From an uncultured Pelagibacteraceae bacterium (lineage in GTDB: Bacteria > Pseudomonadota > Alphaproteobacteria > Pelagibacterales > Pelagibacteraceae): a stretch of 64,000 nucleotides of DNA. A program made the position numbers and the translations under genes. Positions 1-64,000 of the stretch are shown one piece after another (the stretch's first letter is position 1; each line of letters opens with the position of its first letter). The notes under the pieces were generated by a model. That model worked only from the letters and a program-made list of their open reading frames with translations. It made no database searches and was not told the DNA's origin. The DNA lies in NCBI GenBank assembly GCA_902546145.1, contig CACCIT010000002.1, positions 1 through 64,000 on the forward strand. Reading direction: 5' to 3'.

Positions 1-1023
1 AAAAGATATCATTCCTTTTTTTAATTTTATTTCTTCACTTTCTTCATTTTTGTGAATTTCATTTTTAATATCAATAATTGGTATTATTCTCCTAGCAGCT
101 GATAAACCTTGACTTATAGCAATGTTTACCTTTGTTAAAGATTTTACAGGTTGATAGGCTAACATCATGGCAGCTAAAAATGAGAAAAAATTGTTAATAT
201 TTAATTCACCATCAATAATTAATTTGCCAGAATAAAAAATTAATAATGCAATCATAAAACCAGTCAATACTTCCATAATTGGAGTTGATCTGATGTATAC
301 AGATCTAATTTTAATAGATTTGTCTTTCAGAGCATTAACATAATCCTCTGATCTTTTGTTTTCAAAATTTTCTCTTTGAAATATTTTGATGATTTTATGA
401 TTTTTAAATAAGTCAACAAAATATCTATTAAGATTACCTGATCTTTCTTGCGCTTCTGTTGCTACTTTACCCATCCTTTTGCCTAGTTTTCTTGCAATGA
501 TTGTTGCTAAGGGGATCATTATTATTGCAATGAGAGATAATTTCCAATTTTGAAAAAACATAACTAGTAATAATCCAATTAAAGTTAGACTATCTTTAAA
601 AATACTCAAAAATGCTTCTGCAAGCATTCTTGTTATTTGGTCTACATCAAAACTAAGATTTGAAATATATTTACCTGTATGTTTACCTTCAATGATTTGA
701 GTATCAGCACTGATAAATGATTTTAGCATATCAATTTGAAGCATTTTTTTTACTTCTTCAGATATATGAATCATTAAAATTTTAGCTTGGTATAAAGCTA
801 TCCCTTTAGTTGAAAAAGCAATTATGATTGCTATCGGAATTAATACTATTAAAGTTTTATCTTTGTCCAAAAATATTTTTTCTATAGCAGGGTCTAACAA
901 CCACGCAGTTGCAGATGTACTCCCGGCCACTAATACAGAAAAGAATGCGGCAAGAATTATTTTGAATACATATAAACTTATATATTCTTTGTATAATCTC
1001 GTGATTATTTGTTTGGTGTTCAT
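1..1023 (-). CDS. ABC transporter, MsbA-like transmembrane domain (3' part, including the ATPase, lies outside the window)
   Basis: Manual reverse-strand reading is open from ATG at 1023 to the window edge: MNTKQIITRLYKEYISLYVFKIILAAFFSVLVAGSTSATAWLLDPAIEKIF...; typical ABC exporter membrane domain. Absent from the ORF track because it is truncated. Confidence 0.85.
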   Translation of the reverse strand, partial: MNTKQIITRLYKEYISLYVFKIILAAFFSVLVAGSTSATAWLLDPAIEKIFLDKDKTLIVLIPIAIIIAFSTKGIALYQAKILMIHISEEVKKMLQIDMLKSFISADTQIIEGKHTGKYISNLSFDVDQITRMLAEAFLSIFKDSLTLIGLLLVMFFQNWKLSLIAIIMIPLATIIARKLGKRMGKVATEAQERSGNLNRYFVDLFKNHKIIKIFQRENFENKRSEDYVNALKDKSIKIRSVYIRSTPIMEVLTGFMIALLIFYSGKLIIDGELNINNFFSFLAAMMLAYQPVKSLTKVNIAISQGLSAARRIIPIIDIKNEIHKNEESEEIKLKKGMISF

Positions 1024-1024
1024 G

Positions 1025-1891
1025 TTAAATTAATTTTCCAATTAAAATATTTGTTAAGATCAATAATCCTAAAAAATTATTACTTTTAAATTTGTTAAAG
1101 CAATCATTTGGATTAGCAGTATTTAATTTATTAATTTGATAATATAGCAAATGATAAATTGGAAAAATCATAAATAAAAAATAAATACTTTTAAAATCCA
1201 TTAAAATTCCAACAACCGCTAATGATAAAATAAATATAATGTAAGAAATAAATAAAAACTTTTTTGGATCATTTTTAAATTTAATCGAAGTTGATTTTAC
1301 ACCTATAATTTCATCATCTTTTATATCTTGAAACCCATAAATTGTGTCGTACCCAAGTGTCCAAAATATGGCTCCAATATAAAAAGCAATTGAAACTAAT
1401 GACAATTGATTTTCAATAGCAATAAATCCTAAAACTAAACCATAGTTAAAAGTAATTCCTAAAAACAATTGTGGCCAATAAGTAATTCTTTTCATTAATG
1501 GGTAGGTGAAAGCAAGAGGCATTGAAATAAGAGCCATAAAAATTGTAAAATAATTAAAATTTAACAAAACTAGAAAAGCTAAAAAGCAAAGTGAAATAGC
1601 ATAAATAATTGCAAGCTTTATAGATATTCTACCTGATGCAATTGGTCTATTTTTAGTTCTCTCAACTTTTTTATCAAATTTTCTATCAACAATATCATTA
1701 ACAATACATCCCGCTGATCGCATTAAAATTGATCCAGATAAAAAAAGTATACCAAAAAAAAAATAATTACTTAAACCTCCATTAAAATCATATGCTAATG
1801 TTAGTCCCCATATGCATGGCCAAAATAAAAGCATGAAACCAATCGGTTTCGTTAATCTCGTCAACTCAATGAAAAGTTTTACTTGGTACAT
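1025..1891 (-). CDS. ubiA: 4-hydroxybenzoate polyprenyltransferase
   Basis: UbiA motif NDIVDRKFDKKVERTKNRPIASGRIS and multiple TM segments. Confidence 0.95.
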   Translation of the reverse strand: MYQVKLFIELTRLTKPIGFMLLFWPCIWGLTLAYDFNGGLSNYFFFGILFLSGSILMRSAGCIVNDIVDRKFDKKVERTKNRPIASGRISIKLAIIYAISLCFLAFLVLLNFNYFTIFMALISMPLAFTYPLMKRITYWPQLFLGITFNYGLVLGFIAIENQLSLVSIAFYIGAIFWTLGYDTIYGFQDIKDDEIIGVKSTSIKFKNDPKKFLFISYIIFILSLAVVGILMDFKSIYFLFMIFPIYHLLYYQINKLNTANPNDCFNKFKSNNFLGLLILTNILIGKLI

Positions 1892-1934
1892 AATATTTTA
1901 CTTGTAAATAACAAAGGGTAGTTTCATAATCAAA

Positions 1935-2348
1935 TTGATTCGTATGAATATAGACTACACAGTAACTGCCTTAATGTTTCCAGCTATTCCTTTACTTATG
2001 AGTGTTTATAGCAACAGATTTCATTCTCTAAGTATCTTAATTCGTCAACTTCATGACGAGCATGTTTATGAAAAACATATTCCACCAGAGTGGAAGAAGC
2101 AGTTTATTAATTTAAGTGGAAGGATAACACTTCTTAGATGGACAATTTTATTTGCTTCATTTGGCTTCCTATTTAATATGCTTACAGTATTTGCACTCTA
2201 TTTAGATGAAGTATTTGCAGCGAGAGTAATTTTTGGCTCTTGTTGTTTATCCATGATTATATCAATTATTTTTTTTATAAGAGAAATTCAAATTTCAACA
2301 AATGCCCTTAAACTCCATATGTCTGATATGGATGTAGATGTAAATTAG
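1935..2348 (+). CDS. DUF2721-like membrane protein
   Basis: Short multi-TM protein with family-like pattern (FPAIPLLMSVYSNRFHSLSILIRQLHD). Confidence 0.7.
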   Translation: MIRMNIDYTVTALMFPAIPLLMSVYSNRFHSLSILIRQLHDEHVYEKHIPPEWKKQFINLSGRITLLRWTILFASFGFLFNMLTVFALYLDEVFAARVIFGSCCLSMIISIIFFIREIQISTNALKLHMSDMDVDVN

Positions 2349-3316
2349 GGAAGTATAACTGCTGGACCAGTAAGAACCCTAGATTCTAAATCTTTATGTG
2401 CTTGAGCAATATCTTTTAGATGATATTTTTTTGAAATTTTTACTTTTACTTTTCCGCTTGAAGCCATTTCGAAAACTTTATTCGCAGCTTCATCAAGCTC
2501 TTCTCTTGTTGTAGTGTACTGCATAATACTAGGTCTAGTTAAATAAAGTCCTTTTGGTTGAATTGATTTTGCAACATTAACAGGATCTAAAGGACCAGAT
2601 GCATTTCCAAAAGAAACCAACATTCCTTTTAATTTTAAACATTCTATTGAACCATCAAATGTATTTTTTCCTACTCCATCATAAACAACCGATAATCCTT
2701 TTCCTTCAGTTATCTCTTTTACTTTTTCAGCAAAATTATCTTTGTTATAATTAATCACATGGTCGTAACCATTTTGTTTTGCATTTTCTATTTTTTCATC
2801 TGAACCAACAGTACCAATAACATTGCATCCTAGACTTTTAGCCCATTGTCCAAATATTTGACCAACACCACCAGCTGCTGCATGGAATAAAATATCTTCT
2901 CCTGATTTTACAGGATAAGTTTTGTGTAAAAGATAAAAGGTAGTTATCCCTTTTGTCATTAATGTTGCTGCTGTTTCTAAATCAACACTGTCAGGAACTT
3001 TTACTAAGTTTTTAGTTGGATAGTTTCTATGAGTTGAGTAAGCACCAAGAGGAGCCGCACAGTATGCAACTTTATCCCCAACTTTAAAATCTTTAACGTC
3101 AGAGCCGACTTTAGTTATTTCTCCAGCTCCCTCTAAACCAATTGGAGAGGGAAGAGTTAATGGATAAAGTCCTGAACGGTGATAAGTATCAATATAATTT
3201 AAACCAATAGCATGGTTTTTAATTGTTACTTCATCAGCTTTTGGATCTTCAAGTTTAAGTTCTTTATATTCTAAAACTTCTGGTCCACCTGCTTTTGATA
3301 TTATTACTGAATTCAT
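2345..3316 (-). CDS. NADPH:quinone oxidoreductase, zinc-type alcohol dehydrogenase superfamily
   Basis: GLEGAGEITKVGSDVKDFKVGDKVAY and HAAAGGVGQIFGQWAK motifs. Confidence 0.92.
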   Translation of the reverse strand: MNSVIISKAGGPEVLEYKELKLEDPKADEVTIKNHAIGLNYIDTYHRSGLYPLTLPSPIGLEGAGEITKVGSDVKDFKVGDKVAYCAAPLGAYSTHRNYPTKNLVKVPDSVDLETAATLMTKGITTFYLLHKTYPVKSGEDILFHAAAGGVGQIFGQWAKSLGCNVIGTVGSDEKIENAKQNGYDHVINYNKDNFAEKVKEITEGKGLSVVYDGVGKNTFDGSIECLKLKGMLVSFGNASGPLDPVNVAKSIQPKGLYLTRPSIMQYTTTREELDEAANKVFEMASSGKVKVKISKKYHLKDIAQAHKDLESRVLTGPAVILP

Positions 3317-3319
3317 AAT

Positions 3320-4156
3320 TTATTTTACAAATGTACCATTATGATAATCTTGAACTGCTTGCAAGATTTCTGCTTTAGTGTTCATAACAAAAGGCCCACC
3401 TCTTGCAATTTCCTCATTTATTGGTTTTCCAGATATCACAAGAAATTTAGCATCTGTTTTTGCTTTCACTTTAAGCTCTTCACCTTTTGTTAATAATATT
3501 AAAGTACTATCTTTAACATTATCATGTTTCTCACTACCAATTTCGATTTCACCATTTATTAGATAAATAAATGTATTGTGAGTTGATGGAATATTAAAAT
3601 CAAATTTTTTATCCTTATTTAATTCTACATCAAAATAAACTGGTTCCACATTATGACCTTTTACAGGTCCTTCAGCATTTTCAAATTTACCTGCAATAAC
3701 TTTAACTTGTTTTTCATTATCTTTATGAACACTCATTTTATCAGCATCAATATAAATGTACTCAGGCTTACTCATTTTTAATTTAGCAGGCATGTTAATC
3801 CACAATTGAAAGCCATGAAGCCTTCCTTCTTTCATAGCTGGCATTTCTGAATGAATAATTCCACTTCCTGTTTTCATCCACTGAACATCACCTGCAGTCA
3901 TTCTTCCTTCACCACCAGTGCTATCTTTGTGTTCAAAATCTCCTGCCAACATATAAGTAACAGTTTCAATTCCTCTATGAGGGTGAGGTGGAAAACCAGC
4001 AATATAATCTTCGCTATTTTCAGATCCAAATTCGTCTAGCATTAAGAAAGGGTCAAAGTAATTTGGCTCAACACCAATACTTCTTTTTAACTTTACTCCT
4101 GCACCATCCGATGCTGGAATAGGATCTATAATTTTGGATACTTCAATTGATTTCAT
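3320..4156 (-). CDS. Pirin family protein
   Basis: PHPHRGIETVTYMLAGDFEHKDSTGGEGRMTAGDVQWMKTGSGIIHSEMP is a typical pirin cupin. Confidence 0.95.
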   Translation of the reverse strand: MKSIEVSKIIDPIPASDGAGVKLKRSIGVEPNYFDPFLMLDEFGSENSEDYIAGFPPHPHRGIETVTYMLAGDFEHKDSTGGEGRMTAGDVQWMKTGSGIIHSEMPAMKEGRLHGFQLWINMPAKLKMSKPEYIYIDADKMSVHKDNEKQVKVIAGKFENAEGPVKGHNVEPVYFDVELNKDKKFDFNIPSTHNTFIYLINGEIEIGSEKHDNVKDSTLILLTKGEELKVKAKTDAKFLVISGKPINEEIARGGPFVMNTKAEILQAVQDYHNGTFVK

Positions 4157-4174
4157 AGGAACTGATATAATTAT

Positions 4175-4840
4175 CTACTTAGTTATATCAAGTAGACCAT
4201 TTAAGTTTTTAATTTCATTTTGTGGTGAATAATCAAGTTTATCAAAGATATTATTGTTTCTGTTTACCCAAATAGAATTGTATCCATAGTTCCCTCCACC
4301 AGATACATCCCAAGTATTTGCACTTAAAAAAGCAACTTCATTTTTTTCAATTTTATATTTTTTTACTGGCATATCATAAACTTTAGAGTCAGGCTTAAAT
4401 ACACCAACTTCTTCAATAGAAAAAATATCATCAAATAAATTATTTAAATTATTACTACGTACTAATTCATTTAATAAAGAAGGTGTCCCATTGGAAAGTA
4501 TTGCTAATTTAAAATTTTTTTCTTTTAAAGATTTTAATACTTCTGGAACTTCTTCAAAAGGTGAAAGAATTTTATATAGATCTAATAATTCATCCCTCAT
4601 TGAATTATCTATTTTAAAAACACTCATTGATTTATCTAAACTATCTTCAGTGATTTGCCAAAAATCTTTGTGTCTTTTCATTAGGCTTCTAAGCCATGTG
4701 TATTCTAATTGTGTAGTTCTCCAATAATTTGCAAAAGCTTCCCACTTATCACCAATTTTGTCTTTACATTTTTCTGCTGCTGAATTTACATCGAATAAAG
4801 TGCCGTAAGCGTCAAAAATTATTGCTTTAATATTTTTCAT
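4175..4840 (-). CDS. Haloacid dehalogenase type II (HAD superfamily)
   Basis: FDAYGTLFDV, LSNGTPSLL, SANTWDVSGGGNYGYNSIWVNR. Confidence 0.92.
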   Translation of the reverse strand: MKNIKAIIFDAYGTLFDVNSAAEKCKDKIGDKWEAFANYWRTTQLEYTWLRSLMKRHKDFWQITEDSLDKSMSVFKIDNSMRDELLDLYKILSPFEEVPEVLKSLKEKNFKLAILSNGTPSLLNELVRSNNLNNLFDDIFSIEEVGVFKPDSKVYDMPVKKYKIEKNEVAFLSANTWDVSGGGNYGYNSIWVNRNNNIFDKLDYSPQNEIKNLNGLLDITK

Positions 4841-4856
4841 AAACTAATTTAATAAT

Positions 4857-5558
4857 ATGAGTAACATTAGATTATATTTCCCTAAAAGTTTATCTAATAA
4901 TTTAACGGATACACTTGATAAATCTCAATCACATTACGTAAACAAAGTAATGAGAGTTAAAGAAAATGAAATTTTTTCTTTATTTAACAGTAGTGGTGAA
5001 TGGGAAGCAAAAATTTTAAACATCTCAAAAGGTATTGTTGAATTTAATGTTACAAAACAATTAAGACAAAAAGAAAATTCCAAAGAATTATGGCTTGCGT
5101 TTTCTCCAATTAAATCAAATTACTTTAATTTTATGATTCAAAAAGCAACTGAGTTAGGAGTTACAAAATTTATTCCAATAATATTTGATAGAACGATTGT
5201 TCGTAAGATTAATAAAGAGCGGTTAGAGAAAGTAATTATTGAGGCATCAGAACAATCAAACAGAATTAATGTTCCAGATATTGAGGACCCAAAATCATTA
5301 GATGATTTTTTAAATAACAATAAAGTTGATTTAATTTTTACTGATCTAAATTCTGAAAATACCAAAATAGATTTAAAGAAGGTTACCGATAAACCTACAT
5401 GTGTAATTATAGGTCCAGAGGGAGATTTTTCTGAAGAGGAAAGGGCTAAGATTCTAAAATTTAGTGGAGTTCAACCATTGAAAATTAATGATAATATATT
5501 GAGATCTGAAACAGCTGTAATTTCAGCTATATCGATCATAAAATACGCCATAAATTGA
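4857..5558 (+). CDS. rsmE: 16S rRNA (uracil1498-N3)-methyltransferase
   Basis: SPUF-type knot motifs: QKATELGVTKFIPI, IIGPEGDFSEEE, LRSETAVISAI. Confidence 0.95.
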   Translation: MSNIRLYFPKSLSNNLTDTLDKSQSHYVNKVMRVKENEIFSLFNSSGEWEAKILNISKGIVEFNVTKQLRQKENSKELWLAFSPIKSNYFNFMIQKATELGVTKFIPIIFDRTIVRKINKERLEKVIIEASEQSNRINVPDIEDPKSLDDFLNNNKVDLIFTDLNSENTKIDLKKVTDKPTCVIIGPEGDFSEEERAKILKFSGVQPLKINDNILRSETAVISAISIIKYAIN

Positions 5559-5618
5559 TATTTTGTCGCGAAAACTAAAGTGTAATTTTTTTGAAGACGT
5601 TCTATATAGGGTAAAAAA

Positions 5619-8070
<2,452 letters not shown>

Positions 8071-8100
8071 AAAGTATTTAGATTTTTTGTCTAAAATTAA

Positions 8101-9012
8101 ATGATTAAATCTAAGTTAAAAAATAGAAATTTAAGTCAAGAAGACGTTTTCAATTTCTCTGAGTTATTTAAACTTATGAAGCCAAGAGTAATGTCTCTTG
8201 TAATTTTCACGTGTGCAGTTGGATTGTTAATGGCGCCAAATATCATTCCAACAAAAGATGCAATCATTGGAATTATTTTAGTTTCTATTGGAGCAGGTGC
8301 CGCTGGAGCTTTAAACATGTGGTACGAGTCTGATTTAGATGCATTAATGACAAGGACTTGTTTAAGACCTATACCAACTGGGAAGGTTAATAAAAACCAA
8401 GCTTTGATTTTTGGAATCGCTTTATCAATATTTTCTGTTGTTGCTTTAGATTATTTTGCAAATACAGTTTCAGCAGCTTTATTGTTATTTACAATTTTGT
8501 TTTATGTGCTGGTTTATACCGTTTGGCTTAAAAGAAAAACGCCTCAAAATATAGTTATTGGAGGCGCTGCAGGAGCATTACCTCCTGTAATTGGTTGGAC
8601 TATAGCTACTAACTCACTTTCATTTGAGCCATTAACTTTCTTTCTAATTATTTTTTTTTGGACACCATCACATTTCTGGGCACTAAGTTTATATAAATCT
8701 GATGATTATAAAAAAGCAAATATTCCAATGCTTCCATTGACTAATGGTGTTGAAAGCACAAAATTAAATATATTTGTTTATTCGTTAATAATGTTGCCAG
8801 TTATTGTTTTCCCATATGCAATTAATTTCGTTGGTCTAGTATTTTTAATTCCATCATTAATTTTGACAATTTATTATAATTACTTATGTTTTGAACTTTA
8901 CAAATTTAAGAAGAACAAGTTTGATGCAAAAAAAGCAAAAACAATTTTTGGATACTCGATATTGTATTTGTTTTTAGTTTTTGTATTTTTCTTAATAGAT
9001 AAAATTTTATGA
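8101..9012 (+). CDS. ctaB: Protoheme IX farnesyltransferase
   Basis: NMWYESDLDALMTRTCLRPIPTG; position in cox operon. Confidence 0.96.
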   Translation: MIKSKLKNRNLSQEDVFNFSELFKLMKPRVMSLVIFTCAVGLLMAPNIIPTKDAIIGIILVSIGAGAAGALNMWYESDLDALMTRTCLRPIPTGKVNKNQALIFGIALSIFSVVALDYFANTVSAALLLFTILFYVLVYTVWLKRKTPQNIVIGGAAGALPPVIGWTIATNSLSFEPLTFFLIIFFWTPSHFWALSLYKSDDYKKANIPMLPLTNGVESTKLNIFVYSLIMLPVIVFPYAINFVGLVFLIPSLILTIYYNYLCFELYKFKKNKFDAKKAKTIFGYSILYLFLVFVFFLIDKIL

Positions 9013-9134
9013 TAACACCTGATAAAAAAACAAAGAAAAAAAATATTATTACTGCTTTAGCAATTTTAGCTTTTATGGTTTTTTTGTTTGTTTTTACATT
9101 ATATAACGTTGGCGTATTTGATAGGCAGATATGA
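9009..9134 (+). CDS. 41-aa single-TM protein between ctaB and cox11 (CoxF-like position)
   Basis: Manual translation MITPDKKTKKKNIITALAILAFMVFLFVFTLYNVGVFDRQI*; overlaps ctaB stop (9009-9012) and cox11 start (9131-9134) by 4 nt each. Below the ORF-track size cut-off. Confidence 0.75.
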   Translation: MITPDKKTKKKNIITALAILAFMVFLFVFTLYNVGVFDRQI

Positions 9135-9664
9135 TTAAGAGCAAAACATTAACACCATTACTTTTAGCAGGTATTTTTTGTTTAATGTTAGGTTTATCTT
9201 TTGCGGCAGTGCCCTTATATGATCTTTTTTGTCGTGTAACTGGATTTGGAGGTACAACACAAGTATCTAAAGAAGCCCCGAAGATAGTTTTAGATAAAGT
9301 TGTAAGTGTAAGATTTGATACGAATGTAAATAATCTTACTTGGGATTTTAAAGCTAAATCAAATGTCATTGATGTTAAGGTTGGTCAGGTCAATAGAATT
9401 GAGTTTGAGGTTGAGAACTATGGAGACGAAACAACTTATGGAGTTGCTAGTTTCAATGTTTCGCCTGCAAGTTTTGGTAAATATTATAGTAAATTAGGCT
9501 GTTTTTGCTTCGAAAAACAGGAACTTAAGGCAGGTGAGAAGGCAACTTATATTATGACTTTTTATTTGGATCCAGAACTGGTAAATGATCCAACAGTTAA
9601 AAACTTACAGGATGTAACTATGTCGTATACTTTTTTCTCGACAGATTATTATAAACAATCATAA
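9131..9664 (+). CDS. ctaG: Cytochrome c oxidase copper-assembly protein Cox11/CtaG
   Basis: AAVPLYDLFCRVTGFGGTTQ, KLGCFCFEKQEL. Confidence 0.97.
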   Translation: MIKSKTLTPLLLAGIFCLMLGLSFAAVPLYDLFCRVTGFGGTTQVSKEAPKIVLDKVVSVRFDTNVNNLTWDFKAKSNVIDVKVGQVNRIEFEVENYGDETTYGVASFNVSPASFGKYYSKLGCFCFEKQELKAGEKATYIMTFYLDPELVNDPTVKNLQDVTMSYTFFSTDYYKQS

Positions 9665-9674
9665 TTAAAAAAAC

Positions 9675-10463
9675 ATGTCAGCTGAAAAAAAACATGATTA
9701 TCACTTAGTAGACCCAAGTCCTTGGCCTATATTTACATCTTTTGCATGCTTGGTACTAGCTATCGGATCAATTTTTTATATGCACAATGATGTATCTTGG
9801 GGAATGTATTTGGGATTAGCTCTTGTAATTTATGCAGCTTATATGTGGTTCAGAGATGTTGTCATTGAAGCTGAACATCAAGGTCACCATACTCCAGTTG
9901 TTCAAATCCATCATAGATATGGAATGACGTTATTCATTGCTTCTGAAGTTATGTTTTTTGTTGCATGGTTTTGGGCATATTTTGATATAAGTTTGTTCCC
10001 AAATGAGTTTGTTGGAAATGTTTGGCCTCCACAAGACATAGAAACTTTTGATCCATGGGACATTCCATTAATCAATACACTAGTTTTATTATTATCTGGT
10101 ACCACAGTAACTTGGGCTCACCACTCTTTATTAGAAGACGATAGAAAGGGATTTATTCAAGGATTAACAGCAACTGTTGCACTAGGCTTCTTTTTTACTT
10201 TGTTACAGGCTTACGAATATCATCATGCTACATTTGATTATTCAGGTCATATTTATGGTGCAGTATTTTATATGGCAACAGGTTTTCACGGTTTCCACGT
10301 AATTGTTGGAACAATTTTTCTTGCTGTTTGTTTATGGAGAGGAAGATTGGGTCACTTTACGAAAGAACACCACTTTGGTTTTGAGGCAGCTGCTTGGTAC
10401 TGGCACTTTGTTGATGTTGTTTGGTTATTTTTGTTTGCAGCTATCTACGTTTGGGGAAGTTAA
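9675..10463 (+). CDS. coxC: Cytochrome c oxidase subunit III
   Basis: SEVMFFVAWFWAYFD, TGFHGFHVIVGTIFL, WYWHFVDVVWLFLF. Confidence 0.98.
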   Translation: MSAEKKHDYHLVDPSPWPIFTSFACLVLAIGSIFYMHNDVSWGMYLGLALVIYAAYMWFRDVVIEAEHQGHHTPVVQIHHRYGMTLFIASEVMFFVAWFWAYFDISLFPNEFVGNVWPPQDIETFDPWDIPLINTLVLLLSGTTVTWAHHSLLEDDRKGFIQGLTATVALGFFFTLLQAYEYHHATFDYSGHIYGAVFYMATGFHGFHVIVGTIFLAVCLWRGRLGHFTKEHHFGFEAAAWYWHFVDVVWLFLFAAIYVWGS

Positions 10464-10473
10464 TATTTAATCC

Positions 10474-11127
10474 TTGAAGAATAAACTTCTATTTTCAGTT
10501 TTCGTTTATTTTATAATTTTAGTTTTGTTGTCATTAGGCTTTTGGCAATTGTATAGATTGAGTTGGAAATTAGATTTAATCAATCAAATTGAAAATTCTT
10601 TAAAGATTGATCCTGTTGAACTTCAAAATGTAGAAAAAAAAAATTATTTAAGAATAAAAACATCAGGACGAATTGATTTTGAAAAACAAATTTATCTCTA
10701 TAATCTTAGCGAAACTGGTAAACCTGGATTTGAAGTTATTAACCCAATTAAAGTTGGAAATGAAGATTATTTAATTAATAGAGGCTGGATATCTTTTGAC
10801 CAAAAAAATAAACCAGAGATTAATGTTGTTGATCAAAAAAATATTATTGGTACTTTAATGCTTCAATCAAAATCAAGTTCATTCAAACCCAAGAATGAAG
10901 TAGATAAAAATTATTGGTTCACACTAGATCGGGAAGATATTTTAAAATTTACAGGAAAAAACTTTTCGAAATATATTATTTATTTAAACGGTAACTACGA
11001 AAACCCAAGACCAAGAGTGATCACTGCTAAAATTTCAAATAACCACAAAAAGTATGCAATTACTTGGTTTTCGATGGCGATTTCAATTCTTTTAATATAT
11101 TTATACTTTAGAAAAAAAAATTATTAA
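10474..11127 (+). CDS. SURF1 family protein
   Basis: LLSLGFWQLYRLSWK..., VINPIK...YLINRGWIS; TTG start per ORF track. Confidence 0.9.
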   Translation: MKNKLLFSVFVYFIILVLLSLGFWQLYRLSWKLDLINQIENSLKIDPVELQNVEKKNYLRIKTSGRIDFEKQIYLYNLSETGKPGFEVINPIKVGNEDYLINRGWISFDQKNKPEINVVDQKNIIGTLMLQSKSSSFKPKNEVDKNYWFTLDREDILKFTGKNFSKYIIYLNGNYENPRPRVITAKISNNHKKYAITWFSMAISILLIYLYFRKKNY

Positions 11128-12509
11128 TGAGATACGTCAGCACCAGAAATACTTCAAAAACATATGAATTTAAGGATGTTTTTATCAAAGGTCTTGCTGA
11201 TGATGGGGGATTGTTTATTCCTAGCTCACTTCCAAACTATAGTGAAAAAGAAATTCAAGAATTGAGGTCACTAAATTATTCAGATTTAGCAAAAAAAATT
11301 ATTTTTCCTTTTATAGGAAATTTTATGGATAAAGATGAGTTGTCTAAAATAATTGATAAATCTTATTCTGTTTTTAGAAGAGAAAATGTAATTGATTTCA
11401 TAAAAATAGGGGATCGATCAGTCTTAGAGTTATTTCATGGCCCAACACTAGCCTTTAAGGATGTTGCTATGCAACTTCTTGGAAATTTTTATGAATTTTA
11501 TTTAAGCAAGCAAAAAGAAAAAATTAATATTGTAGTTGCCACATCTGGAGACACAGGGGCAGCAGCTATAGATGCAATAAAAGGAAAAGAAAATTTAAAT
11601 ATTTTTGTACTACATCCTGATAATCGAGTTTCTTCTGTTCAGCGAAAAATCATGACTACTGGAAAACATGAAAATGTATTTAATATCGCTATTAAAGGAA
11701 ATTTTGATGACTGCCAAAACTTAGTTAAATCAATGTTTTCTGACACAAAATTTTCTCAAGATATTAATATGTCAGGTGTAAATTCAATCAACTGGGCAAG
11801 AATTATTGCTCAATGTGTTTATTACTTTTACAGCTATTATCTCATTGAAGATCACTCTAAACTCACTAATTTTTCTGTTCCCACAGGGAATTTCGGAGAT
11901 GTATACGCAGGTTACTTAGCCAAAAAAATGGGTTTGCCCATTAATAAATTGATTGTTGCAACAAATCAAAATGACATTCTCCATAGAGCTATTTCAAACG
12001 GTAATTACGAGGCTGAAACTGTTTCCGAAACTATTTCTCCTAGTATGGATATACAGATCGCAAGTAACTTTGAGAGACTTATTTTTGATTTGAATGATAA
12101 GAATTCAGAACAAACATCAAAAGACATGATAAAAATTAAAGAAGAAGGAAAATATTCAATTGATAAAGAAAAGTTGAATTTAATTAATCAAGATTTCTTA
12201 TCAGCAAGAATGAGCGAGACCGAAACACTTGATATTATTAAGTCTGTTTATCAAGAATTTAATATTGTTTTAGACCCTCATACTGCAATTGGTTATGGAG
12301 CTTTTGATAAACATAATCTCAATGGTAATAATATTGTGCTAGCAACAGCACATCCATGTAAGTTTCCTGATGCAATTAAAAGTGCTATAAATATTAAAGC
12401 TGAGTTACCAAAAGAACTTCAATTTATATTAAATGAGAAAGAAAATTATGATATTCTTGAAAATAATATTGAAAAAGTAAAAGAACATATTAAAGATAGA
12501 TCCAAATGA
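11127..12509 (+). CDS. thrC: Threonine synthase
   Basis: LFHGPTLAFKDVAMQLLG, VATSGDTGAAAIDAIKG. Confidence 0.97.
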   Translation: MRYVSTRNTSKTYEFKDVFIKGLADDGGLFIPSSLPNYSEKEIQELRSLNYSDLAKKIIFPFIGNFMDKDELSKIIDKSYSVFRRENVIDFIKIGDRSVLELFHGPTLAFKDVAMQLLGNFYEFYLSKQKEKINIVVATSGDTGAAAIDAIKGKENLNIFVLHPDNRVSSVQRKIMTTGKHENVFNIAIKGNFDDCQNLVKSMFSDTKFSQDINMSGVNSINWARIIAQCVYYFYSYYLIEDHSKLTNFSVPTGNFGDVYAGYLAKKMGLPINKLIVATNQNDILHRAISNGNYEAETVSETISPSMDIQIASNFERLIFDLNDKNSEQTSKDMIKIKEEGKYSIDKEKLNLINQDFLSARMSETETLDIIKSVYQEFNIVLDPHTAIGYGAFDKHNLNGNNIVLATAHPCKFPDAIKSAINIKAELPKELQFILNEKENYDILENNIEKVKEHIKDRSK

Positions 12510-12991
12510 AAATAAAAGAAAACGATAACCTACCAAATTCAGAAATTTTTGTTCTTCAAGATGGAGAGCCTGTAAAAAAAAATATAGAAGATTTTTTTAA
12601 AGACAAAAAAGTTGTAATATTTGGACTACCTGGGGCATATACTTCTGTATGTTCTGCTAAACATTTGCCAGGATATATTAAGATGCATGATCAATATAAA
12701 GAAAAAGGTATTGATCATATAATTTGTATTTCAGTAAATGATCCCTTTGTGATGAATGCTTGGGGTAAACAAAATGATGTAGGTGAAAAAATTGTTATGA
12801 TGGGTGATCCATTTCTTAATTTCACAAAAGAAATTGGTGCAGATGTTGATAAAAGTGGCAGAGGGTTAGGAATTAGATCTAATAGATACACGATGTTTGT
12901 TGATAACATGAAGGTTATTAAACTTCAGGAAGAAGCAGATACAGGATCTTGTGAAATCTCAGCAGCAGAAAATTTCTTTAAATTAATCTAG
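12506..12991 (+). CDS. Peroxiredoxin (Prx5-like)
   Basis: VVIFGLPGAYTSVCSAKHLPGY. Confidence 0.94.
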   Translation: MKIKENDNLPNSEIFVLQDGEPVKKNIEDFFKDKKVVIFGLPGAYTSVCSAKHLPGYIKMHDQYKEKGIDHIICISVNDPFVMNAWGKQNDVGEKIVMMGDPFLNFTKEIGADVDKSGRGLGIRSNRYTMFVDNMKVIKLQEEADTGSCEISAAENFFKLI

Positions 12992-13408
12992 ACTTGCAGC
13001 TTTTTTAGCTAATAAATCAACTTCTTCATTTAGTGGATTTCCAGCATGAGCTTTAACCCAGTTCCACTTAATCTTAGAATTATTATTCAAATCATGTAAT
13101 TGAACCCATAAATCTTTATTTTTAACATTTTCTTTACTAGATGTTTTCCAATTATTTTTAATCCAATTGTGGATCCAATCAGTAATTCCATTTTTAACAT
13201 ATTTAGAATCTGTGTAGATTTCTATCAAATCTTCAGAATTTACCTCTTTTAATGCATTGATTGTCGCCATTAATTCCATTCTATTATTTGTTGTATCTTT
13301 TTCACTTCCACTTATTTTTTTCACTTCATTATCAGTACATATTATTGCTGCCCATCCGCCATTTCCTGGATTTTTTAAACATGAGCCATCTGTATAAATT
13401 TTAATCAT
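12983..13408 (-). CDS. rnhA: Ribonuclease HI
   Basis: IYTDGSCLKNPGNGGWAAII, NRMELMATINAL, YTDSKYVKNGI. Confidence 0.97.
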   Translation of the reverse strand: MIKIYTDGSCLKNPGNGGWAAIICTDNEVKKISGSEKDTTNNRMELMATINALKEVNSEDLIEIYTDSKYVKNGITDWIHNWIKNNWKTSSKENVKNKDLWVQLHDLNNNSKIKWNWVKAHAGNPLNEEVDLLAKKAASLD

Positions 13409-14373
13409 TAAATCAAATAATCTTTAAAACTATTCAAATTGTTATGGGTAATAAGTTTTTGATAATATTCGTTCGGATCCTTAATTTTGATTAATGCTGT
13501 TTTTGGAGTATTTGTATAATCATATAGTCTAGTTAACAGATATCTAAGGGCAGCACCTCTACACAAAATATTTAAATTGTTTTTTTCATTTAATTTAATT
13601 TTCTTAACACTGTTGTATCCCTTGATTAATTTATCAACTTTCTTCTTATTAATTAAAAATTTTTTATTTTTTTCATCAAAACATAGCGCATTAATACAGA
13701 TTGCTATTTCATACATATAGCAATCGTTAGCAGCAAAGTAAAAGTCTATAATTCCCGACAGCTTATTTTTATTAAAAAAAATATTATCTACGAATAAATC
13801 ACCATGTATAATCCCAGAAGGAAGTTTTTTTGGCCAATTTTTTTTAATATCATTAAAATTATTAAATAAAAATTTTTTCAAATTTGATCCTTTATTTGAT
13901 TTAAATTTAATACTCTGGAGTAAAGGTTTTAAATATTTTACACCCATTGAATTTTTTCTGGTAAATTTTATCTTCTTAGTAACCATATGCATTTTAGCTA
14001 TTGCTTTTCCAATAGCATAGCAGTCACTTTCGTTAACTTTCTTTTTATCTTTTCCACTTAAGAAAGTGACAATACAAGCTGTTTTATTTTTTAGTTTAAT
14101 TAAATAATTTTTGTCTTTAGTTTTAAGTGGTCTTGGGCAATTAATTTTTGAATCATTTAAATGATCCATTAATTTCATAAAAAAAGGTATCTCTTTTGGA
14201 AGAACTCTCTTCTCAAAAATTGTGAGAATAAACTTTTTATTTTTGGATTTTAAAATGTAATTTGTATTTTCAATTCCTTTAGTAATTCCTTGGAAACTTA
14301 AAATTTTTTCAATATTAAACTTGTTGTTTATTATATCGATATCACTCTGATTTATTTTTGTATATACAGCCAT
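13408..14373 (-). CDS. thrB: Homoserine kinase (ThrB, APH-fold type)
   Basis: GIENTNYIL, IIHGDLFVDNIFFNKNKLSGIIDFYFA. Confidence 0.93.
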   Translation of the reverse strand: MAVYTKINQSDIDIINNKFNIEKILSFQGITKGIENTNYILKSKNKKFILTIFEKRVLPKEIPFFMKLMDHLNDSKINCPRPLKTKDKNYLIKLKNKTACIVTFLSGKDKKKVNESDCYAIGKAIAKMHMVTKKIKFTRKNSMGVKYLKPLLQSIKFKSNKGSNLKKFLFNNFNDIKKNWPKKLPSGIIHGDLFVDNIFFNKNKLSGIIDFYFAANDCYMYEIAICINALCFDEKNKKFLINKKKVDKLIKGYNSVKKIKLNEKNNLNILCRGAALRYLLTRLYDYTNTPKTALIKIKDPNEYYQKLITHNNLNSFKDYLI

Positions 14374-15318
14374 TTAATTTAATTTCTTAGGAACTTTAAA
14401 GACCACATTTTCTTTTATAATTTCTACTTCCTCAACATTTATAGAAAATTTTTTTTTTAATTCATTAATAAAATCTTCTACAAGAATTTCAGGTGCTGAT
14501 GCTCCTGATGATATACCAATAGTATTTGAATTCTGTATTTGATCAAAAGGAATTTCACTTTCAGAATGAAAAAGTTGTGAATTTTGACAACCTGATTTTT
14601 TTGCTACTTCAACAAGTCTAACTGAATTTGAAGAGTTTCTACTACCTATTACAAAAAACATATCACACTCTTTTGCAATATTTTTTACTGCCATTTGTCT
14701 ATTAGTTGTTGCATAACAAATATCCTCTTTTGCTGGCTCTTTAATGTTTGTAAATCTATCTTTCAAAATCTTTATTATTTCTTTGGTGTCATCAACGGAT
14801 AGTGTTGTTTGAGTTATATAAGCCAATTTTTCTTTATGATTGGTTTTGTACACCATTGCTTCAGCTTCATTTTGAACCAAATCAATAGATCCTTTAGGTA
14901 ATTGGCCCATAGTGCCTATTACTTCTGGATGGTTCTCATGTCCAATCAAAATAATATGATAACCAGCTTTATTTAAGTTTTCCGCTTCTCTATGAACTTT
15001 AGAAACTAGTGGACAAGTAGCATCTACATAAGTCATTTTATAATTTTCAGCATCTTCTGGTATTTTTTTTGGAACACCGTGCGCAGAAAAAATAACAGGT
15101 CTAGATTTGTCATTAATTTCCTCTAATTCTTCAACAAAGATAGCACCTTTATTTTTTAAATTATCAACAACATGCTTGTTATGAACGATTTCGTGTCTAA
15201 CATAAACTGGCGATCCATATTTTTGAATAGATTTTTCTACAATCTCTATAGCTCTCTCAACACCAGCACAAAAACCTCTTGGAGCAGAAAGTAAAATTTT
15301 AATTTGTTTGTTTTTCAT
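14374..15318 (-). CDS. ispH: 4-hydroxy-3-methylbut-2-enyl diphosphate reductase
   Basis: PRGFCAGVERAIEIVE, FSAHGVPK, VDATCPLVSKVH. Confidence 0.97.
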   Translation of the reverse strand: MKNKQIKILLSAPRGFCAGVERAIEIVEKSIQKYGSPVYVRHEIVHNKHVVDNLKNKGAIFVEELEEINDKSRPVIFSAHGVPKKIPEDAENYKMTYVDATCPLVSKVHREAENLNKAGYHIILIGHENHPEVIGTMGQLPKGSIDLVQNEAEAMVYKTNHKEKLAYITQTTLSVDDTKEIIKILKDRFTNIKEPAKEDICYATTNRQMAVKNIAKECDMFFVIGSRNSSNSVRLVEVAKKSGCQNSQLFHSESEIPFDQIQNSNTIGISSGASAPEILVEDFINELKKKFSINVEEVEIIKENVVFKVPKKLN

Positions 15319-16246
15319 TTTTCTCTAAAAAATATTCCAGCAATATATGTGGAAAGGTTAAAGACGCCAAACCAATAAAAATTAGTTTCAAGATTGCATC
15401 ATCTATATAATTAATGTCATTTAATAAAAATAATACAATTATTGAAATAAAGATTGTTAAAAGAGTAAGTGGTAAAGCCTTTAAAATAAATAATTTTAGT
15501 CCATTTTGGAGATTGTTTTCATCAAGGTCTATCGCAAGTGAAATAGAGTGCCTCACAGAATGTAAAAAACAAAAATAAATTGTAAAAGCTGTTAAAGGAG
15601 TAAAGTAGTAATTTAAAATTATAATTGAGAAATAATCAAAAAAAATAGTGAATTTTTTTAATTCAAATTTATCAATAAATAAAAATATACTTGATAATGA
15701 ACTCAAAATAATTGATATCTCGATTATCTTTTTTTCTTCTAAAAATTCTAAGAATAAATAAAAATTTTCATTAACAACAAGTAATGATTTGAATATTTTC
15801 ACAGTATCATCAAAATGAAAAAAAAGAGGGGCAAGAATTATGAGCGATCCTTTTAAAAGGTATAATATTTGAATTAAGTAAGATTTTTTGTTTATTAAAA
15901 ATTGTGTATCTTCTTTACCAAAATGAAATGATGCCACTATAAGAAAAACTAACAGTGTGGTTGCAGGTAAGAGTGACCAAATAATAATGACACAAACTGC
16001 TATAAAAATATAGAAAATATAGAAAATATATATTTTTTCAAAATTAAATAATTTAAGAAGTTTTTTACCTTTAATATTATCTAATGCACCGTGTGAAACT
16101 CCAATAGTTAAAATTAAAAATAAGCAAATTGATGATGGAATATCTAAATAATTTAATCTAAACATCACAACAGAAAATAGATTAATTAACAAAAAAAATA
16201 TAAATGAATGATTAAGGTTAATTTTTTTAATTAATTGATTAGTCAT
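15299..16246 (-). CDS. blh: Brp/Blh-type beta-carotene 15,15'-dioxygenase (retinal-forming)
   Basis: GVSHGALDNIKGKKL, ASFHFGKEDTQ, FLHSVRHSISL, multi-TM; next to crtYBI. Confidence 0.9.
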   Translation of the reverse strand: MTNQLIKKINLNHSFIFFLLINLFSVVMFRLNYLDIPSSICLFLILTIGVSHGALDNIKGKKLLKLFNFEKIYIFYIFYIFIAVCVIIIWSLLPATTLLVFLIVASFHFGKEDTQFLINKKSYLIQILYLLKGSLIILAPLFFHFDDTVKIFKSLLVVNENFYLFLEFLEEKKIIEISIILSSLSSIFLFIDKFELKKFTIFFDYFSIIILNYYFTPLTAFTIYFCFLHSVRHSISLAIDLDENNLQNGLKLFILKALPLTLLTIFISIIVLFLLNDINYIDDAILKLIFIGLASLTFPHILLEYFLEKNEKQTN

Positions 16247-17311
16247 TTAAAATAATTCTTTTAAAAATTTCCATTTAGGCATTTTTAAAATTATTTCTAA
16301 ATCTTCAACAAAATTACTTTTATTAGATAAGAAATTAATAGCAGTCTTAGGTGAACTATTGAACATTTTAAAGAAAATTTCCCCCATATCTGAAGAGTTA
16401 TTTCTTAAAACTTTCAAAAAAATATTGTCCAAAAAATCATATTTTTTTTTAATTTTAAACAATTTAGCTTTAGAAATATTATCAATATTTTCTACTATAT
16501 ATTTGCTGTGTTCCTGAATATTTAAAAAAGTATAACCCGTGCTTAATCTTGTCATATCACCGGCTGATCCAATATATATTTCATTTAATTTTTTTAGATT
16601 TTTATTTCTAAATAAAGGTATAGAGCCTTCTTCTTTAAAATTGATTTTATAATTTCTGATATTTAAATGGTTTTTTAAGTATTGATCTATTTGATTATTA
16701 TAATCTTTTATATTTTCATTACTTAAATTTGATATCCAGGTAGTCTCCACAAGTGCACTTTTTTTTGAAAAAGGTAAAGTGTAAAAAAAATGAACCTCAT
16801 TTTTTTGATCACATGCAAAATCCATTAAGTTAAATATTTGGTCATCAAAAAAATCTTTTTCAGTTTCAATTTCTACACCACAAAAATGTTGCCACAAATT
16901 ATTTGGCTTATTTTCAAAATTTGGAACGCTGTTAAAAATTATTGAATTTGATAATTCAATATCATTAATATTCTTAAAAAATTTTATATTTTCATTTAAT
17001 TTAAGTTTTGAAAGAATTTTGTCATAAAATTTTCCAGTATCTATAGATTGGTAAGGTGTTAGTTTACAATCAATAAACTTTGTATCATTAGGAATGTTTA
17101 TAGAAAAATTATCCCAACTTTTTTTTACACAATCATCAAAATTATGTGGAAATACTTTCCAAAATGACCAAGTTTTATCTCTTTTATATTCATCCCTAGG
17201 CTCAATTATAGCCAAAGATTTATTTTTTAATTTATCAGAAATTTCAAGTTCATAAGCCAAAGACAAACCCGCACAACCGCCACCGATAATTATGTAATCA
17301 AAATCTTTCAT
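16247..17311 (-). CDS. crtY: Lycopene beta-cyclase
   Basis: DYIIIGGGCAGLSLAYEL, DKTWSFWK, GSAGDMTRLSTGYTFLNIQ. Confidence 0.93.
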   Translation of the reverse strand: MKDFDYIIIGGGCAGLSLAYELEISDKLKNKSLAIIEPRDEYKRDKTWSFWKVFPHNFDDCVKKSWDNFSINIPNDTKFIDCKLTPYQSIDTGKFYDKILSKLKLNENIKFFKNINDIELSNSIIFNSVPNFENKPNNLWQHFCGVEIETEKDFFDDQIFNLMDFACDQKNEVHFFYTLPFSKKSALVETTWISNLSNENIKDYNNQIDQYLKNHLNIRNYKINFKEEGSIPLFRNKNLKKLNEIYIGSAGDMTRLSTGYTFLNIQEHSKYIVENIDNISKAKLFKIKKKYDFLDNIFLKVLRNNSSDMGEIFFKMFNSSPKTAINFLSNKSNFVEDLEIILKMPKWKFLKELF

Positions 17312-18149
17312 TTAAATTTATCTCTTCATTAATTAATGAATGATCATGTTCAATGTTATTATCATTTTTATTTGTAAATGTTAAAATTATTAAATCAAAA
17401 ATTGATAAAAAAGTTTCAATAATTTTTTCAATTTTTGTTACATAAATTTTTCCAGAATTTTTATAATTTTCTAAATTATTTTTATTAATTATTTTGTGTC
17501 CAATTTTTCTGTAGACTCGTCTTGCAACTAAAATAGAGAATCTGAAACTTAAAGGTATTTCTTTAATTGAGTAAAAAGAATTTTCATAAAATTTTTCAGA
17601 TAAAGAAATGGTAGATTTGATATCTTTGAAATTTTCATTGATATAAATTCTTTTATTATTTTTATCTTCAATTACGTCTCTTGAAATATTGGTAAGCTGC
17701 ATTGCTATTCCAAGATCGATTGCTGATTTCAAGGAATTTGTCTTATTAACTTTTAAAACTTTTGCCATCATTAAACCAACTGTGCCTGCTACTCTATAAG
17801 AGTAAATTAATAACTCCTTTTTTGATTTTAATTCCACTCTTTCTTTAATATCTGAATTAATCCCATCAAATAAATCATTAATTACTTTTGTTGAAATACT
17901 AAATTCATCTATAAGTGCCCAAATATTTTTAATAACAATGTTTTGAAAGTTTTTATTTAAAAAATCTTTCTTAAATTTTTCAAATTTAATTATTTTGTCT
18001 TCTAATTTTCCTGGATCATCTGCAATATTATCTGCTTCTCTACAAAAATCATAAAGCGCAGAACATTTATCATAAGTTTTTTTTGGTAAAAAAAAACCAG
18101 CCCAATTAAATGATTTTGCATATGTTGCTAAATAATTTTTAGTTAACAT
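17298..18149 (-). CDS. crtB: Phytoene synthase
   Basis: SFNWAGFFLP, LYDFCREADNIADD, IAMQLTNISRDVIED. Confidence 0.95.
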   Translation of the reverse strand: MLTKNYLATYAKSFNWAGFFLPKKTYDKCSALYDFCREADNIADDPGKLEDKIIKFEKFKKDFLNKNFQNIVIKNIWALIDEFSISTKVINDLFDGINSDIKERVELKSKKELLIYSYRVAGTVGLMMAKVLKVNKTNSLKSAIDLGIAMQLTNISRDVIEDKNNKRIYINENFKDIKSTISLSEKFYENSFYSIKEIPLSFRFSILVARRVYRKIGHKIINKNNLENYKNSGKIYVTKIEKIIETFLSIFDLIILTFTNKNDNNIEHDHSLINEEINLNERF

Positions 18150-18150
18150 T

Positions 18151-19611
18151 TTAGATCAATTTATCTAATACTTTTGCTGATGAAAGTACTCCTGGTACTC
18201 CCGCACCTGGGTGAGTTCCAGCACCAACAAAATATAAACCATTATAAATCTCTGATTTATTATGAAATCTAAAATAAGCTGATTGAGTGAATTTAGGCTG
18301 AATTGAAAAACCTGATCCATATTTTGTATTTAGTTCTTTCTCAAAATAATCAGGTGTAAGATAAAAGTCTGATACGATATTATCTCTAAGATTTGGCATT
18401 AAATCATTTTCCATTTTATCTACCACAAGATTTTTCATTTTTTCACCTTCTATTTGCCAATCTATATTTGATTGATTATTTGGAACTGGCACCAATACAT
18501 AAAAACAATCACTTCCCTCAGGAGCCATGCTCTTATCTGTTGCAGACGGTCTATGTAGATAATAGCTAATATCGTTATTTAATTTTTTATAATCAAAAAT
18601 ATCATCCAGATGTTCTTTATATTTGTTCCCAAATTTAATTGTATGATGCTCAACGTTTTCATAGACTTTTTTGGTTCCAAAATAATAAATAAATAAACCC
18701 ATTGAGTAATCCATCCTCTTTTGTTTCCAATCAAACAGCATTGAATTTTTTAGGTTTTTACTAGTCATCTTTTCATAAAAAGCAGGAGGGTCTGCATTAC
18801 AAATAACATTATCAGCTTCGATAATCTCTTCATTGTCAACTACAACACCAGTAATTTTATTATTCTTAGTAATAATTTCTTTTACCTCAGTATTTTTTAT
18901 TATTTCGATTTCTATTTCCTCCATTAACTTTTCAAATCCTTTAATTATATTTCCCGTACCACCCATTGAATAATGAATGCCCCATTTTTTTTCTAAATAA
19001 AGAATTAGCCCATAAATTGATGTAGTTGTGAACGGATTACCACCAACCAAAAGTGGATGCATACTAAGCATCCTTCTTAATTTTTCATTTTTTACATAAG
19101 ACGATACTAATGAATAAACTGATTTATAACTCTTAAGTTTTAATAATGCTGGCAGCTGTTTCATCATAAAAAAAGGTTTATCAAATGGAACATCTGCAAG
19201 CTCTAAAAATCCCTTCTCAAAAATTTTTTTGGTAAAATTTACTAAATCTTCATACCCCTTAACATCTTCTTGATTTAAATTTTCAATTTGTTTTTTCATT
19301 TCTATTTCATTACCTGAGTAATTAAATTTAGTTTGGTCCTCAAAAACAAATTGATACCAAATTTTAAGTGGAGTTAGTTTTATGTAGTCCTCAGGATTTT
19401 TATTAAACAAACTGAATAGTTCGTTAATTAAATATGGAGCTGTTATTACTGTTGGCCCAGCATCATAGGTAAAACCATCTTTTTTGAAAACTCTAGCTCT
19501 TCCACCTAGGTCTGAATGTTTTTCTATTAATTTTACTTTGTGTCCTTTGGCTCTTAGTCTTATTGCTGCAGCAATACCACCAAATCCAGATCCAATAACT
19601 ATAGAATTCAT
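18151..19611 (-). CDS. crtI: Phytoene desaturase
   Basis: IVIGSGFGGIAAAIRLRAKGHKVKLIEKHSDLGGRA; C-terminal YFVGAGTHPGAGVPGVLSSAKV. Confidence 0.97.
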   Translation of the reverse strand: MNSIVIGSGFGGIAAAIRLRAKGHKVKLIEKHSDLGGRARVFKKDGFTYDAGPTVITAPYLINELFSLFNKNPEDYIKLTPLKIWYQFVFEDQTKFNYSGNEIEMKKQIENLNQEDVKGYEDLVNFTKKIFEKGFLELADVPFDKPFFMMKQLPALLKLKSYKSVYSLVSSYVKNEKLRRMLSMHPLLVGGNPFTTTSIYGLILYLEKKWGIHYSMGGTGNIIKGFEKLMEEIEIEIIKNTEVKEIITKNNKITGVVVDNEEIIEADNVICNADPPAFYEKMTSKNLKNSMLFDWKQKRMDYSMGLFIYYFGTKKVYENVEHHTIKFGNKYKEHLDDIFDYKKLNNDISYYLHRPSATDKSMAPEGSDCFYVLVPVPNNQSNIDWQIEGEKMKNLVVDKMENDLMPNLRDNIVSDFYLTPDYFEKELNTKYGSGFSIQPKFTQSAYFRFHNKSEIYNGLYFVGAGTHPGAGVPGVLSSAKVLDKLI

Positions 19612-19650
19612 TGCTGTAATTTATAGCTTTTTCAGGAAATTGTAACCGTA

Positions 19651-20148
19651 TTATGAGTTTATTTTTTTTAGTTGTTCTTTAGTTTCTTCTAAATTTTTTT
19701 GAAATACTGCATCCAGTTTAGATTTATCAACTGAAGTAGTTATGATTTTTTTTACTGAGTCTACCGCTATTTTGATTGAAGCATCTTTTATTTCTTTCAA
19801 TGCAGCCTCTTTCATTTGGCTAATTTTATTTTCAGCCAAACTTTTTTTAATTTCTGATGATTTATGAAATTTATCATTTAAATCTATTATTAACTTATCC
19901 GACTCTTTTTTTGCATTTTCCAAAATTTCATTACTTACAGAACTAGCTGTATCTAATTTTTTTTGAGCATTATCGAGTAAAGTTTTTGCTTCTGTTCTCA
20001 ATTTTTCACTTTCATCTATCTCATTTTTGATATCAGAAATCATACCATCAAGCATTTGAGAAACTTTTTGTGGAATTTTAAAGTAAACTAAAACCCCGAT
20101 GAAGATTACAAATGAAATAGCTACCCAGAAAGTTGCATCAATTGCCAT
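19651..20148 (-). CDS. atpF: F0F1 ATP synthase subunit b
   Basis: N-terminal TM then long helical region; start chosen at the internal ATG (MAIDATFW) because the longer ORF (to 20187) overlaps the upstream gene by 50 nt. Confidence 0.88.
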   Translation of the reverse strand: MAIDATFWVAISFVIFIGVLVYFKIPQKVSQMLDGMISDIKNEIDESEKLRTEAKTLLDNAQKKLDTASSVSNEILENAKKESDKLIIDLNDKFHKSSEIKKSLAENKISQMKEAALKEIKDASIKIAVDSVKKIITTSVDKSKLDAVFQKNLEETKEQLKKINS

Positions 20149-20743
20149 AGTATTTATCTCCGTTTCTTCTAGATAGATCGTCAACAATTGCTGATATACT
20201 GCTATTATTTACTTCAGCACCAATCAGTTTCTGAAGTAACTCAGATGACGTTTCTATAGCAATTTTATTTATTTTGTCAGGTGCATTATCTCTTAAAGCT
20301 TGGATTTCTTTTTCCGCTTTAGCTATTTCGTCATCTATTTGTTTATCAAGAACGTCTCTTTTAGCGTTTATATCTTTAACTGCCTTTTCTCTTGCTTGAT
20401 TAAACATAGCATTAGCTTCAGTTTTGCTTTTTAAAATTATTTGATCATATTCTTTAAGTTTGGTCTCACTATCTTCTCTTTGTTTTTCAGCTGCCTCAAT
20501 ATTTTCTAGAATTTGAGATTTTCTAGACTCTAAGTTGTTACTAATTTTTGGAAGAATTAATCTAGATAAAACCAAATACATTATCCCAAAAGTAAGTACT
20601 AACCAGAAAATCTGAGAAACCCAAAACTCTGGATTTAATTGAGGCATACCTCCACTTTCAGCGGCAAAAGCTTCTTTAATAAAAAAGAAGCTTAAAAATA
20701 TTAGATGAAGATATATTTTTTTGACCATTAACTTAAAACGCAA
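20138..20743 (-). CDS. F0F1 ATP synthase subunit b'
   Basis: LNPEFWVSQIFWLVLTFGIMYLVLSRLILPKISNNLESRKSQI. Confidence 0.93.
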   Translation of the reverse strand: MRFKLMVKKIYLHLIFLSFFFIKEAFAAESGGMPQLNPEFWVSQIFWLVLTFGIMYLVLSRLILPKISNNLESRKSQILENIEAAEKQREDSETKLKEYDQIILKSKTEANAMFNQAREKAVKDINAKRDVLDKQIDDEIAKAEKEIQALRDNAPDKINKIAIETSSELLQKLIGAEVNNSSISAIVDDLSRRNGDKYYGN

Positions 20744-20960
20744 ATAAAATAATCAATGCTACAACTAATCCAAATAATCCTGTTGCTTCAGCAAGTGCAA
20801 AACCTAAAAGTAGGTTAGGAAATTGTTTCTGAGCTGCTGATGGGTTTCTCATAGCACCTGATAAATAATTTCCAAAAATTATTCCAATACCAACACCGGC
20901 ACCAGCTAAAGCTATTGCTGCTAAACCTGCTCCGATCATTTTTGCTGCTTCTAATTCCAT
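20733..20960 (-). CDS. atpE: F0F1 ATP synthase subunit c
   Basis: AGLAAIALAGAGVGIGIIFGNYLSGAMRNPSA...LLGFALAEATGLFGLVVALIILF. Confidence 0.98.
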   Translation of the reverse strand: MELEAAKMIGAGLAAIALAGAGVGIGIIFGNYLSGAMRNPSAAQKQFPNLLLGFALAEATGLFGLVVALIILFAF

Positions 20961-20977
20961 TATATCCTCCTCTGTTA

Positions 20978-21712
20978 TTAATGGTGTAAATTTAATGCAT
21001 CATTTAAATAGATGCAGGTTAAAATTGCAAAAACATATGCTTGAAGAAAAGCAACTAATATCTCCAAACCAGTTAATGCAACCGAAAAACTTAGTGGAAG
21101 CCATCCACCAACTATTCCAAGACTAATTACAAAGCCTCCGAAAACTTTCATCATTGTATGACCAGCCATCATATTTGCAAATAATCTAACCGATAGACTT
21201 ATTGGTCTACTTAAATAAGAAATAATTTCAATAACTACTATTAAAGGAAGTAATACCGCTGGTACTCCACTTGGTACAAATAATTTTAAATATCCAAAAC
21301 CATGTTTAATAAATCCAATTACTGTTACGCCAATAAAGATAAATGCAGCAAGAACAAATGTAACGATAATATGACTAGTTACAGTGAATGTGTACGGTAT
21401 CATTCCAAACATGTTGCAAAATAAAACAAACATGAACAATGAAAAAATAAATGCAAAATATGGTTTTGCTTTAGAACCAGCTGTATCACTAATCATTTTA
21501 GCAACAAAGGTGTAGCTAAGTTCCGCTAATAATTGAATTTTATTTGGTAAGATTGAATTTTTCTTAGATCCTAAATTAAAAATTAATAAAATAGAAACTG
21601 TACTTATAATCATAAACAAACTTGCGTTTGTAAAAGATATATCAAATGCTCCAACTTTTATTTCAGGTCCAATTCTATAAACATCGAATTGGGACATCGG
21701 GTTTGCTGCCAT
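20978..21712 (-). CDS. atpB: F0F1 ATP synthase subunit a
   Basis: SLSVRLFANMMAGHTMMKV, LEILVAFLQAYVFAILTCIYLNDA. Confidence 0.98.
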   Translation of the reverse strand: MAANPMSQFDVYRIGPEIKVGAFDISFTNASLFMIISTVSILLIFNLGSKKNSILPNKIQLLAELSYTFVAKMISDTAGSKAKPYFAFIFSLFMFVLFCNMFGMIPYTFTVTSHIIVTFVLAAFIFIGVTVIGFIKHGFGYLKLFVPSGVPAVLLPLIVVIEIISYLSRPISLSVRLFANMMAGHTMMKVFGGFVISLGIVGGWLPLSFSVALTGLEILVAFLQAYVFAILTCIYLNDALNLHH

Positions 21713-21721
21713 AGTACTAAC

Positions 21722-21997
21722 TTATTTTTGCATCTTTTTTGCTGATCTAATCACGTTTGTTATTCCAGCGATCACCCCAACAAAAAAAAATATTAATATA
21801 AACCAGGGTTTAGTACCAAAGGTCTTGTCAAAAATAAACCCAATAATTGTCCCGACGGCCACTGCAGAAACAAGTTCTGTGCTCAATTTGAATGCAGTTC
21901 CAATAGGTGAGGGATTATCCTTCTTGTTATAAAGATTTTTCTTAGAAATCTTGCTTTTTGCAATCTCTAAGCGAGTTTTAAAAGGGTCTTTTGCCAT
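21722..21997 (-). CDS. atpI: ATP synthase-associated AtpI protein
   Basis: AtpZ/AtpI-like: STELVSAVAVGTIIGFIFDKTFGTKPWFILIFFFVGVIAGITNV; position upstream of atpB. Confidence 0.88.
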   Translation of the reverse strand: MAKDPFKTRLEIAKSKISKKNLYNKKDNPSPIGTAFKLSTELVSAVAVGTIIGFIFDKTFGTKPWFILIFFFVGVIAGITNVIRSAKKMQK

Positions 21998-22006
21998 TTA
22001 TTTTGG

Positions 22007-24580
22007 TTAAGCAACCATACTTTCTGCTTTTTGAAGGTCTACAGCTACCAGTTGGCTTATCCCTTTTTGTGGCATAGTTACTCCATATAGCCTGTTCATT
22101 TTAGACATTGTTAAGGCGTGGTGAGTAACAATTATAAATTTAGTGTTAGTAATTTTAATTAACTCCTCTAGCAAGCTACAAAATCTTGTAACGTTAGCAT
22201 CATCAAGAGGAGCATCCACCTCATCTAAAACACAAATTGGAGAAGGGTTAGTTAAAAATACTGCAAATATTAAAGATAGGGCAGTTAGTGCTTGTTCACC
22301 ACCAGATAATAAAGTTATAGATTGAAGCCTTTTTCCTGGTGGACTGACCAACATTTCTAAACCAGCTTCTAATGGATCATCAGAGTCTACTAATTCAAGC
22401 TTGGCATTTCCTCCATTAAAAAGTTTTGTATAAACCTCATTAAATTTTCTGTTAACTTTTTCAAATGCCTCAACAAGTCTTTCCCTTCCTTTTTGATTTA
22501 GCTCATCAATACTATCTTTAAGTTTAACAATTGCGGTAACTAGGTCACTACGATCTTGTTCCATTTTTTTAATTTCTTCTTCATACTTACTAGTTTCCTC
22601 ATCTGCTTTTAAATTTACAGAACCTAATTGATCTCTTTGTTGTTTTTTTTTATCTAATGCATCTTCTTGATCAACATGATTTGGAAGTTCTTCAACTCCA
22701 AATAAATTTGAATTTTCTAAAATATTTTCTTCTGATAATTTTAATTCTGTATTAACCCTATCAAGCAAATCGTTTTTTCTTTTTTGTAAACCTTCTATGG
22801 TTGCACCTGAGCTAGCTTTTCGCTCTCTAATTTGAATTGATTGCTCTTGTATTTCATTTAGTTGAGCTCTTAAAGTTTCAATTTTTTTATCAGTTTCTTC
22901 TATAATTTTTTCGTTCTCTATTTTCTCTTCATCAGAAATTCTTAAATTTTCTGTAATTTGACCTTTTCTTTCTGCTTGTACTCTTGGCTGATTTTCTAAA
23001 TCATTTAATTGTTTAGATAATTTATTTTTTCTTTCAGTTAATTCATTTACCATCTTTTCTGAATTAGATAAAAGATTTTTCCAGCTTTCTATCTCAGTCT
23101 CTATTGTTTTTATTCTTTCATTTCTTTTTACCGATTCATTCTTTATCGACTGATTTTTACTATATGCATCAGCATATTTTTCTTGAAGTATTTTTATATT
23201 TTGAGATTTCTCATTTACACTTAATAGTTCTGTTCTTGATTTTTCATTTTTTAAATCATTAATAAAATTGTCTAATTCCATATTACATCTATCGAGTAAT
23301 GTAACTGCTTGATTTATGTCATTATTATCAATTAATTCTTTTGCTCTAGTAATTGAATTTTTTACATTCTTTATAGGACCAATGCTTATTTTAATTGTAT
23401 CGTCAGCTAAATTATTAACTACTTCGTCAACTTCTTTTTGCTCTCTCTCAAGTTCATTTTTTGCATTTTCTAGATCTTCGTTTGATAACTTTTCTGTTTC
23501 AAAATATTTTGAATCTACTTCAATTAAGTCTGACTTTTCTTCCTTTAATCTTTTTTCATTAGAGTTAGCATCAATAATAATTCCATTTTCTCTTGATATG
23601 TCTTCGTCTAAAGTCTTTATTGATTTCTTAATTGTTTCAATTTCATCTTGAATTCTAGTATTTTCCTCATCTAGGTTCTGTAGTTCCAAATTAAGTCTCT
23701 GTATTCTTGATAAATTCTCAATATTTTTTTCTCTAAGTGGAGCAACTTTATCGGTTGAAGTTTTTATTAAGTTTTCAAGTTCAGATATCTGATTGTTGAA
23801 ACTTTCAACTTCTCCTCCTGCCTCTGTATTAATTTCATTTTCTATTCTTATTTCCTTATCGATATCCAACAATCTTAGATAATATAGACCAGCCTCTATT
23901 TTTTTTATTTCCTCTGAAATTAATTTGTATTTTGTAGCTTCTTCCGCTTGTTTTTGAAGATTTGCCAATTGTTTTTCTTGTTGCCTTCGTAATTCATCGG
24001 CTCTTTTTAAATTATTTTCAGCCGCACCGAGTCTAAGTTCAGCTTCATGTCTTCTTACATGTAAACCAGAAATTCCAGCTGCCTCCTCAAGTATTGCTCT
24101 TCTGTCAGTAGGTTTTGCTGTCACTAAAGCTCCAATTCTTCCTTGGCTAATCATAGAAGGGGAATGTGCGCCCGTTGAAAGATCTGCAAAAAACATTTGA
24201 GCATCTCTTGCTCTTACCTCTTTGTCATTAATATAAAATTTAGAACCCTTATCTTTTTCAATTTTTCGTCTAACTTGAATGTTTTCTAATTCACGATATT
24301 GAATGGGACCTTCTTTTTCTTTGTTCTCTACTTCTATGGAAACTTCTGCGATATTTTTTGATGCTTTATTAGATGTACCTGAAAAAATTACATCTTCCAT
24401 TCCTGAACCTCTCATACTTTTTGCAGAGGTCTCTCCCATTACCCATCTTAAAGATTCTACTATGTTTGATTTTCCACAGCCGTTAGGACCAACAATTCCA
24501 GTAAGACCTTCTTCTATCAAGAAATTTGTTTTCTCAGCAAATGATTTAAATCCATTTAATTGGATTTTTTTAAACTCCAT
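22007..24580 (-). CDS. smc: SMC-type chromosome segregation ATPase, short form (857 aa)
   Basis: Walker A GIVGPNGCGKSNIVESLRWVMGE; signature LLSGGEQALTALSLIFAVF; Walker B PICVLDEVDAPLDDANV; coiled-coil arms. Confidence 0.95.
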   Translation of the reverse strand: MEFKKIQLNGFKSFAEKTNFLIEEGLTGIVGPNGCGKSNIVESLRWVMGETSAKSMRGSGMEDVIFSGTSNKASKNIAEVSIEVENKEKEGPIQYRELENIQVRRKIEKDKGSKFYINDKEVRARDAQMFFADLSTGAHSPSMISQGRIGALVTAKPTDRRAILEEAAGISGLHVRRHEAELRLGAAENNLKRADELRRQQEKQLANLQKQAEEATKYKLISEEIKKIEAGLYYLRLLDIDKEIRIENEINTEAGGEVESFNNQISELENLIKTSTDKVAPLREKNIENLSRIQRLNLELQNLDEENTRIQDEIETIKKSIKTLDEDISRENGIIIDANSNEKRLKEEKSDLIEVDSKYFETEKLSNEDLENAKNELEREQKEVDEVVNNLADDTIKISIGPIKNVKNSITRAKELIDNNDINQAVTLLDRCNMELDNFINDLKNEKSRTELLSVNEKSQNIKILQEKYADAYSKNQSIKNESVKRNERIKTIETEIESWKNLLSNSEKMVNELTERKNKLSKQLNDLENQPRVQAERKGQITENLRISDEEKIENEKIIEETDKKIETLRAQLNEIQEQSIQIRERKASSGATIEGLQKRKNDLLDRVNTELKLSEENILENSNLFGVEELPNHVDQEDALDKKKQQRDQLGSVNLKADEETSKYEEEIKKMEQDRSDLVTAIVKLKDSIDELNQKGRERLVEAFEKVNRKFNEVYTKLFNGGNAKLELVDSDDPLEAGLEMLVSPPGKRLQSITLLSGGEQALTALSLIFAVFLTNPSPICVLDEVDAPLDDANVTRFCSLLEELIKITNTKFIIVTHHALTMSKMNRLYGVTMPQKGISQLVAVDLQKAESMVA

Positions 24581-24588
24581 GCACTAAC

Positions 24589-25167
24589 TTATATCATTTT
24601 TTCTAGTGCTTTTTTTAAATTTTTATAATTAAGTTTTTTTTCGAATTTTTCGTTGTTTATTATTATCGTGGGAGTTGAGTTTACCTTGAAGTTTTTAGAA
24701 CCATCTATTCGGTCATTTAACACAAAATCCTCAATATTTTTGTTATTCACGCAAGATTCAAAATCGATAGAGAAACCCTCATTTTTTAAAAATATTTGAA
24801 GATTTTTATTTGCCTCTTCAATAGAGCTCCCCTTTACCCATTTTTGTTGGTTGGCGTATAAACTTTCCAAAATATCAGCATTACCATCATTTTTACATTG
24901 AGCAACTTTTGAAGCGTTGAAGGCGGCAATATCTAAAGGAAAATGTCTAAATTCTATTTTAGCAAGACCTGTGTCCAGATATTCTTTTTTAAGTTCTGGA
25001 TAAACGTTTTTATGAAAATTAGCACAATGGCTGCAAGTTAGTGACTCAAACGCAATTATAGTTATTTTTGCGTCTTTATTTCCAACAATAATTCTTTTTA
25101 TTTCTTCAGCGTTTAAATTTGAAAAGCTTCCCAAAACAATTATGGCAAGTAATATAATTTTTTTCAT
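24589..25167 (-). CDS. DsbA-family thiol:disulfide interchange protein with signal peptide
   Basis: FESLTCSHCANFHKNVYPEL (CSHC motif), STPTIIINNEKF cis-Pro region. Confidence 0.92.
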   Translation of the reverse strand: MKKIILLAIIVLGSFSNLNAEEIKRIIVGNKDAKITIIAFESLTCSHCANFHKNVYPELKKEYLDTGLAKIEFRHFPLDIAAFNASKVAQCKNDGNADILESLYANQQKWVKGSSIEEANKNLQIFLKNEGFSIDFESCVNNKNIEDFVLNDRIDGSKNFKVNSTPTIIINNEKFEKKLNYKNLKKALEKMI

Positions 25168-25652
25168 TTTTCTTTATAAACTTTTGTTAATTCTGTTAAT
25201 GATTTTTTAATCTTTTCGTTTTTAACATCTTTGATTTTATCTCGATATTTACTAATTGCCACATTATTTGATTTAATTTCATTCAAACTGCTAGTTTTTT
25301 GTTCTTCATCAAAGCTAATAAATTTGAGCTTTTCAACAACATCGTAGCCAAAAAAATTATTCATTTTATCTAAAATGTTTTTTTTTGAATATTCTACATC
25401 TACTTCATGGCCCCTTTTAACCATTACAACTAAAGTACTCACGCCAAATCGATTTGAGTTTTTGAATGTTTTTGGGAAACAGACTTTAAACAATTCATTC
25501 CCGACTAAATATTTCCAATTACTGAGTGTTTCTGAATATATATGACCTTTTTTATTAATAATTTTTTTTAGATTTTTTGGCAAAGTGTCTTTGAAAGATC
25601 TTAATCCTTGAATGCTAGTATTTCTCTGCTTAGTATTATTTTTAAATTGCAT
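25164..25652 (-). CDS. DUF721/DciA-like protein
   Basis: WKYLVGNELFKVCFPKTFKN...GVSTLVVMVKRGHEVDVEY pattern. Confidence 0.78.
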   Translation of the reverse strand: MQFKNNTKQRNTSIQGLRSFKDTLPKNLKKIINKKGHIYSETLSNWKYLVGNELFKVCFPKTFKNSNRFGVSTLVVMVKRGHEVDVEYSKKNILDKMNNFFGYDVVEKLKFISFDEEQKTSSLNEIKSNNVAISKYRDKIKDVKNEKIKKSLTELTKVYKEK

Positions 25653-26639
25653 ATGAAAGATCTAATAATAACAAATAAAATTCTCAATTGGTACGATATA
25701 AATAAGAGATCTTTACCTTGGAGAAATAAGGTTTCACAAGAAAAGAAACAATACTTTACATTGGTTAGCGAGTTTATGTTGCAACAAACTCAGGTTGCTA
25801 CTGTGATACCTTATTTTAATAGATTTATTAAAAATATTCCTAATATTGAAAAGTTATCAAAATATAATGATAGAAAATTAACCAAACTTTGGGAAGGTCT
25901 TGGATATTATTCAAGAGTTAAAAATTTAAAAAAAACTGCTCAAATAATTGTTAAAAAATTCAATAAAAAAATACCTAGAGATTTTTATGAATTAAAATCA
26001 TTACCAGGTATTGGCGATTATACAGCGAGTGCAATTTCAGCAATCGCATTTAACAAACCAATAATTCCTTTGGATGGAAACATTGAAAGAGTATTAAAAA
26101 GATATCTGTATTTAAAGAAACAAAGTCAAATTAAAAAAGAATTCTTACAAGATAAAAAAAAAATTTTTGGGACATCGACAAAAAGATCAAGCGATTATGC
26201 GCAAGCTTTGATGGAACTGGGTGCATTAATTTGTAAACCTACAAACCCTAATTGTAATAAATGTCCACTATCTAATAATTGCAAAGCATTTAAAAATAAA
26301 AATTTTGATTTAGTGAAATTAAGGAAAATTAACAAGGAAACATATTATAAATTGAATGTTTATAAAAAAAATAATCAATATTTATTAATCAAAAATAATA
26401 AATTTAATTTTTTAAAAAATTTAAATATTTTTCCAATGGATCAATTAAATAATCCTAAAAATTTTGATAAAGATTTAAATTTTAAAATATCTAATATGAA
26501 TATGAATATTAAAATTGAATATAAAAAGAAGCATAACTTTGACAAAAATATTAATTGGATAAATCCTGCAAAGCTTGAAAATTATGTGCTTCCAACATTT
26601 ACGAAAAAGATAATAAAATTTTTAGAAAGTCAAAAATGA
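25653..26639 (+). CDS. mutY: A/G-specific adenine glycosylase
   Basis: LPWRNK, SEFMLQQTQVATVIPYF, LPGIGDYTASAISAIAF, CNKCPLSNNCKAF cluster. Start taken at ATG 25653 rather than 25608. Confidence 0.95.
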   Translation: MKDLIITNKILNWYDINKRSLPWRNKVSQEKKQYFTLVSEFMLQQTQVATVIPYFNRFIKNIPNIEKLSKYNDRKLTKLWEGLGYYSRVKNLKKTAQIIVKKFNKKIPRDFYELKSLPGIGDYTASAISAIAFNKPIIPLDGNIERVLKRYLYLKKQSQIKKEFLQDKKKIFGTSTKRSSDYAQALMELGALICKPTNPNCNKCPLSNNCKAFKNKNFDLVKLRKINKETYYKLNVYKKNNQYLLIKNNKFNFLKNLNIFPMDQLNNPKNFDKDLNFKISNMNMNIKIEYKKKHNFDKNINWINPAKLENYVLPTFTKKIIKFLESQK

Positions 26640-27781
26640 AAAAAATAGCAATTATTGGCGCAGGTATTTCGGGTCTGTTTATAGCTAATTTATTTAAAGG
26701 AAATAAAGATTATCAGGTCACAATTTATGAAAAAAAAACTTCATTAGAAATAGAAGAAGGTTATGGTATTCAATTATCTGTTAATAGCGTAAAGTTATTA
26801 AACAAATTAGGCTTCTCTTCCTTGTCAGACAAAGAGAAATTTAATCCAAAAAAAATTGACTTTTATCAAATTAAAAATTCAAAGAAAATTTGTGATTTAA
26901 ATATTTCAGAATTTAATTCTGATGATTGTAAGTATACAACATTGAAAAGATCAAAATTACTTCAGTTCCTAATAAATCGACTCGATAACAATACAATCCA
27001 GTTTAACTGCAGTTTAGACAAGATAGAATACAGTAATGATTTAATAAATTTAACTTTTGATAAAGAAAAAATAACTTGTGATCATTTAGTTATTTCAGAT
27101 GGTGTATTTTCAAAAGGAAAGTCATTAATTTCAAATAATAATTCAGAACCAATTTACAATAACACTATCGCTGTTAGAGCCAGTGTATCCAAAGAAAGTC
27201 TTGATAATATAAACGAGGAGAATGTTTCTTTATTTTTAGGATCAGATTTTCATTATGTATTATATCCACTTAATAATGATAAAAATTTTAATTTTATTGG
27301 GATATTGAAGAATAAGTTAAATTCTGATCAGCAAAAAAACCACAATCTTTGTAATGAAAGTACATTTATTGAGAGCATTAAAGAAAAATTATCCGAAAAA
27401 ATTTCATCAAAAGTATTTCAGAGCCTTGAAGATATAAAATTGTTTCCAGTGTTTGTAAGTAAAAATCCATTTATTCCTCCAAAAAATATTTATTTAGTTG
27501 GAGATGCTTTTTTTGCATTCTCTCCTTCTTTTGCTCAGGGAGCCTCACAATCAATAGAAGGAGCTAATCAATTACATGAAGTTATAATTAACCAAAAAAA
27601 TGATTTTTATAATTCTAGATTAGAGAGAGTAAAAATGATTAATAGAAGATCTGATTTTAATCAATTTGCTTTTCATTTATCAAATCCGATTATGATCTTT
27701 TTTAGAAATATTTTTTTAAAGCTTTTGACAAAAAATAAAAAATTTCTGCAAAGTTATTTAGGTAAAATTTATAAAGATTAA
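26636..27781 (+). CDS. FAD-dependent monooxygenase (UbiH/salicylate hydroxylase-like)
   Basis: KIAIIGAGISGLFIANLF, YLVGDAFFAFSPSFAQGASQSIEGANQL. Confidence 0.88.
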   Translation: MKKIAIIGAGISGLFIANLFKGNKDYQVTIYEKKTSLEIEEGYGIQLSVNSVKLLNKLGFSSLSDKEKFNPKKIDFYQIKNSKKICDLNISEFNSDDCKYTTLKRSKLLQFLINRLDNNTIQFNCSLDKIEYSNDLINLTFDKEKITCDHLVISDGVFSKGKSLISNNNSEPIYNNTIAVRASVSKESLDNINEENVSLFLGSDFHYVLYPLNNDKNFNFIGILKNKLNSDQQKNHNLCNESTFIESIKEKLSEKISSKVFQSLEDIKLFPVFVSKNPFIPPKNIYLVGDAFFAFSPSFAQGASQSIEGANQLHEVIINQKNDFYNSRLERVKMINRRSDFNQFAFHLSNPIMIFFRNIFLKLLTKNKKFLQSYLGKIYKD

Positions 27782-28848
27782 TTTTTAGAAATTAATCTTT
27801 GTCTCAAGTAATCAATTGGGTAGGTTCGTCCATTAATATCACAATGCCAAAATGTCCAACCATTGCAGCTTTCAGCTCCTAAAATAGTAGCTGCAACTTT
27901 ATGTATAGAACCTTCCGCTTGGTTGTGCTTGATACTTCCATCGGCCATTATTCTTGCTGTTATTTTTTTCTTGTTATCAAAAATATTTGTTCCAGGCTTA
28001 ATTATTCCAAGCTCTACCAACGATCCAAATGGAATTCTTGGTTTTGATCTGTTATTTTTAAGTGTATCTAATAAATCATCTTCAATTGGTTTGGTAGCCT
28101 TTAAACGTTCCTCAGCAGCTTTAAAATAATTCTTTTCTTTTTCTATACCAAAATAATTTCTCCCTAGTTTTTTTGCAACTGCAGCAGAAGTTCCAGAACC
28201 TAAAAAAGGATCAAGAATTAAATCATTTTTATTTGATGTAGCTAGTAAAATTCTGTGTAAAAGTGATTCTGGTTTTTGAGTGGAGTGAATCTTTTTTCCA
28301 TTTTTTTTAAGTCTTTCAGAACCACTGCAAATAGGAAGATTCCAATTAGATCTCATCTGAAGATCATCATTTAAACATTTTAAAGATTGATAATTAAATG
28401 TGTATTTTGATTTTTCACTCTTCGAAGCCCAAATTAAAGTCTCATGAGCATTTGTAAATCTTGTCCCTCTAAAGTTAGGCATTGGATTATTTTTATTCCA
28501 GATGACATCATTTAGTATCCAGAAACCTAAATTTTGTATTGCAGTTCCTACTCTAAAAATATTATGGTAACTACCTATAACCCAAATAGCTCCATCTTTT
28601 TTCAAAATCCTTTTGCATTCATTAAGCCATTCATACGTAAACTCATCATATTTTTTAAAATTTTCAAATTGATCCCACCTGTCGTTTACAGCGCTGACTT
28701 TTGATCTATCTGGTCTAGTCAATTCACCTTTTAATTGTAAATTATATGGAGGGTCAGCAAAAATTAAATCAAAAGTTTCACGTGGAATTTTTTTTAATTC
28801 TTCGAGACTGTCTCCGTTAATTATTTTATTTTTAAAATCTGATTTCAT
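27778..28848 (-). CDS. ccrM: Adenine DNA methyltransferase CcrM (GANTC-type)
   Basis: FADPPYNLQL, LDPFLGSGTSAAVAKKLGRNYFGIE; C-terminal RAMA-like region (IMADGSIKHNQAEGSIHKVAA...NGWTFWHCDINGRTYPIDYLRQ) as in CcrM. Confidence 0.95.
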   Translation of the reverse strand: MKSDFKNKIINGDSLEELKKIPRETFDLIFADPPYNLQLKGELTRPDRSKVSAVNDRWDQFENFKKYDEFTYEWLNECKRILKKDGAIWVIGSYHNIFRVGTAIQNLGFWILNDVIWNKNNPMPNFRGTRFTNAHETLIWASKSEKSKYTFNYQSLKCLNDDLQMRSNWNLPICSGSERLKKNGKKIHSTQKPESLLHRILLATSNKNDLILDPFLGSGTSAAVAKKLGRNYFGIEKEKNYFKAAEERLKATKPIEDDLLDTLKNNRSKPRIPFGSLVELGIIKPGTNIFDNKKKITARIMADGSIKHNQAEGSIHKVAATILGAESCNGWTFWHCDINGRTYPIDYLRQRLISKN

Positions 28849-28952
28849 TTGTAAAAATTAATTAGACTCCAAATGGATTCTTCGGTCAACCTGTGATTGA
28901 AAAAATTGGATTCGATTTGTGTATCTAATTTTAATGATAACTAGATGTAGTA
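28849..28952 (-). promoter_or_regulatory. ccrM leader/promoter region with three GANTC sites
   Basis: GACTC 28865-28869, GATTC 28876-28880, GATTC 28909-28913. Confidence 0.65.
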
Positions 28953-29513
28953 TTAAGTTAATCTAGATATAGGAGAGAAAGTTTTTCTATGATGTTTGGT
29001 TATGCCTAGTTTCTTTAATGCTTGTAAGTGTTGTTTGGTGCCATAACCAAAATTTTTATCCCAATGATAACCTTTGTTTTTTTTTGATAGAGTAGCAACA
29101 AATCTATCTCTTGATACCTTTGCTATTATAGAGGCTGCAGAAATTGAGAGAATTTTTTTATCACCCTTTATGATTGATTTTAATTTATAATTTTTTAATT
29201 GTGGAATTTTGTTTCCATCTATCAATACAAGAGTTGGTTTTTTTGTTAATTTTAATATAGCTCTTTTCATAGCCAGTAAACTTGCATTTAGTATATTGAG
29301 TTTTTCAATCTCACTAACAGAAGCTTTGCCTAATGACCAAATTGAATTTTTTTTTATATAATTAAAAAGGTATTCTCTCTTTTTTTTACTCAACACTTTT
29401 GAGTCTTTTAAAATTTTTGGATCCACAGATTTTTTTAGAATGACAGCAGCGGCATAAACAGGACCTATTAAACTACCTCTGCCGACCTCATCAACACCAG
29501 CTATTAATTTCAT
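28953..29513 (-). CDS. rnhB: Ribonuclease HII
   Basis: IAGVDEVGRGSLIGPVYAAAVIL, DSKVLSKKKRE. Confidence 0.97.
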   Translation of the reverse strand: MKLIAGVDEVGRGSLIGPVYAAAVILKKSVDPKILKDSKVLSKKKREYLFNYIKKNSIWSLGKASVSEIEKLNILNASLLAMKRAILKLTKKPTLVLIDGNKIPQLKNYKLKSIIKGDKKILSISAASIIAKVSRDRFVATLSKKNKGYHWDKNFGYGTKQHLQALKKLGITKHHRKTFSPISRLT

Positions 29514-30229
29514 TAAATTGTTAATTTTAACTCTTTAACTTTTTCTCTTATTTTTTTTAAATCTTCCCAAGAATATTTTTTGTTATCGGGATATCTAATT
29601 AAATAAGAAGGGTTAAAAGTTATCATTAAAGGATAAGTATTATTATTTAAAATTATTTCCTTCCATTTACCTCTTTCTGAAGATATTTTTTCATTAATCC
29701 CAGTAACAGCTTCCATAGCTGTGCTACCCATTAAAATTATAATTTTGGGATCAATAATAGATATATGTTCTTTTAAAAAGTTTGAGTAACGTCTAATTTC
29801 TTGTGAAGTTGGTTTTCTATCTTCTGGTGGTCTAAAATTTATTGCATAACTTGTATAAATATTTTGTCTCTTAATATTTATTGCTATTAACATTTTGTCT
29901 AAAAGCTCTCCACTTTCTCCTTTAAAAGGGTTTCCAACTTTTTCTTCAATTTCACCTGGAGCTTCTCCGATTAACATTATAGGACTATCAATATTTCCTT
30001 CTCCAAGAACAATATTTTTGGAATTATTTTTTAGTTTACAATTTTCAATTGAATTTAATTGTTTCTTTAGATTTTCTAATAAATTGTGTTTATTTTTTTG
30101 ACTTATGTCACTTTCTTTTTTGACCTGAGAAAACCTATTAATAGGTTTTTTATCAAATACAAAATTGGCTTCTATTGTATTTATTAATTCTTCGTTTAAT
30201 TTGTCGTTTTGATTTATCAATTTTTTCAC
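29513..30229 (-). CDS. Uracil-DNA glycosylase family protein (type 4-like)
   Basis: IGEAPGEIEEKVGNPFKGESGELLDKML, TFNPSYLIRYPDNK. Confidence 0.93.
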   Translation of the reverse strand: MKKLINQNDKLNEELINTIEANFVFDKKPINRFSQVKKESDISQKNKHNLLENLKKQLNSIENCKLKNNSKNIVLGEGNIDSPIMLIGEAPGEIEEKVGNPFKGESGELLDKMLIAINIKRQNIYTSYAINFRPPEDRKPTSQEIRRYSNFLKEHISIIDPKIIILMGSTAMEAVTGINEKISSERGKWKEIILNNNTYPLMITFNPSYLIRYPDNKKYSWEDLKKIREKVKELKLTI

Positions 30230-30243
30230 CTTACAAGGATTAA

Positions 30244-31932
30244 ATGATATCTAAAATATTTAAAATCATATTATTATTAGCGTTATCCTATCAGACACCT
30301 CTTTATTCTAAAAGTACAAGTTTTAATGATTTCAACTCAAGAGATTTATCTAATTATTTTTCAGGTATTATAGCTTATGAAAATAGAGATAATTCAGAAG
30401 CTTTAAAATATTTCAATTTAAGTAAAGTTTTACTAAACAGCCATGACAATTATTTAAAAAGATATGTTAATTCGCTTGTATTAGAAAACAAAGTAGCGCA
30501 AGCAATAAATGTTGTAAAAAATAACTCAAAAAAAAGTAACGCTGATTTTTTTGATGCATATATTTTATTAATAATTGATAGTTTGAAAAAAAATGATTTT
30601 GATAAAGCTGATATTTATTTAGATCAAAGTTTGAGATTTCAGGAAGAAAATAGAATTAATCTAGTAATTTTTGAGACTTTAAAGCAGTATATTTACACTT
30701 TTAAAAATAAAAAACTTTTACCTAATAAGAAAAATTTTGGAAACTTATCATTAATATCTGAGGCATTTCAAAGATGTCATTATAATGATCAAAGAACCAG
30801 CTCTTTCTTTTTAAATTTAATTAATAATCAACAAGGTGATTATTCAAGATATATATTTTTTTATATAAATTATCTAATTCAGAATAAGGAGTTTGCTCAG
30901 GCAAAGTCAGTAATTGATCAAATTGATTATATTGGCTCAACACTTTTGTTAACTCAAACCAAAAGCTGGATAGATAATAATAAGTTTAAAAGTTTTGAAA
31001 AAATTTTCTCATGTGAAAACCACAACGATATAATTAGTGAATTTTTATTTTTGATATCAAACCTTTATTCGTCACAAGATAATTTTGAAAAATCAAATTT
31101 TTATTTAAATTTATCAATATACTTAAATCCTAAATTTGAATTTAATTTATCACTCGTTGCAGAAAATTTCTTTGCAGATGGTGAATACAACAAGGTAAAA
31201 AAAATAGTAAGAAAATTTAAAGAGACTGATGAGTTTTATTATTGGTTTAGAGTTAAAAAAGAAGCTCAAATAATAGTGAAAGAACAAAATTATGAAAAGG
31301 GCACTAGTTATATCGAGTCTAAATTTAAAAATATTGAAAAACCTAATCCAAAGATGATTTTTGATTTAGCGAATTTTTACAAAAACTCTAAAAATTATGA
31401 ACTTGCAATCGATTATTATTCAAGATTAATATCTTCCCTAGAGGATAACTCTCTAATTAAATCAGATATTTTATATCGAAGAGGTGGGAGTTACGAAAGA
31501 TTAGGTGAATATCAGAAATCTGATGAAGATTTACTTCATGCATTAAGAATAAGACCTAATGATGCATACGTCCTAAATTATCTTGCTTATTCTTGGTTAG
31601 AACGTGATTACAAAATAGATGAAGCGATGGAAATGTTAAAAATAGCATATGATTTAAAAAGTAATGATCCCTATATTATTGACTCAATTGGTTGGGCATA
31701 TTTCTTGATAGATGAATATGAAGAGGCAGAAAAATATTTAAAAAGAGCTGTAGAATTAATGCCTGATGACCCAATAGTAAATGATCATTACGGAGATATA
31801 TTGTGGAAGCTAGATCAAAAAATTCAAGCAAGATATTTTTGGAATAGTGTGTTGAGCTTTGATGATACTGAACATGATATGAGAGAAAATATAAACAAAA
31901 AATTGATTACTGGCTTAAAATCTATTCAATGA
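30244..31932 (+). CDS. TPR-repeat protein with signal peptide
   Basis: Repeated TPR units: YERLGEYQKSDEDLLHALRIRPNDAYVLNYLAYSWLERDYKIDEAMEMLKIAYDLKSNDPYIIDSIGWAYFLIDEYEEAEKYLKRAVELMPDDP. Confidence 0.9.
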   Translation: MISKIFKIILLLALSYQTPLYSKSTSFNDFNSRDLSNYFSGIIAYENRDNSEALKYFNLSKVLLNSHDNYLKRYVNSLVLENKVAQAINVVKNNSKKSNADFFDAYILLIIDSLKKNDFDKADIYLDQSLRFQEENRINLVIFETLKQYIYTFKNKKLLPNKKNFGNLSLISEAFQRCHYNDQRTSSFFLNLINNQQGDYSRYIFFYINYLIQNKEFAQAKSVIDQIDYIGSTLLLTQTKSWIDNNKFKSFEKIFSCENHNDIISEFLFLISNLYSSQDNFEKSNFYLNLSIYLNPKFEFNLSLVAENFFADGEYNKVKKIVRKFKETDEFYYWFRVKKEAQIIVKEQNYEKGTSYIESKFKNIEKPNPKMIFDLANFYKNSKNYELAIDYYSRLISSLEDNSLIKSDILYRRGGSYERLGEYQKSDEDLLHALRIRPNDAYVLNYLAYSWLERDYKIDEAMEMLKIAYDLKSNDPYIIDSIGWAYFLIDEYEEAEKYLKRAVELMPDDPIVNDHYGDILWKLDQKIQARYFWNSVLSFDDTEHDMRENINKKLITGLKSIQ

Positions 31933-32771
31933 AATTAAATTTAAAGTCTCATGCTAAAATCAACTTAGCTCTCAATGTAATAGGAAAAAATAAATCATTA
32001 CATAAAATTGAAAGCATCATTAGTTTTATCGATTTGTATGATGTTATTTCAATAAAAAAAATAGGAGGTGAAAAACATAATATCTCTTTTCAAGGGAAAT
32101 TTGCGAAAGGTATTGGAAAAAAAAATACTGTTCAAAAACTCTTTAAAATATTAGGTCGAGAAAAGTTACTACTAAATCAAAAATTTAGAGTTTCTATAAC
32201 AAAGAATATTCCTCAAAAAGCAGGACTTGGTGGTGGTTCTATAAATGCTGCGAGTATTTTAAATTTTTTAAATCAAAAAAAGGTAATTAAAATTAGTGAA
32301 AAGAAAATTTTGGAGGTTTGCTCTGAAATAGGGTCTGATGTTTATTTAGGTATAAAACCGTCTAGCTCAGTTTTACTTTCAAACAATAAAATTAAAAAAT
32401 TTTTTAATTGTCCGACACTAAATATGCTTTTAATAAAGCCCAATTTTGGTTGTGCGACAAAAAAAATTTATTCTAACGTTAAAAATTTTACAAAACCAAA
32501 ATTTAATAATCCAAAAAAAAATATGTTTGGTTATAATTTTTTAAAAAATCAAAGTAATACTTTAGAAGATGTTGCAATTTCAAAATACCCACAAATAAAA
32601 AAGATTAAGTTATTTTTAGAAAAGACTAATAATCCTGAGTTTGTAAGAATGACTGGGTCTGGATCTACAGTAATTGCATACTATAAATCAGTCAAAGACT
32701 GTAATTCAGCAAAAGTTCAATTTAAGAGGAAATTTAAAAATTGTTGGTTGTATGTATCAAAAACTATATAA
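31929..32771 (+). CDS. ispE: 4-diphosphocytidyl-2-C-methyl-D-erythritol kinase
   Basis: SHAKINLALNVIGK, IPQKAGLGGGSINAASIL, MTGSGSTVIAYY. Confidence 0.95.
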   Translation: MKLNLKSHAKINLALNVIGKNKSLHKIESIISFIDLYDVISIKKIGGEKHNISFQGKFAKGIGKKNTVQKLFKILGREKLLLNQKFRVSITKNIPQKAGLGGGSINAASILNFLNQKKVIKISEKKILEVCSEIGSDVYLGIKPSSSVLLSNNKIKKFFNCPTLNMLLIKPNFGCATKKIYSNVKNFTKPKFNNPKKNMFGYNFLKNQSNTLEDVAISKYPQIKKIKLFLEKTNNPEFVRMTGSGSTVIAYYKSVKDCNSAKVQFKRKFKNCWLYVSKTI

Positions 32772-32805
32772 ATTTATTTTTTTTGTGTTATAGGAACTAT
32801 AATAT

Positions 32806-32879
32806 TGGGGCGTAGCCAAGCGGTAAGGCACGGGTTTTTGGTACCTGCATCCTAGGTTCGAATCCTAGCGCCCCAGCCA
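32806..32879 (+). tRNA. tRNA-Gln (anticodon TTG), CCA encoded
   Basis: Acceptor TGGGGCG/CGCCCCA, D-loop AGCCAAGCGGTAAGGCA, anticodon loop TTTTGGT, T-arm CCTAGGTTCGAATCCTAG, discriminator G, CCA at 32877-32879. Confidence 0.96.
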
Positions 32880-32884
32880 TATAT

Positions 32885-34159
32885 ATGGATAAATTTTTAG
32901 ATAAAATTTTTTTTAGGTCCAAAAATCTTAATTATATAAGTAAAAATATAAAAAACATATCCCAGAACACTCCTGCAAAAAAAATTTTTGAAGCAATTAA
33001 CAATTACTCAGAAAATAGTGAATTAAGATTTGTTGGAGGATGTATTAGAAAAATTATAAATCGAGAAGAAGTAGATGACATTGATTTAGCAACCAACATT
33101 ACACCAGATGAAGTTTGTGATGCACTAAATAAACATCAAATTAAATTTTTTGAGTCGGGTAAAGAACACGGCACGATAACTGCAGTAATAAATGAAAAAA
33201 ACTATGAAATTACTTCACTTAGAAAAGACGTTGCTACAGACGGAAGACATGCAAAAGTTGAATTTACTTCTGATTGGAAAGAAGATTCAAAAAGAAGAGA
33301 TTTTACAATTAATGCTATTTACTCTGATAGTTTAGGAAATTTATTTGATCCACAAAATGGTAAGCTAGATTTAAATAAAGGTGTTTTAAAATTTATTGGA
33401 GATCCAGAAAAAAGAATTCAAGAGGATTATTTAAGAATATTAAGATATTTCCGTTTTCATATTAATTACTCAACTGAAAATCATAAAACAGAGATAATTA
33501 AAATATTTAAAAAAAATATCAAAGGTATTTCGAACTTATCTGCTGAAAGATTATTAGATGAATTTAAAAAGACAGTTAAATCAAAAAATTTTCTCAAATT
33601 ATTTGAAGATCAACAAAGTTTAGAAATATTAGAAATAGTATTTCCACAATTTAAAAATATTAATCATTTTAAGAAGCTAAATTCATTTAGTTCTAAAGTT
33701 ATTAGCAACTTTGATTTTATTTTTATAATTGCGTTACTGATTATTGATGAAACAGACAATACTGATTATTTCATTTACAAATTTAAAATCTCAAAAAAAG
33801 ATCAAAAGAGGCTCAAATTAATTCATTATTTTTTCAAAGAAAAGGTGAATATTAAAAGTTTTACAGAAAAAAACTTTAATAAAATATTTTATTATAATGG
33901 CAGACAAACTGTAATTGATATAATTAATTTTAAATTGATCTTTTCAAGTAAGGTGGAAAATAAATTATTAAAATTACTTAAAATTTATGAAAATAAAACA
34001 TTGCCTGAATTAAAAATTGGAGCAAATATTTTAATGTCTAAGTATAAAATTCCTGAGGGTAAAATTTTAGGTAATAAATTGAAACTTATAGAAGAAACCT
34101 GGGTTCAAAATGGATTTCAAATTTCAGATAAACAGGTTGAAAAAATTGCAAAAAGTTAA
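32885..34159 (+). CDS. cca: CCA tRNA nucleotidyltransferase
   Basis: [51 protein letters not shown]. Confidence 0.96.
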
Positions 34160-34632
34160 ATATATTTAACGTCTTTAATTTCAAAATTCTTTGTTCCAGA
34201 AGGAGTGCTTATTTCTACAAGATCACTTTTATTTTTTCCTATTAATCCTTTTCCAATTGGTGACTGAAAGAAAATTAATTTTTGTTTTAAGTCAGCTTCA
34301 TCTTTTCCAACAATTTTATAATTTATTTTTTCCCCACTATCTAAGTCTTCTAAATATACAGTTGATCCAAAAATTACTTTACCTTCATTATTTAATTTAG
34401 TTACATCAATCACATTAGCTCTAGCTATTATGTCGTTTATTTCAGTAATCCTACCTTCATTATGAGATTGTTCTTCTTTTGCAGCGTGATATTCGGCATT
34501 TTCCTTGAGATCTCCATGCGATCTTGCTTCAGCAATTGCGGCAACTATCTCAGGTCTTTTATTTTCTTTTAAAAAAATAAGTTCTTCCTCTAATTTTTTT
34601 AAACCATTTAAAGTAATAGGTTCTTTTTCCAT
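34156..34632 (-). CDS. greA: Transcription elongation factor GreA
   Basis: [47 protein letters not shown]. Confidence 0.98.
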
Positions 34633-34636
34633 TTTT

Positions 34637-35464
34637 TTATTTCCACTTAGCTAAAGGAGGTAACGACATTAAAATTCCTTCTACATTACCACCAGTTTGT
34701 AATCCAAATTTAGTTCCTCTGTCATACAGTAAATTAAATTCTGCGTAACGTCCTCTTTTAATATACTGCTTCTCTTTTTCTTTTAAAGACCATTTTTTCT
34801 TAATTTTTTTTCTAATAATTTCATTAAACATCATTTGAAAAGTAATACCAACATCTCTTACAAATTTAAAATCTTTTTCGAAATTATCATCTTTATAATC
34901 AAAAAAAATTCCCCCAATTCCTCTAGCTTCTTTTCTGTGGGGTAAATAAAAATATTCATCGCACCATTTTTTATATTTTTTATAATAATTTTTATTATGT
35001 TGATCACACATTAACTTCAAAGTTTTATGAAATTTATTTTTTTCATTGTCATCTTTTATAGCTGGAGTTAAATCCATTCCCCCACCAAACCAATTTTTTT
35101 GAGTGCTGATATATCTTGTATTAAAATGCATAGCTGGAATGTGTGGATTTTGCATATGCATAACTATTGAAATTCCTGAGGCCCAAAATCTAGGATCTTT
35201 CTCAGCTCCTGGTATATTTTTTTGAAATTTTTTTGGAAATTTTCCATATACCTTTGAGAAATTTACTCCAACTTTTTCAAAAATTTTTCCATTTTTTAAA
35301 ATTCTATATTCACCACCACCTTCATCTTTTTTAGAGTTTCTTTTCCAAGAAGTTGATTCAAATTTTATTTTGTTGTTTTCTAATTCAAGTATGTCATTGC
35401 AAATTGCATTTTGTAATAATTTGAACCAACTGCTAGCTAGGTCTTTTTTAATTGAATTGTCCAT
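34637..35464 (-). CDS. hemF: Oxygen-dependent coproporphyrinogen III oxidase
   Basis: [68 protein letters not shown]. Confidence 0.98.
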
Positions 35465-35465
35465 A

Positions 35466-35924
35466 TTACATTAAATTATTTTGCCTTAAACTTTCAGCCA
35501 AAACTATTGCAACTGAGGATGCTATATTTAGAGATCTCGCATTTTCTTTCATTGGAATTTTTAGACGATCACAAATCAGCCTATGAACCTTCTCTGGAAC
35601 ACCAGCGCTCTCTCTTCCAAATAATATTGTATCATCAGCTTTAAAATTAAATTTAGTATAATTTATAGAACCCTTTGTTGTCATTAAAACAATTCTTTGA
35701 TTCTTTTTTTCTTCAAAAAAATGTTCTGCACTTTGGTAAAATTTAATTTTATCATAGTCCATGTAGTCCATTACAACTCTTTTGAACCTTTTGTCAGATA
35801 ATAAAAATCCACAAGGCTCAATAATTTCTAATTCCGCTCCTAAACAGGCACATGTTCGTATAATTGCAGCTGTATTCTGTGGAATATCTGGCTCGTATAG
35901 TGAAATTTTAGGTCTTGGTTTCAT
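35466..35924 (-). CDS. trmL: tRNA (cytidine(34)-2'-O)-methyltransferase
   Basis: PDIPQNTAAIIRTCACLGAELEIIEPCGF, LFGRESAGVPE, RSLNIASSVAIVLAE. Confidence 0.96.
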   Translation of the reverse strand: MKPRPKISLYEPDIPQNTAAIIRTCACLGAELEIIEPCGFLLSDKRFKRVVMDYMDYDKIKFYQSAEHFFEEKKNQRIVLMTTKGSINYTKFNFKADDTILFGRESAGVPEKVHRLICDRLKIPMKENARSLNIASSVAIVLAESLRQNNLM

Positions 35925-35954
35925 CCGTAATGTGTCATTCTTTCAGTAGAAAAA

Positions 35955-35984
35955 TTGCTGTTATCTTATAAGAAATCGTATATT
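35955..35984 (+). promoter_or_regulatory. Candidate sigma70-like promoter for petABC
   Basis: TTGCTG (35955-35960) - 18 nt - TATATT (35979-35984), about 32 nt before the petA start. Confidence 0.4.
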
Positions 35985-36015
35985 AAGTTAATTTTTTAAC
36001 AAAAAGCTATTTAAA

Positions 36016-36528
36016 ATGTCAGATAAAAAGCCAAAAAAAAGAAGAGATTTTTTATTTACAGCGACCACAGCAGTAGGTGCAGTTGGAGCTGCAGCAGTAG
36101 TGTGGCCCATGGTAGATCAAATGAATCCAGATGCTTCAGTTAAAGCATTAGCAAGTACCGAGGTAGATGTAAGTTCAGTCAAACCTGGAAACACAATTAC
36201 AGTTCTATGGAGAGGAAAACCAGTTTTCATCAGAAGAAGAACACAAGAAGAGATCGACGAAGCAAGATCTGTTAAAATGGAAGAATTAATTCATCCAGAA
36301 AAAGATGAGGATAGAGCAAAAAATCCTGAATGGTTGGTCATGCTTGGAGTTTGTACTCATTTAGGATGTGTGCCTTTGAATGACAAAGGTGATTATAATG
36401 GATGGTTTTGTCCTTGTCATGGTTCTCACTATGATACATCTGGAAGAATTAGAAAAGGACCAGCTCCTTGGAATATGGAAGTTCCAAAGTATGAATTCGT
36501 TAACGCAAACACAATTAAAATAGGATAG
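36016..36528 (+). CDS. petA: Ubiquinol-cytochrome c reductase iron-sulfur subunit
   Basis: [18 protein letters not shown] Tat-like leader; Rieske boxes CTHLGCVP and CPCHGSHYD. Confidence 0.98.
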
Positions 36529-36535
36529 TATATTA

Positions 36536-37798
36536 ATGAGTGATCACGATTATAGACCTAAATCAAAAGTTGGTCAGTGGTTTAATGATAGATTACCGTT
36601 ACTTACTCTTGCAAATCATTTAACGGATTATCCTACTCCAAAAAACTTAAATTACTGGTGGACATTTGGAGGAATTTTAACTTTTTGCTTAATCACACAA
36701 ATTATAACTGGATTAACTTTGGCAATGCACTACATTGCTCATGCTGACATGGCATTTGAGAGTGTTGAGCATATCATGAGAGATGTGAACTATGGATGGT
36801 TAATTAGATACATTCATGCAAATGGAGCATCAATGTTTTTTCTTGCTGTATATATTCATATCTTTAGATCGTTATTTTATGGTTCTTACAAAGCACCAAG
36901 AGAAATAATTTGGATTATTGGAATAGTAATCTACTTGTTAATGATGGCAGCTGCATTCATGGGCTACGTTTTACCTTGGGGACAAATGAGTTTCTGGGGA
37001 GCAACTGTTATTACAAATTTATTTAGTGCAATCCCATTAGTAGGTGAGGGAATTGTAACATGGTTATGGGGTGGATACTCAGTTGATAATCCAACTTTAA
37101 CAAGATTTTTCACTCTACATTACTTAATTCCATTTTTAATAGCAGGACTTGTAATTTTACATATATGGGCTCTGCATGTACCTGGAAATAATAATCCAGT
37201 TGGTATTGATATCAAAAAACCTTCAAAGGACACTGTCCCATTCCATCCATACATTGTAATTAAAGATGGTTTCGCATTATTAATGTTTATGATTGTTTTT
37301 GCATTTTTTGTTTTTTATACGCCAAATATTTTGGGTCACGCAGATAATTACATAGAGGCAAATCCTATGGTAACTCCAGCTCATATAGTTCCAGAATGGT
37401 ATTTGTTACCTTTTTATGCGATATTAAGATCGGTACCAGATAAACTACTTGGAGTAATTGCAATGCTATCTGCTATCTTAATACTTGCAGCTTTACCTTG
37501 GTTAGATACTTCAAAAATTAGATCAGCAGTATTTAGACCTTTGTACAAACAGTTTTACTGGATTTTAGTAGCAGACGTTTTAATTCTTGGTTACATGGGG
37601 GCAATGCCTGCAGAAGGTCTTTATTTATTAATTGCAAGAGTAGCAACTGCCTATTATTTCTTACATTTCTTGGTTATCCTCCCTGTGCTTGGATTTAAAG
37701 AGAGAACATTACCTGTTCCACTAAGTATAACGGAACCTATTTTAGGTGGATCACCTAACTTAGCAGCAGCAAAACACAGAGAAAGTAAAATAAAATAA
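36536..37798 (+). CDS. petB: Cytochrome b
   Basis: [68 protein letters not shown]. Confidence 0.99.
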
Positions 37799-37799
37799 A

Positions 37800-38579
37800 G
37801 TGAAAAAGTTATTTAAATTAATTTTAATACTTTCATTTTTTTCTCTAAATAGTGTCCAAACATTTGCTGCAGAAAAAGTAGATTATCTTAAAACAGATTG
37901 GAGTTTTAAAGGTCTTTTTGGAAAATTTGATAGGGCAGCTCTTCAAAGAGGGTATCAAGTTTATACTGAAGTTTGTGCTTCTTGCCATTCAATGAAATAT
38001 TTGAGCTATAGAAATTTATCAGAAGAGGGCGGACCAGAGTTTTCAGAGGCAGCTGCAAAAGCAATAGCTGCTTCTTTTGAGGTTGCAGATGGACCTAACG
38101 CTGATGGCGAAATGTTTACTAGACCTGGAAAACTTTCAGATAAATTTGTGATGCCATATGACAATGTAAAAGCCGCACAAGCAGCTAATGGAGGAGCTTA
38201 TCCACCAGATATGTCTGTTTTAGTTAAAGCAAGAGGTGGTGGAGTTGATTATATTTATTCTTTACTTCAAGGTTATGAAGATCCACCAAGTGGAGTAACT
38301 TTAGATGATGGAGTTTATTACAACAAATATATGTATGGTAATAAGATTAGAATGGCAGCACCATTATCAGATGGAATTGTAGAGTATGGCGATGGCACTA
38401 ATGCATCAGTTGAACAGATGTCAAAAGATGTAACAACATTTTTAATGTGGGCTGCAGAGCCTCACTTAGAAGCAAGACACCAAATGGGATTTAAAGCTAT
38501 AGTATATTTGATTATTTTAACTATTTTAGTTTACTTTAGTATGAAGAAAATCTGGTCACGTGTTGAATCTGAAGTTTAA
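37800..38579 (+). CDS. petC: Cytochrome c1
   Basis: CASCHSMK heme motif; GGAYPPDMSVLVKARGGGVDYIYSLL; GTG start. Confidence 0.97.
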   Translation: MKKLFKLILILSFFSLNSVQTFAAEKVDYLKTDWSFKGLFGKFDRAALQRGYQVYTEVCASCHSMKYLSYRNLSEEGGPEFSEAAAKAIAASFEVADGPNADGEMFTRPGKLSDKFVMPYDNVKAAQAANGGAYPPDMSVLVKARGGGVDYIYSLLQGYEDPPSGVTLDDGVYYNKYMYGNKIRMAAPLSDGIVEYGDGTNASVEQMSKDVTTFLMWAAEPHLEARHQMGFKAIVYLIILTILVYFSMKKIWSRVESEV

Positions 38580-39629
38580 CACATCTCCATCTTTAACAAT
38601 ATAATCTTTTCCTTCCAATCTCATTTTCCCATTTGCTTTAGAATTTACCCAGCCATCATTTGCTATAAAATCTTCATAAGAAATAGTTTCAGCTCGTATA
38701 AAGCCTTTTTCAAAATCAGTATGTATTTCACCTGCTGCCTTAGGAGCTGTACAATTTTTTTTAATTGTCCATGCTCTTGTTTCTTCAGGACCCGATGTAA
38801 AATAAGTGTCTAGTTCTAGTATATTGTAACCTTTTTGAATTAACATATTTAATCCAGTTTCTTTTAAACCTATCATTTCCATATAATTTTTTTTCTCTTC
38901 AACAGGTAGCTCATTAATCTGATTTTCAATATCAGCTGATACAATAAGTGTATTTTCATTCCCAAATTTTTCTATGAAATCATTTGTATATTTATTACCA
39001 TTCTGAACACTTTGTTCATCAACATTACAAACATATATTTTTGGCTTAATTGATAATAAACCGCTTTGATTTAATTGCTTCGTATCAAATTGTGTTTTTA
39101 GAACTGAAATATCTTTATCATTATTTATGCAATCTAGAGCGATTTCTAAAATTTTAAGCTGCTCCTCATCTACATTTTTCTTGTTATTTTTTTCCAATCT
39201 TTTTTGAATACTTTCAAGATCTGCTAGCATCATTTCAGTTTCAATAATTTCCAAATCTCTCACTGGGTTTACATCAGGATTAACATTTTGGATATCATCT
39301 GAATCAAAACATCTAATCATATGAATTACAGCATCAACTTCTCTGATATGAGAAAGAAATTTATTTCCTAATCCTTCTCCCTTTGAAGCTCCTTTTACAA
39401 GACCAGCAATATCAACGAATGAAATTGTAGTATTAATTACCTTTTTAGAGTTAGAGACTTTTGATAATTTAGACAATCTTTCATCTGGTACGGGAACTAC
39501 ACCAACATTTGGATCAATTGTACAAAATGGAAAATTAGCTGCTTGTGCTTTACTAGAATTTGTTAGTGCATTAAAAAGCGTAGACTTACCAACATTTGGC
39601 AAACCAACAATTCCACATTTAAAACTCAT
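38556..39629 (-). CDS. ychF: Redox-regulated ATPase YchF/OLA1
   Basis: CGIVGLPNVGKSTLFNALT, FVDIAGLVKGASKGEGLGNKFL, C-terminal TGS-like region. Confidence 0.98.
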   Translation of the reverse strand: MSFKCGIVGLPNVGKSTLFNALTNSSKAQAANFPFCTIDPNVGVVPVPDERLSKLSKVSNSKKVINTTISFVDIAGLVKGASKGEGLGNKFLSHIREVDAVIHMIRCFDSDDIQNVNPDVNPVRDLEIIETEMMLADLESIQKRLEKNNKKNVDEEQLKILEIALDCINNDKDISVLKTQFDTKQLNQSGLLSIKPKIYVCNVDEQSVQNGNKYTNDFIEKFGNENTLIVSADIENQINELPVEEKKNYMEMIGLKETGLNMLIQKGYNILELDTYFTSGPEETRAWTIKKNCTAPKAAGEIHTDFEKGFIRAETISYEDFIANDGWVNSKANGKMRLEGKDYIVKDGDVLNFRFNT

Positions 39630-40189
39630 TATTTATTATTAACTGTACTTGAAAATAGATCTAATTTTTTTTCAATTAATATTGAAATTGAATCAGTAAT
39701 ATTATTTGTAATTTTTTCCAATCCAACCATTTCATCTTCATCAAAATTTTGAAGTACAAAATCACTTACTTCCATATTGTCTTTTGGTTTTCCAATACCA
39801 ATTCTTACTCTAGAATAATCTTTACCAATAAATTTATCTATTGAAGCTATACCATTATGACCTGCGCTAGATCCACCAAACTTAGCTTTAATTTTTCCAA
39901 ATTCTACATCCAAGTCATCATGAAAAACTATGACATCCTCGGCATCAATTTTAAAATATTCTATTAGTTCTCTTATACAAATTCCTGAATTATTCATGAA
40001 AGTTAAAGGTTTAATTGCATATATTTTTTTGTCTCCAACATTTCCTGTTGTAAGCAAACCTTTAAATTTTGGCTTTTGTTTTGATAGACCAAATTTTTTA
40101 TTTATTGAGTCTATAATTTTAAAACCTACATTATGTCTATTGTTTTCACTATCGGGCGTTGGGTTACCTAGTCCTACAAATAAAAGCAT
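39629..40189 (-). CDS. pth: Peptidyl-tRNA hydrolase
   Basis: VGLGNPTPDSENNRHNVGF, KPLTFMNNSG, VFHDDLDVEFGKIKAKFGGSSAGHNGI. Confidence 0.98.
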   Translation of the reverse strand: MLLFVGLGNPTPDSENNRHNVGFKIIDSINKKFGLSKQKPKFKGLLTTGNVGDKKIYAIKPLTFMNNSGICIRELIEYFKIDAEDVIVFHDDLDVEFGKIKAKFGGSSAGHNGIASIDKFIGKDYSRVRIGIGKPKDNMEVSDFVLQNFDEDEMVGLEKITNNITDSISILIEKKLDLFSSTVNNK

Positions 40190-40229
40190 GAGAATTTTTT
40201 AATGGAAAACAAACTTTAGTTTAAATAAT

Positions 40230-40931
40230 TTATTTTTTTTCTTCAGCAGGCTTATCTTCGCCTTCTTTTTTATCACCCTCTGCTGCTGGCTTGTCTCCTT
40301 CGGCTGCTGCACCTTCTGCACCCGCTTCTCCCTCGGCAGCTTCAGCTTCGGCTGGTTTTTCTGGCTCTTTCATAACAGTTGGAGCCGCAAGTGTTGCAAT
40401 AACGAAATCCCTACCTTGAATAGTTGGTACAACTTCAGGATCTAGATTAATCGATGAAATTTTAAAACTTACTCCAATATCAATACCATCTAAATCAATT
40501 AAAAGATTGTCAGGTATTTTTTCACTTGGACATTTTAATTCAACTTTTCTTCTTACAATATTCAATACGCCACCTTTTTTTAATCCAGGTGATTTTTCAT
40601 GATTAATAAATTTAACTGGAACCTCAATTCTAATTTTAAGACCAGGCACAACTCTTAAAAAATCAACATGTATAGGTTCGTCTGACAAGATGTGATATTT
40701 TACTTCTCTTGGAAGTACATTTTGTGGCTTACCATTTACATTTAATGTAAGAATTGTAGATAAAAAATTTGAGTCTTCTAACATCGACTTTAGCAGTTTC
40801 TTAGATATAGAAACTTTTTCATTTTGAGCTTCTCCGCCGTAAATTATAGCCGGAACTTCTCCATTATCTCTTAGTGAGTTAAGCTCACCTTTTGTTTTAG
40901 TATCTCTGATGTTAGCTTCTAAAGTATTCAT
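40230..40931 (-). CDS. rplY: 50S ribosomal protein L25/CTC with acidic Ala/Glu-rich tail
   Basis: L25 N-domain RDTKTKGELNSLRDNGEVPAIIYGG; TL5 domain; low-complexity C-terminus. Confidence 0.95.
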   Translation of the reverse strand: MNTLEANIRDTKTKGELNSLRDNGEVPAIIYGGEAQNEKVSISKKLLKSMLEDSNFLSTILTLNVNGKPQNVLPREVKYHILSDEPIHVDFLRVVPGLKIRIEVPVKFINHEKSPGLKKGGVLNIVRRKVELKCPSEKIPDNLLIDLDGIDIGVSFKISSINLDPEVVPTIQGRDFVIATLAAPTVMKEPEKPAEAEAAEGEAGAEGAAAEGDKPAAEGDKKEGEDKPAEEKK

Positions 40932-40976
40932 AAAAACAAGGGTTTTTAGCTCAAGATCCTTAATAACACAAGGTAA

Positions 40977-41909
40977 TTATTTAAATAAATCAGATACAGA
41001 AGTAGAATTTGATATTCTTTTAATTGCTTCACCCATTAGCCCTGAAATAGATAAAACTTCAATGTTTTTTGCACCTTTTATTTTGTCACTATTATCAATT
41101 GTGTCTGTAATTACTAAATTTTTGATAACAGAATTTTTAATTTTTTTGACCGCTTCACCACTAAGAACGCCATGAGTAATATAAACGTAAACTTCTTTTG
41201 CACCTCTATCTTTTAAAGCTTTAGCTGCATTTACAATTGTTCCACCTGAGTCGATGATATCATCTACAATTATACACGTCTTACCTTTTACATCCCCAAT
41301 TACATTCATAACCTGAGATTGTCCTGGCTTAGGTCTTCTTTTATCTACTATGGCTAGACCAACATTTAAAAGTTTTCCAAGAGATCTTGCTCTTTCAGTA
41401 CCGCCCACATCTGGAGCAACACAAATCATATTTTTACTTTTAATTTTTTTCTTAACGTGTCTTGCAAAAATAGGAGTGGCAAACAAGTTATCTACAGGAA
41501 TATCAAAAAATCCTTGAATTTGTCCTGCGTGCAAATCTACTGTTACAACACGATCGGCTCCTGCTTTTGTTATAAGGTTAGATACTAGTTTTGCTGAAAT
41601 TGAAGTTCTTGGGACAACTTTTCTATCTTGTCTTGCATAGCCAAAATATGGAATTACAGCAGTTATATTTTTGGCAGATGATCTTTTTAAAGCATCTATA
41701 CATAATAAAAGTTCCATTAAATTATCATTCGCTGGTGAAGAAACAGACTGAATAATAAAAATACTATTTCCTCTTATGTTTTCATTAATCTCAACATAAA
41801 TTTCACCATCAGAAAAATTTCTAATACTTGAATTGACTAATTTAGATTTTAAATATTTAGCAATATTCTTACTAAGAGGTTTATTGCTATTTCCTGATAA
41901 TAATTTCAT
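40977..41909 (-). CDS. prs: Ribose-phosphate pyrophosphokinase
   Basis: [46 protein letters not shown]. Confidence 0.98.
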
Positions 41910-41917
41910 GAAAAAAC

Positions 41918-42676
41918 CTAATTAAGCATAATTATTGAAATATTTCTACCATAATCAGCATGATTTAAACTTTTTGATCTTCTTGCACTAAAAAATTTAT
42001 TTTTAGCATCAAATGTATCAATATTAATTTTTTCTATTTTTTTCACACCAGATTTAAGAATTAATGATTTAACATAACCAGATAAGTTAAAATATAACTT
42101 TTCTTTACTTATTTTAAAAAATTTATGATTAGTTTTGTCTTTTCTTATAAATTTTTGATAAAAGTCTTTTTGAACTTCATAATTTTTAACTGATATTGAT
42201 GGACCTATAACTGCTGTAATATTTTTTGTTTTAGACCCTCTCTTAACCATAAATTTAATCACTTTTGATATAATTCCCTTAAAGGCACCTTTCCATCCTG
42301 AATGAATTGCAGCTATCATTTTTCTCTGATTGTCAAAAATAAGTATTGGTACACAATCTGCAGTCAAAACCGCAATAGGTAAATATACTTGGTCAGTAAT
42401 AATTGCATCAGCCTTAGGTTTTATTTTTGATTTATATTTTTTGTCAATAAACACAAATTTATTACTATGAATTTGGTTAAGTAAAAAAATATTTTTTGAT
42501 TTCTTGGAAATTTTATTTTTAACAATATTTAAATTTTTTTTTACATTTGCACTATTGTCACTTGAACCTGGGCCACAATTTAAACTTTTATAAATATTTT
42601 TTGATACACCACCGATGCTATTAAAAAAACCATGTTTAATAGCTTTATATTGTGAAAGTTTTTTAGATTTAATCAA
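41918..42676 (-). CDS. pgeF: Polyphenol oxidase/laccase-domain protein (YfiH/PgeF)
   Basis: [50 protein letters not shown]. Confidence 0.94.
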
Positions 42677-43718
42677 TTTGAAAACCTGTTTTAAATTTAT
42701 TGTTTTTAACCTTTATCAACATTACTTTAAACAACTCTCCCATTTGTTTCTCATCAATTAAACGTCTAATTCTATAAAATAGATCTGTTTTTTGTGAGAA
42801 GGCTATATCATTGCTTACAATCTCTGCTCTCTGCAAAATTCCCATAGTTGTTAAGAATTTTTTTTGATTAGTAATTAGATGAGCTAGTTTTTCAAACTGA
42901 TTAATATAATTGGCATATAAATTAAAATTTAAATTGTATGTAATATCAGAGTCTCCAATATCTTCTAATATGTTTGAAAATTTATGATCTTTTATTGCTT
43001 GAATAGTATTTTTTATTTTCTGATCTAAATATCCATAATCAATTATTAAAAGTCCTCCATTTCTGTTCTCAATTATTTTACAAATTTTCTTTAGATACTT
43101 GAAAGCCTCTGGAGAGTATTCAATAATTTCTTGATCCTTGGATATTTCAAATTTAAGTTCTTGCTCTATTATTTTAATATCAACTTCTTTATAATTGAAC
43201 TCAGCCTTTTTGTAAGTTTTTAAATTAACATACCTTTCAAGCCAATTATTCTCCTTTTTAAAAAATTGCTTTATTGGAAGTGCATCAAAAAATTCATTTG
43301 CAAGATAAATGCAAGGAAATGCGTTATCGATTTCAACTTCATTTACCCAGATTATTTTTTCAGAATTTAAATTTTTTTTTTGTTCATCAATTAAATATGA
43401 GCTTTTTTCATGAATCATTAAATTACAGGAGTTAAAACAATCTGGAAAATTCTTTAATGTTTCAGATACAACTTTCATCATCTCTCCATTACCAGCGCCT
43501 AGTTCAATTAAGTTAAATTTTTTAGGTGAACCGATGCTTTTCCAAAAAGTTATTACCCATATTGCAATTATTTCTGAAAATAGTCTTGTGATGTTGGGAG
43601 ATGTAATAAAATCACCTTCCTTTCCAAAGGGATTTTTTTTCATATAATAACCATTTTCTTTATCGTAAAGAGCGTGATTTATAAATTGATCTAGAGGTAA
43701 ATTAGTCGACTTGTTCAT
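42669..43718 (-). CDS. SAM-dependent methyltransferase, MidA/NDUFAF7 family
   Basis: GDFITSPNITRLFSEIIAIW, NLIELGAGNGEMM, LANEFFDALPIKQF. Confidence 0.93.
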   Translation of the reverse strand: MNKSTNLPLDQFINHALYDKENGYYMKKNPFGKEGDFITSPNITRLFSEIIAIWVITFWKSIGSPKKFNLIELGAGNGEMMKVVSETLKNFPDCFNSCNLMIHEKSSYLIDEQKKNLNSEKIIWVNEVEIDNAFPCIYLANEFFDALPIKQFFKKENNWLERYVNLKTYKKAEFNYKEVDIKIIEQELKFEISKDQEIIEYSPEAFKYLKKICKIIENRNGGLLIIDYGYLDQKIKNTIQAIKDHKFSNILEDIGDSDITYNLNFNLYANYINQFEKLAHLITNQKKFLTTMGILQRAEIVSNDIAFSQKTDLFYRIRRLIDEKQMGELFKVMLIKVKNNKFKTGFQID

Positions 43719-44481
43719 TTTTTTTCAAAAAGAAAATAATTAATCCAATTATCAAAAAGATAAAACTTATTAACTGACCCATAGTTAAATTGAATATTAG
43801 GTGTCCCAATTGATCATCTGGAACTCTAAAAAATTCAACAATAAATCTAAAGATTGAATAGAAAATTAAAAATAATCCAGAAATCAATCCAGTTTTTTCA
43901 AAATTTTCTCTATTTCTAAAATAAAGTAAAATTAAAAATAAAATTAAACCTTCTAATAATGCCTCATAAATTTGTGAGGGATGTCGTGGTTGATTATCTA
44001 TTTGTATGAAAGTAACTGCCCAAGGTAAATTAGTTATAGTTCCATAAAGTTCAGAATTTATAAAATTTGCAATTCTTCCAAAAAATATTCCAATTGGTGC
44101 AACTAGAGCAACGACGTCTAAATATAAAAACGTATTTTGATTATTTTTTTTCGCAAATAAAGTAGTTGCGATAACAATACCAATTACTCCTCCATGAAAA
44201 GACATGCCACCTTCCCATACTTTTAAAATATCTAATAGATTATTGATATAGAATTCAAAATTATAAAATAATACATATCCAATTCTTCCACCCAAAATAA
44301 TTCCGATGATTAAGTACGTTATATAATCATCAAAGTTTTTATTTATTTCAGAATTCTTTAAGAACAGTTTTTTTGCTATTAACCATCCAAATAAAATACC
44401 AACTATATAAGCTAGCGAATACCATCTAATTTCTAAAGAAAATATTTCTATTGCAACTGGGTCAAAATTATTGATGAACAT
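43702..44481 (-). CDS. lgt: Prolipoprotein diacylglyceryl transferase
   Basis: GGRIGYVLFYN, WEGGMSFHGGVIG, GRIANFINSELYG, RHPSQIYEALLEG. Confidence 0.98.
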   Translation of the reverse strand: MFINNFDPVAIEIFSLEIRWYSLAYIVGILFGWLIAKKLFLKNSEINKNFDDYITYLIIGIILGGRIGYVLFYNFEFYINNLLDILKVWEGGMSFHGGVIGIVIATTLFAKKNNQNTFLYLDVVALVAPIGIFFGRIANFINSELYGTITNLPWAVTFIQIDNQPRHPSQIYEALLEGLILFLILLYFRNRENFEKTGLISGLFLIFYSIFRFIVEFFRVPDDQLGHLIFNLTMGQLISFIFLIIGLIIFFLKKNEQVD

Positions 44482-44513
44482 TTTAAATTATATCTATATT
44501 GTATATCTCAAAT

Positions 44514-44765
44514 ATGAAAAATTCTAAATTTATAATTGATAAATTTGCAAAACTACTAGAGCAGGGATTAATAACTTCAAAAGATTTATCATCTGAAATC
44601 TTAAATATATTTAAGTCAAAGAGAGATGAATTTGTTTTTAAAATGAAACTTACTAGCAAGGATGAATTTGAGATTCTTTCAAAGAGAGTAGAAAATTTAG
44701 AAAATAAAATTTCAAAATTAGAAACAAAAAAAAAGAAGAAAACTAGACCGGCAAAAAGATCTTAA
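44514..44765 (+). CDS. UbiK/BMFP-type accessory factor
   Basis: Short protein ending in coiled coil EFEILSKRVENLENKISKLETKKKKK; start taken at the second ATG. Confidence 0.7.
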   Translation: MKNSKFIIDKFAKLLEQGLITSKDLSSEILNIFKSKRDEFVFKMKLTSKDEFEILSKRVENLENKISKLETKKKKKTRPAKRS

Positions 44766-46071
44766 CTCTTAGCCCATTAAATTTTGATTTTTCCAGCATA
44801 ATGTTACCACCATGGGATTTGATAATATCAGAAGCAATTGACAGTCCTAGACCAACACTAGATTTTGAATCATTTCTCCCTTTGTCCATCTTATAAAAAG
44901 GTTTAAATACGTTTTCATGTTCTTTTTTAGGTATCCCTGGACCGTCATCATCGATAATTATAAATAGGTTTGTATTTTTTTTGGTTAGGCTTATTTCAAC
45001 TTTGTTTGCATATTTTAATCCGTTATCAATCAAGTTATTTAAAGATCTATTGATAAGGTTCTTTCTGCCATTAATGTAAATTCTAGGAATTAAATTATGA
45101 GAAATGTTTTTATTATTATATTTTTTTATAATTTCCTCTATTAGTTCTGAAAGATTAAACATTTCGTCTTTTTCAACATATGACGAGCTTGTAAATTGTA
45201 GGTATTCATTAAGCATTTTTTCCATTTCGTTGATATCATCTGTTAACTTATCAACTGCATCTTTATCTTTAAGAAAAGCTAATTGTAGCTTCATTCTTGT
45301 TAAAGGAGTTCTTAAATCATGACTAATGCCTGATAACATTTCAGTTCTCTGATTAAGATGTCTTTCAATTCTCTTTCTCATTTTGTCAAATTCATGACCT
45401 GCTTGACGTATCTCAAGTGCTCCTGAGGGTTTAAATTCTTCTATGTCTTCTCCTTTTCCAAATCTCTCAGCAGCGCGAGCTAAATTTGTAATTGGTCTCG
45501 TTTGGTTTTTTAAAAATATTAGTGAAATAATAACCATTATAATTGCAGGAACTGTAATCCATAGTGCAAATATTCTTGCAGAGGTACTAGTGACTCGATC
45601 TTTTGGAACTAAAAATTTAAAATATCCATCTTCATACTTTATTCTTAAATCAACTAGTTCTTTATAGTTTGTAGTATTAAACCAGAAGATCTCTGGAGAA
45701 AATTTAGATTTCAATTCTCTTCTTAAAGTTCGATCAATTGGACTAAACCATCTTTCTTTATTTTGATCACTTAATTTTTCATCAACTACTAATTCAATAT
45801 TTAAATCTAGAAATAATGAAAATAAATTTGTCACTTCTTGTTTATCATTTTCCTCATTTTGATAAGCTTCTATAAAAGCACTAATTTCATTTACCAGAGT
45901 TCTGGTCATACCTTTATTAGTTTTAATCCACAAACTATCAAAGAAAACAATGGTGATTATCAATTGGATAGTAATTACAGGGACCGCAACAATTAAGAGT
46001 GCTCTATAAAATAATCTTTTTGGTAAAACTTTTTTAAAAAAATTACTCAATCCAGAGAACATATCCTGCAC
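44743..46071 (-). CDS. Sensor histidine kinase, EnvZ-like
   Basis: HAMP region, H-box GISHDLRTPLTRMKLQLAF, DDGPGIPKKE, GLGLSIASDIIKSHGG. Confidence 0.95.
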   Translation of the reverse strand: MQDMFSGLSNFFKKVLPKRLFYRALLIVAVPVITIQLIITIVFFDSLWIKTNKGMTRTLVNEISAFIEAYQNEENDKQEVTNLFSLFLDLNIELVVDEKLSDQNKERWFSPIDRTLRRELKSKFSPEIFWFNTTNYKELVDLRIKYEDGYFKFLVPKDRVTSTSARIFALWITVPAIIMVIISLIFLKNQTRPITNLARAAERFGKGEDIEEFKPSGALEIRQAGHEFDKMRKRIERHLNQRTEMLSGISHDLRTPLTRMKLQLAFLKDKDAVDKLTDDINEMEKMLNEYLQFTSSSYVEKDEMFNLSELIEEIIKKYNNKNISHNLIPRIYINGRKNLINRSLNNLIDNGLKYANKVEISLTKKNTNLFIIIDDDGPGIPKKEHENVFKPFYKMDKGRNDSKSSVGLGLSIASDIIKSHGGNIMLEKSKFNGLRVKIFLPV

Positions 46072-46720
46072 CTCTAATTGTTTGCAAAAACTTAGGACTT
46101 TTTTGGTCTATTTCAATTTTTTTTCTCAATCTAGTAATAATAACATCAATGGATCTTTCTTTATCAAGATTAATCAATTTTCCTATGTCTTCTCTCGAAA
46201 ATGTTTTTCCAGGACTATTAATCATTTTTTCTAAAATTGTCTTTTCAGTATTATTAATTTTAAATTCTTTTTGATCTCTAATAATTAAAAGTTTATTTAA
46301 GTCGATTTTGACATTTTCAAATTCAATAATTCTTTTTTGCTCAGTTTTTTTTGTTTTATCTAAAATGTTTTTAATTCTTAGAATTAATTCTTTAGGTTCA
46401 AATGGTTTGGGCAAATAATCATCCGCACCTACTTCAAGACCCTCTATTCTTTCCTTGGCTTCTCCTTTTGCTGTAAGAAGTATAATTGGAGTATCTAGAT
46501 TTTTTTTATTTTCTTCTATAAATTCTAATCCATTTTTTCCAGGCATCATTATATCGAGCACAATTAGGTCAAACTTTATTATTTTTATTTTGTCAGAAGC
46601 ATCTTCAGCACTGTCAGCTGTGGTTACTAAATAATTATTTTCGTTTAAAAATTTTTTTACCAATGATCTAATTCCATCATCGTCATCAACTACTAAAATA
46701 TGAGCAAAAAAATTATCCAT
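46043..46720 (-). CDS. Response regulator, OmpR family
   Basis: ILVVDDDDGIRSLV, DLIVLDIMMPGKNG, LTAKGEAKERIEGLEVGADDYLPKPFEPKEL; winged-helix C-terminus. Confidence 0.95.
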   Translation of the reverse strand: MDNFFAHILVVDDDDGIRSLVKKFLNENNYLVTTADSAEDASDKIKIIKFDLIVLDIMMPGKNGLEFIEENKKNLDTPIILLTAKGEAKERIEGLEVGADDYLPKPFEPKELILRIKNILDKTKKTEQKRIIEFENVKIDLNKLLIIRDQKEFKINNTEKTILEKMINSPGKTFSREDIGKLINLDKERSIDVIITRLRKKIEIDQKSPKFLQTIRGAGYVLWIE

Positions 46721-47150
46721 TAATTATTTTATTTAATACATTGTCAAAATTAACAACTTCTTCTGAAGTTGAATTTAAAAGAGCAGAATAAATTCTTTTT
46801 TTTTGTAAATTAAAAATTTCTTCAAATATTTTCTTTCCTTTTTCGTTTAAAAACACATGTTTAACCCTTGTATCCTGATCATTTTTCTTAAATATGACGA
46901 TATCTAACTTTATTAAATCTTTTAAAACTCTGTTGAGGCTCTGCTTAGTTACTTTTAATTTTTTTAGAAGATCTGAAATAGAGATACCTTCATAAGATGA
47001 AATTAGGTGAATAACCTTATGGTGGGCTACCCCAATTGAATATTTATCTAAAATTTTTTTAGAGTCAGAAAATGTCTCTCTGTAACTAACAAATAATTTT
47101 TCAATTAAACCCTTAAGTTGATCGTCTTTAAGATATAAAAGTTCTTTCAT
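46713..47150 (-). CDS. MarR-family transcriptional regulator
   Basis: ISISDLLKKLKVTKQSLNRVLKDLIKLDIVIFKKNDQDTRVKHVFLNEKGKKIFEEI; start taken at MKELLYLK. Confidence 0.9.
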   Translation of the reverse strand: MKELLYLKDDQLKGLIEKLFVSYRETFSDSKKILDKYSIGVAHHKVIHLISSYEGISISDLLKKLKVTKQSLNRVLKDLIKLDIVIFKKNDQDTRVKHVFLNEKGKKIFEEIFNLQKKRIYSALLNSTSEEVVNFDNVLNKIING

Positions 47151-47222
47151 AATGGGTAAGTTATATTGACATATCAAAGATACAAAGATATTTTTCACAG
47201 ATATTTTAAAATATTTTCACTA

Positions 47223-48104
47223 ATGATACCGTACGATAAAAGATCTGGAAAAATTTGGTACAACGATGAACTTGTTGATTGGGGAGATGTAAAACTCCAT
47301 GTGTTAAGTCATGGTTTGCATTATGCGAGTTGTGTATTTGAAGGTGAAAGAGTTTATGATGGCTCTATTTTTAAATTAGAGGAACATACATCTAGATTTT
47401 TTCATTCTGCTAGAAGAATGGGATTTGAAATTCCTTATACTGAAGAGCAAATAAATACTGCTTCAAATAAAATAATTGCAACTCAGAATGTAGAAAACGG
47501 ATATGTAAGGCCAGTAGCTTGGAGAGGCACTGAAATGATGGCTATATCAGCACAACAAACAAAAATTCATGTTGCGATTGCAACTTGGGAGTGGGGATCT
47601 TACTTTGATCCAAAACTAAAAGTTGAAGGAATTAAATTAAATATTTCAAACTGGAGAAGACCAGCTCCTAATACTATACCTTGGGACACTAAAGCATCAG
47701 GTTTGTATATGATTTGCACATTATCAAAACATGAAGCTGAAAAACAAGGTTACACTGATTCTTTAATGTTGGATCACGAAGGAAATATTGCTGAAGCAAC
47801 AGGGGCCAATGTATTTTTTAAAGATAAAAATGGAGAAATTCACACACCAATTCCAGATTCATTCTTAGATGGAATTACGAGAAGAACTGTAATTGGAATT
47901 GCAAAATCAAAAAATATAAAAGTACATGAAAGAAAAATTAGTCCAACAGAACTTCCTAACTTTGTAGGATGCTTTTTAACAGGAACTGCTGCTGAAGTTA
48001 CACCTGTATCTTGTATTGCAGAAAATCAATTCAAAGTTTGTGATACCATCATCGATCTTAATGAAAGCTATCAAGCGCTGGTGAGAAAGAAAAAAGCAGC
48101 TTAA
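47223..48104 (+). CDS. ilvE: Branched-chain amino acid aminotransferase
   Basis: HGLHYASCVFEGERVYDG, GTAAEVTPV; start taken at MIPYDKRSG. Confidence 0.96.
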   Translation: MIPYDKRSGKIWYNDELVDWGDVKLHVLSHGLHYASCVFEGERVYDGSIFKLEEHTSRFFHSARRMGFEIPYTEEQINTASNKIIATQNVENGYVRPVAWRGTEMMAISAQQTKIHVAIATWEWGSYFDPKLKVEGIKLNISNWRRPAPNTIPWDTKASGLYMICTLSKHEAEKQGYTDSLMLDHEGNIAEATGANVFFKDKNGEIHTPIPDSFLDGITRRTVIGIAKSKNIKVHERKISPTELPNFVGCFLTGTAAEVTPVSCIAENQFKVCDTIIDLNESYQALVRKKKAA

Positions 48105-48685
48105 TTTTTGTTATCTTCTGATATTGCGTGATCAATACCCTTTCGCAAATAATCATAACCTGTAAATAAAGTAAGCGCAGCTGACAACCATAAAAGAATA
48201 ATCCCAATAGTTTGAGCATTATAATTTTCAAAGTTGATTATTTTGTTTCCAGTATCTCCTGAAAGCAGAAGACCAATAGCAACCATTTGTAAAACTGTTT
48301 TGAGTTTAGCAAGATTTGAAACTGGAAGTTTAATCTGACCTTTTGCTAAAAATTCCCGTAATCCAGAAATTAAAATTTCTCTAGTTAAAATTATTATAGC
48401 TGCAATAACCTCATAATTTCTGATTGTTCCATCCATCACCAGTAAAATTAGAGCTGTAGCGACTATAATTTTATCTGCAATTGGATCTAATAGTTCCCCC
48501 AATTTAGACTCTTGTCCTAACATTCTAGCTAACATGCCATCTAAAAAATCTGTAAATGAGGCAATTATAAATAAAATTAAAGCAGTTAAATCACCATAAA
48601 AACCTGGAAGATAAAATGCTAAAACAAAGAAGGGTACAATTATTATTCTCCCTATTGTCAGAATATTTGGAATTTTTTTTATCAT
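48101..48685 (-). CDS. pgsA: CDP-diacylglycerol-glycerol-3-phosphate 3-phosphatidyltransferase
   Basis: SFTDFLDGMLARMLGQESKLGELLDPIADKIIV. Confidence 0.97.
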   Translation of the reverse strand: MIKKIPNILTIGRIIIVPFFVLAFYLPGFYGDLTALILFIIASFTDFLDGMLARMLGQESKLGELLDPIADKIIVATALILLVMDGTIRNYEVIAAIIILTREILISGLREFLAKGQIKLPVSNLAKLKTVLQMVAIGLLLSGDTGNKIINFENYNAQTIGIILLWLSAALTLFTGYDYLRKGIDHAISEDNKN

Positions 48686-48687
48686 AA

Positions 48688-50553
<1,866 letters not shown>

Positions 50554-50931
50554 CAGATGAACATTGCTTAAGAATTTCTAATTTCTCAATTTTCAACATT
50601 ATTTTAGCAATTCTTTGATCTTTGAATAATTCATCAAATACAGCTTCAGCTAATGTTTCAAGAAAGTTGTAATGTTTTTTTTTAACGAGTTTTGTGATCA
50701 ATTTTACAATTGTTCCATAATTAACAATCGATTTTATATCTTTATCACTTGATGGCTTTTTATCCTCGTAATCAATTTCTAGGCTAAATTTAACCTTTTG
50801 AGGCTTTTTCTTTTCAAAGTCATAATAGCCAAGTTTTAAATTTAAAATTAGTTCATTAATTAGAATTTTTTTTTCGTAATTAAAAAGACTTTTGTTTTTA
50901 TTTATTCTTACAATCTTAAAATTGCTTCTTT

Positions 50932-51665
50932 TCATTCTTTGCCCATTATATCTGGTGTTTGCCAGTTTAAATTCTGCCCACTATCTATTGCTAAAACTTG
51001 TCCTGTAATAGATATATTTTTTATAAAAAAGTCAACAGCATTACATATTTGCTCAACATCTACTTGTCTTTTCAGAGGAGTTGCTAGGTATTGTTTTCTA
51101 AAATGTTTTTCAGATTGTCTTTGATTTTTAATAGTTGGCCCAGGTGCAATGCCGTTTACTCTAATTTTTGGAGCTAAACTCATAGCACTAGTTTTAGTCA
51201 AAGTATAAAGTCCAGTTTTACTAATAGTATAGGAAAAAAAATATGGAGTTAGTTTGAAAACTCTTTGATCAATAATATTAATTATATTGTTATTTGTTCC
51301 TTTAACATTTTTTGCAAATTCTTTTGATAATAATGCAGGTGTTCTTAAATTTGTTCTTAAATGTTGCCCCCAACTATCTGTTGTAAAATTTTCTAATTTA
51401 TCATTTTCAAATAAAGAAGCGTTATTAATTAGACAATCAAAATATTTAAGTTTTGATTTTGCATATTTTACAATTTTATTTACATCATTTTCTTTACTTA
51501 AATCACCTTTAACCAAGTAAACTTTGGTGCCATTATTTGATAGTTCTTTTTTTAACTTCTCAGCTTTTGATTTTGATTTATTAAAATGAATTAAAATTTC
51601 TTTTTTAGGACCAGATAATTTTTTTGTAATTGCAGCACCTATTCTAGTTGCCCCACCTGTAATAA

Positions 51666-51684
<19 letters not shown>
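50932..51684 (-). CDS. Short-chain dehydrogenase, pteridine reductase/FolM-like
   Basis: [59 protein letters not shown]; adjacent to folB. Confidence 0.9.
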
Positions 51685-55064
<3,380 letters not shown>

Positions 55065-55067
55065 GAA

Positions 55068-55721
55068 GTGAAAACAGCATTACTATTTGGTGCAACTGGA
55101 TTAGTTGGAGGTCATATTCTCAATCAACTTATTCAGAATGATGATTATTCTAAAATTAAAATATTTGTCCGTTCTTCAATTCAAATAAACAACTCAAAAA
55201 TTGAAGTAATTCAAACTGATTTTATTAATTTAGAAAAGCATAAAGAACAGATTGTGGGAGATGAATGTTATTTTTGTATTGGGACAACAAAAAAGAATTC
55301 TCCTGATAAAAATGAATATCAAAGAATTGAATTAGATATCCCAAAACAAGTGGCTCAAATTGCAAAATCTAACGATATTAAATCATATTTTTTTGTATCT
55401 TCAGGATATGCAAATTCTAAAAGTTCAGGAGATTATTTAAAATATAAAGGCCTAGTAGAAGAAGAGATCTTGAGTTTAGGTTTTTCTAAAATAGGAATTA
55501 TGAGACCCTCATTTATATTGGGTAACAGAAAAGAATTTAGATTGGGTGAGAAAATAGGAATAATAATTTTTAAGCTTCTTAACCCTTTATTTGTTGGACC
55601 ATTAAAGAAAATGAGATCAATTCATTCAAAAACAATTGCAAAAGCTATGATTAAACTTGCAAATAATAATATTGATCAAAAAATTTTTGAATCAGATCAA
55701 ATTTCAGATTTAGTAAAATAA
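55068..55721 (+). CDS. NAD(P)-binding Rossmann protein (HTATIP2-like)
   Basis: LLFGATGLVGGHILNQLI, FVSSGYANSKSSGDYLKYKGLVEEEI. Confidence 0.88.
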   Translation: MKTALLFGATGLVGGHILNQLIQNDDYSKIKIFVRSSIQINNSKIEVIQTDFINLEKHKEQIVGDECYFCIGTTKKNSPDKNEYQRIELDIPKQVAQIAKSNDIKSYFFVSSGYANSKSSGDYLKYKGLVEEEILSLGFSKIGIMRPSFILGNRKEFRLGEKIGIIIFKLLNPLFVGPLKKMRSIHSKTIAKAMIKLANNNIDQKIFESDQISDLVK

Positions 55722-55724
55722 ACT

Positions 55725-56747
55725 TTATACCATACCTAATCTAACTACAGATTTTCCTGCATCAATCAAAGCACCACTTGCTGGTTTAAACTCAAAACCA
55801 ATTAATTCTTCAGCATATTTTGTCTCTGGTTTCATCTCTAGTTCAAGATCAGGTATCATAGTTTTTGCACTCGAATCCAACATGCTAATAAACTTAACCA
55901 TAAAATTTGGTAAAGTTTTTTTAGGTAGTTTTTTTGCATACTCTGGTAATGCTTCAGCTAAAATTTTTGATGTTTCAAGTAGTGTTTTAACTTCTTTACC
56001 AATAATTAATCTTCTGCCACCAACTTTTGAGTTTCCTAAGCAAGCAACATGAGATTTTGCAACATCTTTAATATCGGATATTAATATTCCCCATTTAGGA
56101 GTTGCTGGAAATTTTCCTTTTAAAAATTGTTTTACATATTCAATCGAGGTTCCACCTTTGGTATCCAAAGCATCTCCAAATACACCACCAGGATTTATAC
56201 AGGTTAGTTTATTTTTAATTCCGTTACTTTCCATTAATTCCCAGGCTGCTTTTTCAGCAACTGTTTTGGATAGAAAATAATCATTAACTCCTTCAACCCA
56301 ATTTTCATCAGTCCAATCATTTTCACTAAATGAATAAGGATTTGATCTATTTGGCTTTCTAAACATTGCTGCTATCGAAGATGTAACTACAAATTGTTCT
56401 GCATTTGCTTTAATACCAGCGTTTAAAACTCTTAAAGTTCCATCTTTTGCAACTGGTATTAAATTTTCTCTATTTTTTGAAACCTTCATTGGAAAAGGGG
56501 AGGCTATATGCATAATATACCTGCATCCCTTTGCAGCTTCTTCCCAACCTTCATCACTTAAAAGATCAAGTTTAATAAAGGATAACTTATCTATCGAAGC
56601 ATGTTTGCTAATCGTTTCTTTCGTTTGAGAGATTACATCGTCACTTCTAACAGTACCCAAAACCTCATAACCTGAATTTAATAATTCTATTGCAGTATGT
56701 TTAGCAATCCATCCACTTATTCCAGTTAATAATACCTTATCTGCCAT
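55725..56747 (-). CDS. NAD-dependent epimerase/dihydroflavonol reductase-like extended SDR
   Basis: LLTGISGWIAKHTAIELLNSGYEVLGTVRS, YFLSKTVAEKAAWEL, NPGGVFGDAL. Confidence 0.9.
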   Translation of the reverse strand: MADKVLLTGISGWIAKHTAIELLNSGYEVLGTVRSDDVISQTKETISKHASIDKLSFIKLDLLSDEGWEEAAKGCRYIMHIASPFPMKVSKNRENLIPVAKDGTLRVLNAGIKANAEQFVVTSSIAAMFRKPNRSNPYSFSENDWTDENWVEGVNDYFLSKTVAEKAAWELMESNGIKNKLTCINPGGVFGDALDTKGGTSIEYVKQFLKGKFPATPKWGILISDIKDVAKSHVACLGNSKVGGRRLIIGKEVKTLLETSKILAEALPEYAKKLPKKTLPNFMVKFISMLDSSAKTMIPDLELEMKPETKYAEELIGFEFKPASGALIDAGKSVVRLGMV

Positions 56748-56787
56748 TATATTTACCTTTCTATTTCTTATTAGTTTTAATCTCGAA

Positions 56788-57732
56788 TTAGTGAGATAGG
56801 AATTTTTCAGCTTCTAATGCTGCCATACAACCCATTCCTGCTGCTGTAACTGCTTGTCGAAAAGTTTTATCTTTAACATCACCTGCAGCATAAACTCCAG
56901 GAATGTTTGTTTCAGTAGAATCTGGTTTAGTAATCAGGTAACCTTCTTTATCCATTTCTAATTGATCTTTGAAAAGCTGAGTAGCTGGATCATGACCAAT
57001 AGCAATAAATAATCCATCTAATTTTATTTCTTCTGTTTTTTCAGTTTTTAAGTTTTTAATTTTTATACCCTTAACATTTTTGGGTTCACTATCACCCAAA
57101 ACATCTTCAACTACAGAGTCCCAAACAATTTCAATTTTTTTATTTTCCATTAATTTCTTTTGAAGCATCTTTTCAGCTCTCAAACTATCTCGTCTATGAA
57201 TTAATTTTACTTTTGATGCGAATTTTGTAAGAAACATAGCTTCTTCTACCGCAGCATTACCACCACCAACTACCGCAACTTCTTTGTCTTTAAAAAAGAA
57301 ACCATCACATGTAGCACATGCTGAAACACCAAACCCTCTAAATTCTTGTTCAGACTTTATATTTAGCCATCTTGCTTGTGCACCTGTTGAAATAATTATG
57401 CTATCCGCGGTATATTTTTGTCCACTATCACCCACAGCTTCAAATGGTGTAGATTTTAAATTTACTGAGCCGATATGATCTTCAATCATTTCTGTTCCAA
57501 CAGCTTTTGCTTGATCTCTCATTTGATCCATTAACCACGGTCCTTGAATTACTTCTGCAAATCCTGGAAAATTTTCTACATCAGTTGTTGTTGTTAACTG
57601 TCCACCTGGTTGAGCGCCGTGAACAAGAATAGGATTTAACATTGCTCGTGCAGCATAAACAGCTGCTGTGTATCCGGCAGGACCAGATCCAATTATTAAC
57701 ACTTTTGTGTGTTTAGTTGGATTTTGACTCAT
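56788..57732 (-). CDS. trxB: Thioredoxin-disulfide reductase
   Basis: LIIGSGPAGYTAAVYAARA, CATCDGFFFKDK, AAGDVKDKTFRQAVTAAGMGC. Confidence 0.98.
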   Translation of the reverse strand: MSQNPTKHTKVLIIGSGPAGYTAAVYAARAMLNPILVHGAQPGGQLTTTTDVENFPGFAEVIQGPWLMDQMRDQAKAVGTEMIEDHIGSVNLKSTPFEAVGDSGQKYTADSIIISTGAQARWLNIKSEQEFRGFGVSACATCDGFFFKDKEVAVVGGGNAAVEEAMFLTKFASKVKLIHRRDSLRAEKMLQKKLMENKKIEIVWDSVVEDVLGDSEPKNVKGIKIKNLKTEKTEEIKLDGLFIAIGHDPATQLFKDQLEMDKEGYLITKPDSTETNIPGVYAAGDVKDKTFRQAVTAAGMGCMAALEAEKFLSH

Positions 57733-57753
57733 ATGAAAGCTATATAGTGATAA

Positions 57754-58698
57754 ATGTCTAAATTAAAAGGTTTATTATTAACTCAAGGTATGCATGGAAT
57801 GATTAGTCAAGTCGAGGGACTTGCAAAAGCGCTTGATATTGATTTTACACACCACAAGGTTGAACTAAAAAATATTTGGAAATTAGTTCCACCTAAATTT
57901 ACTCCAATTTCTCAAAACGTTTATAAAAAAGTTAATGATATAGATTTTGATATAATAATCTCATGTGGAAGAAAGAGCGTAATTCCATCTATTCACTTAA
58001 AAAGTATTTCTAAAAAAAAGGTTTTTAATATTCATATCCAAGATCCAAAAATAGACTTTAAATATTTTGATTTTGTTGTTGCACCTGAACATGATGGAAT
58101 AAATGGCGAAAATGTTATTAATACAAAAGGAGCAATTCATTATCTTTCAGAGAAAGAAATTGAAGAAAATAAAGATTATTTAAAGTCCCTTATCAAACAA
58201 GATGAAAGAAAAGTTTGGTGCTTAATTATGGGTGGGCCAACTAAATACTATGATTATTCAACTAAAAATATGAAACATATTTTCTCAATGTTTTATAAAT
58301 TAATGAAAAAACATGATTTTCAATTAGTAGTAATCCCATCAATGAGAACCCCAATAAATACAATTCATTATGCTAAAGAGTTTTTTGGAGAAAATCATAC
58401 AGTGATTATGAATGTAGATAAAAAGGCATATTTATCTGCATTAGCTTTATCTGAAAATATCATTGTTACATGTGACTCTAGCTCTATGATCTCAGAAGCT
58501 GCTTTGACAGGGAAACCAATTTATGTTGCTAATATTTTACCAAAAAAGAATGACAAAAGATTCCAAAGATTTAGAAATTTATTTAGAGAACTAAATATCA
58601 CTAGAAACTTAGGTGAAGAAATAGAAAATTGGAACTATGAAAAGCTAGATGAAACGAATAGAGTAGCAAAAATAATAAAAGAAAAAATTCAATCTTGA
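57754..58698 (+). CDS. ELM1/DUF1022 family protein
   Basis: LLLTQGMHGMISQVEGLAKAL, IISCGRKSVIPSIHLK, VTCDSSSMISEAALTGKPIYV. Confidence 0.88.
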   Translation: MSKLKGLLLTQGMHGMISQVEGLAKALDIDFTHHKVELKNIWKLVPPKFTPISQNVYKKVNDIDFDIIISCGRKSVIPSIHLKSISKKKVFNIHIQDPKIDFKYFDFVVAPEHDGINGENVINTKGAIHYLSEKEIEENKDYLKSLIKQDERKVWCLIMGGPTKYYDYSTKNMKHIFSMFYKLMKKHDFQLVVIPSMRTPINTIHYAKEFFGENHTVIMNVDKKAYLSALALSENIIVTCDSSSMISEAALTGKPIYVANILPKKNDKRFQRFRNLFRELNITRNLGEEIENWNYEKLDETNRVAKIIKEKIQS

Positions 58699-59363
58699 TG
58701 TCATTTTTAAATTCTATAAAAAATAATTCAAAAAAATATGAAACACCATTTGATCATTGGGAATATAGCAATGCTTTATCAGAAGCAGCAATTGAAGAGA
58801 TTGTTAAAGCAGATATTCCAGATTTAAGTCAGCATAATTTAAATTATGATGGAACTAGAGCAATAGATGGTGGTGCCGCTGAGTTTAGAGAAGGTATTTC
58901 GTCTGGTGGTAAAGCAATTAAATTTAGATGTTTTGTAACTAAAGAAAATAGTTCACAATTTCCAAGTCTTGTAAAATTTATTAATGAGCTACAATCAAAA
59001 GAAACACACGAAACAATATCTAAAATGATCAATAAGGATTTATCTAATTCATATGTTAGAGTTGAAGTAATTTGTGATAGGGAAGGATTTTGGCTCAAAC
59101 CGCACTGTGATATTAAAGAAAAATTAATGTCAGGATTGATTTTTGTTAATAAAACAAACGAGTCTGAGGATCTTGGTACAGATTTTTATAATGAAAAATT
59201 AGAGAAAATTAAAACACTGCCATACAGAAATAATTATGGATATCTTTTTACTAGTGGCCCAAACACCTGGCATGGAATGGAGAAAAAGAGCATTCTTAAA
59301 GAAAGACGGTGTTTACAAGTAAACTATGTGACTTTCGAAACTGATTGGAAAGTAAATAATTAA
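58695..59363 (+). CDS. 2OG-Fe(II) oxygenase
   Basis: HxD-type WLKPHCDIKEKLMSGLIFVNK and distal TWHGMEKKSILKERRCLQVNYV (H...R). Confidence 0.8.
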   Translation: MMSFLNSIKNNSKKYETPFDHWEYSNALSEAAIEEIVKADIPDLSQHNLNYDGTRAIDGGAAEFREGISSGGKAIKFRCFVTKENSSQFPSLVKFINELQSKETHETISKMINKDLSNSYVRVEVICDREGFWLKPHCDIKEKLMSGLIFVNKTNESEDLGTDFYNEKLEKIKTLPYRNNYGYLFTSGPNTWHGMEKKSILKERRCLQVNYVTFETDWKVNN

Positions 59364-59698
59364 AATTTCTTTAAAGAAATTAGACCAGATTTTGGATCAA
59401 TAATTTTCTCATTTAAAGTTGCAACTTTACCAACTGCAAAACCAGCATCTTCAATTACTTTTTTAAAGTCATCCTCTGAAAAATTAGGAGTATTTTCAAA
59501 GTTTATAAACGCAACTCCTTCAGGCCATGATACTTCAACATTACCTTCACCTGTTGCAGCTTTAAGTTCTTTCTCAACTTTTGCTTGGCAAGCCATACAA
59601 ACCATTCCATCAACAACACCTATCATTGCAACTTCAGCTTTAGCAAAATTTTGCATTAATGAAGTTATAAATAAAATAGTAATAAATAATTTTTTCAT
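59360..59698 (-). CDS. Secreted heavy-metal-associated (HMA/MerP-like) domain protein
   Basis: Signal peptide plus VVDGMVCMACQAKVEKELKA and C-terminal FKKVIEDAGFAV. Confidence 0.88.
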   Translation of the reverse strand: MKKLFITILFITSLMQNFAKAEVAMIGVVDGMVCMACQAKVEKELKAATGEGNVEVSWPEGVAFINFENTPNFSEDDFKKVIEDAGFAVGKVATLNEKIIDPKSGLISLKKF

Positions 59699-59739
59699 AA
59701 TAGCTGATTATAGTATTCATAAAAAAATTACCTTTTAAA

Positions 59740-59760
59740 GACCCCCATTTTGGGGCTTAT
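59740..59760 (+). promoter_or_regulatory. GC-rich palindromic element, copy 1 (upstream of pilin)
   Basis: GACCCCCATTTTGGGGCTTAT; core CCCCA-TTT-TGGGG at 59743-59755. Confidence 0.55.
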
Positions 59761-59826
59761 GATTATTTAACTTTTTGGCTTTAGTTGTAATTTCTTAGCT
59801 TTGTTAACAAAATATTAAGGAGAGAA

Positions 59827-60327
59827 ATGAAAAAATTAAATACAAAAAAAGGTTTCTCATTAATTGAATTACTTGTTGTAATCGCAATTATTGGGGTTCT
59901 TTCTGCGGTAGGTATTACAGCTTATACTGGATACACTGCAAGTGCAAAAGAGCAGGCTGCTAGAACACAGTTTGCACAAATGGTAAGCTTTGTTAATGCT
60001 GAAATCGCAAAATGTGCTTTAGGTTCTGGAGATTATAACTGGCCTTCAACGGCAACTAAAGATACTTGTTCTGATGGTATAGATGCAAATACCGATGATA
60101 ATATTGCAGATCAGCTTGTAAACGGTATGGGTTTTAAAAATCCGTATGACCAAACTACAACTGTAGGAACAGCAGCAACAAGTTATGTTAGACATGGAAC
60201 TGATGCTAACGCTGATGGAGATGGTAAAATAACTATTTTTGCAGATGCCACAAACGACCTAGTGAAAATAACTCAGGAAGTAGTTGATGGAACTGTATTG
60301 AGCCAGACTATAAATACAGCAGACTAA
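59827..60327 (+). CDS. Type IV pilin-like major pilin
   Basis: Class III signal KKG/FSLIELLVVIAIIGVLSAVGITAYTGY; AAGGAGAG RBS-like upstream. Confidence 0.95.
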   Translation: MKKLNTKKGFSLIELLVVIAIIGVLSAVGITAYTGYTASAKEQAARTQFAQMVSFVNAEIAKCALGSGDYNWPSTATKDTCSDGIDANTDDNIADQLVNGMGFKNPYDQTTTVGTAATSYVRHGTDANADGDGKITIFADATNDLVKITQEVVDGTVLSQTINTAD

Positions 60328-60344
60328 TTAAATTATAAATTTAT

Positions 60345-60378
60345 GTTGATCAGGGTATAGTTTTTGACCCTGATCAAC
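60345..60378. terminator. Hairpin between convergent pilin and RsbW-like genes, candidate bidirectional terminator
   Basis: Perfect 12-bp stem GTTGATCAGGGT (60345-60356) / ACCCTGATCAAC (60367-60378), 10-nt loop. Confidence 0.75.
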
Positions 60379-60775
60379 TAACTTTCTTACTCATTGTTAG
60401 ATGATTTGTAAAACTTTTTGAGTTTTTGTTCCATTTTACACTATCCATAATTGTTTTGATGAAATAAGTACCAAGACCACCAGGTTTTATTGCTTTTAGA
60501 TTTCTAGGTTTAATATTATTTTTATTAACCTTAATGCCATTGTCATACAAGTGAATTAGAAATTTTTTATTTTTAAATTCTAATTTAATTTTGATGATGT
60601 TGTTTTTATTTTCTCCTTCATAAGCATGTTTAATTATATTGGTGACAGCTTCATCAACTGCAAGCTGGATATTTTTAATTATTTTTAAGTCTACTTCGTA
60701 AATTTTGAGAAAATCTTTGATTGTAGCCCTTATTTTTTTAAGATTGCTTAATGTTGCAGGGTAAGATTTTTTCAT
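60374..60775 (-). CDS. RsbW-like ATP-binding protein (anti-sigma factor/HATPase_c_2)
   Basis: N-box IQLAVDEAVTNIIKHAYEG, DNGIKV, GGLGTYFIKTIMDSV. Confidence 0.93.
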   Translation of the reverse strand: MKKSYPATLSNLKKIRATIKDFLKIYEVDLKIIKNIQLAVDEAVTNIIKHAYEGENKNNIIKIKLEFKNKKFLIHLYDNGIKVNKNNIKPRNLKAIKPGGLGTYFIKTIMDSVKWNKNSKSFTNHLTMSKKVS

Positions 60776-60827
60776 GTGCCCAAAGTACTTAATTTTTATG
60801 ATTATAAAAGGTTTTAAAATAAATGGT

Positions 60828-60844
60828 TACCCAAAATGGGGCTA
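60828..60844 (+). promoter_or_regulatory. GC-rich palindromic element, copy 2 (between divergent rsbW-like and TPR/barrel genes)
   Basis: TACCCAAAATGGGGCTA; core CCCA-AAA-TGGG; inverted relative to copy 1. Confidence 0.55.
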
Positions 60845-60893
60845 TTGCTTAAATTATTTTTAGATTTAGACGTATGATCAAATTCAAATAATC

Positions 60894-62201
60894 ATGAAAA
60901 AAGTTCCAAGAAACAACACTTACTTATTAATTTTAATTTTTTTCTTTAATGTAGTTAGTGCTAATTCACAAATTTCTTTTGAACAAATTTTAAAAAATCC
61001 AAACGATTTAAAATTAAATTTAAAATACGCAAAAGAACAGGAAGATTTAGGGAATTTTAAGTCTGTAATTTCAACACTTGAAAGATTAACAAGTTTATAT
61101 CCAGAAAATATTGATCTTAAAATGTATTACTTGTCCATTTCTTTGAGGATAGACTCTGTTGAGAGAACTATACAAATAATTGATGAAATAAAGAACAGTG
61201 AACAATTAACAGCAGAAATTAATGCTGAGATAGATATTATTTTACAAAATCTAAATAACACAGCTAATGCAAATGAAAATAAGTGGAATGGATATATTGA
61301 TATTTCTTTAAGTCATACTTATCACACCAATATCAATAATTTATCAGATTCAGGTACATTCTATGTAAGCGATTCTATTAGTAATTACGCAACTAATGAA
61401 ATTGAAAACGATACATTAGAAATACCAAGTATTAGAATTGGTGGTTTTAAAAAACTAAGTGATAATTCAAATATTAATCTTAATATTGGATTATCAGATA
61501 CAAATCAAAATAAAGACAAATCTGAAGAGAAAGATTTAAATTCAGTATTTTTAAATCATAATTATTTTAAAGATAAAAACTTATTAAGCACAACTTTTAG
61601 TTTTAATAAATCTAACTATAGAAACCAAGCAGATATCAATACTATCAATTTTGGATTACGAGATAAGTATTCAATAAATAAAAATCATTTTTTCATTGGT
61701 GGGATAAATTATACAAAAAATACTTATAATCAGAACAATACTTTTTCTACAACTAGAGAAAAAAATAATTATTTTGTGTCGGGTAACATTGGTTACGAAT
61801 TTATTTTCTCCAATAATAAATTTTTATTTGATTATAAAGATGGAGAATCTAAGGCAATCGCTGATCAATATGGATATAAACAGGAAAAATATTTAATTAG
61901 TTATTTCAGATACTTTGATTTTGGAACATTCAATTTTAGTAAATCTTTTACAGAAAATGAATATGAAATAGCTGATACATTTGTACTTTCAAGCACTGTA
62001 CGAGATGATGAATTAGATACGACCTCAATTAGTTTAAATGGAGAATTGGTTAATTTATACTTCTTAAACAAATTTAAATTTTTTGAAGATATTTATTATA
62101 ATCTTTCTTTTTCAAAAATTGATAGTACATCTAACATCTTAAATTATAATTATGAAAAAGAAATTCATAATATAGGTTTAACAAAAAGGATAAACTTTTG
62201 A
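60894..62201 (+). CDS. TPR plus outer-membrane beta-barrel protein (Slam/DUF560-like architecture)
   Basis: Signal peptide, N-terminal TPR-like helices (LKLNLKYAKEQEDLGNFKSVISTLERLTSLYPENIDLKMYYLSI), then repeated amphipathic strands to a C-terminal ...IGLTKRINF. Confidence 0.65.
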   Translation: MKKVPRNNTYLLILIFFFNVVSANSQISFEQILKNPNDLKLNLKYAKEQEDLGNFKSVISTLERLTSLYPENIDLKMYYLSISLRIDSVERTIQIIDEIKNSEQLTAEINAEIDIILQNLNNTANANENKWNGYIDISLSHTYHTNINNLSDSGTFYVSDSISNYATNEIENDTLEIPSIRIGGFKKLSDNSNINLNIGLSDTNQNKDKSEEKDLNSVFLNHNYFKDKNLLSTTFSFNKSNYRNQADINTINFGLRDKYSINKNHFFIGGINYTKNTYNQNNTFSTTREKNNYFVSGNIGYEFIFSNNKFLFDYKDGESKAIADQYGYKQEKYLISYFRYFDFGTFNFSKSFTENEYEIADTFVLSSTVRDDELDTTSISLNGELVNLYFLNKFKFFEDIYYNLSFSKIDSTSNILNYNYEKEIHNIGLTKRINF

Positions 62202-63694
62202 AAAAAATATTTTTAATAATTCTGATCTTACTTTTGCCTAGCAAGCTTTTTGCACAAAAACAGGTAATCGGTACAGTTACTTTAGCAATTGGTGAGGTTA
62301 AAACTAACGACAATAGAACCTTAAGTGCTGGGGATCCAATTTATTTTAACGATACTATTATTGCAGGGGATAATTCAAAATCTCAAATTATATTGTTAGA
62401 TGAAACTGTTATGATGATAGGAGCAGGAACTGAACTTATAATTGATGAATTTGTATTTAATCCCGGTGACTTTGAAGGCAAAATAACAACTACAATAAAG
62501 CAAGGTAGTATCAAAGTTTTATCAGGTAAAATTAGTGAAACTAACCCTGAAGACTTAGTAGTAAAAACACCTGCTGGAACTATTGGAACTAGAGGAACTG
62601 AATTTCAGGCTTTAGTAGATGAGGAGGATGGTGATAGCAAAATACTTCTAATCGGGCCTGGACCAAATAACACATTAGGTTTAAGACCAGGAGAAGTTGA
62701 GGTTTTTAACCAATTTGGCAGTGTTATTTTAGATCAACCTTTTTTATTTACGCAATTTAGTCAAGATCAAGCTCCTCAAGAACCTATTGTGATTTCAGAA
62801 CAAGATTTTAATGATTTTGTAAGAATACTTGAGGCTAGAAATGAGATTTCTGAAGATGAACAAATTCAAGAAGCTGTAAAAGAAGGACTGCTTATATCTG
62901 GAAAAGAAAGTGGAAGTGAATTAGTTGCTGAAGTAATTGATATCGTTTTAAAGAAGGAAGATGGTGGCGCAACTGCAGAAACCTTATCTGCAGCGTTAGG
63001 AGTAAGTGTTGAGGAATTATTTGGTGATGAATATAAAGAAGAATTCGAGAGCGAAAGTGAGGCAAATAAAGTTGTAATTGCAAACGGTGAATTCGGTGAT
63101 GCCGTTGCTATGATCACTAGATATGGAGGAACTGACCAGGGCAATTCAACTTATGCTGATCTTGCAGGCATAGCATCAGGAACTTACACCTATCAAGCAA
63201 CAGGTATTAATGGAGCAGCAGCTACAGGCTCAGGAAGTGGAACTATCGACTCAACTGTGGTGATTGACTTTGCTGCTAAAACAATCACACAAACAGTTTC
63301 TGGAACAGTTGCTTTAGGATCAGATTCAAGCAGAACTTTTTCAGATATTTCAAAAGAGCATAGTTATACAAGTTCATCATCAAATGTTGAAGCTGATCAA
63401 AATGTAATTATCGCAAGCAATGGAAATGCTTCTGCGGACAACACTAATTTTTCAGGAACTCCACAAGCAGCAGATTCTGATAATAAATCAGATTTTGTAG
63501 ACAGTGGTACTAATTCATATTTTTTAAATAACGAATTCACCTCAAGTAATATTAAACTTGGATCTGGAATAAATAATGATCCAATCGCATACGCTGGGCA
63601 CATGAATTTAGTAGTTGAAAATATAGACAATACAAATTCTATGGTTAATCAATTAAGTTTCTCAAGAACTGGAATAACACCTAAAAAAGATTAG
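62198..63694 (+). CDS. Secreted FecR-domain protein with beta-rich C-terminal region
   Basis: Signal peptide; VTLAIGEVKTNDNRTLSAGDPIYFNDTIIAGDNSKSQIILLDETVMMIGAGTELIIDEF and VKTPAGTIGTRGTEF are FecR-like; TTG start overlaps upstream TGA. Confidence 0.88.
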   Translation: MKKIFLIILILLLPSKLFAQKQVIGTVTLAIGEVKTNDNRTLSAGDPIYFNDTIIAGDNSKSQIILLDETVMMIGAGTELIIDEFVFNPGDFEGKITTTIKQGSIKVLSGKISETNPEDLVVKTPAGTIGTRGTEFQALVDEEDGDSKILLIGPGPNNTLGLRPGEVEVFNQFGSVILDQPFLFTQFSQDQAPQEPIVISEQDFNDFVRILEARNEISEDEQIQEAVKEGLLISGKESGSELVAEVIDIVLKKEDGGATAETLSAALGVSVEELFGDEYKEEFESESEANKVVIANGEFGDAVAMITRYGGTDQGNSTYADLAGIASGTYTYQATGINGAAATGSGSGTIDSTVVIDFAAKTITQTVSGTVALGSDSSRTFSDISKEHSYTSSSSNVEADQNVIIASNGNASADNTNFSGTPQAADSDNKSDFVDSGTNSYFLNNEFTSSNIKLGSGINNDPIAYAGHMNLVVENIDNTNSMVNQLSFSRTGITPKKD

Positions 63695-63697
63695 TTA

Positions 63698-63718
63698 GAC
63701 CCCCCATTTTAGGTAGTA
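63698..63718 (+). promoter_or_regulatory. GC-rich element, copy 3 (degenerate right half)
   Basis: GACCCCCCATTTTAGGTAGTA; matches copy 1 over GACCCCC...ATTTT. Confidence 0.4.
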
Positions 63719-63748
63719 CAATTAAAAACATCAAATATTTAAATAGTA

Positions 63749-64000
63749 ATGTTTGGAATGTTTAAAAATATTAGTAGAAGAGATTTTTGTAAGTGTTGTG
63801 GATCGATAGCACTATCAACTTTTTTCATTAATTTTGCAAAAGCAAATTCTGAAAAAAATCAATTAATTTATGGGAATATTATTATTAATGGTCAAAAAAT
63901 TGATAAAAATTCAGAAATCAATTTTGATAATTTAAGTGAATTAGAGACAAAAAGTGAATTAGCATTGGTACAAAATAATCAAAACGGTTTTTTAATTAGA
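63749..64000 (+). CDS. Tat-signal protein, FecR-like N-terminal part (truncated by window end)
   Basis: Manual translation MFGMFKNISRRDFCKCCGSIALSTFFINFAKANSEKNQLIYGNIIINGQKIDKNSEINFDNLSELETKSELALVQNNQNGFLIR...; SRRDF twin-arginine motif; start could be 63758. Confidence 0.6.
   Translation, partial: MFGMFKNISRRDFCKCCGSIALSTFFINFAKANSEKNQLIYGNIIINGQKIDKNSEINFDNLSELETKSELALVQNNQNGFLIR

Follow-up and report, generated by a model that had tools for sequence, protein, structure and literature searches.

The closest described export system is the type XI secretion system (T11SS), in which an outer-membrane protein (OMP) of the Slam type (SlipAM, DUF560), made of an N-terminal TPR region and a 14-strand barrel, handles cargo of the TbpB, NHBA or fHbp type. 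The NHBA/TbpB-like barrel is a known Slam cargo fold. Soluble T11SS cargo, e.g. haemophores, is also known, so a missing lipobox does not by itself exclude a protein as cargo. The available main text of two T11SS surveys (PMC12282271, PMC8406197) mentions neither FecR nor CHASE2, and a literature search, in which few subscription papers were covered, never returned DUF560 or "surface lipoprotein assembly modifier" together with FecR. FecR proteins have been placed beside CHASE2 transducers in two other settings. According to the accessible portions of the two reports, Campylobacterota carry clusters of CHASE2-cyclase, FecR and TPR genes (PMC9239204), and Burkholderia has an operon of a LysM-FecR protein and a CHASE2-histidine kinase, CHASE2 being a sensory domain with unknown input (PMC5192318). 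Those same portions draw no link between the TPR protein and SlipAM, or between the FecR protein and a TbpB-like cargo (PMC9239204, PMC5192318).

Here we describe a locus from a SAR11 bacterium that combines features of these systems. Like T11SS/Slam, it encodes an OMP with an N-terminal TPR region and a 14-strand barrel that has full-length profile homology to the family, and its neighbor gene encodes an exported protein whose counterparts in sister systems have NHBA/TbpB-like C-terminal barrels. Unlike T11SS/Slam, the OMP does not match PF04575, the partner has a FecR domain and no lipobox, and the operon includes a CHASE2 transducer. The FecR protein beside a CHASE2 transducer recalls the Campylobacterota and Burkholderia systems, as does the TPR protein of the Campylobacterota cluster, whereas the effector here is a PP2C phosphatase with STAS and HATPase partners. 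Pairing of a FecR-type periplasmic signalling domain with an outer-membrane protein is also found in FecA-FecR and PupB-PupR. In contrast to those systems, the operon has no TonB-dependent receptor or ECF sigma factor, its FecR protein has a signal peptide rather than a transmembrane anchor and cytoplasmic anti-sigma part, and the proposed receiver is a CHASE2-PP2C protein. Lastly, the PP2C, STAS (DSSG) and HATPase proteins retain their motifs, as in RsbU/SpoIIE partner switching; the difference is that here the phosphatase is joined to CHASE2 in one protein and tied to an outer-membrane module.

Results

Gene layout

The window is the whole stretch of DNA analyzed, bases 1-64000 of a contig of 86,175 bases from an assembly that is 62% complete. 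The closest locus belongs to a Pelagibacteraceae single-cell genome (94% identity in the OMP), in keeping with the preliminary description of the genome as SAR11-like. That description also placed three consecutive genes on the plus strand with a 4-nt overlap, TTGA, between the first two; the ORFs lie exactly at 60894-62201, 62198-63694 and 63749 onward, and gene 2 starts with TTG. Reading past 64000, gene 3 stops at 64435 and a CHASE2-PP2C gene starts at 64436, a gap of 0. The gene order on the plus strand is thus OMP, FecR, Tat-signal FecR and CHASE2-PP2C. Further upstream in the window, a plus-strand gene at 58695-59363 encodes a 222-aa protein with weak similarity to 2OG-Fe(II) oxygenases (E=0.014) and adjoins an ELM1-like gene at 57754-58698.

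The outer-membrane protein

Gene 1 (60894-62201, plus strand) encodes a 435-aa OMP with a signal peptide. Neither Pfam nor NCBIfam yielded a useful direct match for the window OMP, and the OMP alignment, run as a profile against the PDB, gave none. An AF2 model built from a 23-sequence alignment (mean pLDDT 85.6) places TPR-like periplasmic helices at residues 29-127 (60978-61274) ahead of a barrel of exactly 14 long strands at residues 132-434 (61287-62195), the TPR-then-barrel layout proposed earlier. The SAR11 homologues hit models for TPR and for generic barrels, with TPR_19 in 9 of 16 and TPR_14 in 7 of 16 (Pfam).

Foldseek listed the 14-strand porins OmpG and CymA among the top matches of the model. 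Because these matches are generic porins, they support a barrel and its strand number rather than Slam specifically. PelB and BcsC were also in the list. The PelB and BcsC matches are consistent with a different TPR-and-barrel protein, a polysaccharide exporter of the EpsL/PgaA/PelB/BcsC kind in an operon governing exopolysaccharide, as is a weak match of one OMP from another alphaproteobacterium (L165) to TIGR03016/EpsL at its C-terminus (32 bits, far under the cut-off). However, SlipAM at 52 bits fits that same OMP better, the barrel has 14 strands, and a non-systematic look at the loci examined recognized no polysaccharide gene set beside the module. We regard a polysaccharide exporter as very improbable.

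The preliminary description assigned the OMP to Slam/DUF560. The window OMP gave no match to SlipAM (PF04575) at E≤1, failing the curated cut-off, and is therefore not classed as T11SS; just 1 of 16 SAR11 homologues matches SlipAM (2.7e-4). Within a bridging clade of OMPs from other Alphaproteobacteria, SlipAM was found in 12 of 56 and TPR_Slam in 11 of 56 (E≤0.001), with a top SlipAM score of 52 bits against a 22-bit cut-off. In direct hhalign comparisons, where E-values are rough, one reversed control having reached 8.6e-5 (bridging clade against SlipAM; 0.02-0.1 for the SAR11 comparisons), the SAR11 OMP profile aligned with SlipAM over TPR and barrel (98.5%, 1.8e-15; reversed control 0.1) and over the barrel alone (97.9%, 5.2e-13; reversed control 0.22), with the bridging clade over its full length (100%, 3.5e-40), and the bridging clade in turn with classical SlipAM (100%, 4.4e-43). 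Since these E-values are single-template and outer-membrane barrels resemble each other, we take the homology as superfamily-level. The family assignment thus stood as profile homology and strand number, and did not extend to a PF04575 match. In a midpoint-rooted tree with long branches, the FecR-associated clade, including SAR11, separates from classical SlipAM with support of 100/99. Judged from sequence comparison, gene 1 very probably encodes a Slam relative at the superfamily level.

The FecR-domain proteins

Gene 2 (62198-63694, plus strand) encodes a 498-aa protein with a Sec signal peptide and, by hydropathy, no clear transmembrane anchor besides it. The FecR region claimed for this protein is borne out by PF04773 (E=3.4e-9, 37.5 bits, cut-off 24). 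The domain itself (62351-62644) has the PupR cell-surface-signalling fold, with Foldseek matches to PupR (4.3e-6) and to 5ix9 (1.1e-3) and a profile match to 5ix9 (1.1e-6). The 5ix9 match connects the domain with the LapA-type retention module (NF033682; PDB 5ix9), which the N-terminal domain of sister FecR proteins also resembles (1.4e-6), although these scores lie below the curated cut-off and, unlike in a LapA-type system, no type I secretion was seen. The protein contains no cysteine and hence no lipobox.

At the C-terminus of the window protein is a beta-rich domain with the motif IDFAAKTI (63182-63691), which we call type B. AF2 resolved four antiparallel strands in it at pLDDT of about 55 and left the rest without a fold. 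Foldseek also listed fHbp entries for the model (E 0.14-1.3, probability about 0.05), which we discounted given its unresolved C-terminus. FecR proteins of other Alphaproteobacteria have two main kinds of C-terminus, type A and type B. Type A matches NHBA (1.8e-8), TbpB (2.2e-4) and fHbp (2.6e-3) in the PDB, and a few of its members match TbpB_B_D or FHBP_C. The type B domain of the window protein is shared (95%, 3.4e-8) with short FecR partners in other Alphaproteobacteria, gave only chance nanobody matches when its profile was compared with the PDB, and reached at most 5% probability against type A. The TbpB-like C-terminus suggested for the window protein therefore holds for sister FecR partners, with NHBA at 1.8e-8, and in the window protein is not supported by these comparisons. 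The OMP tree divides exactly along the A and B types (99/95), which is the pattern expected of pairwise-inherited genes and no proof of transport.

Among SAR11 FecR proteins the C-terminus varies, being a beta domain, a lysine-rich tail or apparently a separate downstream gene; some of the proteins are about 190 aa long, the remainder perhaps forming a gene of its own. In seven loci (L044, L045, L046, L049, L051, L052 and L054) very long lysine-rich tails (KKKAKKKRKKK) replace the beta domain. The lysine-tailed or short FecR proteins of many SAR11 relatives argue against barrel export as a general role, and export of the FecR C-terminus in the window strain is somewhat doubtful.

This variation bears on a relay without export, in which the OMP would serve as an anchor or receptor and its TPR helices would bind a soluble periplasmic FecR protein that informs CHASE2 of the condition of the outer membrane, nothing being displayed at the surface. 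The FecR domain is invariant while C-termini range from a beta domain to a lysine-rich tail or none, its fold is that of cell-surface-signalling domains, and the window C-terminus has no relation to TbpB in profile comparison; all three fit a relay. On the other hand, the relatives of the OMP include an export family, the cargo fold of that family is carried by the FecR partners of the sister clade, and the OMP tree follows the FecR C-terminal type. We consider a relay of this kind a close though rather doubtful rival.

Gene 3 encodes a Tat-signal FecR-like protein of 228 aa on the plus strand (63749-64000, open at the window end and running to contig position 64435). Its Tat signal, reported previously, was confirmed by the motif SRRDFCK, and TatC is encoded in the same genome. 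Its FecR likeness is partial, since PF04773 matches with E=2.3e-4 at 22 bits, slightly below the cut-off. A Tat-FecR gene occurs in 3 of 80 SAR11 OMP loci, so we dropped this protein as a core part, and the Tat-exported partner proposed for the module is instead a rare extra.

Signalling genes around the module

The CHASE2-SpoIIE/PP2C protein (contig 64436-66415, plus strand, 659 aa; PF05226 2.7e-50, PF07228 7.7e-32) has one N-terminal transmembrane segment, a periplasmic CHASE2 domain, a transmembrane bundle starting at residue 336 and, in the cytoplasm, the phosphatase. Divergent from the OMP gene, at 60374-60775 on the minus strand, lies a gene for a 133-aa RsbW/SpoIIAB-like HATPase (PF13581 5.9e-23) with an N box and G boxes, which on these sequence features is the probable partner-switch kinase. 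The gene for a DSSG-bearing STAS protein (contig 83623-83955; STAS 3.9e-16) lies about 17 kb from the module, outside the operon, and adjoins genes reading as type IV pilus assembly genes. The PP2C metal motifs, the STAS DSSG and the HATPase N box are all intact within one genome.

Additional genes were seen in these regions. A PilW-like minor pilin of 611 aa (L003:10224-12059, minus strand; contig 70223-72058) has a C-type-lectin-like C-terminal half (Lectin_C E=0.064) and no PDB match, and is a possible pilus-tip adhesin. An ammonium transporter-SpoIIE/PP2C fusion (L046:12993-15146, minus strand; PF00909 5.3e-114, PF07228 3.7e-37, Pfam on L046) has similar ORFs of 705-720 aa beside the OMP in L085, L087, L097 and L102; in SAR11 relatives the fusion gene directly precedes the OMP-FecR-CHASE2 genes, and it is perhaps a second PP2C input, perhaps for ammonium, to the same switch. 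A GAF-domain PP2C phosphatase near the module (L043:3872-5161, plus strand, with comparable ORFs of 426-433 aa at many SAR11 loci) is a possible third input.

Co-conservation of the genes

Among 80 SAR11 loci, which were chosen by the OMP and some of which are cut by contig ends, a FecR gene directly follows the OMP homologue in 79, a pairing beyond chance; within 6 kb of the OMP we found CHASE2-PP2C in 52, HATPase in 41, STAS in 40 and pilin genes in 45. In 297 genomes of the family, the OMP occurs in 38 and a full-length CHASE2-PP2C in 38, with both in 34 (Fisher 9e-36, uncorrected for relatedness); either is present in 42 genomes, and 4 and 4 have one alone. Outside SAR11 the clade is represented by 59 OMP loci: a FecR gene adjoins the OMP in 38 and CHASE2 is encoded in 28, while 17 of the 59 show no FecR gene within the sequence examined, some of these lying near contig ends. 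CHASE2 genes outside SAR11 mostly carry a cyclase domain (3/3 loci tested by Pfam). Of ten weak OMP matches, the eight classical SlipAM loci had neither an adjacent FecR gene nor CHASE2; the two borderline cases with FecR are L256 and L257. The genes almost certainly form a unit.

In two cyclase-type operons of other Alphaproteobacteria, a GAF-domain gene lies just upstream of the SlipAM-like OMP (L165:6491-7102, PF01590 3.6e-9; L166:9016-9789).

The preliminary description read these genes as a surface-display system. Plain T11SS-type display, with the CHASE2-PP2C neighbor controlling expression rather than reading FecR, agrees with the SlipAM homology and 14 strands, with the cargo-like C-termini of sister systems, and with the OMP-FecR pairs without CHASE2 at some SAR11 loci. 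Set against this, CHASE2 accompanies the OMP in 34 of the 42 genomes and at nearly half of the loci outside SAR11, the FecR domain is kept throughout, and the cargo has no lipobox. Moreover, at L048 (12479-16018, plus strand) CHASE2-PP2C is paired with a 1179-aa FecR-domain protein and no OMP homologue lies nearby. We regard plain display as quite improbable. The idea of a secretion system only was dropped after CHASE2-PP2C was found past the window edge; what stands is a Slam-related barrel paired with FecR, in a unit better read as an operon for signalling, with CHASE2-PP2C, HATPase and STAS, than as display alone.

Discussion

We favor, with slightly less than even confidence, an envelope signalling operon in which the Slam-related OMP acts at the outer membrane by holding or exporting the FecR protein. 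The observed basis is gene order, domains, homologies, co-conservation and catalytic motifs. From it we infer the physical contacts and the direction of signalling, as well as export of the C-terminus and pilus output. The OMP, a T11SS/Slam-related TPR and 14-strand barrel protein, would bind the FecR protein in the outer membrane, and the C-terminal beta domain of its partner would probably pass through the barrel or onto it. Remaining periplasmic, the FecR domain would report the state of the OMP or cargo (ligand bound, exported, blocked) to CHASE2 in the inner-membrane protein, whose gene is the second after gene 2; that FecR signals to CHASE2 is likely. The cytoplasmic SpoIIE-type PP2C of the CHASE2 protein would then dephosphorylate the STAS protein and flip the STAS/HATPase partner switch, an action that we consider reasonably probable. 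SAR11 may have linked this switch to type IV pilus genes, although the pilus as output is doubtful. Elsewhere in the Alphaproteobacteria, this front end would drive a CHASE2-adenylate cyclase.

A bolder form of this envelope-signalling model is that an alphaproteobacterial clade of T11SS-related OMPs turned into a trans-envelope receptor, with FecR cargo held half out and its beta domain outside. The FecR domain would act inside as a retention or sensing plug, and CHASE2 would read the export or ligand state and pass it to PP2C switches or cAMP. We consider this form unlikely.

The genes look more like a means of informing the cell interior of an event at the outer membrane or the surface than like plain export, and the link between T11SS/Slam barrels and FecR-CHASE2 signalling looks new. 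Should CHASE2 prove to sense a FecR protein that a Slam-type barrel handles, the signal of CHASE2 would become testable. Additionally, the T11SS superfamily would gain a signalling branch with new cargo, and the streamlined SAR11 cell would retain a signalling line from the outer membrane to the cytoplasm beside its type IV pilus genes.
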